Shown here piece after piece: positions 1 through 64,000 of a DNA stretch of 64,000 nucleotides. Position numbers and translations under genes: made by a program. Numbering within the stretch: position 1 is the first letter of the stretch; each line of letters begins with the position of its first letter. The DNA is from Herbaspirillum sp. LeCh32-8 (GTDB lineage Bacteria > Pseudomonadota > Gammaproteobacteria > Burkholderiales > Burkholderiaceae_D), in NCBI RefSeq assembly GCF_017814915.1, contig NZ_JAGIPZ010000001.1, forward strand, positions 265,892-329,891, given 5' to 3'. Under the pieces are notes generated by a model. It was not told where the DNA came from, ran no database searches, and saw only the letters and a program-made list of their open reading frames with translations.

Positions 1-2
1 CC

Positions 3-305
3 TCGTTGGCGGTCCTGCGCGCCGAGGTCGATGAGGTGATCGCGGTCACCGATGACGAAGTGATGGACGCAATGAAGTTGTTCTTCATCGCCACCCACAA
101 CGTGGCCGAAGGCGCGGGCGCCTGCGCGCTGGCGGCAGCGCTGCAGATGGGCGGCAAGCTGCGCGGCCGCAAGATCGGCGTGACGCTGTCGGGCGGCAAT
201 GTCGACCATGATGTGTTCGCCCGCGTGTTGGCGCGCCCATCGCACGTCACCGATGTATTGCAGGCGCCGGCCCAGGCGCCGTCGCCGCAAAGGAGAAGCG
301 CATGA
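3..305 (+). CDS. Threonine/serine dehydratase family, C-terminal part (cut by window edge)
   Basis: The reading frame is open from the left edge, so only about the last 100 residues are visible. They resemble the end of a fold-type II PLP enzyme of the threonine dehydratase family: a helix with HNVAEGAGA followed by the typical LSGGNVDHDVF stretch, where the glycine-rich SGGN turn lies near the PLP pocket. Such enzymes deaminate Thr or Ser through a reactive enamine. The stop overlaps the next gene's start (ATGA), so the two are translationally coupled. The substrate cannot be decided from this fragment. Confidence 0.75.
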   Translation, partial: SLAVLRAEVDEVIAVTDDEVMDAMKLFFIATHNVAEGAGACALAAALQMGGKLRGRKIGVTLSGGNVDHDVFARVLARPSHVTDVLQAPAQAPSPQRRSA

Positions 306-664
306 ATCCGGAAACCGGCAATCTGCCCTTCGAGCTGACGCTGCAGCGGCGCCAGGTGCGCGCCGGCCGCGTGGCGCAGGTGTGCGAGATCAGGTTGCGC
401 CATGGCCGCGTGTGGGTGACGCAGGAGGGGCGCGCCGAAGACTTCTGGCTGGAGCCGGGGGCGGCCATGGTCCTGCTGCCCGGGGCGCTGGTGGTGATCG
501 AGGCCGATCATCTCTCCAGCCTGCGCATCGAGCCGGTGGCGCTACAAACCGCGCGCGCCTGGCTGCGCCTGTGCCGGGCCGGCCTGCGCGGGCTGGGGCA
601 CGCCTTGTGCCACGGTGTGCGCGGCAATGCTTCGGCCTTGCTGCATGGCGGTGAGAGGCGCTGA
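302..664 (+). CDS. DUF2917 domain protein
   Basis: This 120-residue protein has no signal peptide or membrane segment. The middle part (VCEIRLRHGRVWVTQEGRAED, roughly residues 25-50, then LEPGAAMVLLPGALVVIEA) matches the DUF2917 pattern, a small beta-rich cupin-like domain of unknown function common in Burkholderiales. The start overlaps the dehydratase stop by four bases, and a lysE-type gene follows after one base, so the three form one transcription unit. No function is assigned. Confidence 0.6.
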   Translation: MNPETGNLPFELTLQRRQVRAGRVAQVCEIRLRHGRVWVTQEGRAEDFWLEPGAAMVLLPGALVVIEADHLSSLRIEPVALQTARAWLRLCRAGLRGLGHALCHGVRGNASALLHGGERR

Positions 665-665
665 G

Positions 666-1280
666 ATGGACGCCTTGCTGCCGCTGATCTCGTTCGCCTT
701 CGTCTCCTCCATCACGCCGGGGCCGAACAACATCATGCTGACTTCGTCCGGCATCTGGTTCGGCTTCCAGCGCTCGGTGCCGCACATGCTGGGCATCACG
801 TTCGGCTTTGGCGTACTGCTGGCCTTATGCGCATTCGGTATGGGCGCGGTGGTGATCGCACTGCCGCAACTGGTGTTGCTGCTCAAGGCGGCGGGTTCGG
901 CCTACCTGCTGTATCTGGCCTGGCAGTTGCGCGCCATGCGCGTGGCCGGTACAGCCGCCGGGACGGGCGAGGCTGCCGGCGGGGGACGCCCCATGTCGTT
1001 CTGGGCCGCCGCGGTGTTCCAGTTCGCCAATCCCAAGGCCTGGGTGATGGCGGTGACCGGCGCGTCGGCCTTCATGCCGATGTTGCATAACCATCCTGTG
1101 TGGCTGGCGATTTTGATCTACTGCCTGGTCTTCTGCGGAATCAACCTGCCATGCGTCTCGGTCTGGGCCGGCGCAGGCGCAATGCTGCGGCGTTATCTGG
1201 AGCGGCCGCTGTGGCGCTCGGTGTTCGCGGTCACGATGATCCTGCTGACGGTGTACTCGGCGCTGGCGATCTGGCTTTGA
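666..1280 (+). CDS. LysE/RhtB family amino-acid exporter
   Basis: This 204-residue inner-membrane protein has about six hydrophobic segments and the family signature ITPGPNN near residue 17. LysE/RhtB proteins export amino acids such as Lys, Arg, Thr or homoserine. I take the ATG at 666, one base after the DUF2917 stop, because the family motif then falls at the usual distance from the N-terminus; an upstream in-frame ATG at 615 lies inside the previous gene. Co-transcription with a threonine dehydratase-like gene fits amino-acid homeostasis, but the exported substrate is unknown. Confidence 0.85.
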   Translation: MDALLPLISFAFVSSITPGPNNIMLTSSGIWFGFQRSVPHMLGITFGFGVLLALCAFGMGAVVIALPQLVLLLKAAGSAYLLYLAWQLRAMRVAGTAAGTGEAAGGGRPMSFWAAAVFQFANPKAWVMAVTGASAFMPMLHNHPVWLAILIYCLVFCGINLPCVSVWAGAGAMLRRYLERPLWRSVFAVTMILLTVYSALAIWL

Positions 1281-1330
1281 CCTTTCGATCATCCGGCAGC
1301 AAATAAAAACATTCAGGAGGAGCGGCAAGC

Positions 1331-2251
1331 ATGCAGGCGCAACCCAAATCAGGCAGCGGGCAGGTGGTCGCGGGCAAGAGCCCGGGCAACGAATCGAAGG
1401 GCATGTGGCTGGGGCTGATCGGCGTGGCCGTGTTCAGCCTGACCTTGCCGTTTACGCGCATTGCGGTGGCCGAACTCAATCCTGCCTTCGTCGCCTTCGG
1501 GCGCGCGGTGGTGGCGGGGCTGTGTTCGCTGGCGCTGCTGCTGTGGATGCGCGCGCCGCGCCCGAACGCGCAGCAGTTGCGCGGGCTGGTCATCACGGCG
1601 CTGGGCGTGGTGGTCGGCTTTCCCCTGTTTTCCTCGATTGCGATGCGCTACGTGCCGGCCGCGCAGGGCGCGGTGGTGGTCGGCCTGCTGCCGCTGGCGA
1701 CCGCGCTGTTCGGCGCATTGCGCTTCGGCGAGCGGCCCTCGGCCGGCTTCTGGCTGGCGGCGCTGGCGGGTTCGGCCATCGTCATCGGCTTCGCCCTGCG
1801 CGAGGGCGGCGGCAGCTTCCACCTGGCCGATTTCGCGTTGTTCGCCGCGGTGGTCACGGCCGCCATGGGCTATGCCGAAGGCGGACGCTTGTCGCAGAGC
1901 ATGGGCGGCCAGCAGGTGATCGCCTGGGCGCTGGTAGTGTCCTTGCCGGTGACGGCGCCGGTGTCGGCCTGGCTGGCTTGGGAGTACGGCGTGTCGGCAT
2001 CGCCGGCGTCGTGGCTGGCGTTCGGCTACGTGTCGCTGTTCTCGATGTTTATCGGGTTTTTCTTCTGGTACAAGGGACTGGCGCTGGGCGGCATCGCCCG
2101 CGTGGGGCAGGTGCAATTGTTGCAACCCTTCATGAGCTTGCTGGGCGCGGCGGTGATTGCGGGGGAAGCGTTGGATGCGAGCAACCTTTTGTTCGCGCTG
2201 GCGGTGATCGCGGTGGTGGGCGTCGGTCGCCGCATGGCGGTGCGGCGCTAG
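1331..2251 (+). CDS. EamA family (DMT) transporter
   Basis: This 306-residue polytopic membrane protein has about ten hydrophobic segments in two EamA repeats (roughly residues 25-150 and 160-300), the usual layout for drug/metabolite exporters. A strong ribosome-binding site (AGGAGG) sits before the ATG, and the first 25 residues are polar. It follows the lysE-type gene after 50 bases and may be read with it. The substrate is not predictable from sequence. Confidence 0.85.
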   Translation: MQAQPKSGSGQVVAGKSPGNESKGMWLGLIGVAVFSLTLPFTRIAVAELNPAFVAFGRAVVAGLCSLALLLWMRAPRPNAQQLRGLVITALGVVVGFPLFSSIAMRYVPAAQGAVVVGLLPLATALFGALRFGERPSAGFWLAALAGSAIVIGFALREGGGSFHLADFALFAAVVTAAMGYAEGGRLSQSMGGQQVIAWALVVSLPVTAPVSAWLAWEYGVSASPASWLAFGYVSLFSMFIGFFFWYKGLALGGIARVGQVQLLQPFMSLLGAAVIAGEALDASNLLFALAVIAVVGVGRRMAVRR

Positions 2252-2458
2252 CCGGGCGGCGGGCAAAGCGAGCGGCGCAGGCGGCTGCGGCAGGCTTCCT
2301 GCCAGGCGGGAAGCGCGCGGGCGGGCGCATTGCGAGCCGCAATTGTCGGGCTAAAAGTCCGGATATTTGAGATAATCGACCTCTTATTTTTCTTAACGAG
2401 CAGCGTCCCGCCCGGGCAACCGCACAATGCGGAGACGATGCAACACAAGGAGTACTGC

Positions 2459-2917
2459 ATGTCCGTTTATGAAAAGCTGAAAGCACTGAACATCGAACTG
2501 CCTGCCGTGGCGACCCCGGCGGCGGCGTATGTGATGTATGCGCAGACCGGCAACACCGTCTTCCTGTCCGGCCACCTGGCCAAGAAGGACGGCAAGGTGT
2601 GGGTCGGCCAGCTTGGACGCGACATCGGCACCGAAGATGCGAAGCAGGCCGCACGTGCAGTGGCGATCGATCTGATCGCTACCCTGCAGGCGGCCTGCGG
2701 CGGCGACCTCACCCGGGTCAAGCGCATTGTCAAACTGATGAGCCTGGTCAACTCGACCGGCGAATTCACCGAACACCACCTGGTGACCAACGGCGCTTCC
2801 GAACTGATCGGCGAAGTCTTCGGCGAAACCGGCAAGCATGCCCGTTCCGCCTTCGGCGTGGCGCAGCTGCCCATGGGCGCCTGCGTCGAGATCGAAATGA
2901 TCGCCGAGATCGCCTGA
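2459..2917 (+). CDS. RidA family enamine/imine deaminase
   Basis: This 152-residue protein of the YjgF/YER057c/UK114 family includes VFLSGHLAKKDGKVWVGQLG near residue 25 and a C-terminal ARSAFGVAQLPMGACVEIEM block. The latter contains the conserved Arg and the 'P.G..VEIE' strand found in RidA-type enzymes. RidA hydrolyses the 2-aminoacrylate and 2-aminocrotonate released by PLP dehydratases. The ATG at 2459 has an AAGGAG site eight bases upstream; the frame stays open further 5' but without a good site. At 152 residues it belongs to the longer RidA subgroup rather than the 128-residue archetype. Confidence 0.85.
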   Translation: MSVYEKLKALNIELPAVATPAAAYVMYAQTGNTVFLSGHLAKKDGKVWVGQLGRDIGTEDAKQAARAVAIDLIATLQAACGGDLTRVKRIVKLMSLVNSTGEFTEHHLVTNGASELIGEVFGETGKHARSAFGVAQLPMGACVEIEMIAEIA

Positions 2918-3074
2918 CGATCGCGCAAGTTCGCAGCAAGCCGCTCCGGCCGACAGAAGCCGGACGGTTCGTCGGCCCACCGCGTGGCGACAACGACAGA
3001 ACAAGCGACCGGGATTTTTTCCGCCGGGCCTTTTTTACCGCGGCCGGTCGCCATCACCACATAGCAGAAACATC

Positions 3075-4271
3075 ATGAAACTCGAAAATCCCGCTCCGCT
3101 GCAATGGCAATTCTCTGACCGTGCCGAAAAGATGCAAAGCTCGGCCATCCGCGAAATCCTGAAGGTGACGATGCGTCCCGACATCACCTCCTTCGCGGGC
3201 GGCCTGCCGTCGCCGCAGACCTTCCCGGTGGAACACATGAAGGCCGCGTTCGACCGCGTGCTGACCCAGCAAGGCAAGACCGCCTTGCAATACGGCCCGA
3301 CCGACGGCTACCTGCCGCTGCGCGAATGGATCGCCGGCTCGCTGTCTTCCGACGGCGCCCAGATCCTGCCCGAGCAGGTGCTGATGGTGTCCGGTTCGCA
3401 GCAGGGCCTGGACCTGCTGGGCAAGGTGCTGGTCGACGAGGGCAGCAAGGTGCTGGTCGAGACCCCCAGCTACCTGGGCGCGCTGCAAGCCTTCGCGCTG
3501 TACGGCGCCAAGTTCGAATCCGTGCCCAGCGATGAAAACGGCCTCCAGCCGGAAGCCATCGAAGCCATCGCCGACGGCGCGCGCATGCTGTACTCGCTGC
3601 CCAACTTCCAGAACCCGACCGGCCGCACGCTGCCCACCGAGCGTCGCCTGAAGCTGGTCGAAACCTGCGCCCGCCTGGGCCTGCCGCTGATCGAAGATGA
3701 TCCGTACGGCGCGCTGAGCTACCGCAACGAACCGCTGCCCAAGATGCTGTCGATGAACCCGTCGGGCGTGATCTACATGGGTTCCTTCTCCAAGGTCCTG
3801 ACCCCCGGCATCCGCCTGGGTTACGTGGTCGCCCCGCGTCCGCTGATCCTGAAGATGGAACAGGCCAAGCAAGCCACCGACCTGCACACCGCCCAGCTGA
3901 CCCAGATGGTGGTGTACGAGGCGATCAAGGACGGCTTCCTGGACCAGCATGTGCCGACTATCCGCAAGCTCTACGGCGACCAGTGCCAGGCCATGCTGGA
4001 CGCGCTGCAGCAGTACTTCCCGGCCGGCTGCTCCTGGAGCAAGCCGGAAGGCGGCATGTTCGTCTGGGTCACGCTGCCCAAGCATATCGACGCCAGCGCG
4101 CTGCTGGCCGAAGCGGTGGAAAAGGAAAAGGTCGCCTTCGTGCCGGGCGCGCCGTTCTTCGCCAATACCGCCGAGCACAACACGCTGCGCCTGTCCTTCG
4201 TCACCGTGCCGCCGGAACAGATCCGCGCCGGCATGGAGCGCCTGGGCAAGCTGATCGCCTCCAAGCTGTAA
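3075..4271 (+). CDS. PLP-dependent aminotransferase, class I/II (2-aminoadipate/LysN-like)
   Basis: This 398-residue cytoplasmic aminotransferase of fold type I has NPTG at residues 180-183, the EDDPYG block at 207-212 holding the PLP-pyridine Asp, and the Schiff-base lysine K240 in GSFSKVLTPGIRLGY. The N-terminal SFAGGLPSP and YGPTDGYLPLREW motifs are those of the LysN/ARO8-like subgroup, which transaminates 2-aminoadipate, aromatic or branched substrates. It has no GntR domain, unlike the MocR protein at 8052. A cupin gene follows after 15 bases. Confidence 0.85.
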   Translation: MKLENPAPLQWQFSDRAEKMQSSAIREILKVTMRPDITSFAGGLPSPQTFPVEHMKAAFDRVLTQQGKTALQYGPTDGYLPLREWIAGSLSSDGAQILPEQVLMVSGSQQGLDLLGKVLVDEGSKVLVETPSYLGALQAFALYGAKFESVPSDENGLQPEAIEAIADGARMLYSLPNFQNPTGRTLPTERRLKLVETCARLGLPLIEDDPYGALSYRNEPLPKMLSMNPSGVIYMGSFSKVLTPGIRLGYVVAPRPLILKMEQAKQATDLHTAQLTQMVVYEAIKDGFLDQHVPTIRKLYGDQCQAMLDALQQYFPAGCSWSKPEGGMFVWVTLPKHIDASALLAEAVEKEKVAFVPGAPFFANTAEHNTLRLSFVTVPPEQIRAGMERLGKLIASKL

Positions 4272-4286
4272 TCGGGGACGGGTTCG

Positions 4287-4616
4287 ATGAAGATCGAGAA
4301 CCTGCCCTTCGGCACCACCGACTGGAGCGCGATCGAGGCCACCGAGCATCCCGGCATCACCGGCAAGGCGCTGTGGCGCACCTGCAAGTTCGGCGATATC
4401 CGGGTGCGCATGGTGGAGTACACGCCGGGCTACCTGGCCGACCACTGGTGCGTGAAAGGCCATGTGCTGCTGTGCCTGGAAGGTGAACTGCACACCGAAC
4501 TGGAGGACGGCCGCAGCTTCGTCCTGAAGCCCGGCGTGAGCTACCAGGTGGCCGACAATGCCGAGCCGCATCGTTCGTCGACTGCGGTGGGCGCCAAGCT
4601 CTTCATCGTCGACTGA
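4287..4616 (+). CDS. DHCW-motif cupin-fold protein
   Basis: This 109-residue single-domain cupin contains LADHWCVKGHVLLCLEGEL, where the His/Trp/Cys cluster replaces the usual HxH of metal cupins, and a second block PGVSYQVADNAEPHRS. Proteins of this type are annotated as DHCW-motif cupins with no known reaction. It lies 15 bases after the aminotransferase and is followed by a strong terminator, so the two form a small operon. A role in handling the aminotransferase product is only a guess. Confidence 0.75.
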   Translation: MKIENLPFGTTDWSAIEATEHPGITGKALWRTCKFGDIRVRMVEYTPGYLADHWCVKGHVLLCLEGELHTELEDGRSFVLKPGVSYQVADNAEPHRSSTAVGAKLFIVD

Positions 4617-4630
4617 GTTGTTCGGCATCA

Positions 4631-4664
4631 AAAAAAGCCCGCATCAAACGATGCGGGCTTTTTT
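4631..4664. terminator. Bidirectional rho-independent terminator
   Basis: An 8-bp GC-rich stem (gcccgcat, 4637-4644, with atgcgggc, 4651-4658) is flanked by six A on the left and six T on the right, so it can stop transcription from both sides. It lies between the convergent cupin and metallo-hydrolase genes. Confidence 0.9.
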
Positions 4665-4736
4665 CATTGCGGGTCCGGTCAGGGCCCGCGCAGGATCGCG
4701 CCTGACACCGGCATGAGCGCTTGCGCGCCTGCTCGT

Positions 4737-5897
4737 CTACTCGTCCAGCTTTAGCGTCTGGCCATGCTGCAGGGTGATGAACTGGTCGGCCGGCAGTTTC
4801 GCTTCCTTCAGCGCCTCCGCCAATTTTTGTGGCGGCTCGTCCAGCGGCTCGTCGGCCAGCTCGAAGGTGCCCCAGTGGACGCCGATGGAACGCTTGGCGC
4901 GCACGTCTTCGTGAATCTGCACCGCTTGTGCCGGGTCGACGTGCTGGTTCTGCATGAACCAGCGTGGGGCATAGGCGCCGATCGGAATCAGCGCCAGGTC
5001 GAAACGGCCGAAGCGCTCGCCGATGTCGCGGAAATCCTTGGAGTAACCGGTGTCGCCGGCAAAGTAGACCGAATAGGCATCGCTTTGCTCGGAGGCCGCC
5101 GTCTCGGTAGTAGCCGGCATCTTCAGGTTGCGGAACACCCAGCCGCCCCACAGTGTTTCCGAGCGGTCCAACAGGCCGCGCGCCGACCAGTGCGCCGCCG
5201 GAACGAAGTAGATGTCCAGGCTGTTCATCGACAGCTTGTCCCACCAGTCCATCTCGCGCACATTGGTGATGCCGATGTCGTTGAACCATTCGCGCAGACC
5301 CAGGGGCACCAGGAACAGCGGCGGGCCGCCCGGCTGCAGGTTGAGCTGTTCGACGCTGGCGCGGTCCAGGTGGTCGTAGTGGTTGTGCGAGATCACCACC
5401 ACGTCGATGTGCGGCAGTTCACCGATCTGCACCGGCAAGGCCACCTTGCGCTTGGGGCCGATGAAGGAAAACGGCGAGGCGCGTTCGGAGAACATCGGGT
5501 CGGTCAGCACGTTCTTGCCGCCGATCTGCAGCAGCGCCGTGGCATGGCCGATCCAGGTCACGCTGGGCGACTTGCGGTTGCCCTTGAGCCACGCCAGGTC
5601 AGGCTTGACCACCGGGAACTGGTAATGATTGGCCGGCGGCTTGGGCAGGCCCTGGGTGAGGCGCTCCCACTGCCACTTCCAGACGGACGCGCGTTCAGGC
5701 TGCGGGTAGTTGTTGCGAAAACCCGTTTCAGTGCGGTTGGACTTGGCCGGATCGTAGTATTTGCTGGAGGAGGAGCAGCCGGTCGCGGCCAGGGTCAGCA
5801 GGACGGCGGCCAGCGTCGCGACGCCGGCTGCGCGCAGCGTGCGGCGACGGGGCAATGCAAACAAGGAAGGTTTTTTTTGCGGCAAATGAGTCGGCAT
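4737..5897 (-). CDS. MBL-fold metallo-hydrolase, predicted lipoprotein (NAPE-PLD/UlaG-like)
   Basis: Numbered from the ATG at 5897, this is a 386-residue protein. A basic, then hydrophobic N-terminus ends in LAATGC with Cys41 as the likely lipidation site. The metal-binding motif HNHYDH lies at 171-176 (after IDVVVIS), and later blocks include YFAGDTGYSKDF and GVHWGTFELADE. This order fits the beta-lactamase_2/NAPE-PLD-like branch, which includes phosphodiesterases acting on lipids or lactones. An upstream TTG at 5933 extends the frame by 12 residues, but the ATG gives a cleaner signal peptide. The substrate is unknown. Confidence 0.8.
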   Translation of the reverse strand: MPTHLPQKKPSLFALPRRRTLRAAGVATLAAVLLTLAATGCSSSSKYYDPAKSNRTETGFRNNYPQPERASVWKWQWERLTQGLPKPPANHYQFPVVKPDLAWLKGNRKSPSVTWIGHATALLQIGGKNVLTDPMFSERASPFSFIGPKRKVALPVQIGELPHIDVVVISHNHYDHLDRASVEQLNLQPGGPPLFLVPLGLREWFNDIGITNVREMDWWDKLSMNSLDIYFVPAAHWSARGLLDRSETLWGGWVFRNLKMPATTETAASEQSDAYSVYFAGDTGYSKDFRDIGERFGRFDLALIPIGAYAPRWFMQNQHVDPAQAVQIHEDVRAKRSIGVHWGTFELADEPLDEPPQKLAEALKEAKLPADQFITLQHGQTLKLDE

Positions 5898-6005
5898 GGG
5901 AGGCGGCAGCGGCGCTGCAGCAGGCAATGTCAATGAGCGACATCCTAGCAGCTCGGCCGCGCCGGTGCAGCGAAGAAGCGCGTCGGCGCTCCCATCGGAG
6001 CAGAT

Positions 6006-6389
6006 CTACACCACGTATTGCGCGATGCCGTGGCCGAAGGACCAGTTGCCCTTGTCGCCCTCGATCAGGCTGATCATGACGTCCTCCGGGCGCACGCCGG
6101 GATCCTCGCCCAGCCGCTCGACGATGCGCTTGAACAGCGCGTTCTTCTGCTCCTGCGTGCGCGTGTTGCTGACCGTCAGCTGGATCAGCACAAAGTCGTC
6201 GGAGCGCGCGATGTTCATGTAGCTGCGGTTGAACACCAGCTCCTCCGGATCGTGTTCGCTCAGCACCATGAACTGGTCGTCCTTGGGCACGTTGAAGCTT
6301 TCCAGCATGGCCTGGTAGATGTTTTCCAGGATGGCGGCACGGTAGGCGCGCGGCTTGCCGCGCAGCAGGGATACTCGGACGAGGGGCAT
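6006..6389 (-). CDS. Tautomerase family protein
   Basis: This is a 127-residue protein whose second residue is Pro (MPLVRVSLLRGK), the N-terminal catalytic proline of the 4-oxalocrotonate tautomerase/MIF superfamily once Met is removed. The length and the central DDQFMVLSEHDPEEL segment fit the Tautomerase_3/MSAD-like long form. It is divergent from the LysR gene at 6610 with a 220-base spacer containing a palindrome, the classic arrangement of a LysR regulator and its target. The substrate is unknown. Confidence 0.8.
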   Translation of the reverse strand: MPLVRVSLLRGKPRAYRAAILENIYQAMLESFNVPKDDQFMVLSEHDPEELVFNRSYMNIARSDDFVLIQLTVSNTRTQEQKNALFKRIVERLGEDPGVRPEDVMISLIEGDKGNWSFGHGIAQYVV

Positions 6390-6536
6390 GGCGATCTCCT
6401 TTGATGACAGGTTGATAACGAGTTGACGGCAGCCGGCCCGCCAGACGATTCAGAAGCGACGATCTGTCCTGCAAGCCGATGAGAAGCATGCTACCTTCGG
6501 CAAATCATTAAAAAAATAACTGGATAAGTATTTCAG

Positions 6537-6555
6537 TGATTTGATTTTGAAATCA
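6537..6555. promoter_or_regulatory. Candidate LysR operator
   Basis: A perfect 6-bp inverted repeat TGATTT-N7-AAATCA lies in the 220-base region between the divergent tautomerase and LysR genes. It fits the dyad geometry (T-N11-A type) bound by LysR proteins. Function is inferred from position only. Confidence 0.4.
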
Positions 6556-6571
6556 TTCGCGGTACAACGCA

Positions 6572-6595
6572 ATGCATGCATGCATGCAAGCAAGC
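6572..6595. repeat. Tetranucleotide repeat (ATGC)4(AAGC)2
   Basis: Four ATGC units followed by two AAGC units lie between the LysR operator-like palindrome and the ribosome-binding site of the LysR gene. The tract is short, in the untranslated leader, and could vary by slippage. Confidence 0.8.
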
Positions 6596-6609
6596 AGGGA
6601 AGGGATCCC

Positions 6610-7458
6610 ATGGAAAAGACACTCGACCTCGACGCCGTCCAGGCCTTCGTGCTGGTGGCGGACATGCAAAGTTTCACGCGCGCCGCCGAGGCGCTGGACA
6701 GCACGCAATCGGCGATCAGCCTTAAGTTGAAGAAGCTGGAGCAGCGCCTGGCGCGCCGCCTCCTGGAGCGCACGCCGCGGCTGGTGCGGCTGTCGTCCGA
6801 AGGCCAGCATTTCCTGCCGGCCGCGCGCGAGCTGCTGGCCGCGCACGAGCGCGCGCTGGGGCAGTTGAACCAGGGCGCGGCGCGTTTCTCGGTGGGCATC
6901 AGCGACCATGTGGTGGGCAGCGGCTTTGCCCAGGTGCTGGCGCAGGTGAACAGCTACGATCCCGGCGTGGTGATCGAGGTCAGGATCGGCTCTTCGCGCG
7001 ACCTTCTGCAGCTCTTCGAGCGCGGTGACCTGGACGCGGCCATCGTGCGGCGCGAACCGCAGGACCAGGGCGGCGAGCTGGTGATGGAGGAGCGGCTGGG
7101 CTGGTTTGCCGCGCCGCATGGCGACTGCCGCACGGGCGATAACCTCCTGAAGGTGGCGACGTTCTCGACCACCTGCCGCATCCGCGAGCTCTCGCTGGCG
7201 CGACTGGACGAGGCGGGCATCGCCTGGCGGGAAGTGTTTGTGGGCGGCGGCATCCAGGCCATCGGCGCGGCCATCAACGCCGGGCTGGCGGTGGCGGCGC
7301 TGCTGCATCGCTCGGCCCCGGCCGGCGCCGTCGAGGTCGGCGCCCGGCTCGGGTTGCCCAGCTTGCCGTTGGCGCAGGTGATGCTGCATTCGCGCCTGAA
7401 GGAGGCGCGTACGCGCGAGGCCTTGCGCACCCTGGTGGCCGCGCTGAAGGCGGCATAG
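6610..7458 (+). CDS. LysR family transcriptional regulator
   Basis: This is a 282-residue regulator with an N-terminal winged helix-turn-helix (about residues 5-63, including SFTRAAEALDSTQSAISLKLKKLE) and a C-terminal co-inducer-binding domain. The ATG at 6610 is preceded by a GGGAAGGG site; the frame is open to 6541, but that stretch runs through the tetranucleotide repeat. Divergence from the tautomerase gene suggests it controls that gene and itself. The effector is unknown. The downstream gene is convergent and only five bases away. Confidence 0.85.
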   Translation: MEKTLDLDAVQAFVLVADMQSFTRAAEALDSTQSAISLKLKKLEQRLARRLLERTPRLVRLSSEGQHFLPAARELLAAHERALGQLNQGAARFSVGISDHVVGSGFAQVLAQVNSYDPGVVIEVRIGSSRDLLQLFERGDLDAAIVRREPQDQGGELVMEERLGWFAAPHGDCRTGDNLLKVATFSTTCRIRELSLARLDEAGIAWREVFVGGGIQAIGAAINAGLAVAALLHRSAPAGAVEVGARLGLPSLPLAQVMLHSRLKEARTREALRTLVAALKAA

Positions 7459-7463
7459 CCGGA

Positions 7464-7916
7464 TCAGTGCTTTGCCGCCTGGGGCGGCATGCGGCCGCTG
7501 ATGGCCATGCGGTTCAAGGCGTTCATCAATGCAATGGCCATGGTGAGTTCGGAGAATTCACGCTCGTTGAAGTGCGCAGTGACGGCGTCGTAGTCGGCGT
7601 CCGGCGCGGCGGTTTGCTCGATGCGCGTGACCACCTCGGCCCAGGCCAACGCTGCCTGTTCGCGCTCGGAGAACAGCTTGCCGGCTTCATGCCAGACCGG
7701 CACCAGCACCAGTTTGTCCACGCTCATGCCGCTCTTGAGCAGGTCGCGCGAGTGCTTGTCGATGCAATAGGCGCAGCCGTTGATCAGCGAGACGCGCAGG
7801 AACACCAGCTCCACCAGGTCGGCCGGCAGGCTGCAGTTTTTCAGGTAAGTGTTGACGGCCAGCAGGCCGTTGTAGGGTTCGGTGGCGTTCTTGTACATGT
7901 CGATGCGCTTGCTCAT
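7464..7916 (-). CDS. Carboxymuconolactone decarboxylase family (AhpD-like) protein
   Basis: This 150-residue all-helical protein carries the AhpD-type redox motif CAYCIDKH (Cys48, Cys51, His55), as in alkylhydroperoxidase-like proteins that reduce peroxides through a Cys pair. Many members act outside the alkyl hydroperoxide reductase system. I use the ATG at 7916 (MSKRIDMYKN), which is the family's usual N-terminus; an upstream start at 7931 adds five residues. Confidence 0.85.
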   Translation of the reverse strand: MSKRIDMYKNATEPYNGLLAVNTYLKNCSLPADLVELVFLRVSLINGCAYCIDKHSRDLLKSGMSVDKLVLVPVWHEAGKLFSEREQAALAWAEVVTRIEQTAAPDADYDAVTAHFNEREFSELTMAIALMNALNRMAISGRMPPQAAKH

Positions 7917-8051
7917 GGCGTGGCCTTTCATCTGGAGTTTGTGGAAGATCGGAAGCCTCCATCATGCGGATCGATGGCCCATAAGAAAAGTGCCAAGAAT
8001 AGCTATTTCATATGGGCCATGAGATATGTCATGCAGCGTCGACGGCAGCGC

Positions 8052-9497
8052 TTACAGCAGCGCCAGAATGCGCTTTCCCAGTTCCTGCGCGCGCCGACGC
8101 GACTCGATGTTGGTGAAGCCCAGCATCAGTGTCGGCGGCAGGTCGCGCGCCTGCAGCGCGCACTCGGACAGGGCGCGGCTGAACATGCCGTCGCGGCGCA
8201 TCTTCTCGGCTAGCGCGCGGTCGGAGCGGCGGCCGCGCAGGCGCAGCAGCAGGTGCATGCCGCCCGGTCCGGACTCGACCCGCATGGCTTGGCCCAGCAC
8301 CGCTTCCAGCCCGGCCGCCGCCGCGTCGCGCCGCTCGGCGTACAGGCGGCGCATGCGCTGGATGTGGCGGGCAAAATGCCCCTCGGCGATGAAGTCGGCG
8401 ACGATGCGCTGGGTCAGCGCCGGGCTGCCGCCTGAAAACTGCATGGCGACCTCCTCGAAGCGCGCCACCTGCGACAACGGCACCACCAGATAGGCCAGCC
8501 GGATGGCGGGGAACAGCACCTTGCTGAAGGTGCCGGCGTACAGCACGCGATCATCCCGGTCCAGGCTCTTGAGCGCCGGCAGCGGACGGCTCACGTAGCG
8601 GTATTCGCCGTCGTAGTCGTCCTCGACGACCCAGGCCTTGTTGCGCGCGGCCCAGTCCAGCAGCTCGATGCGCCGCTGTAGCGATAGCGCCGTGCACATC
8701 GGGCTCTGGTGGGCCGGCGTAACCACCGCGGCGCGCGCCTTGGGCGCCATGCGCACGCCCTCGGCCACCTGCAGGCCGTCACCGTCGACCGGCACGCCCA
8801 CCAGTTGCATGCCCGCCGCGCGCAGCAGCGCGCCGGTAGGCGGATAGCCGGGATCCTCCACCCACACCTTGTCGCCCGGCGTGAGCAGGGCACGCGTGAC
8901 CAGGTCCAGCGAGTCGCGGTAGCCGGCGGTGATGAACACCTGTTGCGGCGCGCACGACAAGCCGCGCGCGAGTTGCAGATAGCGCGCGATCTCCACCCGC
9001 AGCGCGGCGAGTCCGGCCGGCGGCGGATACAGCATGTCGACCGGCTGGGTGGCGCGCGCCGCGCGTGCCGCCATGCGCGCCCAGATCTTGCGGGGGAAGG
9101 CATCCAGCGCCGGCACGCCCATCTGGAACGGGCGCGGTACGGTGAGGAGCGCGCGCGCCGGGTTATCGAAATCGTAAGGGGCGGGAGCGGCGGCGATGGC
9201 TGGTGTTGCCGAAAGGGAAAGCGACGCACGCATCTGCAGCCCGGCGGCGATGACGGTGCCGGCCTGGCCGCGCGACTCGATATAGCCTTCGGCGGCCAGC
9301 AGCGAATAGGCGCTCTCCACGGTGCCGCGCGCCAGTCCCAGCTCCGCCGCCAGCGCCCGCGCCGAGGGAATGCGGTCGCCCGGCTTGAGCAGGCCGTCAG
9401 CCACGGCGCTGCGCAGGCGGGTATAGATCTGGCGGTAGTAGGGCTCGTCGGTGCCCGGGGTGAGCTGCAGGAAATCGTGCGCGGCGGTGGTTTTCAT
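8052..9497 (-). CDS. MocR/PdxR family regulator (GntR HTH fused to aminotransferase-like domain)
   Basis: This is a 481-residue fusion. Residues about 12-80 are a GntR winged helix-turn-helix (PYYRQIYTRLRSAVADGLL, then IPSARALAAELGLARGTVE). The remainder is an aspartate-aminotransferase-like PLP domain with the lysine in AGTFSKVLFPAIRLAYL. MocR proteins use PLP or an amino-acid adduct as effector; known members control PLP synthesis, GABA or taurine use. It is divergent from a GNAT-azoR pair with about 100 bases between, so those are the likely targets. No pdxST genes are nearby, so PdxR function is not supported. Confidence 0.85.
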   Translation of the reverse strand: MKTTAAHDFLQLTPGTDEPYYRQIYTRLRSAVADGLLKPGDRIPSARALAAELGLARGTVESAYSLLAAEGYIESRGQAGTVIAAGLQMRASLSLSATPAIAAAPAPYDFDNPARALLTVPRPFQMGVPALDAFPRKIWARMAARAARATQPVDMLYPPPAGLAALRVEIARYLQLARGLSCAPQQVFITAGYRDSLDLVTRALLTPGDKVWVEDPGYPPTGALLRAAGMQLVGVPVDGDGLQVAEGVRMAPKARAAVVTPAHQSPMCTALSLQRRIELLDWAARNKAWVVEDDYDGEYRYVSRPLPALKSLDRDDRVLYAGTFSKVLFPAIRLAYLVVPLSQVARFEEVAMQFSGGSPALTQRIVADFIAEGHFARHIQRMRRLYAERRDAAAAGLEAVLGQAMRVESGPGGMHLLLRLRGRRSDRALAEKMRRDGMFSRALSECALQARDLPPTLMLGFTNIESRRRAQELGKRILALL

Positions 9498-9595
9498 GGT
9501 CCAGTCCAAATGTCATTTCTTGGCTCTGCCGATTATGCCATCCGGCCATTAGGATGAGCGCTGTTCAATATCGCATCTCAACCGAAAGGACCATC

Positions 9596-10081
9596 ATGGG
9601 CACCCGCCTGCCGGACTTGACACAAACACAATGGCGCATCGCCGACGCCGCCCTGCGCCACGCCGACAGCGACGCCGACAAGCGCGCCTGCTTCCCGGTG
9701 ATGCACGAGCTGCGCCCGCATCTGCAAGACGAAGACGACTTCATGCAACGCATCGGCCGCGCTGCCGATGAAAGCTATCGCATCCTCGCCGCCTGGGAGG
9801 AGGGCCGCGTGGTCGCGCTGGCCGGTTACCGCTTCCAGGAAAACCTGGTCTACGGAAAATTCCTCTACGTCGACGACCTGGTGTCGGCCGAGGGACAGCG
9901 CGGCAAGCGCTGGGGCGAGCGCCTGCTGAAAGCAGTGGACGAGGTGGCGGCGCAGGCCGGCGTGGCGCGCGTGGTGCTGGACACCGGTATGGCCAACACC
10001 TTGGCGCAACGCTTCTACTTCCGCCAGGGCATGCTGACCGGGGCGCTGCGCTTCGGCAAACCGGTCGGGAGCGCGCAATGA
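9596..10081 (+). CDS. GNAT family N-acetyltransferase
   Basis: This is a 161-residue GNAT-fold protein with the acetyl-CoA loop region EGQRGKRWGERLLKAV (variant of Q/RxxGxG/A) near the middle and the C-terminal beta-bulge segment TLAQRFYFRQGM. The ATG at 9596 has AAAGGA seven bases upstream; the frame extends to 9554 without a good site. It overlaps the next gene by four bases (ATGA). Its acceptor substrate is unknown; being divergent from a MocR regulator suggests an amine or amino-acid acceptor. Confidence 0.8.
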   Translation: MGTRLPDLTQTQWRIADAALRHADSDADKRACFPVMHELRPHLQDEDDFMQRIGRAADESYRILAAWEEGRVVALAGYRFQENLVYGKFLYVDDLVSAEGQRGKRWGERLLKAVDEVAAQAGVARVVLDTGMANTLAQRFYFRQGMLTGALRFGKPVGSAQ

Positions 10082-10695
10082 AGATCTTGCATCTTTCCGC
10101 CAGCCCGCGCAGGGAAACGTCCAACGCATGGTGGCTGTCGCAGCAGATCGTCGGGCAGGTTGCACGCCGCAGCGCCGCCGCCGAAGTGCGTGTGCGCGAC
10201 CTCTACGTCGACCCCATCGCCCACGTTGACAGCGAGTACGCCGACGCGCTCGGCTCACCCGTCTACGCCGGCGACGAGAACGCGGCCGGCGGCGCGCTGG
10301 CCACGTCGGAACAATTGATCCGCGAACTGGAGGCGGCCGACGTGGTGGTGATCGGCACACCCATGCACAACTACACCGTGCCCTCCACGCTGAAAGCCTG
10401 GATCGACCATGTGGTGCGCGTGCGCCGCACCTTTGCCATCACGCCCGACGGCAAGGCGGGCTTGCTGCGCGACCGGCCGGTCTACGTCGGCGTGGTGTCG
10501 GGCGGACGCTTCTCCGGATCCGGCGCGCGCCAGGCTGACTTCCTCACGCCCTATCTGAAGGTGGCGTTGGCCACCATCGGCCTGCATGACGTGCGCTTCT
10601 ACAGCATGGAGGGCCTGGCGGCCGGCGCGGACATGGTGAGGGCAGAACGGGAACGTATTTCCATGGTGCTGGATACGGCGTTTTCAAGGGCCTGA
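10078..10695 (+). CDS. azoR: FMN-dependent NADH:quinone oxidoreductase / azoreductase
   Basis: This 205-residue flavodoxin-fold protein starts MKILHLSASPR, the FMN-phosphate loop typical of AzoR. It also has GTPMHNYTVPSTLKAWID (flavin-contact region) and VVSGGRFSG. AzoR reduces quinones and azo compounds in two-electron steps and protects against thiol and quinone stress. It is translationally coupled to the acetyltransferase gene and followed by a terminator. Confidence 0.85.
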   Translation: MKILHLSASPRRETSNAWWLSQQIVGQVARRSAAAEVRVRDLYVDPIAHVDSEYADALGSPVYAGDENAAGGALATSEQLIRELEAADVVVIGTPMHNYTVPSTLKAWIDHVVRVRRTFAITPDGKAGLLRDRPVYVGVVSGGRFSGSGARQADFLTPYLKVALATIGLHDVRFYSMEGLAAGADMVRAERERISMVLDTAFSRA

Positions 10696-10722
10696 TGCGG
10701 CATTCACACCAGAAAAGCACAG

Positions 10723-10757
10723 AAAAATCCGGCGGCTGAGGTCGCCGGATTTTTTTT
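10723..10757 (+). terminator. Rho-independent terminator after azoR
   Basis: An 8-bp stem (atccggcg, 10727-10734, with cgccggat, 10743-10750) is followed by a run of eight T. It closes the GNAT-azoR unit. Confidence 0.85.
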
Positions 10758-10768
10758 GAAAATATTCC

Positions 10769-10797
10769 CTTGAAAAGAAAAAAGCGCGTCCCTAGAT
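10769..10797 (+). promoter_or_regulatory. Sigma32 (heat-shock)-type promoter of hsp20
   Basis: CTTGAAA at 10769-10775, a 14-base spacer, then CCCTAGAT at 10790-10797. This matches the known RpoH consensus CTTGAAA-N11-16-CCCCATnT in all of the -35 and in five of the seven defined -10 positions. It lies about 65 bases before the hsp20 start and directly after the azoR terminator. Confidence 0.75.
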
Positions 10798-10863
10798 CGG
10801 TACCAGCAGATGCTCAAACGCGAGGTCTGCCAACAAATCATCGCTTACCTGAAAGGATATTTT

Positions 10864-11319
10864 ATGCGTAGCTTCGACTTCTCCCCCCTGTACCGCACCG
10901 CTATCGGCTTCGATCGCCTGGCCCAGATGTTTGACAATGCCCAGCGCGCTGATCAGCCCAGCTACCCGCCGTACAACATCGAACTGGTGGCCGAAGACAA
11001 ATACCGGATCACGATGGCCGTCGCCGGCTTTGCCCGCGGTGAAATCGAGATCGAGACCGAGAACGAAACCCTGAAGATCATCGGCCGCAAGCAGAAGGAA
11101 GAGCAGCAAGTCAACTTCCTGCACCGCGGCATCGCGGCCCGCGATTTCGAACAGCGCTTCCAGTTGGCCAACCACATCAAGGTGGTCGGCGCGAACCTGG
11201 AAAACGGCCTGCTCAACATCGAACTGGTGCGCGAGATCCCGGAAGCGCTCAAGCCGCGCAAGATCGAAATCGGCGTGAACGACGGTAACGTGCAACGTCT
11301 GGATCGCGCCGCTGCCTGA
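10864..11319 (+). CDS. Hsp20 family small heat-shock protein (IbpA-like)
   Basis: This 151-residue holdase chaperone binds unfolding proteins under heat or oxidative stress. It shows the IbpA-like start MRSFDFSPLYR, an alpha-crystallin domain at about residues 38-125 with the conserved GxL motif (NGLLNIEL), and a short C-terminal tail with KPRKIEI (I-x-I-type anchor). The ATG at 10864 has AAAGGA upstream; an in-frame ATG at 10810 would add 18 residues not seen in the family. A sigma32-type promoter precedes it. Confidence 0.9.
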   Translation: MRSFDFSPLYRTAIGFDRLAQMFDNAQRADQPSYPPYNIELVAEDKYRITMAVAGFARGEIEIETENETLKIIGRKQKEEQQVNFLHRGIAARDFEQRFQLANHIKVVGANLENGLLNIELVREIPEALKPRKIEIGVNDGNVQRLDRAAA

Positions 11320-11347
11320 GTCGCCGACGTTTCAATCCTGTCGTGAG

Positions 11348-11375
11348 AAAAGCCCGCCGTGTGCGGGCTTTTTTT
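11348..11375 (+). terminator. Rho-independent terminator after hsp20
   Basis: A 7-bp stem (agcccgc, 11351-11357, with gcgggct, 11363-11369) is followed by seven T. Confidence 0.9.
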
Positions 11376-11797
11376 CGTCCGGCCATATTGCTGTCGCGCG
11401 CAAAAGCAAGGGCGGCAGTGCGATAGGCATCATCGGCACACACGGATGAACACCCGCGGCAATTTATGTATAATCGCCGCAAATATTTTCACGAGGCCGC
11501 CCGGCCGCACGTGGAAATACGTAAGCGTTCACGTCAACCAACGCGTCCATCCGGCATCGCCTGCCTACTGCGACTTCGTCCGCATGCGATGCCATGACGC
11601 TATGGTGATCACTTGAAACGACACTTCCTGCCGCCGCAATTCCTGTCCCGCCCCGGCCACGCTTCTCCCTCAGTTGCACCCGCATCGACGATCGCATCGT
11701 CCTTGGTCCGTAAGGCCACGGGCTGCGCTTGCTTCCTTTCCCTCATCCTGCTCTCGCGTCGCACGGCGCAGCGCGCATCCGCTCAGCGAGGCTGATC
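11376..11797. other. Non-coding stretch upstream of the MFS gene
   Basis: There is no convincing gene in these 420 bases. A TATAAT hexamer occurs at 11469-11474 in an AT-richer patch, but there is no clear -35 at the proper distance. It may contain the promoter of the MFS gene or an unrecognised small RNA. Confidence 0.4.
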
Positions 11798-13003
11798 ATG
11801 TCCATGAACCTCCATACCAACCTGCATGAACGCTCCGCCGCCCGCAACCTGTTGCCGCTGGTGGTCATCATCTTCTCCGGCTTCCTCGCCATCGGCATTC
11901 CGCTGCCGGCCTTGCCGCTGCATGTGAACGGCACGCTGGGCTACAGCGCGGCGGTGGTCGGCTGGATCGTCGGCATCCAGTCCTTCGCCACCATCCTCAC
12001 GCGCAAGTTCGCCGGCTCCTGGTGCGATCGCCACGGGCCGAAACAGTCGGTGTCACTGGGTTTGCCGCTGGCGTCCTGCGCCGGGCTGCTGTACCTGGCA
12101 TCCACATATGTCGCCGACCCTGCGGGCAGCATTGCCGTGCTGACGCTGGGCCGCCTGCTGATGGGGCCGGCCGAGAGCCTGTTCCTGACCGGCACCATGA
12201 CCTGGGGTATCGGCCGCGTCGGCATCGCCAAGACCGGCAAGGTGATGGCCTGGCAGGGCATCGCCATGTTCGCGGCATTGGGCATCGGCGGCCCGCTGGG
12301 CGTGGCGATCCAGCAGCGCTTCGGTTTTGCCGGCGTGGCCTGGAGCACCATCCTGCTGCCGCTGGTCGGCTTCGCGGTGGCGCGTTGCCTGTCCGCGCTG
12401 GCGGTCACGCGCGGCCATGTGCAGGGCTTGTCCTTCACCGGCGCGCTGGCGCTGATCTGGCGCTTCGGGCTGGCGCTGGCCTTGTCGGCCATGCCATTTG
12501 CCATCCTCACCAGCTTCCTGGTGTTGCTGTACGGCAGCTATGGCTGGCAGGGCGCCGGTTACGCCATCCTCGGGTTCTCGGCGGGCTACATCGGCGTGCG
12601 CCTGTTCTTTGCCCACCTGCCCGACAAGATCGGCGGCGCCCGGGTGGGCGCGGTGTCGGTGGCCATCGAGTTGTGCGGACAGGTGCTGCTGTGGCTGGCG
12701 CATGACCCGATGGCGGCGCTGGCCGGATCGGTGCTGACCGGCATCGGCTTCTCGCTGGTGTTCCCGTCCATGGGCGTGCAGGCGATGGCGCGCGTGCCGG
12801 CGCATTCGCGCGGGATCGCGGTGGCCTGTTTCATGGCCTTCATCGATGTGGCCTCCGGGCTGACCGGGCCCATCGTCGGTGTCGTGATCGGCTGGTACGG
12901 TTATCCGGCGGCATTTCTTGCCGGCACGCTGGCCTGCGTTGCATCACTGGTCGTAATGGCAACAAGCCGCCCACAAAAGCCCGCCAGTGTGGCGCAAGGC
13001 TGA
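11798..13003 (+). CDS. MFS transporter, YhhS/YfcJ-like
   Basis: This is a 401-residue, twelve-segment major facilitator. The MFS loop 2-3 signature is ILTRKFAGSWCDRHGPK, and the first segment (GFLAIGIPLPALPLHV) resembles the E. coli YhhS/YfcJ exporter group. A second ATG at 11804 is possible. No regulator is adjacent and no substrate can be deduced. Confidence 0.8.
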   Translation: MSMNLHTNLHERSAARNLLPLVVIIFSGFLAIGIPLPALPLHVNGTLGYSAAVVGWIVGIQSFATILTRKFAGSWCDRHGPKQSVSLGLPLASCAGLLYLASTYVADPAGSIAVLTLGRLLMGPAESLFLTGTMTWGIGRVGIAKTGKVMAWQGIAMFAALGIGGPLGVAIQQRFGFAGVAWSTILLPLVGFAVARCLSALAVTRGHVQGLSFTGALALIWRFGLALALSAMPFAILTSFLVLLYGSYGWQGAGYAILGFSAGYIGVRLFFAHLPDKIGGARVGAVSVAIELCGQVLLWLAHDPMAALAGSVLTGIGFSLVFPSMGVQAMARVPAHSRGIAVACFMAFIDVASGLTGPIVGVVIGWYGYPAAFLAGTLACVASLVVMATSRPQKPASVAQG

Positions 13004-13178
13004 CTTATTTCCGCGCGGAACGTGACTTTCGGTTGACGCCGGTTACGTGCTTGGTTACGTTACGATGAAAAGCCGACCAAGACGCGGCGCGCCGCGAACC
13101 GCCGCGCCGCGCCGGCGTCCAACACGTTAATGAACATGCAATGCATGCGTATATTGCGTCGGACACAGGGAGAAACGC

Positions 13179-13547
13179 ATGAATGACAATCCGTACCAGC
13201 ACATCAATCCGGAGCCGCTGCTTGAAGCCATGGGCGGCGACGCCGGCGCCTGTCGCCACATGTTCGGCACCTTCGCCAAGAGCGCCCCGGCCACCTTCGG
13301 CCGCTTGGAAGCCGCCATCGCCGCGGACGATGCGGCCCAGGTCAAGCGCGAAGCCCACAGCCTCAAGAGCATGACCGCCCTGGTCGGGGCCGGCCCGTTG
13401 ACGGACCAGCTCAAGGCCATCGAGCAGCTCTCCAAGGCGGAGCCGCCGCAAAGTGCCCAGCCGCAATTGCCGTCGCTCAAGAAACTGTTCAACGCCGTGG
13501 CGGCCGAGGTCAGCCAGTACGTGGAGCAAGTGGGCGTGCCGCACTGA
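13179..13547 (+). CDS. Hpt (histidine phosphotransfer) domain protein
   Basis: This 122-residue stand-alone Hpt protein has the phosphorylatable His60 in KREAHSLKSMTALVGA, matching the HxLKGxxxxxG pattern with Ser and Thr variants. It would shuttle phosphate between a hybrid sensor kinase and a response regulator. A good site (AGGGAG) precedes the ATG, and a terminator follows. The next gene, cheV, encodes a receiver domain and could be a partner; the cognate kinase is not in the window. Confidence 0.85.
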   Translation: MNDNPYQHINPEPLLEAMGGDAGACRHMFGTFAKSAPATFGRLEAAIAADDAAQVKREAHSLKSMTALVGAGPLTDQLKAIEQLSKAEPPQSAQPQLPSLKKLFNAVAAEVSQYVEQVGVPH

Positions 13548-13602
13548 GCAGGCTTGATGCGCCGGCCGCCGGCCGGAGTAATGACGCGGGCGGCAACATG
13601 AC

Positions 13603-13638
13603 AAAGGGTTACGGGCATTGCGCCGGTAACCCTTTTTT
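13603..13638 (+). terminator. Rho-independent terminator after hpt
   Basis: A 9-bp stem (aagggttac, 13604-13612, with gtaaccctt, 13626-13634) is followed by a T run. Confidence 0.85.
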
Positions 13639-13766
13639 CATGGATGCTCCAGCGCCATCAGGAAAAACCTCATTGCCCGACTGCGCTTCCTGACCAAGAA
13701 TGATGGTTGTCCCGCCGTGCGATCCGCACAATATGGCGCCCACACAATACTTAACAGGGAGAAAGC

Positions 13767-14735
13767 ATGGATTCTTTTCAGCAAGAAATTGATGAGCGGA
13801 CCAATCTGACCGCCAACAACAAGTTCGAGCTGCTCCTGTTCCGGCTGGGGCGTCCTGTCGGCGACAACAGCCCGGGTGAGGGCGAGCTGTTCGGCATCAA
13901 CGTCTTCAAGGTGCGCGAGATCGTGCCGGCGCTGCAGATCACCAAGCCGGCCGGCATGCGGCCGCCGCTGCTGGGCATGGTCAATGTGCGCGGACAGATC
14001 ATGCAGGTCATCGATTTACCCGCCATCGCTGGCTGCGAGCCGCTGGCCGAACCCGGCATCCTGTTGATCACCGAGTTCGCGCGTCACACGCAGGCGTTCG
14101 CGGTGCAGTCGGTGGAAGATATTGCCCGCCTGGACTGGAGCCAGGTCTTGCCGGCCGAGTCGCGCAGCGCCAGCGACGTGGTCACCAGCATCGCGCGCCT
14201 GAGCGCGCCCGACGGCGGCAGCACGCTGGTGCAGGTGCTGGATGTCGAGCACATCCTCGACCTGGTGTCGCCGACCAAGGAAAGCGTCGCCGACCTGCCG
14301 CAGATCGGGGCCGGCATCCAGCTGCAGCCGGGCGCCGTGGTGGTGGCCGCCGACGATTCGCGCGTGGCGCGCGCCTTGATCGAAGGAAGCCTGAAGGAAC
14401 TCAAGCTGCCCTTCGTGATGGCCAAGAACGGGCGCGAGGCCTGGGAAAAGCTGGAAGCGCTGGCGCGCGAGGCGGAGAAGGAAAACTGCCCGATCTCCTC
14501 CAAGGTGGCGCTGATGCTGACCGACCTGGAGATGCCTGAGATGGACGGCTTCACCTTGACCCGACGCGTGAAGACGCATGAAAAGTTGAAGCACGTTCCG
14601 GTGGTCATTCACTCTTCGCTCACCGGCAGCGCCAACGAGGATCATGTGAAAACGGTCGGCGCCGACGGTTACATCGCGAAGTTTTCGCCGTCCGATTTCG
14701 CGGCGGTGGTGCAAAAGGTATTGAGCGTGGCGTAA
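13767..14735 (+). CDS. cheV: Chemotaxis coupling protein CheV (CheW-receiver fusion)
   Basis: This 322-residue protein has a CheW domain at about 18-170 and a receiver domain at about 190-320. The receiver carries the acidic pair Asp196/197, the phosphoacceptor Asp253 in LTDLEMPEMDG, and Lys305. CheV couples chemoreceptors to CheA and its phosphorylation tunes adaptation. The gene stands alone, with its own leader and a strong terminator; no other che genes are present. Confidence 0.92.
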   Translation: MDSFQQEIDERTNLTANNKFELLLFRLGRPVGDNSPGEGELFGINVFKVREIVPALQITKPAGMRPPLLGMVNVRGQIMQVIDLPAIAGCEPLAEPGILLITEFARHTQAFAVQSVEDIARLDWSQVLPAESRSASDVVTSIARLSAPDGGSTLVQVLDVEHILDLVSPTKESVADLPQIGAGIQLQPGAVVVAADDSRVARALIEGSLKELKLPFVMAKNGREAWEKLEALAREAEKENCPISSKVALMLTDLEMPEMDGFTLTRRVKTHEKLKHVPVVIHSSLTGSANEDHVKTVGADGYIAKFSPSDFAAVVQKVLSVA

Positions 14736-14751
14736 CGACGTCGCGCAAAGA

Positions 14752-14785
14752 AAAACGGCCCCCGATGCAAATCGGGGGCCGTTTT
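14752..14785. terminator. Strong bidirectional terminator between cheV and parC
   Basis: A perfect 15-bp stem (14752-14766 with 14771-14785) closes on a GCAA tetraloop, with four A entering and four T leaving, so it can serve both convergent genes. Confidence 0.92.
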
Positions 14786-14831
14786 CTTTTGGCGCTGCGC
14801 CCGCCGCATGTCGGCAGTGTGGCGTTCAAGC

Positions 14832-17147
14832 TTAAGCCAGGGCGCTCAGGCCGGCCGGCTTGATCTTCGATTCCAGCGCCTTGCCCTTGCGCGCGCGCTT
14901 GCCGATATGCAGGCCCAGCGCGGTTGCCGAGAGCGACACTTCCTGCGCCTTGCCGCCGCGACCGGCGCCGTAGACCAGCACGCCCTTCTGGCTGATGGCC
15001 TGGGCGCCCAGGAGCTTCTCGTTCTTCTCCAGCTCCATCAGGTTCACGCCGCGTCCGCCCGAGGACAGGGTCTTCATTTCGTCCAGGCCGAACACCAGCA
15101 GGCGGCCGTTGCCCGAGAGGCAGGCGACGGCGCCGGCGTCGGCGGCGACTGCGCGCGGCGCCAGCGGCAGGGCGCCTTCGTCCAGCGTGAAGAAGGCCTT
15201 GCCGCCCTTGACGCGGCCGAACATGTCGGAGGCCTTGGCGACGAAGCCGGCGCCGGCGTCGGAGGCCAGCAGCAGGGTGGTGTCGGCGGGGCCGGCGAAG
15301 TAGTGCAGGATGTTGCTGCCGCTGGCCAGCTCGATCAGCGTGGTGACGGGCACGCCGTCGCCGCGCGCGTTGGGCAGGGCGTTCACGGCGATGGTGTAGA
15401 CCCGGCCGTTGGAGCCGAAGGCCAGCAGGTTGTCGACCGTGCGGCACTCGAAGGCGCCGTACAGGCCGTCGCCGGCCTTGAAGGTGAACTGCGCGGCGTC
15501 ATGGCCGTGGCCGGTGCGCGCGCGCACCCAGCCCTTTTGCGAAATGATGACGGTCACCGGCTCATCGATCACCTTCTGCTCGAAGGTGGCGCGCTCGGCT
15601 TCTTCGATGATGGTGCGTCGCGCGTCGCCGTACTGCTTGGCGTCGCCTTCGATTTCCTTGATGACCAGCTTCTTCATCGAGGCCGGGTTGTCGAGCAGGT
15701 CCTGCAGCGTGGTCTTTTCACTGCGCAGCTCGGCCAGCTCCTGCTGGATCTTGATCGCTTCCAGGCGCGCCAACTGGCGCAGGCGGATTTCCAGGATGTC
15801 CTCGGCCTGGCGGTCGGACAGCTTGAAGGCGTCGATCAGCGCCGGTTTGGGTTCGTCCGACTCGCGGATGATCCGGATGACCTTGTCGATGTTGAGCAGC
15901 ACCGCTTCCCGGCCTTCCAGGATGTGGATGCGGTCGTTGACCTTCTGCATGCGGAATTGCGTGCGACGGGTCACGGTCTCGAAGCGGAAGCTGATCCACT
16001 CGGTCAGGATGTCGGTGAGGCTCTTCTGGCGCGGGCGACCGTCGCCGCCGATCATCACCAGGTTCAGCGAGGCGTTGCTCTCCAGCGAGGTCTGGGCCAG
16101 CAGCGTGTTCATGAACTCGGTCTGGTCCTGGTTCTTGGACTTGGGCTCGAACACCAGGCGCACCGGTGCTTCGCGGCCGGACTCGTCGCGCACCGCGTCG
16201 AGCAGGCCGAGGATGGCGGCCTTCTGTGACTGCTGTTCCGGCGTGAGCGACTTCTTGCCCAGCTTGATCTTGGGATTGGTCAGCTCCTCGATTTCTTCCA
16301 GCACCTTCTGCGAGGACACGCCCGGCGGCAGCTCGGTGATCACCGCCTGCCACTGGCCGCGCGCCAGGTCTTCGATCTTCCAGCGCGCGCGCACCTTCAT
16401 GCTGCCGCGGCCGCTCTGGTACATCTCGGCGATGGTGGATTTCGGGGTGATGATCTGGCCGCCGCCGGGGAAGTCGGGGCCGGGCACCAGTTCCATCAGT
16501 TCGGCATGGGTGATCTTGGGGTTGCGGATCATCGCCACCGCCGCCTTCGCCACTTCATTCAGGTTATGCGAGGGGATCTCGGTGGCCATGCCCACCGCAA
16601 TGCCGGAGGCGCCGTTCAACAGCAGGAAGGGCAGGCGCGCCGGCAGCAGGCGCGGCTCTTCGGAGGCGCCGTCGTAGTTGGGCTGGAACTCCACCGTGCC
16701 CATGTCGATTTCATCGAGCAGCAGCTTGCTGATCGGGGTCAGGCGCGCTTCGGTGTAGCGCATCGCCGCGGCGCCGTCGCCGTCGCGCGAGCCGAAGTTG
16801 CCCTGGCCGTCGATCAACGGATAGCGCAGCGAGAAATCCTGGGCCATGCGCACCAGCGCGTCATACACCGACTGGTCGCCGTGCGGGTGCAGCTTGCCCA
16901 GCACGTCGCCGACCACGGCGGCGGATTTGCGCGGCTTGGCGGTGGCGTTCAGGCCCAGCTCGTTCATCGCGTACAGGATGCGGCGCTGCACAGGCTTCTG
17001 GCCGTCGGCGACGTCCGGCAGGGCGCGGCCCTTGACCACGGAAATCGCGTAGTCGAGGTAGGCGCGCTCGGCGAAGGTCGACAGCGTCAGCGAGTCGCCG
17101 TCCGGCGCAGGCGGGGTCTGTTCAAACAGGTTGGCTTGTTCGGTCAT
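14832..17147 (-). CDS. parC: DNA topoisomerase IV subunit A
   Basis: This 771-residue type IIA topoisomerase subunit cuts and rejoins DNA and decatenates daughter chromosomes together with ParE. The catalytic Tyr131 lies in [14 protein letters not shown]. The helix around [20 protein letters not shown] (85-104) is the quinolone-determining region, with Gln92 and Asp96 where E. coli ParC has Ser80 and Glu84. The C-terminal domain has repeated beta-pinwheel blades (residues about 500-770). It is the last gene of a parE-transglycosylase-parC unit, 39 bases after the transglycosylase. Confidence 0.95.
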
Positions 17148-17186
17148 GTGTCTTGGTTGCAGACTGAGTATTGAATATTGATCGGG

Positions 17187-18104
17187 TTAATCGTGTTGAT
17201 CGTTCAGCGGGCTTGCCGCGCCGGCGATGGCCTGCGGCGGCGGAGCCTCGGGCGCGGCCGCGCCCGGCGTGTGCGGCGGCAGCGTGACTTTCAGGCGCGC
17301 GGCGCGCGCGCCGGCGGCGAGTTCGGCCGCGCTGGGCGGGCGATACAGCTGGTAAAAGCGCGACACCAGCCGCACATAGCCCTGGGTCTCGGGATAGGGC
17401 GGGATCTTGTTGCCGTACTTCTGCACCGCGCCTTCACCGGCATTGTAGGAGGCGATCGCCAGCTCCGCGTGCTGCGGGAACATCGCCATCAGGTCGCGCA
17501 GGTAGCGCGCGGCCAGGCGGATGTTGATCTTCGGGTCGGTCAGTTTCTGGTGCAGGCTCTTGCGGCGGTCGCCCTGCAGGCCGTAGCGCTCGGCCGTGGC
17601 CGGCAACACCTGCATCAGGCCGACTGCGCCCTTGGTCGAGACGGCGCGCGCGTTGAAGCCCGACTCCGCCGTCATCACCGCCTTGAGCAGCGCCGCGTCC
17701 ACGCCGAATTCGCCCGAGGCCTGGCTCAGCAGCTGGTCGTACTTGCGTGCGTCCGGATGGGCCATCATGGTCCGCACGAACGGCGGATCGGCGGCGGTGG
17801 CCTTGGCCTCCTTGCCGTGATGGTTCAGCGTGGCCGCGCTGCTGGCCATGAGCTGATCGCGATCGTCGACGCGCTCGGCGTAGAAGTGCACCACGCCCTG
17901 CGCATCGGTGTAGCGATAGACGATGCTCTTGCTGTCGGCGACCGCTTCCTTCTCCGCATGGGTGTGCGACACGCCGTCGGCGTCGGTATAGGTCACCATG
18001 CGCTGGGCCTGCGCCGGCGGCGCGCACAGCAGCAGGCCCGCACCCGTCAGCAGCAGGGTGCGGGCCAGCGTGCGGAGCGTGCCGCGCGGCGCCGGGATTG
18101 GCAT
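17187..18104 (-). CDS. Lytic transglycosylase, SLT domain with N-terminal DUF4124-like repeats
   Basis: This 305-residue exported protein has a signal peptide ending near AQA-Q34. Two DUF4124-like segments (YTDADGVSHTHAEK and YRYTDAQGVVHFYAE) lie at about 39-76, and an SLT/goose-lysozyme-like domain at about 122-265. Catalytic Glu147 is in VMTAESGFN, followed by GLMQVLP and AIASYNAGEG. It would cleave murein glycan strands in the periplasm, leaving 1,6-anhydro ends. It begins one base after the parE stop and precedes parC, so a wall enzyme is expressed with topoisomerase IV. Confidence 0.9.
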   Translation of the reverse strand: MPIPAPRGTLRTLARTLLLTGAGLLLCAPPAQAQRMVTYTDADGVSHTHAEKEAVADSKSIVYRYTDAQGVVHFYAERVDDRDQLMASSAATLNHHGKEAKATAADPPFVRTMMAHPDARKYDQLLSQASGEFGVDAALLKAVMTAESGFNARAVSTKGAVGLMQVLPATAERYGLQGDRRKSLHQKLTDPKINIRLAARYLRDLMAMFPQHAELAIASYNAGEGAVQKYGNKIPPYPETQGYVRLVSRFYQLYRPPSAAELAAGARAARLKVTLPPHTPGAAAPEAPPPQAIAGAASPLNDQHD

Positions 18105-18105
18105 G

Positions 18106-20094
18106 TCAGATATCCGCTTCGGCCTCGTTGCCGTGCTCTTCGATCCATGCGCGGCGGGAGGCGGCCTCGCCCTTGCCCATCAGCATGTTGAAGCGCTCTT
18201 CCGAGGTCTGCACGCCCGGTTCGCCGAAGCTGATCGGCAGCAGGCGGCGGGTGTCGGGGTTCATGGTGGTTTCCCACAGCTGCTCGGCGTTCATCTCGCC
18301 CAGGCCCTTGAAGCGGGAAATGCTCCAGGCGCCTTCCTTCAGGCCGTCCTTGCGCAGCTTGTCTTCGATGGCCTCCAGCTCGCCGTCGTCCAGCGCGTAG
18401 AGTTTCTGCACCGGCTTCTTGCCGCGCGCGGGGGCGTCCACGCGATACAGCGGCGGGCGTGCCACGCAGATGTTGCCGTTTTCGATCAGCTTGGGGAAAT
18501 GCTTGAAGAACAGCGTCAGCAGCAGCACCTGGATGTGCGAGCCGTCGACGTCCGCGTCGGACAGGATGCAGATCTTGCCGTAGCGCAGGCCGGTCAGGTC
18601 GGGGGTGTCGTTGATGCCGTGCGGGTCGACGCCGATGGCCACCGCAATATCGTGAATCTCATTGTTGGCGAACAGGCGATCGCGCTCGGTTTCCCAGGCG
18701 TTCAGGACCTTGCCGCGCAGCGGCAGGATGGCCTGGAATTCCTTGTCGCGGCCCATCTTGGCCGAGCCGCCGGCGGAGTCACCCTCGACCAGGAACAGTT
18801 CATTGCGCGACACGTCCGAGGATTCGCAGTCGGTCAGCTTGCCGGGCAGCACGGCCACGCCGGAAGACTTTTTCTTCTCGACCTTCTGCGCCGAGCGCAG
18901 GCGGCTTTGCGCCTGCTTGATCACCAGCTCGGCCAGCTTCTTGCCGTAGTCGACGTGATGGTTCAGCCACAGCTCCAGCGCCGGGCGCGAGTAGCCGGCC
19001 ACCAGGCGCACGGCGTCGCGCGAATTCAGGCGCTCCTTGATCTGGCCCTGGAATTGCGGGTCCAGCACCTTGGCCGAGAGCACAAAGGAAACCCGTGCGA
19101 ACACGTCCTCGGCCAGCAGCTTGACGCCCTTGGGCAACAGCGAATGCATCTCGGCGAAGCTCTTCACGGCCGAGAACAAACCTTCGCGCAGGCCCGACTC
19201 GTGGGTGCCGCCGTTGGAGGTGGGGATCAGGTTGACGTAGGACTCGCGCACCACCGCGCCTTCCTCGGTCCAGGCCACCACCCAGGAGGCGCCTTCGCCC
19301 TCGGCAAAGCCTTCGGCGTCCTTGCCGGCGAACTGTTCGCCCTCGAACAGCGGGATCAGGGTCTCGCCGTTGCCGGTCTGGGCCAGCTGCTCCATCAGGT
19401 AACCGCGCAGGCCCTGGTCGTATTGCCAGCTCTGGCTGTCGCCGCTCTTGGCGTTGGTCAGCGTGACCTTCACGCCCGGCAGCAGCACCGCCTTGGAGCG
19501 CAGCAGGCGCTGCAGCTCGCCCAGCGGGATGGCCGGCGAGTCGAAATATTTGGCATCCGGCCAGACGGTCACGCGCGTGCCGGACTTCTTGTCTTCACGG
19601 GTGGCGGGCCGCGATTTCAGCTTCTCGATGACGTCGCCGCCGGAGAAGGCCAGCGTGTGTACGCCGGCTTCACGCCAGACGGTGATTTCCAGGCGCGTGG
19701 CCAGGGCGTTGGTGACCGACACGCCGACGCCGTGCAAGCCGCCGGAGAACGCATAGGCGCCGCCCGAGCCCTTGTCGAACTTGCCGCCGGCGTGCAGGCG
19801 GGTGAACACGATCTCGACGGTGGGCACCTTTTCTTCAGGGTGCAGGCCGACCGGAATGCCGCGGCCGTCGTCCTCGACCGAGACGCTGCCGTCGGCGTTC
19901 AGGGTGACGTGGATGCTCTTGCCATAGCCGCCCAGCGCCTCGTCGGAGGCGTTGTCGATGACTTCCTGGATGATGTGCAGCGGGTTTTCCGTCCGGGTAT
20001 ACATGCCCGGGCGCTGCTTGACCGGCTCCAGTCCCTTGAGGACGCGGATCGATGATTCACTGTAGTCGGACAGGGATGTTTTCTTGGTTGCCAT
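18106..20094 (-). CDS. parE: DNA topoisomerase IV subunit B
   Basis: This is a 662-residue ATPase subunit of topoisomerase IV. The GHKL ATP site is EVIDNASDEALGGYGK near residue 44 with GGLHGVGVSVTNAL further on. The TOPRIM domain has LVEGDSAGGSAKMGRD and later DADVDGSHI, which bind the catalytic magnesium. The C-terminus ends with the ParE/GyrB ParC-binding part (FKGLGEMNAEQLWETTM). It is the first gene of the parE-transglycosylase-parC operon, with about 200 bases upstream before the next gene. Confidence 0.95.
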   Translation of the reverse strand: MATKKTSLSDYSESSIRVLKGLEPVKQRPGMYTRTENPLHIIQEVIDNASDEALGGYGKSIHVTLNADGSVSVEDDGRGIPVGLHPEEKVPTVEIVFTRLHAGGKFDKGSGGAYAFSGGLHGVGVSVTNALATRLEITVWREAGVHTLAFSGGDVIEKLKSRPATREDKKSGTRVTVWPDAKYFDSPAIPLGELQRLLRSKAVLLPGVKVTLTNAKSGDSQSWQYDQGLRGYLMEQLAQTGNGETLIPLFEGEQFAGKDAEGFAEGEGASWVVAWTEEGAVVRESYVNLIPTSNGGTHESGLREGLFSAVKSFAEMHSLLPKGVKLLAEDVFARVSFVLSAKVLDPQFQGQIKERLNSRDAVRLVAGYSRPALELWLNHHVDYGKKLAELVIKQAQSRLRSAQKVEKKKSSGVAVLPGKLTDCESSDVSRNELFLVEGDSAGGSAKMGRDKEFQAILPLRGKVLNAWETERDRLFANNEIHDIAVAIGVDPHGINDTPDLTGLRYGKICILSDADVDGSHIQVLLLTLFFKHFPKLIENGNICVARPPLYRVDAPARGKKPVQKLYALDDGELEAIEDKLRKDGLKEGAWSISRFKGLGEMNAEQLWETTMNPDTRRLLPISFGEPGVQTSEERFNMLMGKGEAASRRAWIEEHGNEAEADI

Positions 20095-20302
20095 GCAGTT
20101 CAGTAGTCGTGGCCTGTGGATGCCGGATAGTTGTGGTCTGGGTGTCGCCGTTGTTGCAGCGGTTGTTGCCGCTATTGCTGGCGCAGAGGCCGCGCTGGCC
20201 GCAAGGGCGGGTCGGCGCTGCGCTGCAAAAACGCATTCTAATGAAAATTCCGGGAGTCAGGAGATTGCCTTTTTGAAATATTGACTCAATGATAATTTCG
20301 AA

Positions 20303-21451
20303 TCAGGGAAAGCTGCGCACCACCTTCCATTTCTTCTGGCTCACTTCATAGAGCGTGTAGCCCGGATTCAGGAGCCGGCCGTCGGCGTCGAAGGCGATGC
20401 GCCCGGTCACGCCCTCGTAGCTCATGGCGTGCAGCTGCGCCGAAATCGCCACCGGCTCGGTGGTGTTGCCGCGCCGTATCGCCTCGATCACCATGCCCGC
20501 GGCGTCGTAGGCATTGGCGACATACGGCATCACCGGCGCATGGAACATGGCGGTATAGGCTTTCTCGAAGCGGGCGAAGCCGGGCAGCTGCGACTCCGGC
20601 CGGTTGTGCGCCATCAGCAGCGTACCTTCGCGATAGCCGCCGGCGCCGCTATAGAAGTCGGTATTGAAGGCGCCGCCCGAGAGCATCAACTGCACCTTCA
20701 GATTGGCGCCGCGCAGCCGCTGCGACAAGGCGAAGGCCTGCTCCTGGATACCGGCGAAGTAGAGCAGGTCGGCCTTGTTGTCCCTGACCGTCTTGAGCAC
20801 GGCGTTGAAGTCCGAAGTACGTGCGCTGATCGACACGCGCCCGGCCAACTGGCCGCCTTGCTTGCGCATCTCCTGTTCCAGCGCGTCGGCCACCGCCGCG
20901 CCCATGATCGAGCCGTTGTAGGCAATCGTGAGGCGCCGCTCGCCGCTGCCCATCCGGTTCACCGCCGCGGTCATATAGGTGGTGGCGTCGGTGATGTTGC
21001 CGATCAGCTGGAACACGTTCTTGTAACCCATCTGGGTCAGTCTGGGGCTGGGCGAGAATACCGCCAGTTCGGCCACGCCTTTCTCGGCGTAGACCTGGGC
21101 GCCGGCCAGCGTGGTCTCGGTGGTGTAATGGCCGACGACCGCCACCGCCTTGCCGGTGACCAGGGCCTGTGCGGCAAAGCCGGATACGTTCGGATTGCCG
21201 TTGTCGTCGTAGGCCAGCAGCTTGAATTCGAGCCGGCGTCCCTGGACTTGCACGCCGCGCTGGTTGGCCTCGGCGATGGCCAGCTCCACGCCTTGCTTCA
21301 AGGCTTGCGCATGCGGCTGCCGCTCGGGGCCGGCCCAGCCGATGATGACCTCTTCGGCCGCTGCAGTGCCGCCGGCCAGGCAGGCCAAGGCGACGCACAG
21401 AACGCGGGCCATGCGGCCGGGCGCGAGGCGTGATGCAAGATTGCGCCGCAT
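20303..21451 (-). CDS. Branched-chain amino-acid-type ABC substrate-binding protein
   Basis: This 382-residue type I periplasmic binding protein has a signal peptide ending at GTAAA-E. It shows the Leu/Ile/Val family start (VIIGWAGPERQPHAQ, GVELAIAEANQ) and VAVVGHYTTETTLAGAQVY. I choose the ATG at 21451 because AGGGAGGGG lies just upstream; the longer frame to 21565 lacks a site and blurs the signal peptide. No permease or ATPase genes adjoin it, so it is an orphan component that may serve a remote liv-type transporter or act as a sensor domain. Confidence 0.85.
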   Translation of the reverse strand: MRRNLASRLAPGRMARVLCVALACLAGGTAAAEEVIIGWAGPERQPHAQALKQGVELAIAEANQRGVQVQGRRLEFKLLAYDDNGNPNVSGFAAQALVTGKAVAVVGHYTTETTLAGAQVYAEKGVAELAVFSPSPRLTQMGYKNVFQLIGNITDATTYMTAAVNRMGSGERRLTIAYNGSIMGAAVADALEQEMRKQGGQLAGRVSISARTSDFNAVLKTVRDNKADLLYFAGIQEQAFALSQRLRGANLKVQLMLSGGAFNTDFYSGAGGYREGTLLMAHNRPESQLPGFARFEKAYTAMFHAPVMPYVANAYDAAGMVIEAIRRGNTTEPVAISAQLHAMSYEGVTGRIAFDADGRLLNPGYTLYEVSQKKWKVVRSFP

Positions 21452-21560
21452 GAAGCCCCTCCCTGTGAAAGATCTTGTCGTAAGGCCGTCAGTGTACATG
21501 CACATGCCGCAACGGCGCGGCTTTCCGGGCGGCAATGCGCGGCATGGCGGGCTTGCAAAA

Positions 21561-21591
21561 AGCAAACGCCGGCGCGTGGGCCGGCGTTGTG
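21561..21591 (-). terminator. Terminator-like hairpin after the amidase remnant
   Basis: An inverted repeat AACGCCGGC / GCCGGCGTT has a run of A (21555-21559) on its left side, i.e. a T tract on the minus strand, close to where the amidase remnant's transcription would end. It may be the original terminator of that gene. Confidence 0.5.
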
Positions 21592-21617
21592 CGGGGCTGC
21601 CTGGCGCAGTGAAATCG

Positions 21618-21697
21618 TCAGCTCTTGAGCAAGGTCTCGACCGCCAGCGCGATGGACAGGATGCGTTTGTCGTGGCCGCCCGGCGCAGCCAGCGACA
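21618..21697 (-). pseudogene. Amidase 3'-end remnant (direct repeat with 25073-25152)
   Basis: These 80 bases encode SLAAPGGHDKRILSIALAVE followed by TLLKS and a stop. The intact amidase ends in the same 20 residues followed by GLLAS. I count 67 of 80 bases identical, with most differences at synonymous positions, so the two copies have diverged and are not a fresh duplication. Nothing else of the amidase remains here. The remnant abuts the stop of the unknown gene at 21698 and marks the left edge of the low-GC insert. Confidence 0.85.
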
Positions 21698-22906
21698 CTA
21701 TTTCTCAGAGCGTAAATGTCTTCGCAGGTAAGCAAGATTGAATACCAGGGCGCGTGCAGCGACGCGGTGGATGTTATGAGTAGCGGCGTCGGTGTTGTCA
21801 GGATCAGTAACGCGACCGCGCGTGGTGGGCAACGGCGCGGTATCGTTGGTCGATTGCTCATCACTGGCGTTCTCGGAAGTGATGCTGTTGGGTGCAGTCA
21901 TTTGCGCCAGCTGTGCCAGCATGCGATCAGTGCGGACTTTGGCGGCTCCGTTGTGGTTGGATTCCAGTTCGGCCAACAGAAGGCCGAATTCCTGCTGGAA
22001 CTGCGCGAAGGTCTTGGGGGCCATCAAGCTCAGGCTATAGTCATCTTCACGGTACCACTTGTCTTCGATCTCGCTCCATAGCTGACGGGCGAAGGCGGCC
22101 GCATTGAACGGTTCGGCGACACCGAGGACTGGGGCGAGGACGGGAATCCACCGTCCGTCAGCGCGCGCGATTGCCGCAATCTCCGCCTTGAGTTTGGGAT
22201 CCTCTGTCTCGATATCGTAACTGCCGGGAAGTTGGTCGTTTTTGGTGAAGCCCTGCAGCTTTGCCATTCTCACGCCGGGCAGCTCGGGGCGGGGGAACGC
22301 GAAACCTTCGGCCCAGGTGCCGGGAGGCATGCCATAAATCCGTTTGTCGGTGGGAATGGTTGTGTCGATACGTGGCAGCCAACCGTAGCCTGCGCTGCCG
22401 TCGCCTTGTTTGAGGGAAGGACGCCATGCCTCTGGAGTGCGTAGATATCTTTTTCCGGCACCTATGATGAGTTTGGCGGCATCCCGTGAGCGCTTACGCC
22501 ACTCGTTCATAGCCGCTTCGTCTTTAACCTTATCGCCTGTTTTTTTAGGATAAGACTCATCTGGCGGAATGATAAAAACCTGCAGGGGCACGCAGCAAAT
22601 CCAGAAATAATCGATGTTTTGCTCAGCCTGTTTGCCATTGCTTAACCGATAGTGATAGAGGAACTGCCGCCCCTCTTCGTCCGTATCGATGGTGCTGCGT
22701 ATCAGAGGATCAATCTTGTTTTGCAAGACATAGCGAAAGGCTCTGACACTGTCGGACTCAGTGTCGACCTCACGGATTTGCCAGGCGTTTCGGCCAGGGA
22801 GCGGGGTGATGCTGCTTTGCGACGATTCGGCACCAGGTGTTGACTGCGCGAACGCAGGCTGGCACAGGCAGGCCAGGATCAGGGTGCATTGCGTGGCAAG
22901 TTTCAT
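21698..22906 (-). CDS. Exported protein of unknown function (TssJ-linked)
   Basis: I do not recognise this 402-residue protein. It has a clear signal peptide (MKLATQCTLILACLCQPAFA) and no further membrane segment. The body has an acidic central part, an adjacent Cys-Cys in YFWICCVPLQVF, and a polar, Ser/Thr-rich stretch near residue 345-370. It is the third gene of an operon with tssJ and an M15-like peptidase (four bases between), so it likely acts in the periplasm with them. Its stop codon lies right at the amidase repeat junction, so its native 3' end could have been altered. Confidence 0.7.
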   Translation of the reverse strand: MKLATQCTLILACLCQPAFAQSTPGAESSQSSITPLPGRNAWQIREVDTESDSVRAFRYVLQNKIDPLIRSTIDTDEEGRQFLYHYRLSNGKQAEQNIDYFWICCVPLQVFIIPPDESYPKKTGDKVKDEAAMNEWRKRSRDAAKLIIGAGKRYLRTPEAWRPSLKQGDGSAGYGWLPRIDTTIPTDKRIYGMPPGTWAEGFAFPRPELPGVRMAKLQGFTKNDQLPGSYDIETEDPKLKAEIAAIARADGRWIPVLAPVLGVAEPFNAAAFARQLWSEIEDKWYREDDYSLSLMAPKTFAQFQQEFGLLLAELESNHNGAAKVRTDRMLAQLAQMTAPNSITSENASDEQSTNDTAPLPTTRGRVTDPDNTDAATHNIHRVAARALVFNLAYLRRHLRSEK

Positions 22907-22910
22907 GAGG

Positions 22911-24311
22911 TCATCCTTTCTTTTCTGCCGTCGTTTTCGCTTTTTCTTCGGCTTTGTTCATCCAGTTGCCTGCATCCTGGCAACTTTTCTTTACTGCGCC
23001 ATTGGGGGCGGTGCCGACCAGATAGACGTGGAAATACTCCATGTCACGAGGAGGACCGTCATGCCAGAGAATTTTGGTGACGGGGAGTTTGTTGCTGAGT
23101 GCGCCGGGGTCTTTGGATTCGCTGCACTGATCTTTATAGGTTGCCGCCTTGGTTTCCAAGGTAATGCCGTTGGTACGTATATCCACGGCGGTGCCTGCGC
23201 CATGATCGAAATGCGAGGGTTTCCAGCTGCCCGCGATGTCGAATAGGCCACCCCAGGGTAATGCGGCGTCATTTACCCCGACCGGCTTCCAGCCGGCCTC
23301 ATTCATCTCTTCAATTATTGTGTCCAGATTCCGTGCGGCTGTCTTGGTTAAATAATGCCTTTGCTCATGCTTTTCATTGCTCCCACCTACCAACTGTGCC
23401 GTTCCCGGTGCCGGCTCATACGGAGCCAGATCAGGCACCTTTACCGTCACCATTACCTCCGCGACACCGCAAGCGTCCTTCGCGCATTCCGCCTTGAGCC
23501 GATGCAGTCCCGTGAATTCCGACGCGGAGAAAAACAGCTTGATCCGTCCTTGGGCATCGGTGACCAAGGGCGCAGTGATCTCTCCTTGCTTGTCAGCAGG
23601 CAGGGCCTTCTTGTCCTCAAAGAGCACAGCCAGCGGGCGCTGGCCTTTATGCTTACGCTCGGGATGGCCGCCGGAGTCGTCTTCCACGGTCTGCGCCAGC
23701 TTCACGGGTTGACCGGCCAATGGCTTGCCGTCGGCGCCGACGATCTCGATCAGCAACGAACCTTGCCATGGCGCCAGCTTGGCTGGATTGAGCGTGTGCT
23801 TGTTCTTACCGTCGCGTTTGAGTTGAAACGGGGCATCGATTCCGGCCGGCTTCAATTCTTGAGGCGCGCTCATGCGAATGGCCTGGGGCTTGCTGCGTTG
23901 GCACCACCATTGCTGATCGTCACCCGTTGCCAGCGTATAACCGGTGTCGCAGGACTGGGCGCATTGGCGCTGCTCCGTTCGGGGGCGGGCCGGCTCGGGC
24001 AGCCCCGCCAGTTGTTGACCATGGGCATCGGGCCTGGCGGGCACGGGAAATCCATTGTCCGGTGGCCCGTTGCTACCCTCGGTCGCAGCGGCGCGTGCAG
24101 GGGCAAAGCCGGAGCGACCATCGCCATTGGGCGATGAAGGCGTATCCGCGCGAGGTGGGATGCAGCGGCTGGACGTGGGCATGTAACGGTCGCCTCGATC
24201 CTGCGCTTTCGCCTGATGCGGCGGTAGGCTGATCACCCAGACCAGTACTGCAGGCAATGTTCTTATCCATAGCCGAGAACGATTGTTTCCGGACGGGGCA
24301 TGCCACTTCAC
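22911..24311 (-). CDS. M15-like zinc peptidase with Ig-like domain, exported
   Basis: This 466-residue protein has a signal peptide to about residue 37 (HQAKA-Q), a Pro-rich linker, and a small Cys-rich patch (Cys117, 121, 137). An Ig/Big-like domain spans about 183-292 (GADGKPLAGQPVKLAQ). The C-terminal domain has His370-x-x-Gly-x-Ala-x-Asp377 and Glu425-x-x-His428. This His/Asp/His set with a Glu two residues before the last His is the zinc site of M15 D,D- or L,D-peptidases such as VanX. It overlaps tssJ by ATGA. A role in opening the wall for a T6SS, as reported for TagX, or as an effector, is inference. Confidence 0.7.
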   Translation of the reverse strand: MKWHAPSGNNRSRLWIRTLPAVLVWVISLPPHQAKAQDRGDRYMPTSSRCIPPRADTPSSPNGDGRSGFAPARAAATEGSNGPPDNGFPVPARPDAHGQQLAGLPEPARPRTEQRQCAQSCDTGYTLATGDDQQWWCQRSKPQAIRMSAPQELKPAGIDAPFQLKRDGKNKHTLNPAKLAPWQGSLLIEIVGADGKPLAGQPVKLAQTVEDDSGGHPERKHKGQRPLAVLFEDKKALPADKQGEITAPLVTDAQGRIKLFFSASEFTGLHRLKAECAKDACGVAEVMVTVKVPDLAPYEPAPGTAQLVGGSNEKHEQRHYLTKTAARNLDTIIEEMNEAGWKPVGVNDAALPWGGLFDIAGSWKPSHFDHGAGTAVDIRTNGITLETKAATYKDQCSESKDPGALSNKLPVTKILWHDGPPRDMEYFHVYLVGTAPNGAVKKSCQDAGNWMNKAEEKAKTTAEKKG

Positions 24312-24814
24312 TGATCTCTCACCCGGATCGTGTATTCCGAAATGTCGAGCATCAGCGCCGGCCGGGACAGCAGCGTCTTGCGATCAACCACGAGCTTCCA
24401 GGCATCATCTTTATCGGTAATACGGAAGAAGGCGACCACCCCCACATATTGGGTCGCTTGAGATAGCGGCATACTCAGACGAGTGCCGGTGTTGGGACTG
24501 ACGGTCTGGGTGTCCGCGGACAAGGCATCGTAGGCCAAGGCGGTTCTGTCGCTTTTTAGCAAGGTGGCGTAGTCGGCCTGGTCGAATGCCTGGCGGTCTC
24601 GAAGCTGGTAGATGCGTGTGACGACGGAAAGGGCTCTACCTTGTCTGTCAGGGTTGGCGGTGTTATCGGTGACGATTCCGATAGTCAGCATCTCTTGCTT
24701 CTTCGAAAACACGGTTCGATAGGCATTGGTGGTGGCGTCGGACAAGGTCTGTATCGTGCTGCAGCCTGTGATCAGCGTGCTGAGCAAAAGCGCGATAAAT
24801 AGTCGAAGCGGCAT
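24308..24814 (-). CDS. tssJ: Type VI secretion lipoprotein TssJ (orphan)
   Basis: This 168-residue outer-membrane lipoprotein has the signal peptide MPLRLFIALLLSTLITGC with the lipobox Cys at residue 18. TssJ blocks follow: NPDRQGRALSVVTRIYQL, a Phe-x-x-Ala-Asp-Tyr segment, and ATQYVGVVAFFR. TssJ binds TssM in the T6SS membrane complex. No other tss gene is present, so it is either an extra copy for a distant cluster or part of a specialised module with the two downstream genes. The ATG at 24814 has GGAG upstream; the frame is open to 24865. Confidence 0.85.
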   Translation of the reverse strand: MPLRLFIALLLSTLITGCSTIQTLSDATTNAYRTVFSKKQEMLTIGIVTDNTANPDRQGRALSVVTRIYQLRDRQAFDQADYATLLKSDRTALAYDALSADTQTVSPNTGTRLSMPLSQATQYVGVVAFFRITDKDDAWKLVVDRKTLLSRPALMLDISEYTIRVRDQ

Positions 24815-25015
24815 GGCTTCTCCAGTCAGAGTGAAAATAGGATGCGTTCGGCCTGCCATTGCCATGACCGGGAAATCCGCGGGACAGGTCAGGAGGGCAT
24901 AAGATGGTAGAGGGCGGCTTGCTGACGTCGATCAGCGGGATGGTTATTTGCCGTGGATGTCGCAATATATTGAATTGCGATTCGACTCAATATTGGCCGA
25001 GGAGGTCTTCTAAAA
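24815..25015 (-). promoter_or_regulatory. AT-rich leader of the tssJ operon
   Basis: The patch at about 24961-24996 is much richer in A/T than its surroundings and holds interrupted inverted repeats (CAATAT... / ...ATATTG). On the minus strand TTGAGT and TATATT are 15 bases apart, a poor but possible promoter. Confidence 0.3.
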
Positions 25016-25046
25016 GAAAAAGGCTTGCGCATGCGCAAGCCTTTTT
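25016..25046. terminator. Bidirectional terminator after the amidase
   Basis: A fully palindromic hairpin (AGGCTTGCGC at 25021-25030 with GCGCAAGCCT) lies between an A run and five T. It differs completely from the hairpin next to the amidase remnant. Confidence 0.85.
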
Positions 25047-25072
25047 GCCAAGCAAGATATGTATGCGGCTGA

Positions 25073-26425
25073 TCAGCTGGCCAGCAAGCCTTCCACTGCC
25101 AGCGCAATCGACAGGATGCGTTTGTCATGCCCGCCCGGCGCAGCCAGCGACAGGCCGACCGGGGCGTTGCCCGGCTGGTGGCAGGGCAGGGAGACCGCGC
25201 AGCCGTCCAGGAAGTTGATCAGCGTCGGGTTGCGCAGGATCATGCCGTTGGCGCCGTAGTAGGCCTCGTCGCTGGCCTGCAGGTCGGCGATCTTCGGCGC
25301 CACCACCGGCACGGTCGGCATCACCAGCGCATCGAAGCCGTCCAATTGGGCTTCGGTATTGGCGATCCAGGCGCGGCGCGCGTGGATCACGTCCAGCAGG
25401 TCGGCCGCCCCCATGTCCTTGCCGCGCAGGATGCGCGAGACCACGCGCTGGTCGTAGCCGGCCTTGTTTTCCGCGATCAGCTCGCGGTGCCAGGCGTAGG
25501 CCTCGGCGGCGGTGAAGCCGCCCTTGGCGTTGATGGCGGCCAGCTCGGCGAAGGCCGGCACCGGCTTCTCGACGATCACCGCGCCGGCGGCTGACAGCTT
25601 GGCCAGCGCAGCCTTGTAGGCGGCGCCGACTTGCTCATCCATGCCGTCCAGCACCACATTGGTCGGGGCCAGCAGGCGCAGGCCGCGCAGCGGGTGCGGC
25701 AGCGGGGCGACGTACTCTTCGCCGGACAGCACCGCGTCCATGATGGCGCAGCACTCGACCGAGGCCGACAGCGGGCCGATCGAGTCCAGGTATGCCGACA
25801 GCGGCAGCACGCCCTTCATCGACACGCGCGAGGCGGTCGGTTTGAAGCCGGTCAGGCCGTTGAAGGCCGATGGGATGCGCACCGAGCCGCCGGTGTCGGA
25901 GCCGATGGCGGCGAAGGCCATGCCGTCGGTCACCGAGACCGCCGCGCCCGAGGACGAGCCGCCGGGGATGCGGCCGCCGTCGACGTTACGTTCCCATGCA
26001 TTCTTGGGCGTGCCGTAGTGCGGGTTGATGCCCAGGCCCGAGTAGGCGAACTCGGTCATGTTGGTCTTGCCGATGACGATGGCGCCGGCATTGATCAGGT
26101 TCTGCACCACCACCGCGTTGACGAAGGCGGCGGGTTTGCCGCGCAGGACCACCGAGCCTGCCAGCGTGGTTTCGCCGGCGACGTCGAACAGGTCCTTCAC
26201 CGACACCGGCAGGCCTTCGATGGGCGAGCGCGCCAGGCCGGCCGCGCGCAGCGTGTCGGAGGCGCGGGCGGCGGCGCGCGCCTGGTCGGCGTAGACGCTG
26301 GTGAAGACGCGCGCGCCTTCACCGTTGGCGTCGGCGATCTTTGCCAGCGTCTGCTCGGTCAGCTCGGCGGAAGTGGTGCGGCCGCTGTCGAGGTCGGCGG
26401 CGAGTTGGGACAGTTTGGGGAACAT
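25073..26425 (-). CDS. Amidase signature family hydrolase
   Basis: This is a 450-residue amidase. The catalytic triad can be seen: Lys77 in LPVSVKDLFDV, the cis-Ser in GGSSSGAA (157-159), and Ser181 in SDTGGSVRIPS. The family covers glutamyl-tRNA amidotransferase A, allophanate hydrolase AtzF and aryl or alkyl amidases. The ATG at 26425 gives the normal N-terminus (MFPKLSQLAADLDSG); the longer frame runs into a REP-like repeat. Neighbours (DUF2848, MFS, LysR) suggest a catabolic amidase rather than GatA. Its 3' end is the source or partner of the remnant at 21618. Confidence 0.85.
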   Translation of the reverse strand: MFPKLSQLAADLDSGRTTSAELTEQTLAKIADANGEGARVFTSVYADQARAAARASDTLRAAGLARSPIEGLPVSVKDLFDVAGETTLAGSVVLRGKPAAFVNAVVVQNLINAGAIVIGKTNMTEFAYSGLGINPHYGTPKNAWERNVDGGRIPGGSSSGAAVSVTDGMAFAAIGSDTGGSVRIPSAFNGLTGFKPTASRVSMKGVLPLSAYLDSIGPLSASVECCAIMDAVLSGEEYVAPLPHPLRGLRLLAPTNVVLDGMDEQVGAAYKAALAKLSAAGAVIVEKPVPAFAELAAINAKGGFTAAEAYAWHRELIAENKAGYDQRVVSRILRGKDMGAADLLDVIHARRAWIANTEAQLDGFDALVMPTVPVVAPKIADLQASDEAYYGANGMILRNPTLINFLDGCAVSLPCHQPGNAPVGLSLAAPGGHDKRILSIALAVEGLLAS

Positions 26426-26502
26426 GGTGGCAGTTGTCTCTGATTTGCGTGGGTGGATGCGCGCGGGCGAAAGGGCGAGTATCGCATCAAACGGGCGGCT
26501 TA

Positions 26503-26536
26503 ACGACGCTGGGTCCCGGCCTGCGCCGGGGCGACA
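26503..26536 (-). repeat. REP-like palindromic repeat, copy 1
   Basis: A 34-base unit with an internal cccggc-N4-gccggg hairpin; its reverse complement matches copy 2 at all but two positions. It lies just upstream of the amidase start, in inverted orientation to copy 2. Confidence 0.85.
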
Positions 26537-26584
26537 ATGAAGAGGTGGCATGAACCCTCGGCTGTTCGAGGCAATCCTCCGCCT

Positions 26585-26618
26585 GTCGTCCCGGCGCAGG
26601 CCGGGACCCGGCGTCGTT
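26585..26618 (+). repeat. REP-like palindromic repeat, copy 2
   Basis: Unit reading GTCGTCCCGGCGCAGGCCGG then GACCCGGCGTCGTT. With copy 1 it forms an inverted pair about 48 bases apart (BIME-like) between the amidase and the DUF2848 gene. Confidence 0.85.
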
Positions 26619-26644
26619 CGTCATGCGTCGACGGCGCCGGAGGC

Positions 26645-27322
26645 TCAGGCCATTTCAGGCAGCGACTCGGTCACATAGCTGTGGCGCAGCGCGCGGTTGC
26701 GGCGCGGGTCGAACAGCTCCATCGTGAACGACGCCGCCGGGCGGATGCCGCCGATGGCGCCGACGGTGCCGCAGGTCATGCCGCAGCCTTCGGGCAGGAT
26801 GGCCTGGCCATCGGTGAAGCGCGCGATCAGGTCGGAGGGCGTGCGCAGCGAGGACAGCGGGCCTTCCTGGTACAGCACGGTGGCGCCGTTTTCCTCGATC
26901 CAGGAGCGGATCACCAGCTCATCCCAGTACTCGGCCACGTCCGACAGCTTCCACGCCGCCGCGCCCACCGGCTTGACGCAGGCCTGCTTGGAGAAGGCCA
27001 CGCTGTGCGCTTCCAGCTTGCGGTCGGTGTGGTCCGAGGCGATCGACACATACAGCTCGCCGCCGGCGTTGAAGACGAAGGTCTCGACTTCGCCGGAGGA
27101 TTCGCCGCCCAGCACCTGCACGTCCTTGTCCTGGCTCAGCTGGTTGGCCGAGACGCGGTAGAACAGCGGCACCGCGCTGGGGCGCGAGATGCCCAGCGCT
27201 TCCAGTTCTTCGATGTGGTGTTCGATGGCGGCCATGTCGCGGCCTGCCCAACCGGCGATGACCAGCTTGTTCAGTTCGGCGTCGATGACGGTATTGTCGG
27301 GGAGGGAGAAAGAGAGCTTCAT
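26645..27322 (-). CDS. DUF2848 domain protein
   Basis: This is a 225-residue soluble protein of the DUF2848 family, recognised by the C-terminal block GQAILPEGCGMTCGTVGAIG and the central DHTDRKLEAHSVAFSKQACVKP. The function is not established; members often sit beside amidases and fumarylacetoacetate-like hydrolases, and the glycine-rich C-terminal part is reminiscent of that fold. The ATG at 27322 is preferred over a GTG at 27331. It lies between the MFS and amidase genes on the same strand, so a joint catabolic pathway is likely. Confidence 0.75.
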   Translation of the reverse strand: MKLSFSLPDNTVIDAELNKLVIAGWAGRDMAAIEHHIEELEALGISRPSAVPLFYRVSANQLSQDKDVQVLGGESSGEVETFVFNAGGELYVSIASDHTDRKLEAHSVAFSKQACVKPVGAAAWKLSDVAEYWDELVIRSWIEENGATVLYQEGPLSSLRTPSDLIARFTDGQAILPEGCGMTCGTVGAIGGIRPAASFTMELFDPRRNRALRHSYVTESLPEMA

Positions 27323-27408
27323 GATGGTCACTTCTTCAAAACGATTGCAGGAGAATTGCGGGAGAAAAACAGCGCCGGCGCCGCAACGGCGGCAGCGGCG
27401 CGCAAGAC

Positions 27409-28725
27409 TTATTGCTTCTTGACGAACACCACCACTAGGAAGCTGGCGATGAATTCGAGCGCGGCCACGAAGTACAGGCCGGAGGACAGCGAGCCGGTGC
27501 TGGTCTTGAGCGCGCCAATCATGTACGGCGCCACGAAGCCGGCCAGGTTGCCGATCGAGTTGATCAGCGCGATGCCGCCGGCGGCCGCGGTGCCGGCCAG
27601 GAAGGCGGCCGGGATCGACCAGAACACCGGGAACGCGGCCAGGATGCCGACCGCGGCGACGGTCAGCGAGATCAGCGCGACGGTGGCGTTGCCCAGCGTC
27701 AGACCGGTGGCGATCAGGCCGATACAGGCGATCAGGGTGGCCACGGCGCTGTGCATGCGGCGCTCGCCGGTCTTGTCGGAGTGGATGCCGTTCCAGATCA
27801 TGGCCAGGGTGCCGGCGATGAAGGGAATGGCCGAGATCAGGCCGATCTGCAGGTTACCCTTGACGCCGATTTCCTTGATGATCGACGGCGCCCAGAAGGC
27901 GATGGTGGCGTTGCCGCTGACCACGCAGAAGTACACGGCGGCGCAGATCCACACGCGGTAGTTGGTGCAGGCGTCCTTGAACGAGAAGTGCTTGCCCGGG
28001 CCGGTGTTCTCGGCGGCCAGGGTGTCGGTGACGGCGGTCTTTTCAGCCTCGGTCAGCCACTTGGCGTTGGCCGGCTTTTCCGGCAGCCAGGCCAGCACGG
28101 CGAAGCCTGCCAGCAGCGAGGGGATGCCTTCGAGGATGAACAGCCACTGCCAGTTGGCCAGGTGGCCCACGCCTTCCATGCTGCTCATGATCAGGCCGGC
28201 GATCGGGCCGCCGACGGCGCCGGCGATGGCGAACGAGGTCATGAACAGGCCGTTGACGCGGGCGCGGCGCTGGGCCGGGAACCAGTAGGTCAGGTACAGC
28301 ACGACGCCGGGGAAGAAGCCGGCCTCGAAGATGCCCAGCAGGAAGCGCAGGATGTAGAAGCTGGTCGGCGTAGTGACGTAGGCCATTGCCATCGAGGCCA
28401 GGCCCCACAGGATGGTGATGCGCGCCAGCGTCTTGCGCGCGCCGATCTTTTCCAGCAGCAGGTTGCTGGGCACTTCGAACAGGAAATAGCCGATGAAGAA
28501 GATGCCGGCGCCCAGGCCGTAGATCGCCTCGGAGAATTGCAGGTCCTGCAGCATCTGCAGCTTGGCGAAGCCGACGTTGACGCGGTCGATCCACGCCAGC
28601 ACGAACAGGAACACCAGGAAGGGAATCAGGCGCCAGGCGATCTTGCGATAGGTGGCATCCATCGCCGTTGCGTTGCCGCCGGCCTGGTCGCGCGGGTCGA
28701 GCGCGGCGGATGTGGAATAAGACAT
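27409..28725 (-). CDS. MFS transporter, anion:cation symporter (ACS) family
   Basis: This is a 438-residue, twelve-segment transporter. The N-terminal IAWRLIPFLVFLFVLAWIDR followed by VNVGFAKLQM is the ACS-family first helix, and loop 2-3 reads FEVPSNLLLEKIGARKTLAR. ACS members import carboxylates such as phthalate, tartrate, hydroxyphenylacetate or glucarate with protons. It is the first gene of the MFS-DUF2848-amidase series and probably brings in the compound that the amidase attacks. It is transcribed from a 380-base leader. Confidence 0.85.
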   Translation of the reverse strand: MSYSTSAALDPRDQAGGNATAMDATYRKIAWRLIPFLVFLFVLAWIDRVNVGFAKLQMLQDLQFSEAIYGLGAGIFFIGYFLFEVPSNLLLEKIGARKTLARITILWGLASMAMAYVTTPTSFYILRFLLGIFEAGFFPGVVLYLTYWFPAQRRARVNGLFMTSFAIAGAVGGPIAGLIMSSMEGVGHLANWQWLFILEGIPSLLAGFAVLAWLPEKPANAKWLTEAEKTAVTDTLAAENTGPGKHFSFKDACTNYRVWICAAVYFCVVSGNATIAFWAPSIIKEIGVKGNLQIGLISAIPFIAGTLAMIWNGIHSDKTGERRMHSAVATLIACIGLIATGLTLGNATVALISLTVAAVGILAAFPVFWSIPAAFLAGTAAAGGIALINSIGNLAGFVAPYMIGALKTSTGSLSSGLYFVAALEFIASFLVVVFVKKQ

Positions 28726-28752
28726 GAAACTACCTCCCTAAGTGTTGAGCCC

Positions 28753-28778
28753 CGGCCGTGGCGGATCGATCACGGCCG
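28753..28778. promoter_or_regulatory. Inverted repeat upstream of the MFS gene
   Basis: Perfect 8-bp arms CGGCCGTG and CACGGCCG separated by ten bases, 28 bases before the MFS start codon. It could be a regulator site or a leader hairpin; position is the only evidence. Confidence 0.4.
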
Positions 28779-29107
28779 CGTAAGTGTCTGGATAAAGATG
28801 TCTGGACTATTGCCGGCTGCCCGGCGCTGCTTTTGTTTTGCCTGGCGCATGCGTTTTCGGCGCACGGCAGGTGCCGGTCTTAAATTCAGTATGGGGATGT
28901 GCAATGCGCGCTGTCCAACAAGAAAATATGAACAGGAGTGATTGAAAAATCTTATGAGCGAAAGCGGGGCGTGCCCTGCTTCAGGATGGTGCTGCGCAGC
29001 ATGGCTGATCGCGGGGTGAGCGCAAGCTGATCCGCGCCGCCGCGCAGCATCGCGTAAATCATTTGAAAGCAGCGCCGGCACGGCTGCCGCCGCTGCCGGA
29101 CGCAGCC
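28779..29107. other. Non-coding stretch between LysR and MFS genes
   Basis: About 330 bases with no gene I can support on either strand and no clear terminator for the LysR gene. It presumably carries the MFS promoter. Confidence 0.5.
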
Positions 29108-30073
29108 TCAGGCGATGCCGCCGTCGCCGTTGCCGGGTTTGCCGGCCGCCAGCGGCGAGGGCAGGCGGGCGATCTCGTGTCCCCAATTGAGTGCAAAGTC
29201 GGAGGCGGTTTCTTGTGCGATGCGGGCCACGCTTTCGGTCAGCGGATTCTCGTGGTCCGAGCGGAAGCAGGCGATCAGCGCCAGCGCCGGAAACTCGGTA
29301 TCGACCCGCAGCACGTGCAATGTTTCTTCGTTCAACTCGCGCTGGATGATGGCCGGCGGCACCGCGGCGATGCCGAAGCCGTCGGTGGCCAGGCGGATCA
29401 TGGTGGCCACCGAGGCGATGCAGTTCACGTGCAGCTCGCCGCGCTCGCTGCCCGAGAACAGGCGCTCGATCACCGCGTGCGGCCCCGAGTTGCGGGCAAA
29501 GCTGATCACCGGGAAGGCAGCCAGGTCGGACATGGACAGCGTCTCGCTGCCGATGTCGAGCTTGGGGCTGCCGACCCAGCGCATCGGAAATTCGCACAGC
29601 GCGATATTGCTGACCTGCGGCCCGATCACCGGCTCGGCCTGCAGCACCAGGTCGAGGTTGCCCTTGCTGAACTGCTCGTGCAGGTGGATGGTGGTGTCGC
29701 TGGCGATCTCGATCTGCAGGCGCGGGAAAGTCTTGTGCAGGCGGCCGAGGAAGTCCGGGAACCAGCTGTGGACGATGGACTCGATCACGCCGATGCGGAT
29801 CACACCGGCGTAGACCTGCTTGTCGGACATGTCGTCCTTCATCTCGCGCATGAGCTTGACCATGCGCTCGGCATACACCAGCGCCTTGCTGCCGTCGGCG
29901 GTCAGCGCCACTTCGCGCGCGCTGCGGTCGAACAGGCGCACGCCGAAATCCTGTTCGAGCGAGGCGATGCGGCTGGAGACCGCGGCCTGGGTGGTGTGCA
30001 GGCGCTCGGCGGTGAGCCGGAAGTTGCGCAGCTTGGCCAGCCAGACGAAGGTTTCGAGGAAGCGGATGTTCAT
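29108..30073 (-). CDS. LysR family transcriptional regulator
   Basis: This is a 321-residue LysR protein. The winged helix-turn-helix spans about residues 1-60 (FLETFVWLAKLRNFRLTAER, then TTQAAVSSRIASLE), and the effector domain about 88-300. It is transcribed in the same direction as, and upstream of, the MFS-DUF2848-amidase genes, so it is the likely activator of that cluster. The inducer is presumably the imported substrate or its breakdown product. Confidence 0.85.
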   Translation of the reverse strand: MNIRFLETFVWLAKLRNFRLTAERLHTTQAAVSSRIASLEQDFGVRLFDRSAREVALTADGSKALVYAERMVKLMREMKDDMSDKQVYAGVIRIGVIESIVHSWFPDFLGRLHKTFPRLQIEIASDTTIHLHEQFSKGNLDLVLQAEPVIGPQVSNIALCEFPMRWVGSPKLDIGSETLSMSDLAAFPVISFARNSGPHAVIERLFSGSERGELHVNCIASVATMIRLATDGFGIAAVPPAIIQRELNEETLHVLRVDTEFPALALIACFRSDHENPLTESVARIAQETASDFALNWGHEIARLPSPLAAGKPGNGDGGIA

Positions 30074-30520
30074 GGCGAAAGGCGTGAAGGCGAGGGCAAA
30101 AAGATGCCGGCGGGTAAGTCGAGGTCAGTCGGCGCAGCGGCGATTCAGGTCATGGCGAAGCCGCGCGAAGGAGCGTATTTTATCCGCAGCAGCGCGCATC
30201 GGCCTACGTCATTTTTGGTGCAATGCGGTAGAAAATGCTTCTATATCAGTGCATTTGACGGGCATTCCCGCAAGCTTCTGGTGCGTCATATCGATATTTG
30301 CTTTTTGAAAGTATTTTTTCTTTACTCCTAAATAAAATGAAAATATATTTACATTTTTTCGGCGGCGGGGCGTGACGCAAAGAGCGACCGGATAGGTAAT
30401 TCGCGCGTTCCTGAGCGGCGGGAATCGCGGCTTCAGAGACTGAAAGAGAAGACCAGAAAGAAGCACGGGCGGCGCCGCAAGGCATCGATATAAAACATTT
30501 ACCCATGGGGCAGGCGGACT
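30074..30520. promoter_or_regulatory. Divergent intergenic region between lysR and rpiR genes
   Basis: No gene is visible in these 447 bases. The part around 30,290-30,360 is strikingly AT-rich. On the plus strand TTGAAA (30305-30310), 18 bases, then TAAATA (30329-30334) is a possible promoter for the rpiR operon, which would leave a leader of about 185 bases. Confidence 0.35.
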
Positions 30521-31498
30521 GTGACGCAACAGCCGAAAAACATCACGCTGCAGGGAGCGGGCGCCGTGGCGCAGGCCGTGGGCAAGCTGTATCAGCAGCT
30601 GTCCAAGTCGCACCGCAAGACTGCGGACTACGTGCTGGGCAATCCGTTTCGCGCCGCCACCATGACCATCGACGAGCTGTCGGAGGCGGCCGGCATTTCG
30701 GTGGCCACCGCCAACCGCTTTGCGCATGCGCTGGGATTCGACGGCTATGCCTCGTTCCGCGCGGCGCTGGTGTCGGACTTCGCCACCACGCTGGCGCCGG
30801 TCGAGAAGCTGCGCCACGAGGTGCAGCGCCCGGCCACCAGCGCCGAGATCATGGCGGCTGCTTTCGAGAACGACATCCGCAACATCGAAGCCACGCGCCG
30901 CATGCTGGCGGCGGAGGATTGCGAGCGCGCCGTCGACATGATTCTCTCGGCCGAGCGCATCTTCATCCTGGGCTTTGGCGCCTCGGCCTACCTGGCCGGC
31001 CTGATGGCGCATGCGTTGGAGCCCTATGTGCGCAGCGTATCCTCGGTGGCGCTGGCCGGCGGCCCTTCGCAGGCCGGACGCCAGTTCTTCAAGCTGGACA
31101 GTCGCGATCTGGTGGTGCCAATGGTGTTTCCGCGCTATGCCGCCGACACCGTCTGGCTGACCCAGCGCGCGGTGGAGAAGGGCGCGCAGGTGCTGGCCTT
31201 CACCGACGTGCCCGGCTCGCCGCTGGTGCCGCTGGCCGATGTGACGATCTACGCCCACACCGAGCGCAACCTGTCGCCGACCTCGGACGCGGCCGCGCTG
31301 ATCATGATCCAGGCGCTGTGCGACGCGGTCGCGCATCGCGCGCGCCGTTCGGTGCAGGCGGCTTCGCAGATGGCTGAATTCGTGCTGCCGTGGCTCTACG
31401 TGCCGCAGCAACAACGTCCCGGGACGACCCCGGTAGGCAAGTCCGCCAGGGCTGCCGCCGGGTCCAAGGAAAAGACCAAAGGAAAGACCAAAGCATGA
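30521..31498 (+). CDS. MurR/RpiR family transcriptional regulator
   Basis: This is a 325-residue regulator. The HTH_6 domain covers about 15-90 (TIDELSEAAGISVATANRFA), and an SIS sugar-phosphate-binding fold about 130-260 (ERIFILGFGASAYLAGLM). The C-terminus is a Lys-rich tail. It starts with GTG. It overlaps the iaaA-type gene by ATGA and heads the peptide-utilisation operon, so it is probably its repressor or activator; RpiR members near peptide genes are known to sense non-sugar ligands. Confidence 0.85.
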   Translation: MTQQPKNITLQGAGAVAQAVGKLYQQLSKSHRKTADYVLGNPFRAATMTIDELSEAAGISVATANRFAHALGFDGYASFRAALVSDFATTLAPVEKLRHEVQRPATSAEIMAAAFENDIRNIEATRRMLAAEDCERAVDMILSAERIFILGFGASAYLAGLMAHALEPYVRSVSSVALAGGPSQAGRQFFKLDSRDLVVPMVFPRYAADTVWLTQRAVEKGAQVLAFTDVPGSPLVPLADVTIYAHTERNLSPTSDAAALIMIQALCDAVAHRARRSVQAASQMAEFVLPWLYVPQQQRPGTTPVGKSARAAAGSKEKTKGKTKA

Positions 31499-32484
31499 CG
31501 ACTCCGGTAATCGCCATCCATGGCGGCGCGGGCACGATCTCGCGCAGTTCGCTCTCGGCCGAGGAAGAGGCCCGCTACCACCAGGCCCTGGCCGACATCG
31601 TGGCCGCCGGCCAGGCCGTGCTCAACGCCGGCGGTTCGGCGCTGGACGCGGTGACCGAGGCGGTGCGCCTGCTGGAGGACTGCCCGCTGTTCAACGCCGG
31701 CCACGGCGCGGTCTATACCAGCGAAGGCAAGCATGAGCTGGACGCCTGCGTGATGAATGGCGCCGATCTTGAAAGCGGCGCGGTGTCCTGCGTCACCAAC
31801 CTGCGCAACCCGGTGCTGGGCGCCCGCGCGGTGCTGGACAAGAGCGAGCACGTGCTGCTGGTCGGCCCGGCCGCCGAGGCCTTCGCGGCCAGGAACGGCG
31901 TGCTCACCGTCGGCCCCGAATACTTCCATACCGATGCGCGCTATCAGCAATGGGAACGCGTGCGCGGCCAGGCCAAGGCGATGCTGGATCATGACGCTGC
32001 TTCCTTCGCCTTTGCGCACAAGGATGAACCGACCGAAAAAGCCCCGATCGACCCGGACAACAAGTTCGGCACCGTGGGCGCCGTAGCGCTGGACAAGTTC
32101 GGCAACCTGGCCGCCGCCACCTCGACCGGCGGCATCACCAACAAGCAACCCGGGCGCGTGGGCGACTCGCCGCTGGTGGGCGCCGGCTGCTACGCCGCCA
32201 ACGCCACCGCCGCCGTGTCGGCCACCGGCACCGGCGAGTCCTTCATCCGCGCCGTGGCCTGCTATGACATCGCCGCGCGCATGGCCTATGCCGGCAAGTC
32301 GCTGGAACAGGCGAGCCGGGAAGTCGTCTTCGATGTGCTGCCCACGGTGGGTGGCCGCGGCGGCATCATTGCGGTGGACGCGCAGGGCAACCTGGCGCTG
32401 CCGTTCAATACCGAAGGCATGTATCGTGCATACGGCCGCGGCGAGCTCGCGCCGGTGACCGAGATTTACGCCGCGCAAGGCTGA
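31495..32484 (+). CDS. iaaA: Isoaspartyl peptidase / L-asparaginase (Ntn hydrolase)
   Basis: This 329-residue plant-type asparaginase self-cleaves to expose Thr193 in [13 protein letters not shown], the nucleophile. The glycine-rich TSTGGITNK loop follows. It hydrolyses beta-aspartyl dipeptides and asparagine. The start overlaps the rpiR stop. In E. coli the same order, iaaA then gsiABCD, is found, so this gene pair is an old association between peptide import and isopeptide hydrolysis. Confidence 0.9.
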
Positions 32485-32509
32485 GCGTTTCAGGCAGGAG
32501 AACAGGAAG

Positions 32510-34387
<1,878 letters not shown>

Positions 34388-34480
34388 GCGACGCAGGCAG
34401 TTTTGTTTTTGTTGTCACCTCGATTCACCCCAGCATCCGACAAGCAGTATCAACCACGCAGTACTGATCAGGAGAGACAG

Positions 34481-36052
34481 ATGTCCGCAACCGCAAAAAG
34501 CAAAGCACTGACCACCGCCAAATGGCTGGCCATGGGCACCCTGGGCGCCGCCCTGCAATTCGGCGCGGCCAACGCCTTCGCCGCCAAGACGGCAACCGTG
34601 GCGGTGGCTTCCACCTTCACCACGATGGATCCGTATGACGCTAACGACACGCTGTCGCTGTCGGTGATGAAGTCCTTCTACCAGGGCCTGTACGGCTTCG
34701 ACAAGGACATGAAACTGATCCCGGTGCTGGCCGAAGGCTACCTGGTCAGCAAGGACGGCCTGGAGTACACCATCCGCCTGAAGCAGGGCGTGAAGTTCCA
34801 GGACGGCACCACCTTCAAGGCCGACGCCGTGAAGGCCAGCTTCGACCGCGTCACCAACCCGGACAACAAGTTGAAGCGCTACAACCTCTTCAACCGCATC
34901 GCCAAGACCGAAGTCCTGAACGACTACACCGTCAAGATCACCCTGAAGGAGCCGTTCTCGGCCTTCATCAACGTGCTGGCCCACCCGTCGGCCGCCATGA
35001 TCTCGCCGGCCGCGCTGAAGCAGTACGGCAACAAGGACATCGCCTTCCACCCGGTCGGCACCGGCCCGTTCAAGTTCGTCGAGTGGAAGCAGACCGACTA
35101 CCTGAAGGTCGCCAAGTTCGACGGTTACTGGAAGCAGGGCTACCCCAAGGTCGACGAGATCCTGTGGAAGCCGGTGGTGGACAACAACTCGCGCTCGGCC
35201 ATGATGCAGACCGGCGAAGCGCAGTTCACCTATCCGCTGCCGTACGAGCAGGCCGACCTGTTGAAGGGCAAGGGCAACATGGAGGTGATCGCCGGTCCGT
35301 CGATCATCCAGCGCTACATGTCGATGAACGTGAAGCAAAAGCCGTTCGACAACATCAAGGTGCGCGAGGCGATCAACTACGCCATCAACAAGCAGGCGCT
35401 GGCCAAGGTCGCGTTCAACGGCTATGCCGTGCCGATGGACGGCGTGCTGCCGCAGGGCGTGGACTACGCCTACAAGAGCGGCGCCTGGCCGTATGACGTG
35501 AAGAAGGCCAAGGCGCTGCTGGCCGAAGCCGGCTATCCGAACGGCTTCGAGACCGAGCTGTGGTCGGCCTACACCCACACCACCGCGATGAAGGTGATCC
35601 AGTTCCTGCAGCAGCAGCTGGCGCAGGTCGGCATCAAGGTCAAGATCCAGGCCCTGGAAGCCGGCCAGCGCGTGGAGCGCGTGGAAAGCTGGCAAGACCC
35701 GGCCACCGCGCCGATCCGCCTGTTCTACGTCGGCTGGTCGTCCTCGACCGGCGAAGCCGACTGGGGCCTGCGTCCGCTGCTGGCGTCCGAGTCCTTCCCG
35801 CCGCGCCTGTTCAACACCGCTTACTACAAGAGCGACAAGGTCGACGCCGACATCGCCAAGGCCCTGACCGTATCTGACCGCAAGGAAAAGGAAGCGCTGT
35901 ACAAGGAAGCCCAGCAGGAAATCTGGAAGGACGCCCCGTGGGCCTTCCTGGTCACCGAGAAGCTGCTGTACGCGCGCGCCAAGAACCTGAAGGGCATCTA
36001 TGTGATGCCTGACCAGGCTTACGAATTCGAGAACATCGAATTCACCAAGTAA
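34481..36052 (+). CDS. gsiB: Glutathione/peptide-binding periplasmic protein
   Basis: This 523-residue SBP_bac_5 family protein has a signal peptide ending near AANAFA and the family block [20 protein letters not shown], then [18 protein letters not shown]. It captures glutathione or short peptides for the GsiCD permease. The ATG at 34481 has an AGGAGA site. A GC-rich hairpin after the stop separates it from gsiC and may let this gene be expressed more than the permease. Confidence 0.9.
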
Positions 36053-36074
36053 GCGCTGCAGCGACGCAAGGGAT

Positions 36075-36105
36075 GCCGGCGGCGGGTGCAACTGCCGCCG
36101 CCGGC
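36075..36105 (+). other. Intra-operon GC hairpin between gsiB and gsiC
   Basis: Perfect 11-bp arms (36075-36085 with 36095-36105) without a T tract. It probably protects the 3' end of the gsiB message or partly stops transcription before gsiC. Confidence 0.6.
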
Positions 36106-36194
36106 GCACCTGATATTTCAAGTGCGGGCAGGGCGCTTGCCGGCCCGCATGCAACAAGCAAGATCCAAGGTTTCGATCCACCAGCGAGAGCTTC

Positions 36195-37115
36195 ATGTTT
36201 TCCTATGTCATCAAACGCCTGTTAGGGCTGATTCCAACGCTACTGCTGGTGGCGGTTCTGGTATTCCTGTTCATCCACCTGCTGCCGGGCGACCCGGCGC
36301 GGCTGGCGGCCGGTCCCGAGGCCGACGAGAAGACGGTGGCGCTGGTGCGCTCCGACCTCGGCCTGGACAAGCCCCTGCCGGAGCAGTTCGTCAACTTCTT
36401 CGTCAATGCCGCCCACGGCGACTTCGGCAGATCGATCCGCACCAAGCGTCCGGTCGCCGAGGAAATCGGCGCGCGCTTCTGGCCCACCATGTGGCTGACC
36501 GTGGCCGCCATGGTCTGGGCGGTGCTGTTCGGCCTGATCATCGGCATCTCCTCGGCGGTGTGGCGCAACAAATGGCCGGACCGCCTGGGCATGACGCTGG
36601 CGGTGTCCGGCATCTCGCTGCCGCCGTTTGCGCTGGGCATCCTGCTGATGCAGGTGTTCTCGGTGCAGCTGGGCTGGCTGCCCACCGTGGGTGACGACAC
36701 CTGGCGCCACTACATCCTGCCGTCGCTGACGCTGGGCGCGGCGGTGGCTGCGGTGATGGCGCGCTTCACCCGCGCCTCCTTCATCGAAATCCTGCAGGAA
36801 GACTTCGTGCGCACCGCGCGCGCCAAGGGCCTGACCGAGACCGTGGTGGTCATCAAGCACTGCCTGCGCAATGCGCTGATCCCGGTGGTGACGATGATGG
36901 GCCTGCAGTTCGGCTTCTTGCTGGGCGGCTCCATCCTGGTCGAGGTGGTGTTCAACTGGCCGGGCATGGGACGCCTGCTGGTGGACGCCGTCGAGATGCG
37001 CGACTACCCCGTGATCCAGGCCGAGATCCTGCTGTTCTCGCTGGAATTCATTTTCATCAACCTGGTGGTGGACGTGCTGTATGCCGTGATCAACCCCAGC
37101 ATCCGCTTCAAGTAA
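36195..37115 (+). CDS. gsiC: Peptide ABC transporter permease, DppB/GsiC type
   Basis: This 306-residue inner-membrane permease has about six hydrophobic segments, the typical start [20 protein letters not shown], then [13 protein letters not shown]. The EAA loop for the ATPase is [23 protein letters not shown]. It forms the channel with GsiD. It begins 142 bases after gsiB and nine bases before gsiD. Confidence 0.92.
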
Positions 37116-37124
37116 GGGGGCATC

Positions 37125-38072
37125 GTGTCGCTTTCCAACGCACCCATTTCCACGCCGGACAATAGTGGCGCGCCGCTGCCGCCGCCCGACCCGTCCGCCG
37201 TGGCGGCCGCTGCCGGCCACAAGATCCGCACCCCGTGGCGCGAGTTCTGGCGCAAGTTCAAGCGCCAGCACCTGGCCATGTACGCCGGCGGCTTCGTGAT
37301 CCTGCTGATCCTGATCGCCATCTTCGCGCCGCTGATCGTGCCGTTCGATCCGGAAAACTTCTTCGACTATGACGCGCTCAATTCGCCGCCGACCTGGGTG
37401 CACTGGTTCGGCGTGGATTCGCTGGGGCGCGACATCTTCAGCCGCATCCTGGCCGGCACCCGCATCTCGCTGGCCTCGGGCTTCCTGTCGGTGGCCATCG
37501 GCGCGGTGATCGGCACCGTGTTCGGCCTGCTGGCGGGCTACTACGAAGGCTGGTGGGATCGCATCACCATGCGCATCTGCGACGTGCTGTTCGCTTTTCC
37601 CGGCATCCTGCTGGCCATCGGCATCGTGGCCATCCTGGGCGGCGGCATGTTGAACGTGATCATCTCGGTGTCGGTGTTCAGCATCCCGGCCTTTGCCCGC
37701 CTGGTGCGCGGCAACACGCTGCAGCTGAAGAACCTGACCTACATCGAAGCCACGCGCAGCATCGGCGCCTCCGACATGACCATCATGTGGCGTCATATCT
37801 TCCCGGGTACCGTGTCGGCCATCGTGGTGTACTTCACCATGCGCATCGGCACCTCGATCATCACCGCCGCGGGCCTGTCCTTCCTCGGCCTGGGCGCGCA
37901 GTCGCCCACGCCCGAGTGGGGGCTGATGCTCAATGAAGCGCGCGCCGACATGATGACCTCGCCGCACATCGCGCTGTTCCCCAGCATCGCCATCTTCCTG
38001 ACCGTGCTGGCCTTCAACCTGCTGGGCGACGGCCTGCGCGACGCGCTCGATCCCAAGATCGACCAGCGCTGA
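37125..38072 (+). CDS. gsiD: Peptide ABC transporter permease, DppC/GsiD type
   Basis: This 315-residue permease has a long polar N-terminus (about 45 residues), the OppC_N segment [16 protein letters not shown], then [19 protein letters not shown] and the EAA loop [19 protein letters not shown]. It starts with GTG. Its stop overlaps the next start by one base (TGATG), so the aminopeptidase gene is translationally coupled. Confidence 0.92.
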
Positions 38073-39118
38073 TGCCGCAGATGCCCGACATTCCCCACAT
38101 CGGCCGGCTCGCCGCCGGTCCGCGCGGCAGCATCGCCGACGTGGCCGGCGTGACGGTGGGCCATTGCACGCTGGATGACGGGCCGGTGCAAACCGGCGTG
38201 ACCGTGGTGGTGCCGCATGCCGGCAACCTGTTCACGCACAAGCTGCCGGCAGCCGTGGCCGTCATCAACGGCTTCGGCAAGAGCGCCGGGCTGGTGCAGA
38301 TCGAGGAGCTGGGCACGCTGGAAACGCCGATCGCGCTGACCAATACCTTCTCGGTCGGGGCCGTCGTCACCGCCCAGATCCGCCATGCGCTGAAAGCCAC
38401 ACCCGAGATCGGCCGCAGCCTGCCTACCGTCAACGCGGTGGTGATGGAATGCAATGACGGCTACCTGAACGACCTGCATGCCTTCGCCGTGGGCGAGGCG
38501 CATTTCGACGCGGCATTGGCCGCAGCTACCACCGATGTCGCCCAGGGCGCGGTCGGGGCGGGGCGCGGCATGTCCAGTTTCGGCCTGAAGGGCGGGATCG
38601 GCAGCGCCTCGCGCAAGGCGCCGGTCGGCAGCGGCGGCAGCGAATTCACCGTGGGCGCGCTGGTGTTGTCGAACTTCGGCAAGTTGCCTGAACTGATCTT
38701 GAATGGTCACCCATTGGGCCGCGAGCTGGCCGCCGAAGAGAGCCCCGACGCCGCGCCCGAGAAGGGCTCCATCATCATGCTGCTGGCCACCGATGCGCCG
38801 CTGGACGCGCGCCAGTTGAAACGCCTGGCCACCCGCGCCGGCGCCGGCCTGGCGCGCACCGGTTCGGCCTACGGCCACGGCAGCGGCGACATTGCACTGG
38901 CATTTTCCACCGCCCAGCAGATCGAGGCGGGCAGCGACTGCGTGCATGCCGCGCTGCTGGCCGACCACCTGCTGGATCCCTTGTTCCATGCCGCCGCCGA
39001 CAGCGTCGAGCAGGCCATCGTCAATGCGCTGTTCGCCGCCGACACCGTGCACGGCCGCGACGGCCACGTGCGCCTGGGCCTGCGCCAGCGGCTGGCTTCC
39101 CGCGAGATATCTTCATGA
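38072..39118 (+). CDS. dmpA: P1 family aminopeptidase (DmpA/BapA type)
   Basis: This 348-residue Ntn-like hydrolase of family S58/P1 shows the blocks DVAGVTVGHCTLDD, NTFSVGAV, CNDGYLNDL and GLKGGIGSASR. The self-cleavage site Gly232-Ser233 lies before SIIMLLATDAPL; the freed Ser is the nucleophile. DmpA releases N-terminal L- or D-residues, and BapA cleaves beta-peptides. Coupling to gsiD and overlap with the dppA-type gene suggest that it degrades imported peptides. No signal peptide is seen, so it acts in the cytoplasm. Confidence 0.88.
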   Translation: MPQMPDIPHIGRLAAGPRGSIADVAGVTVGHCTLDDGPVQTGVTVVVPHAGNLFTHKLPAAVAVINGFGKSAGLVQIEELGTLETPIALTNTFSVGAVVTAQIRHALKATPEIGRSLPTVNAVVMECNDGYLNDLHAFAVGEAHFDAALAAATTDVAQGAVGAGRGMSSFGLKGGIGSASRKAPVGSGGSEFTVGALVLSNFGKLPELILNGHPLGRELAAEESPDAAPEKGSIIMLLATDAPLDARQLKRLATRAGAGLARTGSAYGHGSGDIALAFSTAQQIEAGSDCVHAALLADHLLDPLFHAAADSVEQAIVNALFAADTVHGRDGHVRLGLRQRLASREISS

Positions 39119-39963
39119 GCCCAAGCACACGCGCCAATATTTTGGTATCGGTCGACATCGAAGGCGTCGCCGGCGTCTTCCATCCCGAACAGACCCGCGC
39201 CGGCAACGGCGAGTACGAACGCGCCCGGCGCTGGATGACCGAGGAGGCCAATGCCGTCATCCGCGGCGCGCTGGCCGCCGGCGCCACCGCCATCAAGGTC
39301 AACGATTCGCACGGCGGTTTCCGCAACCTCTTGCCAGACCTGCTGCATCCGCAGGCGCGCATGGTGCTGGGCAAGCCGCGCGTGCTGGGCATGATGGGCG
39401 GAGTGGATCACGACATCGACGCCGTGATGCTGGTGGGTTACCACTCGCGCGCGCAGGGGCGCGGCATCCTGGCGCACACCACCAACAGCTTCGCCTTCGC
39501 CCGCGTCTGGCTGGGCGGGCAGGAGCTGGGCGAGGCCGGGCTCTACGGCGCGCTGGCCGGCGAGCATGGCGTGCCGGTGATCTTCGGCAGCGGCGACGAC
39601 GCCTTCATCGAGGAAAACCAGCCGCTCTATCCGCACGCGGTGTTCGCCGAAACCAAGAAAGCCTACGGCGCCAACAGCGGCGACTCGCTCACGCCGCAGG
39701 CTTCCTGCGCATTGCTGGAAGAGCGTTCCCGCCAGGCTGTCGCCGCGTTCGTGGCGCAGCCGCAGTCAATGCCGCTGCTGCGCATGGCCGGCCCGCTGCG
39801 CTGCCGCCTGCAGGCGCAGACGGTGGCGTTGGCCGACCTGTTCAGCCAGCTGCCCATCCTGGAGCGCGCCGACAATGTCACGGTGGAGTTCGACGCGCCC
39901 ACGGCAGAGTATGCGGTGCGGGTGCTCAACAGCCTGTCGGCGATGTCGGCCATGCTGCGCTGA
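39115..39963 (+). CDS. dppA: M55 family D-aminopeptidase (DppA-like)
   Basis: This 282-residue zinc aminopeptidase has the DppA metal ligands: Asp14 and Glu16 in SVDIEG, His66 in KVNDSHGG, His110 in MLVGYHS, and a downstream Glu near residue 140. B. subtilis DppA removes N-terminal D-Ala from D-Ala-D-Ala or D-Ala-Gly-Gly. Overlap with the dmpA-type stop (ATGA) ends the operon. With iaaA and dmpA it gives three peptidases for unusual bonds (isoaspartyl, beta or D), which hints that the importer handles modified or wall-derived peptides. Confidence 0.85.
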   Translation: MSPSTRANILVSVDIEGVAGVFHPEQTRAGNGEYERARRWMTEEANAVIRGALAAGATAIKVNDSHGGFRNLLPDLLHPQARMVLGKPRVLGMMGGVDHDIDAVMLVGYHSRAQGRGILAHTTNSFAFARVWLGGQELGEAGLYGALAGEHGVPVIFGSGDDAFIEENQPLYPHAVFAETKKAYGANSGDSLTPQASCALLEERSRQAVAAFVAQPQSMPLLRMAGPLRCRLQAQTVALADLFSQLPILERADNVTVEFDAPTAEYAVRVLNSLSAMSAMLR

Positions 39964-39999
39964 GCGCCGTCGCGCTTTTTCTCTTTCCTTGCTTTACGC

Positions 40000-40021
40000 C
40001 ATGCGCTCAGTCGAGCGCATG
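40000..40021. repeat. Inverted repeat after dppA
   Basis: Perfect 9-bp arms CATGCGCTC and GAGCGCATG around AGTC, 37 bases past the dppA stop. It may end or stabilise the gsi operon transcript, but no T run follows. Confidence 0.5.
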
Positions 40022-40178
40022 CGCTTCCACATCCGGCCCCAGCTTGCCGCGTTCCAGCGTCAGGTCAGGTTGTCGGTCAGTCAGCCGCCCAAGGCGGGGC
40101 CGGGGATGGGGCCGATCCTCACCGCCATTGTCTGTACATGCTTGCGGTGCCTATTGGTGACATGAGTTCTCGCATCGC

Positions 40179-40213
40179 GGCCTGTTCGGCGCCAGCGTTG
40201 CGCCGAACAGGCC
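40179..40213. repeat. Long perfect inverted repeat near the marR 3' end
   Basis: Perfect 14-bp arms (40179-40192 with 40200-40213) and a seven-base loop. There is no T tract on either strand, so it is not a standard terminator, though it sits between two convergent units and may work as one. Confidence 0.6.
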
Positions 40214-40242
40214 CTGCAGCAGGCGCGCAAGTACGATTCCGA

Positions 40243-40737
40243 TCAGCCGTCGAGCTGTTGCAGCAGCTTGCGCAGCAGGCCTTCGAACTGGCTCATTTCC
40301 TCCGCGCTGAAGGCCGACCACAGGTCGCGGTACTGCTTGCGGCGCGCGGGGTGGTGCTCCTCGACGAAGGCCGTTCCCTTGGACGTGAGCTGCAGATGCA
40401 CCTCGCGGCGGTCGGCGGTGCCGGCGATGCGCTTGACGAAGCCTTTCTTGTCCAGCTCATCGGCGATGCGCGAGCAGTGGGTGCGCGAGGTGAGGATATA
40501 GGTGGCCAGTTCGGAGGGCAGCATGCGGCCTTCCGGCTGGCTGTAGAGCACCACCAGCGAGGTCCAGGTGGTGTAGTTCAGGCCATGCTCCTTGAGCGCG
40601 GCATCGAAGTGCACGCCCAGGTTGGATCCCAGGTGCATCAGCAGGCGCGTGAGCACGGCTTCGCGCACCGGGGAACGAGAGAAGCTCTTCGAGATCGATT
40701 TGATCGCCGATTCGTAAGGGGAAAAGCTGTCGTTCAT
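40243..40737 (-). CDS. MarR family transcriptional regulator
   Basis: This 164-residue protein has a MarR winged helix at about 35-130: YTTWTSLVVLYSQPEGRMLP, recognition helix region TYILTSRTHCSRIADEL, and wing KRIAGTADRREVHLQLT. I use the ATG at 40737 (MNDSFSPYES); the frame is open to 40839 but enters a REP-like repeat. No adjacent divergent gene is an obvious target. The ligand is unknown. Confidence 0.85.
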   Translation of the reverse strand: MNDSFSPYESAIKSISKSFSRSPVREAVLTRLLMHLGSNLGVHFDAALKEHGLNYTTWTSLVVLYSQPEGRMLPSELATYILTSRTHCSRIADELDKKGFVKRIAGTADRREVHLQLTSKGTAFVEEHHPARRKQYRDLWSAFSAEEMSQFEGLLRKLLQQLDG

Positions 40738-40832
40738 GGCCGGCCTTTGGGTGAAGCGGAGATGATAACCTATGTTACTAATTCTTGCCGGGCGGCGATT
40801 GTTGATTGTGCGGACGATCCCGGTGCGCGATG

Positions 40833-40865
40833 ACGACACTGGGTTCCTGCGTTCGCAGGAACGAC
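40833..40865 (-). repeat. REP-like palindromic repeat, copy 3
   Basis: Contains the hairpin TTCCTGC-GTTC-GCAGGAA flanked by ACGAC-type ends; it is related to copies 1, 2 and 4 and inverted with respect to copy 4. Confidence 0.8.
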
Positions 40866-40912
40866 AGGCAAAGGATGGCCTTGAACAGGCGAAGGTTGAT
40901 TTTCTCCTCCGT

Positions 40913-40946
40913 GTCGTCCCTGCGAAAGCAGGGACCCAGCGTCGTT
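40913..40946 (+). repeat. REP-like palindromic repeat, copy 4
   Basis: A 34-base unit beginning GTCGTCCCTGCGAAAGCAGG and ending CCCAGCGTCGTT. With copy 3 it forms a second inverted pair, between marR and panE. Confidence 0.85.
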
Positions 40947-40974
40947 CAACAACCGCCGATACGAAACCGGCGCC

Positions 40975-41874
40975 TCATTGCCCAGCCTGCTTCGCCTCCA
41001 TCAGCTTGACCAGCGTATGCATGGTCAGGTTGACCGGCGTGGCCACGCCCAGGGCCTGGCCGCGTCGCACGATGAAGCCGTTCAGGTGGTCGATTTCGCT
41101 GGTCTTGCCGCGCGCCAGGTCCTGGGCGGTGGACGAATATTGCGTAGGCATGGTCTCGGCGATGCGGCGTACCGCGGCGTCCACGTCGCCGGGCAGGGTG
41201 ACGCCGTCGGCCGCGGCCACGGCGCGGCATTCTGTCACCAGCTGGGCGATGACGCCGGCCACGCCGGGGCCTTGTACGATCTTCCCGTAGGGCAGCTGGG
41301 TCACGGCCGACAGCGCGTTGTAGGCGCAGTTGAGGATGAGCTTGACCCACAGCGCGCCGCGCACGTTGTCCGAAATCTCGGTGGGCACGCCGGCGGCGAT
41401 CAGCGCCTCGGCGGCTTCCTTGCTGCGCGGCGAGGGCTCGATTACCAGTTCGCCGCGTCCATGGTGCTTCACGTGCCCGGGGCCGGCCATCTCGGTGGCG
41501 ACGTAGACCACGGCCGCGGCCACCGGCTGCGGGATCACGCTGCGCAGGCGGTCGGCGTTGTCGGTGCCGTTTTGCAGCGTCAGCACCAGCGTGTCGGGAT
41601 CAAGATATTCGCGCAGCTGGGCGCCGGCGATTTCAGTGTCTGTGGACTTGACGCAGAACAGCACCAGGTCGGCGCCCCGGGCGATGGCGGCGTCCGTGCC
41701 GGCCTTGACCGGCATGATCTCGTCGAAGCTCTGCGCTTGCAGCCGCAGGCCGATCTGGTTGAAGGCGTCGACGTGTTGTCGGCGGCCCACCAGCACCACC
41801 TCATGCCCGGCGCGCGCCAGCATGCCGCCGTAATAGCAGCCCACTGCGCCTGCGCCCATCACCGCGACTTTCAT
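40975..41874 (-). CDS. panE: 2-dehydropantoate 2-reductase family protein
   Basis: This 299-residue NADPH-dependent reductase has the Rossmann loop GAGAVGCYYGG at residues 7-17, the catalytic-Lys helix NVRGALWVKLILNCAYNALS, and the C-terminal ApbA_C helical domain with SSTAQDLARGKTSEIDHLNG. PanE makes pantoate for coenzyme A, but paralogues in catabolic regions reduce other 2-oxo acids. It lies 70 bases after gntR at the end of the second peptide operon, so a catabolic role is also possible. The ATG at 41874 is chosen because it starts the Rossmann fold directly. Confidence 0.8.
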   Translation of the reverse strand: MKVAVMGAGAVGCYYGGMLARAGHEVVLVGRRQHVDAFNQIGLRLQAQSFDEIMPVKAGTDAAIARGADLVLFCVKSTDTEIAGAQLREYLDPDTLVLTLQNGTDNADRLRSVIPQPVAAAVVYVATEMAGPGHVKHHGRGELVIEPSPRSKEAAEALIAAGVPTEISDNVRGALWVKLILNCAYNALSAVTQLPYGKIVQGPGVAGVIAQLVTECRAVAAADGVTLPGDVDAAVRRIAETMPTQYSSTAQDLARGKTSEIDHLNGFIVRRGQALGVATPVNLTMHTLVKLMEAKQAGQ

Positions 41875-41943
41875 TGCCGTATCTCCCTGAACTCTGCGAA
41901 AGGGCCAGCCTAACACAGCGCCCGGCTGCCTTCAGGCGGCGTA

Positions 41944-42756
41944 TCAGAACTGCCGGCGCACGCGCACCGACACATACGCCGGCGGTTTGGTGGTCGAGGT
42001 GGCGCGCGCGCTGTGCAGGCGGTGCAGGGTGATCTGGTTGACTTCGGCATGACTGCCGTCGATGTGTTCACCCATGCGGCGCATGGCGTCGTCTACGTCG
42101 CCGGCGGCGATGCAGTCGAGGATGGCGGCATGTTCCTCGTAGGTCGAGTGCAGGCAGTCGCCGTAGAGGAAGTCCAGGCGGCGCACGATGCGGATGCGGT
42201 CGGTCAGGCGGTCGAAGGTGTCGGCCATTTCCTGGTTGCCGGCCGCGCGCACCAGCGTCTGGTGGAACACCTCGTCCAGCTGCGCGGCACGGGGACCGTC
42301 CGGTTCGCGCGCAGCGGCCGGCACGCACCAGGTCGCGCGCAGCGCGTCGACGGCGGACAGGTCCAGCGGCTGCGCCGCATCGCGCGCGCACAGCCGGCGC
42401 ACGGCGTGGGTCTCGATCAGCTTGCGCATTTCGTACAGGTCGGCGAAGCGCTTGAAATCGATCGGCACCACCTCCCAGCCGCCGCGCACATAGCCCTGCA
42501 TCAGGCCGTCGCCCTGCAGCCGTTGCAGCGCCTGCCGCACCGGCGTGCGCGAGACCTTGAAGAAGGCGGCGATCTCGGTCTCGGTGATCTGGTCGCCGGG
42601 CAGCAGGCGCATGTCGAAGATGTCTTCACGCAGGCGCGCGTAGACATACTCCGGCAGCGAACCGTTGCGCGCCTCGCTGTCACCGGGGGCGGCGGCGGAT
42701 TGAGCAGCAGATTCGGCGGCAGGCTCAGGCGGCGGGGGAGCGGCGACGCTTTTCAC
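41944..42756 (-). CDS. GntR family regulator, FadR (FCD) subgroup
   Basis: This 270-residue protein has a polar Ala/Pro-rich N-terminus (residues 1-28), a GntR winged helix at about 32-100 (FKVSRTPVRQALQRLQGDGL), and an FCD helical ligand-binding domain at about 110-245. It starts with GTG. It is the seventh gene of the SBP-dppBCDF-ggt unit, 12 bases after ggt, so it most likely regulates this operon from within. The palindrome at 49874 is a plausible operator. Confidence 0.85.
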   Translation of the reverse strand: MKSVAAPPPPEPAAESAAQSAAAPGDSEARNGSLPEYVYARLREDIFDMRLLPGDQITETEIAAFFKVSRTPVRQALQRLQGDGLMQGYVRGGWEVVPIDFKRFADLYEMRKLIETHAVRRLCARDAAQPLDLSAVDALRATWCVPAAAREPDGPRAAQLDEVFHQTLVRAAGNQEMADTFDRLTDRIRIVRRLDFLYGDCLHSTYEEHAAILDCIAAGDVDDAMRRMGEHIDGSHAEVNQITLHRLHSARATSTTKPPAYVSVRVRRQF

Positions 42757-42768
42757 GATGGGGCGTCC

Positions 42769-44388
42769 TTACCAGGCGGCCACGCAGCCGTCGGTGCGCG
42801 GCTCGGTGCCGCCGCACAGCACGCCGGCATCGTTGCGCCAGATGATTTGGCCGCGGCCGAAACCGAGCTGATTGCCGGACCACGATACCTCATGACCCAG
42901 GCCGGCCAGGCCGCGGAACAGGTGTTCGGCGGTGGTGTGCTCGATGGATACCTTGTTGCCTTTCTCCCATTCCCAGCGCGGCGCGTCCAGCGAGGCCTGC
43001 GGGTTGAGGCCGAAGTCCACCGTATTCATCACCATCTGCACGTGGCCCTGCGGCTGCATGAAGCCGCCCATCACGCCGAAGGGCCCCACCGGCTGACCGT
43101 CGCGGCTCATGAAGCCGGGGATGATGGTGTGGTAGGGACGCTTGCCCGGGGCCAGCACGTTGGGATGGCCGGCTTCCAGCGTGAAGTTGTTGCCGCGGTT
43201 GTGCAGGGCGATGCCGTTGCCGGGCACCACCAGGCCGGAGCCGAAGCCCATGTAGTTGCTCTGGATGAAGGACACCATGTTGCCCTCGGCGTCGGCGGTG
43301 CACAGATAGACCGTGCCGCCGCGCGACGGGTCGCCCGCCACCGGCAGCGTGGCGCGCTGGCCGATCAGCTTGCGGCGCTCGTCGGCGTAGGCGTCCGACA
43401 GCAGCTGTTCCACTGTCACCTTCATGTGCGCCGGGTCGGCGATGTGCGCCAGGCCGTCGGCATAGGCCAGCTTGATGGCTTCGATCTGGCGATGGTAAGT
43501 GGCCAGGGTGTCGCGCTCGGAGAAGTCGTAGGCCTTGAGCAGGTTCAGCGCCATCAGCGCCACCATGCCGTGGCCATTGGGCGGAATCTCCCAGACGTCG
43601 TAGCCGCGGTAGTTCACGCCGATCGGGTCGACCCACTCGGGCTGGTACTCGGCCAGGTCGGACAGCTCCATGCAGCCGCCGGCCTGGCGGATAAAGGCGG
43701 CGGTCTTCTCGGCCAGGGCGCCGCGATAGAAGCTCTCGGCATTGTCGGCGGCGATTGCCGCCAGCGTGGCGGCATGGCCGGCCGAGCGCCACAGCTCGCC
43801 GGCGTTGGGGGCGCGGCCGTCGATGGAGAAGGTATCGAACCAGGATTGGAAATGCGCGTCCTTGAACTCGCGCCTGAAGTTCTTGTGCGCCACCTGCCAG
43901 GCATGCGCCACCACCGGCGAGATCGGGAAACCGTCCTGCGCCAGCGCGACCGCGCCGGCCATCGACTGCGTCAACGGCAGCTTGCCGAAGCGCTTGGCCA
44001 TGGCGGCCCAGGCGCTCGGGGTGCCGGGTACGGTTACCGGCAGGGCGCCGTACTTCGGCACGTCCTTGTGGCCGGCGGCGATCAGCTGTTCGGCCGAGAT
44101 GGCCTTGGGCGAGGGGCCGCTGGCGTTCAGGCCGTGCAGTTTTCCGCCGTGCCAGATCAGCGCGAAGGCATCGCCGCCGATGCCGTTGGCGGTCGGCTCC
44201 ACCACGGTCAGCGCGGCGGCCGCGGCGATTGCCGCATCGATGGCGTTGCCGCCTTTTTGCAGTACCTCAAGGCCTGCTTGCGCTGCCAGCGGTTGCGAGG
44301 TGGCGACCATGCCGCGGCGCGCGTAGACGGCGCTGCGGCGGGACATGTAGGGATGGTGGTTACTGTCGAATTGGGGGAAGGCGGGCAT
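42769..44388 (-). CDS. ggt: Gamma-glutamyltransferase family protein
   Basis: This is a 539-residue Ntn hydrolase of the GGT/YwrD type. The N-terminal part has AAQAGLEVLQKGGNAIDAAI and PTANGIGGDAF. The self-cleaving Thr is in SRGGTVYLCTADAEG, and the small-subunit segment GVMGGFMQPQGHVQ follows. No signal peptide is seen, so it is likely cytoplasmic, unlike E. coli GGT. It would split gamma-glutamyl bonds of peptides brought in by the adjacent ABC transporter. The ATG at 44388 is preferred to a long Arg-rich upstream extension. Confidence 0.88.
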   Translation of the reverse strand: MPAFPQFDSNHHPYMSRRSAVYARRGMVATSQPLAAQAGLEVLQKGGNAIDAAIAAAAALTVVEPTANGIGGDAFALIWHGGKLHGLNASGPSPKAISAEQLIAAGHKDVPKYGALPVTVPGTPSAWAAMAKRFGKLPLTQSMAGAVALAQDGFPISPVVAHAWQVAHKNFRREFKDAHFQSWFDTFSIDGRAPNAGELWRSAGHAATLAAIAADNAESFYRGALAEKTAAFIRQAGGCMELSDLAEYQPEWVDPIGVNYRGYDVWEIPPNGHGMVALMALNLLKAYDFSERDTLATYHRQIEAIKLAYADGLAHIADPAHMKVTVEQLLSDAYADERRKLIGQRATLPVAGDPSRGGTVYLCTADAEGNMVSFIQSNYMGFGSGLVVPGNGIALHNRGNNFTLEAGHPNVLAPGKRPYHTIIPGFMSRDGQPVGPFGVMGGFMQPQGHVQMVMNTVDFGLNPQASLDAPRWEWEKGNKVSIEHTTAEHLFRGLAGLGHEVSWSGNQLGFGRGQIIWRNDAGVLCGGTEPRTDGCVAAW

Positions 44389-44423
44389 GGATGTCTCTCT
44401 TGGCGCTAAGGGTGGCGGATATT

Positions 44424-45374
44424 TTAGCGATACAGGTGGCAGGCCACAGTCTGGCCGTTGCCGACCTTGATCGCGGCGGGCGCTTCGGTCTTGCAGACTT
44501 CCATGCAGGACGGGCAGCGCGGATGGAAATGGCAACCCGACGGCGGCGCCGCCGGGTTGGGGATGCTTCCCTGCAGCACGATGCGCTCGCGCTTCTCGTT
44601 GGGATGCTCGCGCGGGATGGCCGAGAGCAGGGCGCGGGTATAAGGATGGCAGGGGTTGGCGTAGATCTGCTCGCGCGTGCCCAGCTCCACCATGCGGCCC
44701 AGGTACATCACGCCGATGGTGTCGCTGACGTGGCGTATCACCGCCAGGTCGTGCGAGACAAACAGGTAGGTCAGGCCCAGCTCCTGTTGCAGCTCCTTGA
44801 GCAGGTTGAGGATCTGCGCCTGGATCGACACGTCCAGCGCCGACACCGCCTCGTCGGCCACCACCAGCTTGGGCCGGGTGATGATGGCGCGGGCGATGCC
44901 CACGCGCTGGCGCTGGCCGCCGGAGAACTCGTGCGGATGGCGCGTCGCGTAGGACGGGTTCAGGCCCACCATGTCCAGCGCCTCGGCCACCATGCGGCGG
45001 CGGGTGGCGCGATCATGCAGCTGGTGCACGATCAGCGGCTCCTCCAGCACTTCGCCGATGGTCATGCGCGGGTTGAGCGAGGCATAGGGATCCTGGAACA
45101 CCATCTGCATGTGGCGGCGCATGGCGCGCAGCTGGCCGGCGGGCAGGATGGTGAGTTCGCGGCCCATGAAGCGCACGCTGCCGGCGCTGGGCTCGATCAG
45201 GCGCAGCACGCTGCGCCCCGTGGTGGACTTGCCGCAGCCGGACTCGCCGACCAGGCCCAGGGTCTGGCCTTCGGCGATGGTGAAGGAAACGTCGTCGACC
45301 GCCTTCACCGCGGCGGCGCCGGGCGCGCCGAAGTGCTTCTTCAGGCCGTGGACTTCAAGCAGGGGCATGTTCAT
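44424..45374 (-). CDS. dppF: Peptide ABC transporter ATP-binding protein, DppF/OppF type
   Basis: This 316-residue ABC ATPase has [17 protein letters not shown] and DEAVSALD motifs and the oligopeptide C-terminal domain. That domain ends in a Cys cluster (GCHFHPRCPSCMEVCKTEAP), typical of Opp/Dpp ATPases and able to bind an iron-sulfur cluster. It pairs with the next upstream gene (DppD type), and the two lie 10 bases apart. Confidence 0.9.
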   Translation of the reverse strand: MNMPLLEVHGLKKHFGAPGAAAVKAVDDVSFTIAEGQTLGLVGESGCGKSTTGRSVLRLIEPSAGSVRFMGRELTILPAGQLRAMRRHMQMVFQDPYASLNPRMTIGEVLEEPLIVHQLHDRATRRRMVAEALDMVGLNPSYATRHPHEFSGGQRQRVGIARAIITRPKLVVADEAVSALDVSIQAQILNLLKELQQELGLTYLFVSHDLAVIRHVSDTIGVMYLGRMVELGTREQIYANPCHPYTRALLSAIPREHPNEKRERIVLQGSIPNPAAPPSGCHFHPRCPSCMEVCKTEAPAAIKVGNGQTVACHLYR

Positions 45375-45384
45375 GGTGGGCCTT

Positions 45385-46344
<960 letters not shown>

Positions 46345-46356
46345 GGCGTGACTTCC

Positions 46357-47250
46357 TCAGCGGCTCAGTTTGGGGTCGAACACTTCGCGGATGCCGTCGC
46401 CCAGCAGGTTGAATCCCAGCACCACCAAAAAGATCGCCAGGCCCGGCCACATGGCCAGCATCGGGTTGGTATTGAGGTAGCCCTGGGCGATGTGCAGCAT
46501 CGAGCCCCAGCTCGGGTCTTCCGGGCGCGCGCCCAGGCCGAGGTAGGACAGACCGGCTTCGGCGATGATCGCCGTACCCATGGCGAAGGTGGCCTGGATC
46601 ACCAGCGGCGCCAGCGCATTGGGCAGCACGTAGCGCCACATGATGCGCAGATTGCCGGCGCCGATGGAGCGCGCCGCCATCACGTAGTCAAGGTTGCGGA
46701 TGGTCATGGCCTGGCCGCGCGCCAGCCGCACGAAGGACGACGTGAAGCCGATGCCCACCGCCACCATGGCATTGTAGAAACCGCCGCCCAGGGCTGCGGC
46801 TAGGGCCAGCGCCAGGATCAGCGAGGGGAAGGCCTGCAGCGCGTCGACCACGCGCATCACCACGGCGTCGACCGCGCCGCGGTAATAGCCGCTCACGATG
46901 CCGATGGGCACGCCCAGCGAGAAGGCCAGGCCGACCGAGATCAGCGCCGCCTGCAGCGAGATGCGCGAGCCGTACAGCATGCGCGTGTAGATGTCGCGCC
47001 CGAGGTCGTCGGTGCCCAGCCAGTGGGCGGCGCCCGGGTCGGCCAGAATGTTGGCGTAGTCCTGGTCGAAGATGGGATCGTAGTGCGCCAGCAGCGGCGC
47101 GGCGATCGCCAGCAGGATCAGCACGGCGATGATGGCCGCGCCGAGCACGGCCGGCCGGTTGCCGGCGAAGCGGCGCAACGTGCGAAAGCGCGGCGCGGCC
47201 GGCAGGGCGGCGGGCGCCGGTGCGATGTCGGGAGAGGAGTTGGTCGTCAT
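46357..47250 (-). CDS. dppC: Peptide ABC transporter permease, DppC type
   Basis: This is a 297-residue permease with a proline/alanine-rich N-terminus, the OppC_N segment RRFAGNRPAVLGAA, HWLGTDDLGRDIYTRMLYG, and the EAA loop MAARSIGAGNLRIMWRYVLP. It forms the channel with DppB and lies 12 bases from dppD. Confidence 0.9.
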   Translation of the reverse strand: MTTNSSPDIAPAPAALPAAPRFRTLRRFAGNRPAVLGAAIIAVLILLAIAAPLLAHYDPIFDQDYANILADPGAAHWLGTDDLGRDIYTRMLYGSRISLQAALISVGLAFSLGVPIGIVSGYYRGAVDAVVMRVVDALQAFPSLILALALAAALGGGFYNAMVAVGIGFTSSFVRLARGQAMTIRNLDYVMAARSIGAGNLRIMWRYVLPNALAPLVIQATFAMGTAIIAEAGLSYLGLGARPEDPSWGSMLHIAQGYLNTNPMLAMWPGLAIFLVVLGFNLLGDGIREVFDPKLSR

Positions 47251-47265
47251 GGAATAAGCGCCGGG

Positions 47266-48204
47266 TCAGCGGGCAATGCGCGGGTCGATCACGCTGTAGA
47301 GCAGGTCGACGCACAGGTTGACGATGACCACCATCACGGTGGCGGCCAGCACGCCGGCCTGCACGGTGACGTAGTCGCGCTGGAAGATGGCGTCCACGAT
47401 CATCTTGCCCATGCCGGGGATGCCGAAGATGCTTTCTGTGATGACTAGTCCGCCCAGCATGCCCGACACCATCAGACCGCTGGCAGTGACCACCGGGATC
47501 ATGGCGTTGCGCAGCGCGTGGCCCAGCACCACCTGCCAGTCGCGCAGGCCCTTGGAGAATGCGGTGCGGATGTAGTCTTCATTGAGCACTTCCAGCAGGC
47601 TGCTGCGCACCATGCGCATCAGGATTGCCGCCTCGCGCAGGCCGGTGACCACCATCGGCATGAGCATCGCCAGCAGGTTGGCCTGCCAGTCCTCCGACAG
47701 CGGCACGAAGCCCGAGGCCGGCAGCCAGCCCAGCTTCACGGCGAACAGGATGATGAACATCATGCCCAGCCAGAAGTGCGGCACCGACATGCCGAACAGC
47801 GCGATGAAGGTGCCCACCGCGTTGGCCATGCCGCGCGGGCGCGCCGCCGACAGGATGCCGGCCGGCACCGCGATGGCCACGGCGACGATGAAGCTGCCCG
47901 CGGCCAGTTCGATGGTGACCGGCAGGCGCTGCCACAGGGCCTCGGCCACCGGCGTGTTGTCGATGAAGGAGCGGCCCAGGTCGCCGTGCAGCACAGCCCA
48001 GATCCAGTGCCCGTACTGCACCAGCAGAGGATCGTCGAGGCCGAGCTTCAGGCGCAGGGCGGCGGCGGCTTCCGGCGTGGCTTCCATGCCGAGGATGGCG
48101 GCCACCGGGTCGCCCGGCAGCACCGCCAGGAGCGAGAACACCACCATGCTGACCAGGATCAGCGTGGGGATGGAAAGCAGGAGGCGTTTCAGCAGTTTTT
48201 GCAT
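47266..48204 (-). CDS. dppB: Peptide ABC transporter permease, DppB type
   Basis: This 312-residue permease has about six membrane segments. The N-terminus MQKLLKRLLLSIPTLILVSM and AVLPGDPVAAILG are typical of DppB, and the EAA loop reads RTAFSKGLRDWQVVLGHALR. It follows the binding-protein gene after 64 bases that contain a GC hairpin. Confidence 0.9.
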   Translation of the reverse strand: MQKLLKRLLLSIPTLILVSMVVFSLLAVLPGDPVAAILGMEATPEAAAALRLKLGLDDPLLVQYGHWIWAVLHGDLGRSFIDNTPVAEALWQRLPVTIELAAGSFIVAVAIAVPAGILSAARPRGMANAVGTFIALFGMSVPHFWLGMMFIILFAVKLGWLPASGFVPLSEDWQANLLAMLMPMVVTGLREAAILMRMVRSSLLEVLNEDYIRTAFSKGLRDWQVVLGHALRNAMIPVVTASGLMVSGMLGGLVITESIFGIPGMGKMIVDAIFQRDYVTVQAGVLAATVMVVIVNLCVDLLYSVIDPRIAR

Positions 48205-48226
48205 GTCTGGCTACAGGGCTGGACGA

Positions 48227-48249
48227 CGGCGGCCGCAAGCGGGCCGCCG
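48227..48249 (-). other. Intra-operon GC hairpin between the binding-protein gene and dppB
   Basis: Perfect 8-bp arms (48227-48234 with 48242-48249) and a seven-base loop, no T tract. It is placed as in the gsi operon, just after the gene for the abundant binding protein. Confidence 0.55.
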
Positions 48250-48268
48250 CCTCGTTGCTGATGAAGAT

Positions 48269-49768
48269 TTACTTCGAGACCGTGGCGGTGCGGATCACGC
48301 CGTCGGGCACGTACTGGAAGCCCGAGACCGCCTTGGAGATGCCGAACAGCACGTTGTCGTGCACCACATAGATGTAAGGCACTTCCTTGACCAGCAGCGC
48401 CATGGCCTGGTCGTAGAAGGCTTTGCGCTTGGCCTGGTCGCCTTCCACACGGGCCTTCTGCAGGATCTCGTCGACTTCCTTGGCGCCGAAGTGCGAGTAG
48501 TTCAGCGAGCCGTTGGTGGTGACGAAGTCATAGATGTTCTGGTCCGGGTCGGGACGGCCGCTCCAGCCCACGTACAGGCCTTCGAAGTTGCCGGTCTTGC
48601 CGTTCTCGATCTGGGTCGCCAGCTCGGTCTTTTCCAGCGTGACGTTGATGCCGGCCGGGCGCAGCATGCCCTGGATCATCTGGCCCGCCTGCAGTTCGTC
48701 GGGCGTGGTCGGCAGGGTCAACTTGAAGCTGAAGCCGCCTTCCTTGCCGGCCGCCTTCAGCAGTTCCTTGGCGCGCGCCACGTCGACCTTGGGCGGCACG
48801 TCGGCCGCGCCGTTGGCGAACTGGGCCTTGGAGAAGGGCGAGTGGCCGGGCGCCACCGCATTGTTGTAGACCACCTTGGCGATGGCGTTGCGGTCGATCA
48901 GCAGGTCAACCGCTTCACGCACTTCCTTCTTGTCGAAGGGCGGCTTGCCGGTGTTCATGTAGAAGCCGCGGAAGCCCAGCGAGGGCTTGTTGAGCACGGT
49001 GTACTTGGCGCCGGCGGCGATGTTGGTGATTTCCTTGTAGGGGAAGCGGTTGGTGATGTCGACCTGGCCGCTGCGCAGGTTGTTGAAGGCCACGTTCACG
49101 TCCGGCATGATCTTGTAGACCACGCCGTCCACCTTGGGCAGGCCGGCCTGCCAGTAGTGGGGGTTCTTCTCCAGCGTGATGGTGGCACCCTTCAGGCGGC
49201 CCTTGTAGATGAAGGGGCCGGTGCCGACCGGGTTATTGACGTAATCGTCGCCGTATTTCTTGACGGCCGCGGGCGAGGACATCATGCCGGCGCGGTCGGT
49301 CAGGATCGAGAGGAAGGGCGCGAAGGGCGTGGACAGTTCCAGCTTGATGGTGTGCTCGTCCACCACGGTGATCTTGCTGACGTACTTCAGCTCATTGCGG
49401 CGCAGGGAGGTCTTTTCCTGGCCGCGCAGCAGATTGAATTCGACCGCCTTGGCGTCGAAGGGCGTGCCGTCCTGGAACTTGACTCCTTTGCGCAGGAACA
49501 GCGTGTAGGTCTTCTGGTCGTCGGAGACGGTCCAGCGTTCGGCCAGCATGGGCACGATCTTGCCTTCGCCGTCCAGGTCCACCAGCTTGTCGAAGATGCT
49601 CTGGTAGACGATGCGTTCATTGAGCATCGACGACTGGGTCGGGTCCAGCTTGCCGGGATCGGCATCCAGCGAAATGTTGAGCGTGGCGGCCATGGCGGAC
49701 CAGCCGGCGCCGGCCATCAGGGCGGAGGAAAGTGCACACAGCAGCAGACGGGGGACGCGCTTGTTCAT
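48269..49768 (-). CDS. Peptide ABC transporter substrate-binding protein (DppA/SBP_bac_5 family)
   Basis: This 499-residue periplasmic protein has a signal peptide ending near WSAMA-A and the family blocks PMLAERWTVSDDQKTYTLFL and KFQDGTPFDAKAVEF. It is first in the operon and would decide which peptides enter. The ATG at 49768 has AAGGAA upstream; the frame is open to 50077 but that part covers the promoter and palindrome. Its sequence differs clearly from GsiB in this window. Confidence 0.9.
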   Translation of the reverse strand: MNKRVPRLLLCALSSALMAGAGWSAMAATLNISLDADPGKLDPTQSSMLNERIVYQSIFDKLVDLDGEGKIVPMLAERWTVSDDQKTYTLFLRKGVKFQDGTPFDAKAVEFNLLRGQEKTSLRRNELKYVSKITVVDEHTIKLELSTPFAPFLSILTDRAGMMSSPAAVKKYGDDYVNNPVGTGPFIYKGRLKGATITLEKNPHYWQAGLPKVDGVVYKIMPDVNVAFNNLRSGQVDITNRFPYKEITNIAAGAKYTVLNKPSLGFRGFYMNTGKPPFDKKEVREAVDLLIDRNAIAKVVYNNAVAPGHSPFSKAQFANGAADVPPKVDVARAKELLKAAGKEGGFSFKLTLPTTPDELQAGQMIQGMLRPAGINVTLEKTELATQIENGKTGNFEGLYVGWSGRPDPDQNIYDFVTTNGSLNYSHFGAKEVDEILQKARVEGDQAKRKAFYDQAMALLVKEVPYIYVVHDNVLFGISKAVSGFQYVPDGVIRTATVSK

Positions 49769-49824
49769 TCTTTTTCCTTTGAAGTTCAAGACGGGACACA
49801 TCAAAAACCGGCTTCGCGACCATA

Positions 49825-49837
49825 AGGCCATTGGCCT
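49825..49837 (-). promoter_or_regulatory. Small palindrome at the presumed start point
   Basis: AGGCCA-T-TGGCCT overlaps the position expected for transcription start of the peptide operon, just downstream of the -10 element. Possible regulator contact site. Confidence 0.35.
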
Positions 49838-49866
49838 AATGTAGTCGGTGCACACGGCGACGGCAA
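49838..49866 (-). promoter_or_regulatory. Sigma70-type promoter of the SBP-dppBCDF-ggt-gntR operon
   Basis: On the minus strand TTGCCG (49866-49861), exactly 17 bases, then TACATT (49843-49838). The start codon is about 65 bases further on. Confidence 0.55.
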
Positions 49867-49873
49867 GGTCGGA

Positions 49874-49897
49874 TACGTCGATGTATACATCAACGTA
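49874..49897. promoter_or_regulatory. 24-bp palindrome, candidate GntR (FCD) operator
   Basis: The core GATGTATACATC is a perfect 12-bp palindrome, and the outer arms TACGTC and AACGTA extend it with one mismatch. FadR-type GntR proteins often bind TGTATACA-like sites. It lies just upstream of the -35 element. Confidence 0.55.
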
Positions 49898-50093
49898 GAC
49901 ATGCATTTTCCATGCCAAGCGCCGTCGCGGCGGCCGGCGGCATGTCGTCTCAAACGGCGGGAGCGTGGTGCGTGGCGGCGCTGCAGGGCGGGGATGTGGG
50001 AGCTTGTTGCTGGTGCGCGGGCGGCCGGGGTGGTGCAGCCGGCGACGCCGGATGACAGGCACAAGTGCCCTGGCCACCGTCGCGAGCGGCCAA
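49898..50093. other. Non-coding stretch between peptide operon and TonB receptor
   Basis: About 200 bases with no supported gene. It lies upstream of the peptide-operon operator and downstream of the receptor's terminator. Confidence 0.4.
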
Positions 50094-50118
50094 TAAAAAG
50101 GGCAGCCATGGGCTGCCC
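50094..50118 (-). terminator. Rho-independent terminator of the TonB receptor gene
   Basis: An 8-bp stem GGGCAGCC / GGCTGCCC with an ATG loop; five A on the left give a T run on the minus strand. Confidence 0.85.
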
Positions 50119-50146
50119 TCTGCCTTGCGAGGGGATGCTGCGCGGA

Positions 50147-52252
50147 TCAGAACGCGTAGCGGCCCTGCACGTAGATTGTGCGTGGCGCGCCGACCAGCTT
50201 GCCGACGTTGCCATCCTGCGTGCGGGTGAAATAGCGGCGGTCGGTCAGGTTGTTGACGCCGGCGAAGACGTCGAAGCCCTTGGCGCCCGGCACCTTCCAG
50301 TCCACTTGCGCGTTCCACAGGCGGAAGCCGGGGATCTCGCCGCTGCCGCCGGCGGCGTTTTCCGCGATGACGTTGGAGGCATCGGCGAATTGGCGGCTCT
50401 GGTGCGTGGTCGAGATGTTCAGGCCCCAGGGGCCGGTCTGGTAGCGCGTGCCGACGGTGTCGGTGGTGCGCGAGTAGAAGGCCAAGTCCTTGCCCGAATA
50501 CTGGCCGGACTCCTGCAATGCGCGCGTATAGGCGTAGTTGGCGTAGACGCTCCAGCCGCGCAGCACGCCGGTCGGGTCGAAGGTATAGTCCAGCGCCAGT
50601 TCGATGCCGTTGTGCTGGGTCTTGCCCAGGTTGCGATACAGCAGCGGCGTCGAGGACACCTGCTCGATCTGGTTGTCGAAGCGGATGTTGAACAGGGTGG
50701 CTTCCATGGACAGGCGATCGCTCTTCCAGCGCGCACCGGTTTCGGCGGTCTTGGCCAACTCGGGCGCCAGCGGATTTGCAGCGCTGGTGGTGCTGAGCTG
50801 GGTGTTCTGCACCACGCCGAACGAGGTGTTGTAGTTGGCGAACAGCGTCAGCTCATTGTTGAGCAGATAGGCGACGTTGACCGAGGGCAGCGGCTTGTTG
50901 TTGCTCATCTCGAACGTGCTGGCGCCGCCCACGGCCGCCCGCGTGGAGCGGATGCTCTCGAAGCGCAGGCCGGGGGTGATGCGCCATTTGCCGATGGCAA
51001 TCTTGTCGTCGATGTAGCCGGCGTTGGCGTCGGTGGAGTTGTTGTAGGCGGTGGCCGGCACGATCACGCCGGTAGCGATGGTCTGGCTGAAGTCGTAGTC
51101 GGTGCCGCGCTCGCGCAAATAGCGATAGCCGACCGTGACGTCATGCGTGGTGCTGCCCAGCGTGAAGCGCTGGGTATAGCGCGGCTCGATGCCGGTGGTT
51201 TCATAGTTGCGCGGCTGTATGCGCAGGGTGGTGTTGCCGGTCTGGATCAGCGTGCTGGCGCGCGAGCTCTGGTTGAAGTACGTGCGGATCTCGAACTCCT
51301 GGGTGTCCGAAATGGTGTTCAGGTAGCCGAAATCGAAACCCTTGCGGTCGCCCTTCCAGAAGTCCAGCGGGCGGGTGTTCTGGAACGGGTTGGCGTTGTA
51401 CTGGGCGGTGGTCAGGCCGCCCGCCGTATGCGACAGCACGTCGTAATAGCTGACCTTGCCGTAGATCTCAGCGCCGCCGCCCAGGTCAAAGCGCAGCTTG
51501 AGCGCCACATCGTTGAAGCGCTCGTTGCTCTTGTCGCGCCAGCCGGAGCCTTCCTGTCCCGAATACAGCAGCGCGACGCCCAGGCCGTTCTCGGCTTGGC
51601 CGCCGACGAAGGCGCTGTATTGCTTGTTGGAGCCGCCGTGGTCATAGCTGTTGTAGCGCATGGTGGCGTCGCCCGTGACTCCCGGCGTGGTGGGGATGGA
51701 ACGGCTCTTGAAGTTGATGATGCCGCCGACGTTTTGCGGTCCGAAGCGCACCGAGCCGCCGCCGCGGATAACGTCGACCGATTCGATGTTGTTCAGGTTG
51801 ACCGGGGCGAACGACAGCTGCGGTTGGCCATAGGGCGCCGAGGCCAGCGGGATGCCGTCCAGCAGGATGGTGGAACGCGGCGAGTAACGACCGGTCAGGC
51901 CGCGTACGCCGATGTTGAGCGAGATGGCGCTGCCGGCCGTGCCGGAATTGTCGGTCGACTGCACGCCCGGGACACGGCGCAACAGATCGCCGATGCTGGT
52001 GGCGCCGGTCTGCTCGATGGCGTCTTTCTTGACCACGGTGCGCGCGCCCGGATACGTCTTGACGCTGTTCTCCAGGCCGGTGCCTAGCCAGTCGCCGCTG
52101 ACCTGGATGGTTTCCAGGCCGTCGGCCTGGGCGGCGGCGTCGGCCTGCTGCGCCGAGGCGGCGCCATGCAGGGACAGCAGGGCCAGCGAGATGGCGGCGG
52201 CGCAGCGGGTGGGGCGTACGGTGGGGGCGCGGTGTTGCTTGGTCTTCATCAT
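50147..52252 (-). CDS. TonB-dependent outer-membrane receptor (FecA-like)
   Basis: This 701-residue receptor has a signal peptide ending near ASAQ, a TonB-box-like ETIQVSG at about 46-52, and a plug domain at about 65-170 (TSIGDLLRRVPGVQSTD, IRGGGSVRFGPQNVGGIINF). A 22-strand barrel ends in a terminal Phe (YVQGRYAF). The closest family by motif is ferric citrate or siderophore receptors such as FecA. There is no FecI/FecR pair next to it and no N-terminal signalling domain. A Fur-like box upstream supports iron control. Confidence 0.88.
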   Translation of the reverse strand: MMKTKQHRAPTVRPTRCAAAISLALLSLHGAASAQQADAAAQADGLETIQVSGDWLGTGLENSVKTYPGARTVVKKDAIEQTGATSIGDLLRRVPGVQSTDNSGTAGSAISLNIGVRGLTGRYSPRSTILLDGIPLASAPYGQPQLSFAPVNLNNIESVDVIRGGGSVRFGPQNVGGIINFKSRSIPTTPGVTGDATMRYNSYDHGGSNKQYSAFVGGQAENGLGVALLYSGQEGSGWRDKSNERFNDVALKLRFDLGGGAEIYGKVSYYDVLSHTAGGLTTAQYNANPFQNTRPLDFWKGDRKGFDFGYLNTISDTQEFEIRTYFNQSSRASTLIQTGNTTLRIQPRNYETTGIEPRYTQRFTLGSTTHDVTVGYRYLRERGTDYDFSQTIATGVIVPATAYNNSTDANAGYIDDKIAIGKWRITPGLRFESIRSTRAAVGGASTFEMSNNKPLPSVNVAYLLNNELTLFANYNTSFGVVQNTQLSTTSAANPLAPELAKTAETGARWKSDRLSMEATLFNIRFDNQIEQVSSTPLLYRNLGKTQHNGIELALDYTFDPTGVLRGWSVYANYAYTRALQESGQYSGKDLAFYSRTTDTVGTRYQTGPWGLNISTTHQSRQFADASNVIAENAAGGSGEIPGFRLWNAQVDWKVPGAKGFDVFAGVNNLTDRRYFTRTQDGNVGKLVGAPRTIYVQGRYAF

Positions 52253-52347
52253 GGTTGGTCTCGAGCGGGGAGGCGCGGCTGGGGCCGCGTTGTTTTAGTC
52301 AATCGGTAAAGGCGAGTCTGGTGGCTGTAAGCTCTTGTTAAGACGCG

Positions 52348-52366
52348 AATAATAACGATTCTTGTT
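52348..52366. promoter_or_regulatory. Fur-box-like sequence upstream of the TonB receptor
   Basis: AATAATAACGATTCTTGTT, about 95 bases before the receptor start. Its reverse complement (AACAAGAATCGTTATTATT) resembles Fur boxes of the GAATCGTTATCATT form. It could also affect the divergent ohrR gene. Confidence 0.45.
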
Positions 52367-52517
52367 TTCTTTAACAAAGAAAATCGGCTTGCGGTTATCA
52401 CTTATCGGCTGTCGGGAAAGAGACGGGAGGCCTTGCTGCAGGCGGATGTCAATGCCCATGAAAATGTGAGCTGACGCTTTTGGACAACGCTACTGAATCA
52501 GAACTGACAAATTTTTT

Positions 52518-52540
52518 ATTTAAGTAGCTTGCTATTTAAT
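52518..52540. promoter_or_regulatory. OhrR-type operator, copy 1
   Basis: TTTAAGTAG-CTTG-CTATTTAAT; arms match at seven of nine positions around a TAG-N4-CTA core at 52525-52534. It lies 25 bases before the ohrR start codon, fitting autoregulation. Confidence 0.65.
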
Positions 52541-52564
52541 TTTGAGATGGATAAACTGCGCTGC

Positions 52565-53026
52565 ATGAACTCGAAAACAGACAAGCGCAAGTCGGCCCCG
52601 CTGCTGGATGCCCAGTTGTGCTTCGCGCTGTATTCGACCTCGCTGTCGATGAGCAAGCTGTATCGCAAGCTGCTGCGCGACATGGGCATCACCTATTCGC
52701 AGTACCTGGTGTTGATGGTGCTGTGGGAGCAGGATCAGTTGACCGTGTCCGATATCGGCGAGCGCCTGGTGCTGGATTCGGCGACGCTGACGCCGCTGTT
52801 GAAGCGGATGGAAGCGCAAGGCCTGGTGACCCGCGAACGCGCGGCCAGCGACGAGCGCCAGGTGGTGATTTCGCTGACTGCCGAAGGCGACGCCCTGCGT
52901 GAGAAAGCGGTGGAGCTGCCCAAGGAAGTGCTGCGCGCTACCGAGTCAAGCGCGGCGGAACTGGCGGCGATGAAGGAAGAATTGATGGCGCTGCGGGCGC
53001 GGCTGCACAAGAATACCGGCGAGTGA
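52565..53026 (+). CDS. ohrR: OhrR-type MarR regulator (organic peroxide sensor)
   Basis: This 153-residue MarR protein closely follows the OhrR pattern: [20 protein letters not shown] with the peroxide-sensing Cys19, then [20 protein letters not shown], and [20 protein letters not shown], then [15 protein letters not shown]. Oxidation of the Cys releases it from DNA. I start at ATG 52565; ATG 52547 is also possible, while anything earlier would overlap operator copy 1. Three more operator copies follow the gene, in front of a secreted hydrolase, where ohr would normally be. Confidence 0.88.
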
Positions 53027-53064
53027 GGGCGGGCGTATCCACTGGACGATGCCCGTTTTTAAAG

Positions 53065-53090
53065 TCAAATATATAGTGCACTATTAAATA
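53065..53090. promoter_or_regulatory. OhrR-type operator, copy 2
   Basis: AATATATAG-TGCA-CTATTAAAT with the TAG-N4-CTA core at 53074-53083, in the ohrR-hydrolase intergenic region. Confidence 0.6.
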
Positions 53091-53100
53091 GGAATCTATT

Positions 53101-53126
53101 TTAAATATGTAGTGCGCTATTTAAAT
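53101..53126. promoter_or_regulatory. OhrR-type operator, copy 3
   Basis: AAATATGTAG-TGCG-CTATTTAAAT with the core at 53110-53119, 36 bases from the core of copy 2. A further half site (CTATTTTAAAT, starting at 53096) lies between them. Confidence 0.6.
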
Positions 53127-53190
53127 TGGAAGCAAAGGGCCTTCGCCAGCGTGATGACGCAGGCCGGATTATCCGCAGAGCCAATAGCGG

Positions 53191-53216
53191 TGAATAAGTA
53201 GTTTGCTATTTAATAG
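53191..53216. promoter_or_regulatory. OhrR-type operator, copy 4
   Basis: AATAAGTAG-TTTG-CTATTTAAT with the core at 53199-53208, nearly the same sequence as copy 1, about 130 bases before the hydrolase start. Confidence 0.65.
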
Positions 53217-53344
53217 CTTTTTATGTTGTTGCAGTTTTGTTGTTTTGAAGTTCAGGCAGCACCCGTTACAGCAAGAAGAACGAGCCGGCGCGAGCCGCTC
53301 CCGTCGACCCTCGACACCCCCCACAACCACAAAGGAAGAGCATC

Positions 53345-54364
53345 ATGAAATCGTTCAAGCAACTCGCAGCAGTGGCCGCCATCGGCCTGGTATTCGGCAA
53401 CGCCTACGCCGCCGGCGACGCCGGTGTCGAACCCACGACCCAAGCCTTCCTGCAGGCGCTGGAAGCCGGCGGCGGCAAGCCGCTCGAGCAGCTCGCGCCC
53501 AAGGATGCGCGCGCCGTGCTGGTGGGCGCGCAAGCCGGCGTGAAGCTGGAGCTGCCCAAGGCCGATGTGTCGGAGAAGACCATCAGCGTCGAGGGCCAGG
53601 ACATCAAGCTGACCATCGTGCGTCCGGCGGGTGTTAAGAAGACGCTGCCGGCCTTCATGTTCTTCCACGGCGGCGGCTGGGTGCTGGGCGACTTCCCGAC
53701 CCACGAGCGCCTGGTGCGCGACCTGGTCGCCAATTCCGGCGCGGTGGCGGTGTTCGTGAACTACACCCCGTCGCCTGAAGCCGGCTACGGCGTGGCGATC
53801 AACCAGGCCTACGCCGCCACCAAGTGGGTGGCCGAGCACGGCAGCGAGATCAAGGTCGACGGCAAGCGCCTGGCGGTGGCCGGCAACAGCGTGGGCGGCA
53901 ACATGGCCGCAGTGGTCGCGCTGATGGCCAAGGACAAGGGCGGCCCCGCGCTGCGTTCGGAAGTGTTGCTGTGGCCGGTGACCGACGCCAACTTCGAGAC
54001 GGCCTCTTACAACCAGTTCGCCAACGGCTACTTCCTGACCAAGAACATGATGAAGTGGTTCTGGGACAGCTACACCACCGACGCCGCCAAGCGTCAGGAA
54101 ATCACCGCTTCGCCGCTGCAAGCCAGCCCGGCGCAGCTGAAGGGCCTGCCGCCGACCCTGATCCAGACCGCCGAGAAGGACGTGCTGCGTGACGAGGGCG
54201 AAGAGTACGGTCGCAAGCTGCAGGCTGCCGGCGTTGCCGTCACCAGCGTGCGTTACAACGGTATGATCCACGACTTCGGTTTGTTGAACGTGCTGGCCAA
54301 GGTGCCCGCGGTGCAGACCGCAATGCGCCAGGCCGGCGAAGAGCTGAAGTTCCGCCTGAAGTAA
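53345..54364 (+). CDS. Secreted alpha/beta hydrolase, HSL-like
   Basis: This 339-residue exported esterase-type protein has a signal peptide ending near NAYA-A. The oxyanion-hole motif HGGGW starts at His108, the nucleophile elbow GNSVGG has Ser182, and a late His lies in GMIHDFGLLN with an Asp in TAEKDVLRDEG. HSL-family members hydrolyse short-chain esters. The gene sits behind three OhrR-like operators, so peroxide or lipid-peroxide stress probably induces it. Substrates could be oxidised lipids or lactones; that is inference. Confidence 0.85.
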   Translation: MKSFKQLAAVAAIGLVFGNAYAAGDAGVEPTTQAFLQALEAGGGKPLEQLAPKDARAVLVGAQAGVKLELPKADVSEKTISVEGQDIKLTIVRPAGVKKTLPAFMFFHGGGWVLGDFPTHERLVRDLVANSGAVAVFVNYTPSPEAGYGVAINQAYAATKWVAEHGSEIKVDGKRLAVAGNSVGGNMAAVVALMAKDKGGPALRSEVLLWPVTDANFETASYNQFANGYFLTKNMMKWFWDSYTTDAAKRQEITASPLQASPAQLKGLPPTLIQTAEKDVLRDEGEEYGRKLQAAGVAVTSVRYNGMIHDFGLLNVLAKVPAVQTAMRQAGEELKFRLK

Positions 54365-54377
54365 TCTTGCAGGAATG

Positions 54378-54416
54378 AAAAAGGCCGGCGCCGCATCCGT
54401 GGCGCCGGCCTTTTTT
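54378..54416. terminator. Bidirectional terminator between hydrolase and nrsF
   Basis: A 13-bp stem (54380-54392 with 54401-54413) with an A run before and six T after, between convergent genes. Confidence 0.92.
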
Positions 54417-54423
54417 GCGCGGG

Positions 54424-55065
54424 TTACCAGCGCAGCAGGCGCGGGCCCAGCAGCAGGCCGGCCAGCGCCGGGATCAGCATGCCCAGGAAATACCACAGCC
54501 CCCAGAACGGCACGCCCATCTCTGGGCAATGCAGGCAATACACCATGGTGGCGACGGCGCCGGCCAGCAAGCCGGCGACGGCGCCGGTCAGACGCAGCCG
54601 GGTCGGCGCCATGGCCCGCACCGCCCAGGTGACCGTGGCGCACAAGGGCAGCGACAGCAGCGCGATGTTGAACGGGCAGGTGCGCCAGGTGTAACCCATC
54701 AGCAAGGGCAGGCGCTCGGCGGCCGGAGCGGCCACGAACACCAGCGCGCCGCCGATCCAGATCGCGGCGGTCGGCAGGGCGAGGCCGGCCCAGTTCATTC
54801 CCACACGCAGGCCGGGCCGCAGCAGCCGGCGCAGCACCAGCAGCGCGCCGGCCGCCAGCGCCGTGGGGAAGGCCAGCTTGATCCAGAACAGCGGCACCGA
54901 CAGCATAGCCAGCAGATCGGGGCGCAGGCCGAAGCACAACAGCAGCAGCACCGTCGACGCGACGGCGCCGCCGGCCAGCGCCTGCGCCATCCGGCGCGCC
55001 GGCAGGCGAGGGTCCACGGGAGCCGCGCCAGCGGCCATCATTGAAATCAGATCATCGGTTTTCAT
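54424..55065 (-). CDS. nrsF: NrsF-type anti-sigma factor (DUF1109), copy B
   Basis: This 213-residue membrane protein has about six hydrophobic segments. Cys130 (YTWRTCPFN) and Cys180 (YCLHCPEM) match the two cysteines that Caulobacter NrsF needs to sense metals. It has additional Cys44, 142 and 177, so residues 177-180 form a CxxC not found in copy A. It starts inside the sigma gene's stop (ATGA overlap). It would hold the SigF-type sigma factor at the membrane until a metal ion or oxidant is sensed. Confidence 0.88.
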
Positions 55066-55700
55066 AGCTTCTCTCGAATCCTGGCCGCCAAGGCCTTCAG
55101 GCCGCGATGGATGCCCACTTTCACTGCCGACTCGGACAGGCCGGTCAGTTCGGCCGTTTCCGCTACCGACATACCTTGGAGCTTGACGTGCATGATCGGC
55201 AGGCGCTGCTTGTCGGGCAGCTGATCCAGCAGGGCGCCGACATCGCGCCGCGCCTGGGCCGGTTCTTCATCGCTGGCGGCGAACAGATCATGCTCGTCGT
55301 CCAGCGGATCGTTCAGGGCTTCGCGGCGCGAGCGGGCGCGCAGGAAGTCCATCAGCTTGTAGCGCGCGATGGCGTAGACCCAGGCCGTCAGCGGCTGGTC
55401 GGCGCGATAGGTGTGGCGCGCGTTGTGCACCGCCAGCAGGGTTTCCTGGACGATGTCTTCCACGTCGTCCTGCATGTGCATCAGGCGCTTGCGCAGGTAG
55501 GCGCGCAGCCGCGCGCTGAGCTCGGAGAGGAAGTCGCGGTAGGCCGCCGCATCACCGTCCAGCCCGGCCAGCAGCAAGGCGCGCAGGCGCTCTTCGGCGG
55601 GATGGCCGGGCTGCTGGTCGGAAAGCGGTTTCATCGGGCTGCCTGGCGCATGGTCCTGGAACAGGGCGGAATCGGGGGCGGGGAGGGAGCTGCTGGTCAT
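55062..55700 (-). CDS. sigF: ECF RNA polymerase sigma factor, SigF type
   Basis: This is a 212-residue ECF sigma factor. Region 2 reads [20 protein letters not shown], then [19 protein letters not shown]. Region 4 reads [20 protein letters not shown], then [20 protein letters not shown]. It is flanked by two nrsF genes and divergent from the bufferin operon. The start is uncertain: ATG 55700 or ATG 55634, neither with a strong site. Both promoters in the divergent region carry the GTAACC-N16-CGAA pattern reported for Caulobacter SigF, suggesting autoregulation. Confidence 0.88.
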
Positions 55701-55715
55701 GGGGCGCGCCACGGT

Positions 55716-56357
55716 TCACCAGCGCAGCAATAGCGGGCCGGCCAGCGCGCCAAGCGCGGTCGGCGCGGCTACGCCCAGTACATACCAGACGCCCCAGAAC
55801 GGCGGCGCCATCTCCACGCAATACAGCGAATAGACTAGCACGCCCTGCGCGCCGGCCACCAGGCCGGCTGCGGCGCCGGCGGTCGCCAGGCGGGTCGGGG
55901 CAAGCCCGCGCAGGAACCAGAACATGGCCGCCAGCGTCGGCAGCGACAGCAGCGCCACGTTCAACGAACAGGCTTCCCAGGTGCTGCCCAGCAGCAGCGT
56001 CAGGCGCAGTGATGACGGCGCCAATGCCAGCCAGCCCGCGCCGGCCAGCCACAGCGCGACCGGCGGCAGCAGCAGGGCGGCCAGAGGGCCGCGCCCCACG
56101 CGCATGCCCGGATGCGCCAGGCGGGCGGCGGCGGCCAGCGCGGCCAGCAGCACCGCCAGGGGGAATGAGATCTTCAACCAGAACAGCGGCGACTGCAGCA
56201 GCTCGGGCATGTCGCTGCGTACGCCGTAGACGGCCGCCAGCAGCAGCGCCGAACCGGCCAATCCGCCCGCCAGGGCCATCGCCATGCGGGCGCCGTGGCC
56301 GGTATCGCGGTGGTCGCTGCCAGCGGCCAGCATCTCGACCAGCTCCAGAGTTTTCAT
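55716..56357 (-). CDS. nrsF: NrsF-type anti-sigma factor (DUF1109), copy A
   Basis: This 213-residue polytopic membrane protein has exactly the length of copy B. It has Cys130 (STWEACSLN) and Cys180 (YSLYCVEM) at the same positions and the shared ends PPFWGVWY and GPLLLRW, so the two are duplicates that have diverged. It is the first gene of the sigma operon, with a SigF-type promoter about 65 bases upstream. The ATG at 56357 (MKTLELVEML) aligns with copy B's start; the frame extends to 56399. Confidence 0.88.
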   Translation of the reverse strand: MKTLELVEMLAAGSDHRDTGHGARMAMALAGGLAGSALLLAAVYGVRSDMPELLQSPLFWLKISFPLAVLLAALAAAARLAHPGMRVGRGPLAALLLPPVALWLAGAGWLALAPSSLRLTLLLGSTWEACSLNVALLSLPTLAAMFWFLRGLAPTRLATAGAAAGLVAGAQGVLVYSLYCVEMAPPFWGVWYVLGVAAPTALGALAGPLLLRW

Positions 56358-56422
56358 TCGTTTTTCCTCGTTTCCCATGTCGGCTGATGCCGGATTCATG
56401 CGTGCTTTGGCTTTTCTTCTTG

Positions 56423-56448
56423 TTCGCCGGCACGCCGCATCCGGTTAC
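56423..56448 (-). promoter_or_regulatory. SigF-type promoter of the nrsF-sigF-nrsF operon
   Basis: On the minus strand GTAACC (56448-56443), exactly 16 bases, then CGAA (56426-56423). This is the -35/-10 pattern described for Caulobacter SigF promoters, and it implies autoregulation. Confidence 0.8.
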
Positions 56449-56492
56449 ACCCCGGATGAAAAATATATTTCCGCCGATGGCGGGGATGGCCT

Positions 56493-56518
56493 GTAACCGA
56501 CCTGCAAGCGGCGGCGAA
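56493..56518 (+). promoter_or_regulatory. SigF-type promoter of the bufferin operon
   Basis: GTAACC (56493-56498), exactly 16 bases, then CGAA (56515-56518). It mirrors the minus-strand promoter 45 bases away. The bufA start lies about 100 bases downstream. Confidence 0.8.
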
Positions 56519-56622
56519 TTCACTTGCAGATCGGCGCTGCGGCAACACGGCGCAGCCATGGAGAGCAGCTGCCGATCGTATCCAACTTTCATTTTTTCGC
56601 TCAATTTTTAAGGAGTCACACC

Positions 56623-56898
56623 ATGAATGCACGTCTCGCTACCGCCGCCTTCACTCTCGCCACCCTGGCCTCCGGCGTCGCCATGGCGCAAAGCCAGCCG
56701 GCCGCCAAGCCCGCCGCGATGGAAAAATGCTACGGCGTCTCGATGGCCGGCCAGAACGACTGCAAGGCAGGCGAGGGCACGACCTGCGCCGGCACCGCCA
56801 AGATGGACTATCAGGGCAATGCCTGGAAGAACGTGCCGGCCGGCACCTGCACCTCGATCAAGACCCCGCGCGGCATGGGCTCGCTCAAGCCGTTCTGA
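56623..56898 (+). CDS. bufA: Bufferin precursor peptide BufA (DUF2282)
   Basis: This is a 91-residue secreted RiPP precursor. The signal peptide ends near GVAMA-Q23. The mature part has four cysteines, Cys36 (EKCYGVS), Cys47 (NDCKAG), Cys55 (TTCAGT) and Cys76 (AGTCTS), the class 1 bufferin/DUF2282 pattern. In bufferins, core cysteines are converted to thiooxazoles and the product binds copper in the periplasm. AAGGAG lies eight bases before the ATG. It is divergent from the sigF operon and first in buf A-B-C-D. Confidence 0.88.
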
Positions 56899-56912
56899 GG
56901 CAGGTTGTCGAC

Positions 56913-57764
56913 ATGCGCACGCAGCATTTCCAGCCCGGCGCCGGTGTGGGCCTGAAGCCGCAGCACTTCAGCGACGCGCTGGAGTGCGTCGCGCCGGGGC
57001 TGTGGCTTGAGGTCCATCCCGAGAACTACCTGATGGACGGCGGTCCCAGGTTGGCCTGGCTGGAGGCGGTGCGCAGCCGCCATGCGCTGTCGTTGCATGG
57101 CGTATCGCTTTCTCTGGCCGGGCCCGATGCGCCGGATGCTGCGCATCTTGCGCGCCTGGCCCGGTTGGCGCAGAGGGTGGAGCCCTTCCTCATTTCCGAG
57201 CATCTGGCCTGGTCGCGCGCCGGCGGCAGTTACTTCCCCGACTTGCTGCCGGCGCCGCGCAGCGGCGAGATGCTGCAACGTGTCGCTGCCCATATTGCGC
57301 AGGTGCAGGACGTGCTCAAGCGCCGCATCGCCCTGGAAAACCCGTCGCACTACCTGCACATGGAGGGCCACGCGTGGAGCGAGCCCGACTTCCTCTGCGA
57401 GCTGGCGCGGCGCACCGGCTGCGGCTTGCTGGTGGACGTCAACAACGTCCATGTCAGCGCGGCCAACATCGGCATCGATGCCGATGCATATCTGGCGCAA
57501 TTGCCGGGCGAGGCGATTCTGGAGATCCACCTGGCCGGACACAGCAGCGACGGCAGCTTGCCGGGCCTGCTGGTGGATTCGCATGACGCCGCGGTGGCCG
57601 AGCCGGTGTGGGCCTTGTACCGCGCGCTGGTGGCGCGCATCGGCCCGCGCCCCACGCTGATCGAACGCGACGGCAATGTGCCGGCGTTCGACGAACTGTT
57701 GGCTGAACGCGGCGTCGCGCAAGACATCCTGGCGGCGTGCGAAGCGCCGGAGGCGGTGTCATGA
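56913..57764 (+). CDS. bufB: MNIO-family RiPP-modifying enzyme BufB (DUF692)
   Basis: This 283-residue multinuclear non-haem iron enzyme has a TIM-barrel fold. Candidate ligands include His62 (SLHGVS), His97 (SEHLAW), Glu142 (LENPSHY), Asp175/Asn177/His180 (VDVNNVHV), His206 (EIHLAGH), Asp222/His224 (VDSHDAA) and Glu251. BufB oxidises cysteines in BufA with BufC's help. It starts 14 bases after bufA and overlaps bufC by four bases. Confidence 0.9.
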   Translation: MRTQHFQPGAGVGLKPQHFSDALECVAPGLWLEVHPENYLMDGGPRLAWLEAVRSRHALSLHGVSLSLAGPDAPDAAHLARLARLAQRVEPFLISEHLAWSRAGGSYFPDLLPAPRSGEMLQRVAAHIAQVQDVLKRRIALENPSHYLHMEGHAWSEPDFLCELARRTGCGLLVDVNNVHVSAANIGIDADAYLAQLPGEAILEIHLAGHSSDGSLPGLLVDSHDAAVAEPVWALYRALVARIGPRPTLIERDGNVPAFDELLAERGVAQDILAACEAPEAVS

Positions 57765-58519
57765 ACAAGGACTACTACGGCCAATTCCTGCAGGCGCTGC
57801 TGCACGGTGATGCCGCCGCCGATCCGCAAATCGCCGCGCTGCAGGCGCAACCGGCGTTTGCGGTGTATCGCAATACCGTTTTCAAGGGTTGCGCGGACGC
57901 GTTGATGGCCAACTATCCGGCGGTGCGCCGCCTGGTCGGCGAGGCCTGGATGGGCGCGGCGGCGCTGGCCTATGCGTGCGCCAATTTGCCCGACGATGCT
58001 TGCCTGATCGCTTACGGGCGCACGTTTCCCGATTTTCTTTCCCGGCTGGAGCAGGCGCGCGAGCTGCCTTACCTGCCCGGCGTGGCGGCGCTGGACCGCT
58101 GCTGGACCGAGTCGCACCTGGCGGCGGACGACCCCGCCATCGATGCCGACGGCCTGTTCGCAGCCTTGTCGGCCGGGCGCGACGTGCGTCTGGCCCCGCA
58201 TGCCGCCGCGCGCTGGCAGTGGGCAGCGGAACATCCCTGTTACTCGATCTGGAGCGCCAACCGCAACGAGGATGCCGCGCTGGCGCAGACGCCCGACTGG
58301 CATGGCGAGGGCGCGCTGCTGACCCGGCCCGACGGCCAGGTGCAGTGGCAGCCGCTCAGCGTCGGCGCCTGCCGTTTCCTTGATGCCTGCCGCGACGGCA
58401 TGGGCGTGGCGCAGGCGGCCGGGGCGGCGCTGCAGAGCGAACCCGGGATGGATATCGCCGCCACATTGGGCCGCCTGTTGCAGGCAGGGTCCTTTACTTC
58501 CTGCGCATCCTTTCATTGA
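57761..58519 (+). CDS. bufC: BufB partner protein BufC (DUF2063)
   Basis: This is a 252-residue protein. The N-terminal half is the DUF2063 domain (YYGQFLQALLHGD, AVYRNTVFKGCADALMANYP, AVRRLVGEAW), often mislabelled as DNA-binding. It serves as the precursor-recognition partner of MNIO enzymes. The C-terminal half forms a second domain ending in a winged-helix-like part. The ATG at 57761 overlaps the bufB stop (ATGA), consistent with a fixed enzyme-partner ratio. Confidence 0.88.
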   Translation: MNKDYYGQFLQALLHGDAAADPQIAALQAQPAFAVYRNTVFKGCADALMANYPAVRRLVGEAWMGAAALAYACANLPDDACLIAYGRTFPDFLSRLEQARELPYLPGVAALDRCWTESHLAADDPAIDADGLFAALSAGRDVRLAPHAAARWQWAAEHPCYSIWSANRNEDAALAQTPDWHGEGALLTRPDGQVQWQPLSVGACRFLDACRDGMGVAQAAGAALQSEPGMDIAATLGRLLQAGSFTSCASFH

Positions 58520-58553
58520 ACGCGCGGCATGACTGCCGCAACAGGAGAACGAC

Positions 58554-59033
58554 ATGAATCATCACACCCTGACATCAACCGGCAACCACGACGCCACCAT
58601 GCGCGCATCGCTCTGGTCGCGCGGCGCCGGCCTGGCCTCGCGCCTGATCGGCGACTCCTTGCTGGCGCTGGTGGCGCGCTTCTCGATCGCGGCCATCTTC
58701 TTCTATTCGGGCCGCACCAAGGTCAGCGGGTGGCTGACCATCAAGGACAGCACCTATGCCTTGTTCCAGGAGGAGTACCGCCTGCCGCTGGTGCCGCCGG
58801 ACATCGCGGCGCACCTCGCGACGTATGCCGAACATCTGTTCCCGCTGCTGCTGGTGCTGGGCCTGTTCACGCGCGGCGCCGCGCTGGCCTTGCTGGGGAT
58901 GACGGCGGTGATCGAGATCTTCGTTTATCCCGATGCCTGGCCTACCCATCTGTCGTGGGCCGGCCTGCTGTTGCTGCTGGTGGGACGCGGCGGCGGCGCC
59001 TGGTCGCTGGATCGTCGCTTCGGCATTCGCTGA
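58554..59033 (+). CDS. bufD: DoxX family membrane protein (BufD-like)
   Basis: This 159-residue inner-membrane protein has about four hydrophobic segments and the DoxX features [18 protein letters not shown] and [20 protein letters not shown]. DoxX proteins are commonly found at the end of buf operons; the activity is unknown. A site (AGGAG) precedes the ATG, and a methyltransferase gene follows after nine bases. Confidence 0.85.
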
Positions 59034-59042
59034 GGAGTGCGC

Positions 59043-60362
59043 ATGAAGCCCAACGACGATGTACGCGGATTCATCGAAGAGACCTTCGACAACGCCTGGC
59101 GCCTGCATGCCGCGGGCCACCTGGCCGACGCAGAGGAGCAATACCGGCTGCTGCTTGCGCTGGACGAAGAGCACGCGCCCGGCCTGCATTATCTGGGCAT
59201 CCTGCTGCACCAGAGCGGCAACCGGCAGGAGGCGCTCGATTGCCTGCAGGCCGCCCAGCGCAGGCAGCCCGACAATGCCGACTGGCGCAACGACGCCGGC
59301 AACGTGATGTTCGCGCTGCGGCGCTACGACGAGGCCGTGCTGGCTTACCAGGCGGCGCTGGCGATCCGCCCCGATGACGCGCAGTTGTGGAATAACTGCG
59401 GCGCCGCCCTGCGCGAAGCCGGGCGCACCGCCGAGGCGATCGAGGCCTTTTTACGCGCGCTTGATGCCGTGCCCGACCTGGCCCCGGCCATGGTGCAGCT
59501 GGCGGCGTTGTTCGAGCAGGCCGGCGACCCCATGCGTGCGTCACGCTACCAGTGCATGGCCTATGTGCTGCCGCCGCACGAGGGCAAGTCGAAGGAACTG
59601 TTGGGGACCTCCTACTACTTCCTCGGCCGTATCGGCGAGGCCGAGCAGTTGTGCCGGCAATGGCTGCTGGAAGAGCCCGGCAATCCGGTGGCCGAACACA
59701 TGCTCGCGGCCTATGGCGGGAGGCTGACGGCGGCAGCGCCGGTGGGGTATGTCGAGAAGCGCTTCGACGATTATGCCGATCATTTCGACGTCAACCTGGT
59801 GCAGCAGCTCGGCTATCGCGGCCCGGAGGTCGTGGCCGGGTTGCTGGAAAAGATAGGTATGAACGGCGAGGGCAAGCAGCTCGATGTGCTCGACATCGGT
59901 TGCGGCACCGGGCTGTGCGCACCGGTGCTGGCGCCGCTGGCGCGCAGGCTGGACGGCGTGGATCTGTCGGAAAACATGCTGCGGCATGCCGCCGCGCGCG
60001 GGCTCTACACGCAGCTGGACAAGGCCGAGGCCGCCGGCTGGATGGCGCAGCTGCAAGTGCAATACGATGTGGTGGTGGCCTGCGACGTGGTGATTTACTG
60101 CGGCCGGCTGGAGGCCTTGTTCGCCGCCGTGCGGCATGCGTTGCGTGACGGCGGGTGGTTCGTCTTTACCGCCGAAGCGGCGGAGGATGCCGAAGAGGAC
60201 GGCTACCTGCTGCATCCCAGCGGCCGCTATCGCCATCACGCCGCTTACGTCGAGCGTTGCCTGCGTGAGTCCGGCTTCAGCGTGGACACGCTGCGCCGCG
60301 AGAGCATCCGGCTGGAGATGCGCGACCCGGTGCCCGGACTGGCGGTGCTGGCCCGGGCCTGA
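59043..60362 (+). CDS. TPR-repeat SAM-dependent methyltransferase
   Basis: This is a 439-residue fusion. About four to six TPR-like helical pairs occupy residues 12-220 (HLADAEEQYRLLLALDEEHA; NRQEALDCLQAAQRRQP; RYDEAVLAYQAALAIRP; RTAEAIEAFLRALDAVP). A class I methyltransferase domain follows, with motif I LDIGCGTG at 283-290 and VVVACDVVIYCG downstream. ATG 59043 is preferred to GTG 59037 by spacing from GAGGAG. It is nine bases from bufD, so it is probably in the bufferin operon; whether it modifies bufferin or another protein is unknown. Confidence 0.8.
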   Translation: MKPNDDVRGFIEETFDNAWRLHAAGHLADAEEQYRLLLALDEEHAPGLHYLGILLHQSGNRQEALDCLQAAQRRQPDNADWRNDAGNVMFALRRYDEAVLAYQAALAIRPDDAQLWNNCGAALREAGRTAEAIEAFLRALDAVPDLAPAMVQLAALFEQAGDPMRASRYQCMAYVLPPHEGKSKELLGTSYYFLGRIGEAEQLCRQWLLEEPGNPVAEHMLAAYGGRLTAAAPVGYVEKRFDDYADHFDVNLVQQLGYRGPEVVAGLLEKIGMNGEGKQLDVLDIGCGTGLCAPVLAPLARRLDGVDLSENMLRHAAARGLYTQLDKAEAAGWMAQLQVQYDVVVACDVVIYCGRLEALFAAVRHALRDGGWFVFTAEAAEDAEEDGYLLHPSGRYRHHAAYVERCLRESGFSVDTLRRESIRLEMRDPVPGLAVLARA

Positions 60363-60380
60363 CGCTGTCGGCCTGGCGTG

Positions 60381-61049
60381 TCAGGCCAGCACTTTGCTCA
60401 GCCACTGGCCGATGTCGGCGACTTCCTCGCCGCACACCGAGTGCTGCATCGGGTACTCGTGCCATTCGATGTGGTAACCCAGCTGTTGCAGCAGCTCGCG
60501 CGATTTCTCGGCGCGCTCGATCACCACCACCGGGTCCAGGCGGCCGTGGGCCATGAAGATGGGCGTGTCCTGATTGGCGGCATGGCGTTCGTCGGCGGCC
60601 TTGGCGGCCAGCGGCAGGTAGCCGGACAGGCACATCAGGCCGGCCATTTTTTCCGGATGGCGCAGCCCGGTCTGCAGCGTCATCGCGCAGCCTTGCGAGA
60701 AGCCGGCCAGCACGATGCGCTCGGCCGGGATGCCGCGCGCCTTTTCGTTGGCGATCAGCGCTTCGATGGCTTCTTGCGAGGCGCGCAGGCCGGGCTCGTC
60801 TTCGCGGCGCACCAGGTCGGGCGTGAAGATGTCGTACCAGGAGCGCATCACGTAGCCGCCATTGATGGTGACCGGCATGGTCGGCGCGGTCGGGAAGACG
60901 AAGCGGATGGCAGGGCATGCCGACAAATCAAGTTCGCGCACGATCGGCACGAAGTCCGAACCGTCGGCGCCCAGGCCGTGCATCCAGATGACGGCGGCGG
61001 TCGGGTTGGGAGCGGTTTCAATCTGGATGGTCTCGAGTTGGGCGGCCAT
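60381..61049 (-). CDS. Carboxylesterase / phospholipase family alpha/beta hydrolase
   Basis: This 222-residue cytoplasmic hydrolase has the dienelactone-hydrolase-like/EstB pattern: IWMHGLGADGSDF (oxyanion hole), nucleophile in LAGFSQGCAM, Asp in HGRLDPVVV, and His in PMQHSVCGEE. Such enzymes cleave short acyl esters or thioesters. ATG 61049 (MAAQLETIQIE) is preferred to a longer frame with no site. It is convergent with the methyltransferase gene. Confidence 0.85.
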   Translation of the reverse strand: MAAQLETIQIETAPNPTAAVIWMHGLGADGSDFVPIVRELDLSACPAIRFVFPTAPTMPVTINGGYVMRSWYDIFTPDLVRREDEPGLRASQEAIEALIANEKARGIPAERIVLAGFSQGCAMTLQTGLRHPEKMAGLMCLSGYLPLAAKAADERHAANQDTPIFMAHGRLDPVVVIERAEKSRELLQQLGYHIEWHEYPMQHSVCGEEVADIGQWLSKVLA

Positions 61050-61199
61050 GATGTTTGCTAATCCTGTGATGTTGGTCTTGTGGCGCTGATTTGTGCCCGC
61101 CGTCTTGCGGGAGCACAATACGGGTTCGCCGATAGCGCAAGACGCCAATCATACGATGAACGCCGCAGAAAATCTGCGGCGAGGACCTGGAGGATGCCG

Positions 61200-61862
61200 A
61201 TGAACTTGAACAAACTTACCGCCGCCGCAGTCGCGGCCTGCATGGCGGCGTTTGCCGCGCTGCCCATGCAGGCGCGGGCCGAGGCCGAGGGGGCGGTGTT
61301 TCAACCGCGCGGCGAGAACCTGATGATCTCGCCGCCGGCCGGCTGGCGCATGGCCTTCATGGACGGCTCACCCGAGGGCGATTACGTGGTCGATTTCCTG
61401 CCGGCCAACGAGGCGCACGACTCTTGGCGCGAGGGCTACATGGGCATACAGCGCCGCAGCTTTCCCGATAGCGCCCTGCTCAACAACATCCTCGCGCGCA
61501 ACCTCACCGTGGCGCAGGTGGCGCTGACGGAAGTGATGCAAAACGCCCAGCGCAATTGCCCGGGCCGTTTTTTGCCGATGAAGCAGAAAGACACCGTGAC
61601 CAACAACATCCCGACCTCGATCAGCGGCGGTTTCTGCGATCGCGCCGGTAACACCGCGCCGTTCGGCGAGGGTACTGTGATGGGGGTGTTCCAGGGCAAG
61701 GAGCGGCTGTTCGTGGTGCAGTTCAGCTGGCGTCCGTCCACGCCCAACGAGCTCAAGGAATACACCTATCGCATCACGCCGGACCGGTTGCAGCAGTTCC
61801 TGAACCTGATGAATGCGGCCAGTCTGTGCGGCGGGCCGGATGAAGGGGCTTGCCCGAAGTAA
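61200..61862 (+). CDS. Exported protein of unknown function
   Basis: I cannot name this 220-residue protein. It has a signal peptide (LTAAAVAACMAAFAALPMQA-RA), then ENLMISPPAGWRMAFMDG and a beta-rich body with three Cys (NCPGRF, GGFCDRAG, SLCGG) and a fourth near the C-terminus in GACPK. Disulfides in the periplasm are likely. ATG 61200 is used because the upstream ATG at 61194 is fused to the GGAGG site. It stands alone between convergent or divergent neighbours. Confidence 0.75.
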   Translation: MNLNKLTAAAVAACMAAFAALPMQARAEAEGAVFQPRGENLMISPPAGWRMAFMDGSPEGDYVVDFLPANEAHDSWREGYMGIQRRSFPDSALLNNILARNLTVAQVALTEVMQNAQRNCPGRFLPMKQKDTVTNNIPTSISGGFCDRAGNTAPFGEGTVMGVFQGKERLFVVQFSWRPSTPNELKEYTYRITPDRLQQFLNLMNAASLCGGPDEGACPK

Positions 61863-61912
61863 GGGCACGCAAGGGGAAAGGCGGGCGCGTTGAGCGGCGC
61901 CCGTGTCGTAAT

Positions 61913-62513
<601 letters not shown>

Positions 62514-62524
<11 letters not shown>

Positions 62525-63113
62525 CTTCTTCCGGGTGATCCTCGCCGGCGTCTTCGTCCTTCTTCAGGTTGGACTGGACGTACAACTGCTTGAGGATCTG
62601 GAAGATCTCGCGATAGGCCTTGGGCGGCTTGTTCTCGGCCTGTTCCTTGCGGGCATTGCGGATCAGCGTGCGCATGTGCTGCAGGTCGATCTCGGGATGC
62701 TTGTCGCGCAGTTCGGTCAGCGCCTGGTCGTCGGCCAGCAGCTTTTCGCGGCGGCGTTCCAGCGCGTGCATGACGGCGGTTTCGGCCTTGGAGGCGCCGC
62801 GCCAGCTGTCGATGGTCTTCTGGATGATGTCCAGTTCTTCCTGCTCCAGCGTGCGCATCTTCTTGCCCACGTATTGCATCTGGCGACGGCGGCCTTCGTG
62901 ATCCTTGATCTGCTGGCATTCGAGGATGGCGTCGCGCACGTCTTCAGGCATGGGCACGCGTTTGACGCGGTCGCGCGGTTCTGCGACGAGGGCTTCGCCG
63001 AGCTTTTGCAGGGCTTCCATCTCGCGCTTGAGTTGGGACTTGGAAGGGCGGTCGTATTCCTGTTCGAATTCGCTCGATTGGAATCCGACTGCGCCGCGGT
63101 TGGCATTGGGCAT
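62514..63113 (-). CDS. darP: Ribosome-associated protein DarP (YjgA, DUF615)
   Basis: This is a 199-residue, highly charged helical protein: PSKSQLKREMEALQKLGEAL, RRRQMQYVGKKMR, and an acidic tail (EDAGEDHPEEDED). YjgA/DarP binds late 50S subunits and aids their maturation. ATG 63113 is used; the TTG at 63125 is unlikely. It is divergent from pmbA with 74 bases between, the same pairing of yjgA and pmbA that occurs in E. coli. Confidence 0.92.
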
Positions 63114-63187
63114 AATCAACTTCAAGAAATATTGCTTAACGGCTGCTATGATAACCGTTTTACCCGCATTTCAGAGAATTCAGGCTC

Positions 63188-64000
63188 ATGAGCGATACCC
63201 CATTCACCTACGGTCAGGATCAGTTGAAGCAGTTTGCGCAGGACGTGCTGCGCTACGCGAAGGAGAAGGGCGCCTCGGACGCGGCAGTCGATATCAGCGA
63301 AGGCAGCGGCCTGTCGGTGGCCGTGCGCAAAGGCAAGGTCGAGACCATCGAGCAGAACAAGGACAAGGGCATCGGCGTCACGGTGTTCCTCGGAGAGGGC
63401 CGCCAGGTGCGGCGCGGCAACGCCAGCACCTCAGACTTTTCGTCGCAGGCGCTGAAGGAAACGGTCGAGGCTGCCTACAACATTGCCCGCTTCACCTCGA
63501 TTGACGACTGCGCCGGCCTGCCCGACGCCGACATGCTCGAGATGGCGCCGCGCGACCTGAAACTGTTTTCGCCGTGGAACATTTCCGCCGAGGAAGCTGT
63601 GGCGATCGCCCAACGTTGCGAGAGCGCGGCGCTGGAGACTGATCCCCGCATTGCCAACAGCGAAGGTTCCAGCGTCTACGTGCAGCATTCGCATTTCATC
63701 GCCGCCAACTCGCGCGGCTTCGTCGGCGGTTACCCGTTCTCGCGCCACACCATCTCGGTGGCGCCGATCGCCGGCAAGGGCGCCGGCATGCAGCGTGACG
63801 ACTGGTATTCCTCCAAGCGCGACCCGAAGAAGCTGGCCAAGCCGGAAGCCATTGGCCGCTACGCCGCCGAGCGCGCGTTGGCGCGCCTGAACGCGCGCAA
63901 GCTGTCCACCCGCAAGTGTCCGGTGCTGTTCGAGGCGCCGCTGGCGGCGGGCTTGCTGGGCGCCTTCGTGCAGGCGGTGTCGGGCGGCGCGCTGTACCGC
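63188..64000 (+). CDS. pmbA: Metalloprotease subunit PmbA/TldE (cut by window edge)
   Basis: The first 271 residues are visible and in frame to the edge. The TldD/PmbA N-terminal domain (GASDAAVDISEGSGLSVAVR, VETIEQNKDKGIGVTVFLG) and the central SEGSSVYVQHSHFIAANSRG are clear. With TldD it forms a protease acting on unfolded or RiPP-type peptides, as for microcin B17 and CcdA. Its partner TldD is not in the window. Confidence 0.92.
   Translation, partial: MSDTPFTYGQDQLKQFAQDVLRYAKEKGASDAAVDISEGSGLSVAVRKGKVETIEQNKDKGIGVTVFLGEGRQVRRGNASTSDFSSQALKETVEAAYNIARFTSIDDCAGLPDADMLEMAPRDLKLFSPWNISAEEAVAIAQRCESAALETDPRIANSEGSSVYVQHSHFIAANSRGFVGGYPFSRHTISVAPIAGKGAGMQRDDWYSSKRDPKKLAKPEAIGRYAAERALARLNARKLSTRKCPVLFEAPLAAGLLGAFVQAVSGGALYR

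Follow-up and report, generated by a model that had tools for sequence, protein, structure and literature searches.

Back-to-back predicted SigF-type promoters between a sigma/anti-sigma operon and a bufferin operon of Herbaspirillum, and their spacing in other genomes

We analyzed a 64,000-nucleotide stretch of the Herbaspirillum sp. LeCh32-8 genome (the window, to which coordinates below refer), in which two mirror-image promoters probably switch on, from one spot, an operon for a sigma factor and its anti-sigma factors and an operon for copper-binding peptides. Our reading, drawn from sequence comparison and given a probability of roughly 87%, is that a single ECF16 (SigF-type) sigma factor, itself a product of the left operon, acts at these back-to-back promoters to drive both operons, and that the promoter spacing is kept helically. 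The features are as follows.

54424-55065, minus strand: nrsF-b, second anti-sigma gene (PF06532, 236.6 bits; both conserved Cys)
55062-55712, minus strand: sigF-like ECF sigma gene (Pfam Sigma70_r2 and r4_2; NCBIfam PRK12536 over cut-off)
55716-56357, minus strand: nrsF-a, promoter-proximal anti-sigma gene (DUF1109/NrsF; PF06532, 209.8 bits; both conserved Cys)
56423-56448, minus strand: predicted sigma-F-type promoter GTAACC-N16-CGAA of the nrsF-sigF-nrsF operon (exact match; pair conserved)
56459-56470, no strand: AT-rich block AAAAATATATTT, UP-element-like by sequence, between the two -35 elements
56493-56518, plus strand: predicted sigma-F-type promoter TGTAACC-N16-CGAATT of the bufferin operon (exact match)
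56529-56577, plus strand: predicted 5'-terminal hairpin of the bufA mRNA leader (outer stem GATCGGC/GCCGATC; -27.4 kcal/mol)
56623-56898, plus strand: bufA, DUF2282 (Buf1) bufferin precursor (PF10048, 89.2 bits)
56913-57764, plus strand: bufB, MNIO enzyme (PF05114, 321.5 bits; NCBIfam MNIO_BufB over cut-off)
57761-58519, plus strand: bufC, DUF2063 partner protein (PF09836, 69.8 bits; no NCBIfam match)
58554-59033, plus strand: DoxX-family membrane protein (PF07681, 62.6 bits)

The intergenic region and its flanking genes

An earlier note on the window had described two identical SigF-type promoters in a single 265-nt gap. Both copies of GTAACC-N16-CGAA are there without mismatch and on the strands it gave, at 56493-56518 (plus) and 56448-56423 (minus), and the gap does measure 265 nt (56358-56622), provided that nrsF starts at the Met-Lys-Thr codon, which has GAGG upstream. 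The spacers, which it had called identical, are equal in length (16 nt in both) but differ in sequence, and the "sigma operon" does hold sigF, but as its second gene, with an anti-sigma gene (nrsF) on either side. The motif that it had ascribed to Caulobacter SigF-dependent genes is indeed the published sigma-F site, printed as GTAACC-N16-CGAA (PMC3511200). We also agree that a chance pair is unlikely: taking the density of the five other N16 sites of the genome as background, our own arithmetic gives about 1e-8 as the chance that two exact N16 sites stand divergently within a given 265-nt gap, before correction for the choice of region.

The left operon resembles the ECF16 (SigF/NrsF) group in several respects: its ECF sigma factor has regions 2 and 4 with Pfam scores over cut-off, DUF1109/NrsF anti-sigma genes lie beside the sigma gene (PF06532 twice), the promoter motif stands before the operon itself (56448-56423), and C130 and C180 (nrsF-a numbering) are invariant in 11 aligned NrsF proteins. 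On the NCBIfam NrsF equivalog both copies score below cut-off (145.7 and 108.4 of 300 bits). The start codon of nrsF-b overlaps the sigF stop codon (ATGA), and the whole genome has two NrsF matches and one DUF2282 match. Within the genus, 14 of 22 loci (window included) carry nrsF-sigF-nrsF, two of these with a gap after the first nrsF, while 3/22 have sigF-nrsF only and 5/22 are incomplete in the stretch or have nrsF alone. Having the anti-sigma gene first could hold the sigma factor in check during autoregulation.

The right operon combines a DUF2282 precursor (PF10048), an MNIO enzyme (PF05114) and a DUF2063 partner (PF09836), the composition of a Buf1 cluster, with bufA below the NCBIfam BufA2 cut-off (26.5 of 60 bits). 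The bufA product has four Cys and, by eye, a signal peptide. A TPR-methyltransferase gene (59043-60362) starts about 10 nt after doxX and may be the final member of the bufferin operon. Among viral contigs, no bufB relatives were confirmed, and our literature search retrieved no publication on DUF2282 in Herbaspirillum.

Single sites and paired sites

The pattern with a spacer of N14-18 occurred twice in the window, against a mean of 0.21 in 100 shuffles (two or more in 2/100). A whole-genome scan of the kind that the earlier note had proposed returned 27 matches with N14-18, fewer than the reversed control (49); seven of the 27 had N16 spacing, and the five of these outside the pair each lie inside a stop-to-stop reading frame of at least 100 codons, which says little in a G+C-rich genome. 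Using TGTAACC-N16-CGAANT with at most one mismatch, we obtained five matches in the genome, two of them the window pair, and five again for the reversed control; the site at 56493-56518 is the only match without mismatch. Because reversed controls match as often or more, single sites are uninformative background, and only the pairing and the conservation of sites are informative. Three candidates for a wider regulon in the same genome were rejected: an Oxidored_molyb gene (L273) has no N16 site within two mismatches, and neither the three two-mismatch matches at a second one beside a cytochrome b561-like frame (L274) nor the two at an MsrB gene (L275) are promoter-like.

To find pairs from DNA alone, we scanned the genome collection for TTCG-N16-GGTTAC-N30-60-GTAACC-N16-CGAA, which admits site spacings of 56-86 only, yielding at least 119 loci (L120-L238) that are exact by construction, since they were chosen by the exact pattern. 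With profiles built for this analysis, and within the DNA examined, sigF/nrsF was found beside 111 of the 119 matches listed, bufA/bufB beside 74, and neither beside four. The 80 record titles listed are mostly of alpha-, beta- and gammaproteobacteria, with two metagenome-assembled genomes labelled Verrucomicrobia (L146) and Actinobacteria (L188). By eye, the neighbours of pairs lacking bufA/bufB include cytochrome b561 with molybdopterin oxidoreductase (MsrPQ-like), MsrA/MsrB, thioredoxin-like proteins and Met-rich MXKDX peptides, which fit published ECF16 regulons (PMC3511200, PMC8315932).

Starting from the anti-sigma factor, a phylum-wide search matched NrsF in 81 of 398 genomes. Among the best 29 NrsF loci, an exact N16 site lay upstream of sigF on its strand in 10, a site variant in eight (five GTAACA..CGAA; others such as GTAACC..CGTA), and nothing was found with the variant pattern in 11, so the motif is not universal for NrsF-linked sigma factors; four of the 29 had an exact pair. 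In Asticcacaulis both back-to-back sites carry the same altered -10 (CGTA), a case which hints that paired sites change together. Two plasmids also carry sites. On one of Variovorax paradoxus (L278, 3087-3112), an exact site precedes bufA with no sigF/nrsF match in the stretch; on a conjugative plasmid of Stenotrophomonas rhizophila (L279, 2968-3129), an exact pair with site starts 136 bp apart lies beside a bufferin operon, with an nrsF match and no sigF match in the stretch. Separately, one locus (L244) has a tandem sigF-nrsF-nrsF with exact N16 sites before sigF, between both nrsF genes and after the second nrsF (889, 2145 and 2890).

Spacing of the two sites

We defined d as the number of base pairs from the start of one site to the start of the other. 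Over 119 distinct pairs (121 loci), values of d were concentrated sharply at 58-60 and 68-72 and more diffusely over 75-86, mostly 82-83, with no pair at 64-65 or 73-74 and six at 61-63; the few spacings above 90 were 125, 146, 159 and the 136 of the S. rhizophila plasmid. The spacing prefers steps of about one helical turn (near 59, near 70 and, broadly, 75-86 bp). To measure periodicity, one value was taken per sigF cluster, leaving out values of d above 86. For three clusterings, R was 0.61 (77/80 clusters), 0.64 (35/37) and 0.63 (19/19), with best periods of 11.6, 10.7 and 11.4 bp, and the observed R was reached by 0, 0 and 0.1% of 2,000 smoothed-null draws, respectively.

Preferred spacings could also reflect shared ancestry, or some constraint other than a helical requirement, an explanation that we consider unlikely. 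Related genomes do have spacings in common, the third group is broad (75-86), the best-fit periods (10.7-11.6 bp, not 10.5) are somewhat longer than a turn of B-DNA, and the paired sites of Brucella BcrS are 64 apart (PMC8315932), with 61-63 occurring too. We followed spacing changes along the sigF tree, on 129 loci kept after dropping those lacking a sigF frame of at least 110 aa and duplicate pair sequences; out of 64 disjoint nearest pairs, we counted 60, those separated by less than 1.0 substitutions per site. The change was at most 3 bp in 39, 8-13 or 19-24 in 17, 4-7 in two and above 24 in two, with none at 14-18. Changes of 4-24 bp were thus 17 in phase versus 2 out (binomial 0.003, in bins selected after the histogram had been viewed), and leader length, which served as control and was usable in 32 of these pairs, showed no such preference (4 in phase, 9 out). 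Both this and the R of 0.64 at 10.7 bp, which none of the 2,000 draws reached, argue against ancestry and for a spacing held near whole turns. A narrow literature search retrieved no publication on helical phasing of divergent sigma-factor promoters, and we do not claim that the spacing is unpublished.

Across 135 oriented pairs, the DNA 10-18 nt upstream of the -35 is AT-rich on both sides. At d of about 59 the two AT blocks coincide, and they separate as d grows; at a spacing of 146 bp (L073) each promoter has, by eye, an AT block of its own. The blocks probably contact the alpha C-terminal domains of polymerase.

Conservation at bufA loci and control of the bufferin operon

DUF2282 is present in 177 of the 294 genomes of the window's GTDB family. 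We assembled 90 bufA loci (L030-L119), comprising the window, the 29 other best DUF2282 matches and 60 stretches hand-picked across genera from the matches listed. Within the stretch examined, 29 of the 90 have sigF or nrsF near bufA, and 28 of these 29 (window included; not 28 independent cases, as some loci are near-identical) have the exact pair with both spacers N16. The sole miss (L114) has sigF next to bufA and doxX, arranged differently, and lacks a sigma-F site. Among relatives the spacers drift and the -35 and -10 letters are kept. By comparison, none of the 61 bufA loci lacking sigF/nrsF had an exact N15-17 site in the approximately 600 nt scanned upstream (L040 and L108 having upstream stretches below 660 nt); an N16 match with a single mismatch occurs at L033 and at L096. 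Many of the 61 were covered for about 1.5 kb on each side, so that a more distant sigF is possible in them. The contrast of 28/29 with 0/61 indicates that the pair goes with the sigma and anti-sigma genes, and it supports, at the level of sequence, the earlier claim that the sigma factor is tied to the bufferin genes. The 61 loci, all within L031-L119, are probably regulated otherwise.

These 61 of 90 loci do imply that other control of bufA exists, and in the window too the bufferin operon might be mainly under another regulator, such as a repressor or activator that responds to copper, with the sigma-F sites basal or secondary only. We hold this to be improbable. It would accommodate the report that rpoQ deletion in Cupriavidus metallidurans did not lower gig expression (PMC10304878), and it could draw on inverted repeats that overlap both window sites (56497-56508/56523-56534 and 56438-56444/56452-56458). 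As operators, these repeats were rejected: they are absent, by eye, from the printed sequences of relatives and so look like chance. The retention of the -35 and -10 letters while spacers drift also argues against such a regulator, as does the lack of any sigma-70-type promoter match in 56300-56700. Recognition of the sites by some other ECF sigma factor of this genome is very improbable, since the pair follows sigF/nrsF neighbours, even though activity of the Caulobacter sigF promoter is not wholly sigma-F dependent (PMC3511200).

The bufA leader

Unlike the sigma-side leader, the bufA leader tends to form a 5'-terminal hairpin, according to folding predictions. We compared the 50 nt after the bufA-side site with dinucleotide shuffles in 85 oriented loci where bufA adjoins the site, obtaining a mean z of -1.31, with 50/85 below -1. 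The same folding test gave a mean z of 0.18 for the sigma-side leader (11/85 below -1, no better than shuffles) and 0.97 for the bufA gene start (4/85 below -1), using start codons picked by script. In a test with a fixed 5' arm, to which the window and C. metallidurans CH34 were added, p was at most 0.05 in 37/87 on the bufA side versus 6/87 on the sigma side, and the hairpin of the window reached a z of -3.2 in the arm-specific test. An alignment of 32 leaders, window included, gave no significant covariation of the stem (75.0% of cells paired versus 73.2% when shuffled, a value reached by 63 of 500 shuffles), and RNAalifold predicted no pairs on it; several 3' arms were misplaced in this alignment, by eye, and we therefore relied on the alignment-free tests. 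Rfam had no match in 56300-56700 at E-values up to 1. Since covariation was not significant, we regard the hairpin as a tendency and not as a proven RNA family; a role in the stability of bufA mRNA is a guess.

A reading frame of 17 codons (56558-56611) also lies in the leader and ends at the ribosome-binding site; as a candidate leader frame it was set aside, as it was not apparent, by eye, in other leaders.

Proposed mechanism

In the mechanism that we propose, a periplasmic signal, which may be copper, another thiophilic metal or an oxidant, would act on NrsF through its two conserved Cys. SigF, once freed, would bind RNA polymerase and initiate in both directions from the predicted start sites. 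Leftward transcription would yield more anti-sigma and sigma factor, an autoregulation with built-in shut-off, and rightward transcription would cover the bufferin precursor and its maturation genes. Polymerase alpha C-terminal domains would probably bind the AT-rich DNA that lies 10-18 bp before each -35. The two polymerases would stand shoulder to shoulder (about 110 bp between predicted starts), for which reason the spacing would be kept near whole helical turns.

A further, tentative step, which we regard as possible but would not favor, is that the paired promoters are physically coupled. Two SigF polymerases, bound to a platform of fixed helical phase whose UP-like blocks are shared or adjoin, would cooperate with or exclude each other and in this way set the ratio of anti-sigma to bufferin mRNA; the hairpin, present on the bufferin side alone, would then stabilize or tune that mRNA. 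Should the helical spacing be borne out, coupled action of divergent ECF promoters would be possible, a feature invisible to single-promoter motif scans.

Comparison with known systems

The closest likeness is to Caulobacter SigF-NrsF and CC3254-CC3257, which share with the window the motif, the targets (DUF2282, DUF692, DUF2063, DoxX) and a neighbouring position, judged from gene numbers (PMC3511200). There, start sites come from 5'RACE of two DUF2282 promoters (CC3254 and CC2907) and, for sigF, from primer extension in earlier work. Assays of lacZ fusions together with a sigF mutant showed a need for the motifs preceding sigF and CC3254, the sigF promoter being only partly sigma-F dependent; the paper describes no strong autoregulation of sigF under chromate (PMC3511200). 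Copper induces the SigF regulon, a sigF mutant is copper-sensitive (PMC8224329), and two NrsF Cys are reportedly needed for NrsF inactivation (PMC6180224; mutants in legends of PMC3511200). Caulobacter differs in having one nrsF, co-transcribed with sigF, where the window has nrsF-sigF-nrsF, and in having further target loci (CC2748 and CC2905-2907; PMC3511200), where the scan of the window's genome found no further convincing site. More generally, sigma and NrsF genes are listed for Buf1 clusters (PMC12452194).

Sinorhizobium meliloti RpoE7 (ECF16) likewise has a divergent operon, SMb20527-20530 (orthologues of CC3254-CC3257), with two predicted motifs (PMC6180224). Overexpression of RpoE7 activates this target operon, and the same paper reports no response of rpoE7 and its target to H2O2, Cd or chromate. 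Brucella BcrS/AbcS-bcrXQP has an exact back-to-back pair (Table 1 of PMC8315932) and a divergent target operon as well, but the target there is a Met-rich peptide with MsrPQ, the inducer is HOCl, and the spacing of 64 is off the series seen here.

The divergent genes of C. metallidurans gigPABT and rpoQ-rsqA are the same as those of the window, with the difference that the sigma gene is promoter-proximal there (PMC10304878) and nrsF-a here. In CH34 (NC_007974.2; L276, 2985-3070) we found an exact pair with a spacing of 60 between sigF/nrsF and bufA/bufB matches, with an AT block and a long predicted bufA leader hairpin; the record is unannotated there, and the names gigP and rpoQ are taken from PMC10304878. 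According to that paper, no promoter was identified upstream of gig, proof of RpoQ dependence was missing, the rpoQ region is said to be RpoD-dependent, and deletion of rpoQ raised gig expression in metal-treated cells, which was explained as compensation. The CH34 pair is the missing candidate promoter for this copper- and gold-induced gig/bufferin operon and makes RpoQ/SigF control of gig directly testable. The divergent SigF-type arrangement is thus already known from Caulobacter SigF, S. meliloti RpoE7 and Brucella BcrS; the present analysis adds the exact pair at the window locus and at the CH34 gig/rpoQ divergon, the clustered spacing of the sites with AT blocks upstream of each -35, the hairpin tendency of the bufA leader and the nrsF-sigF-nrsF operon.
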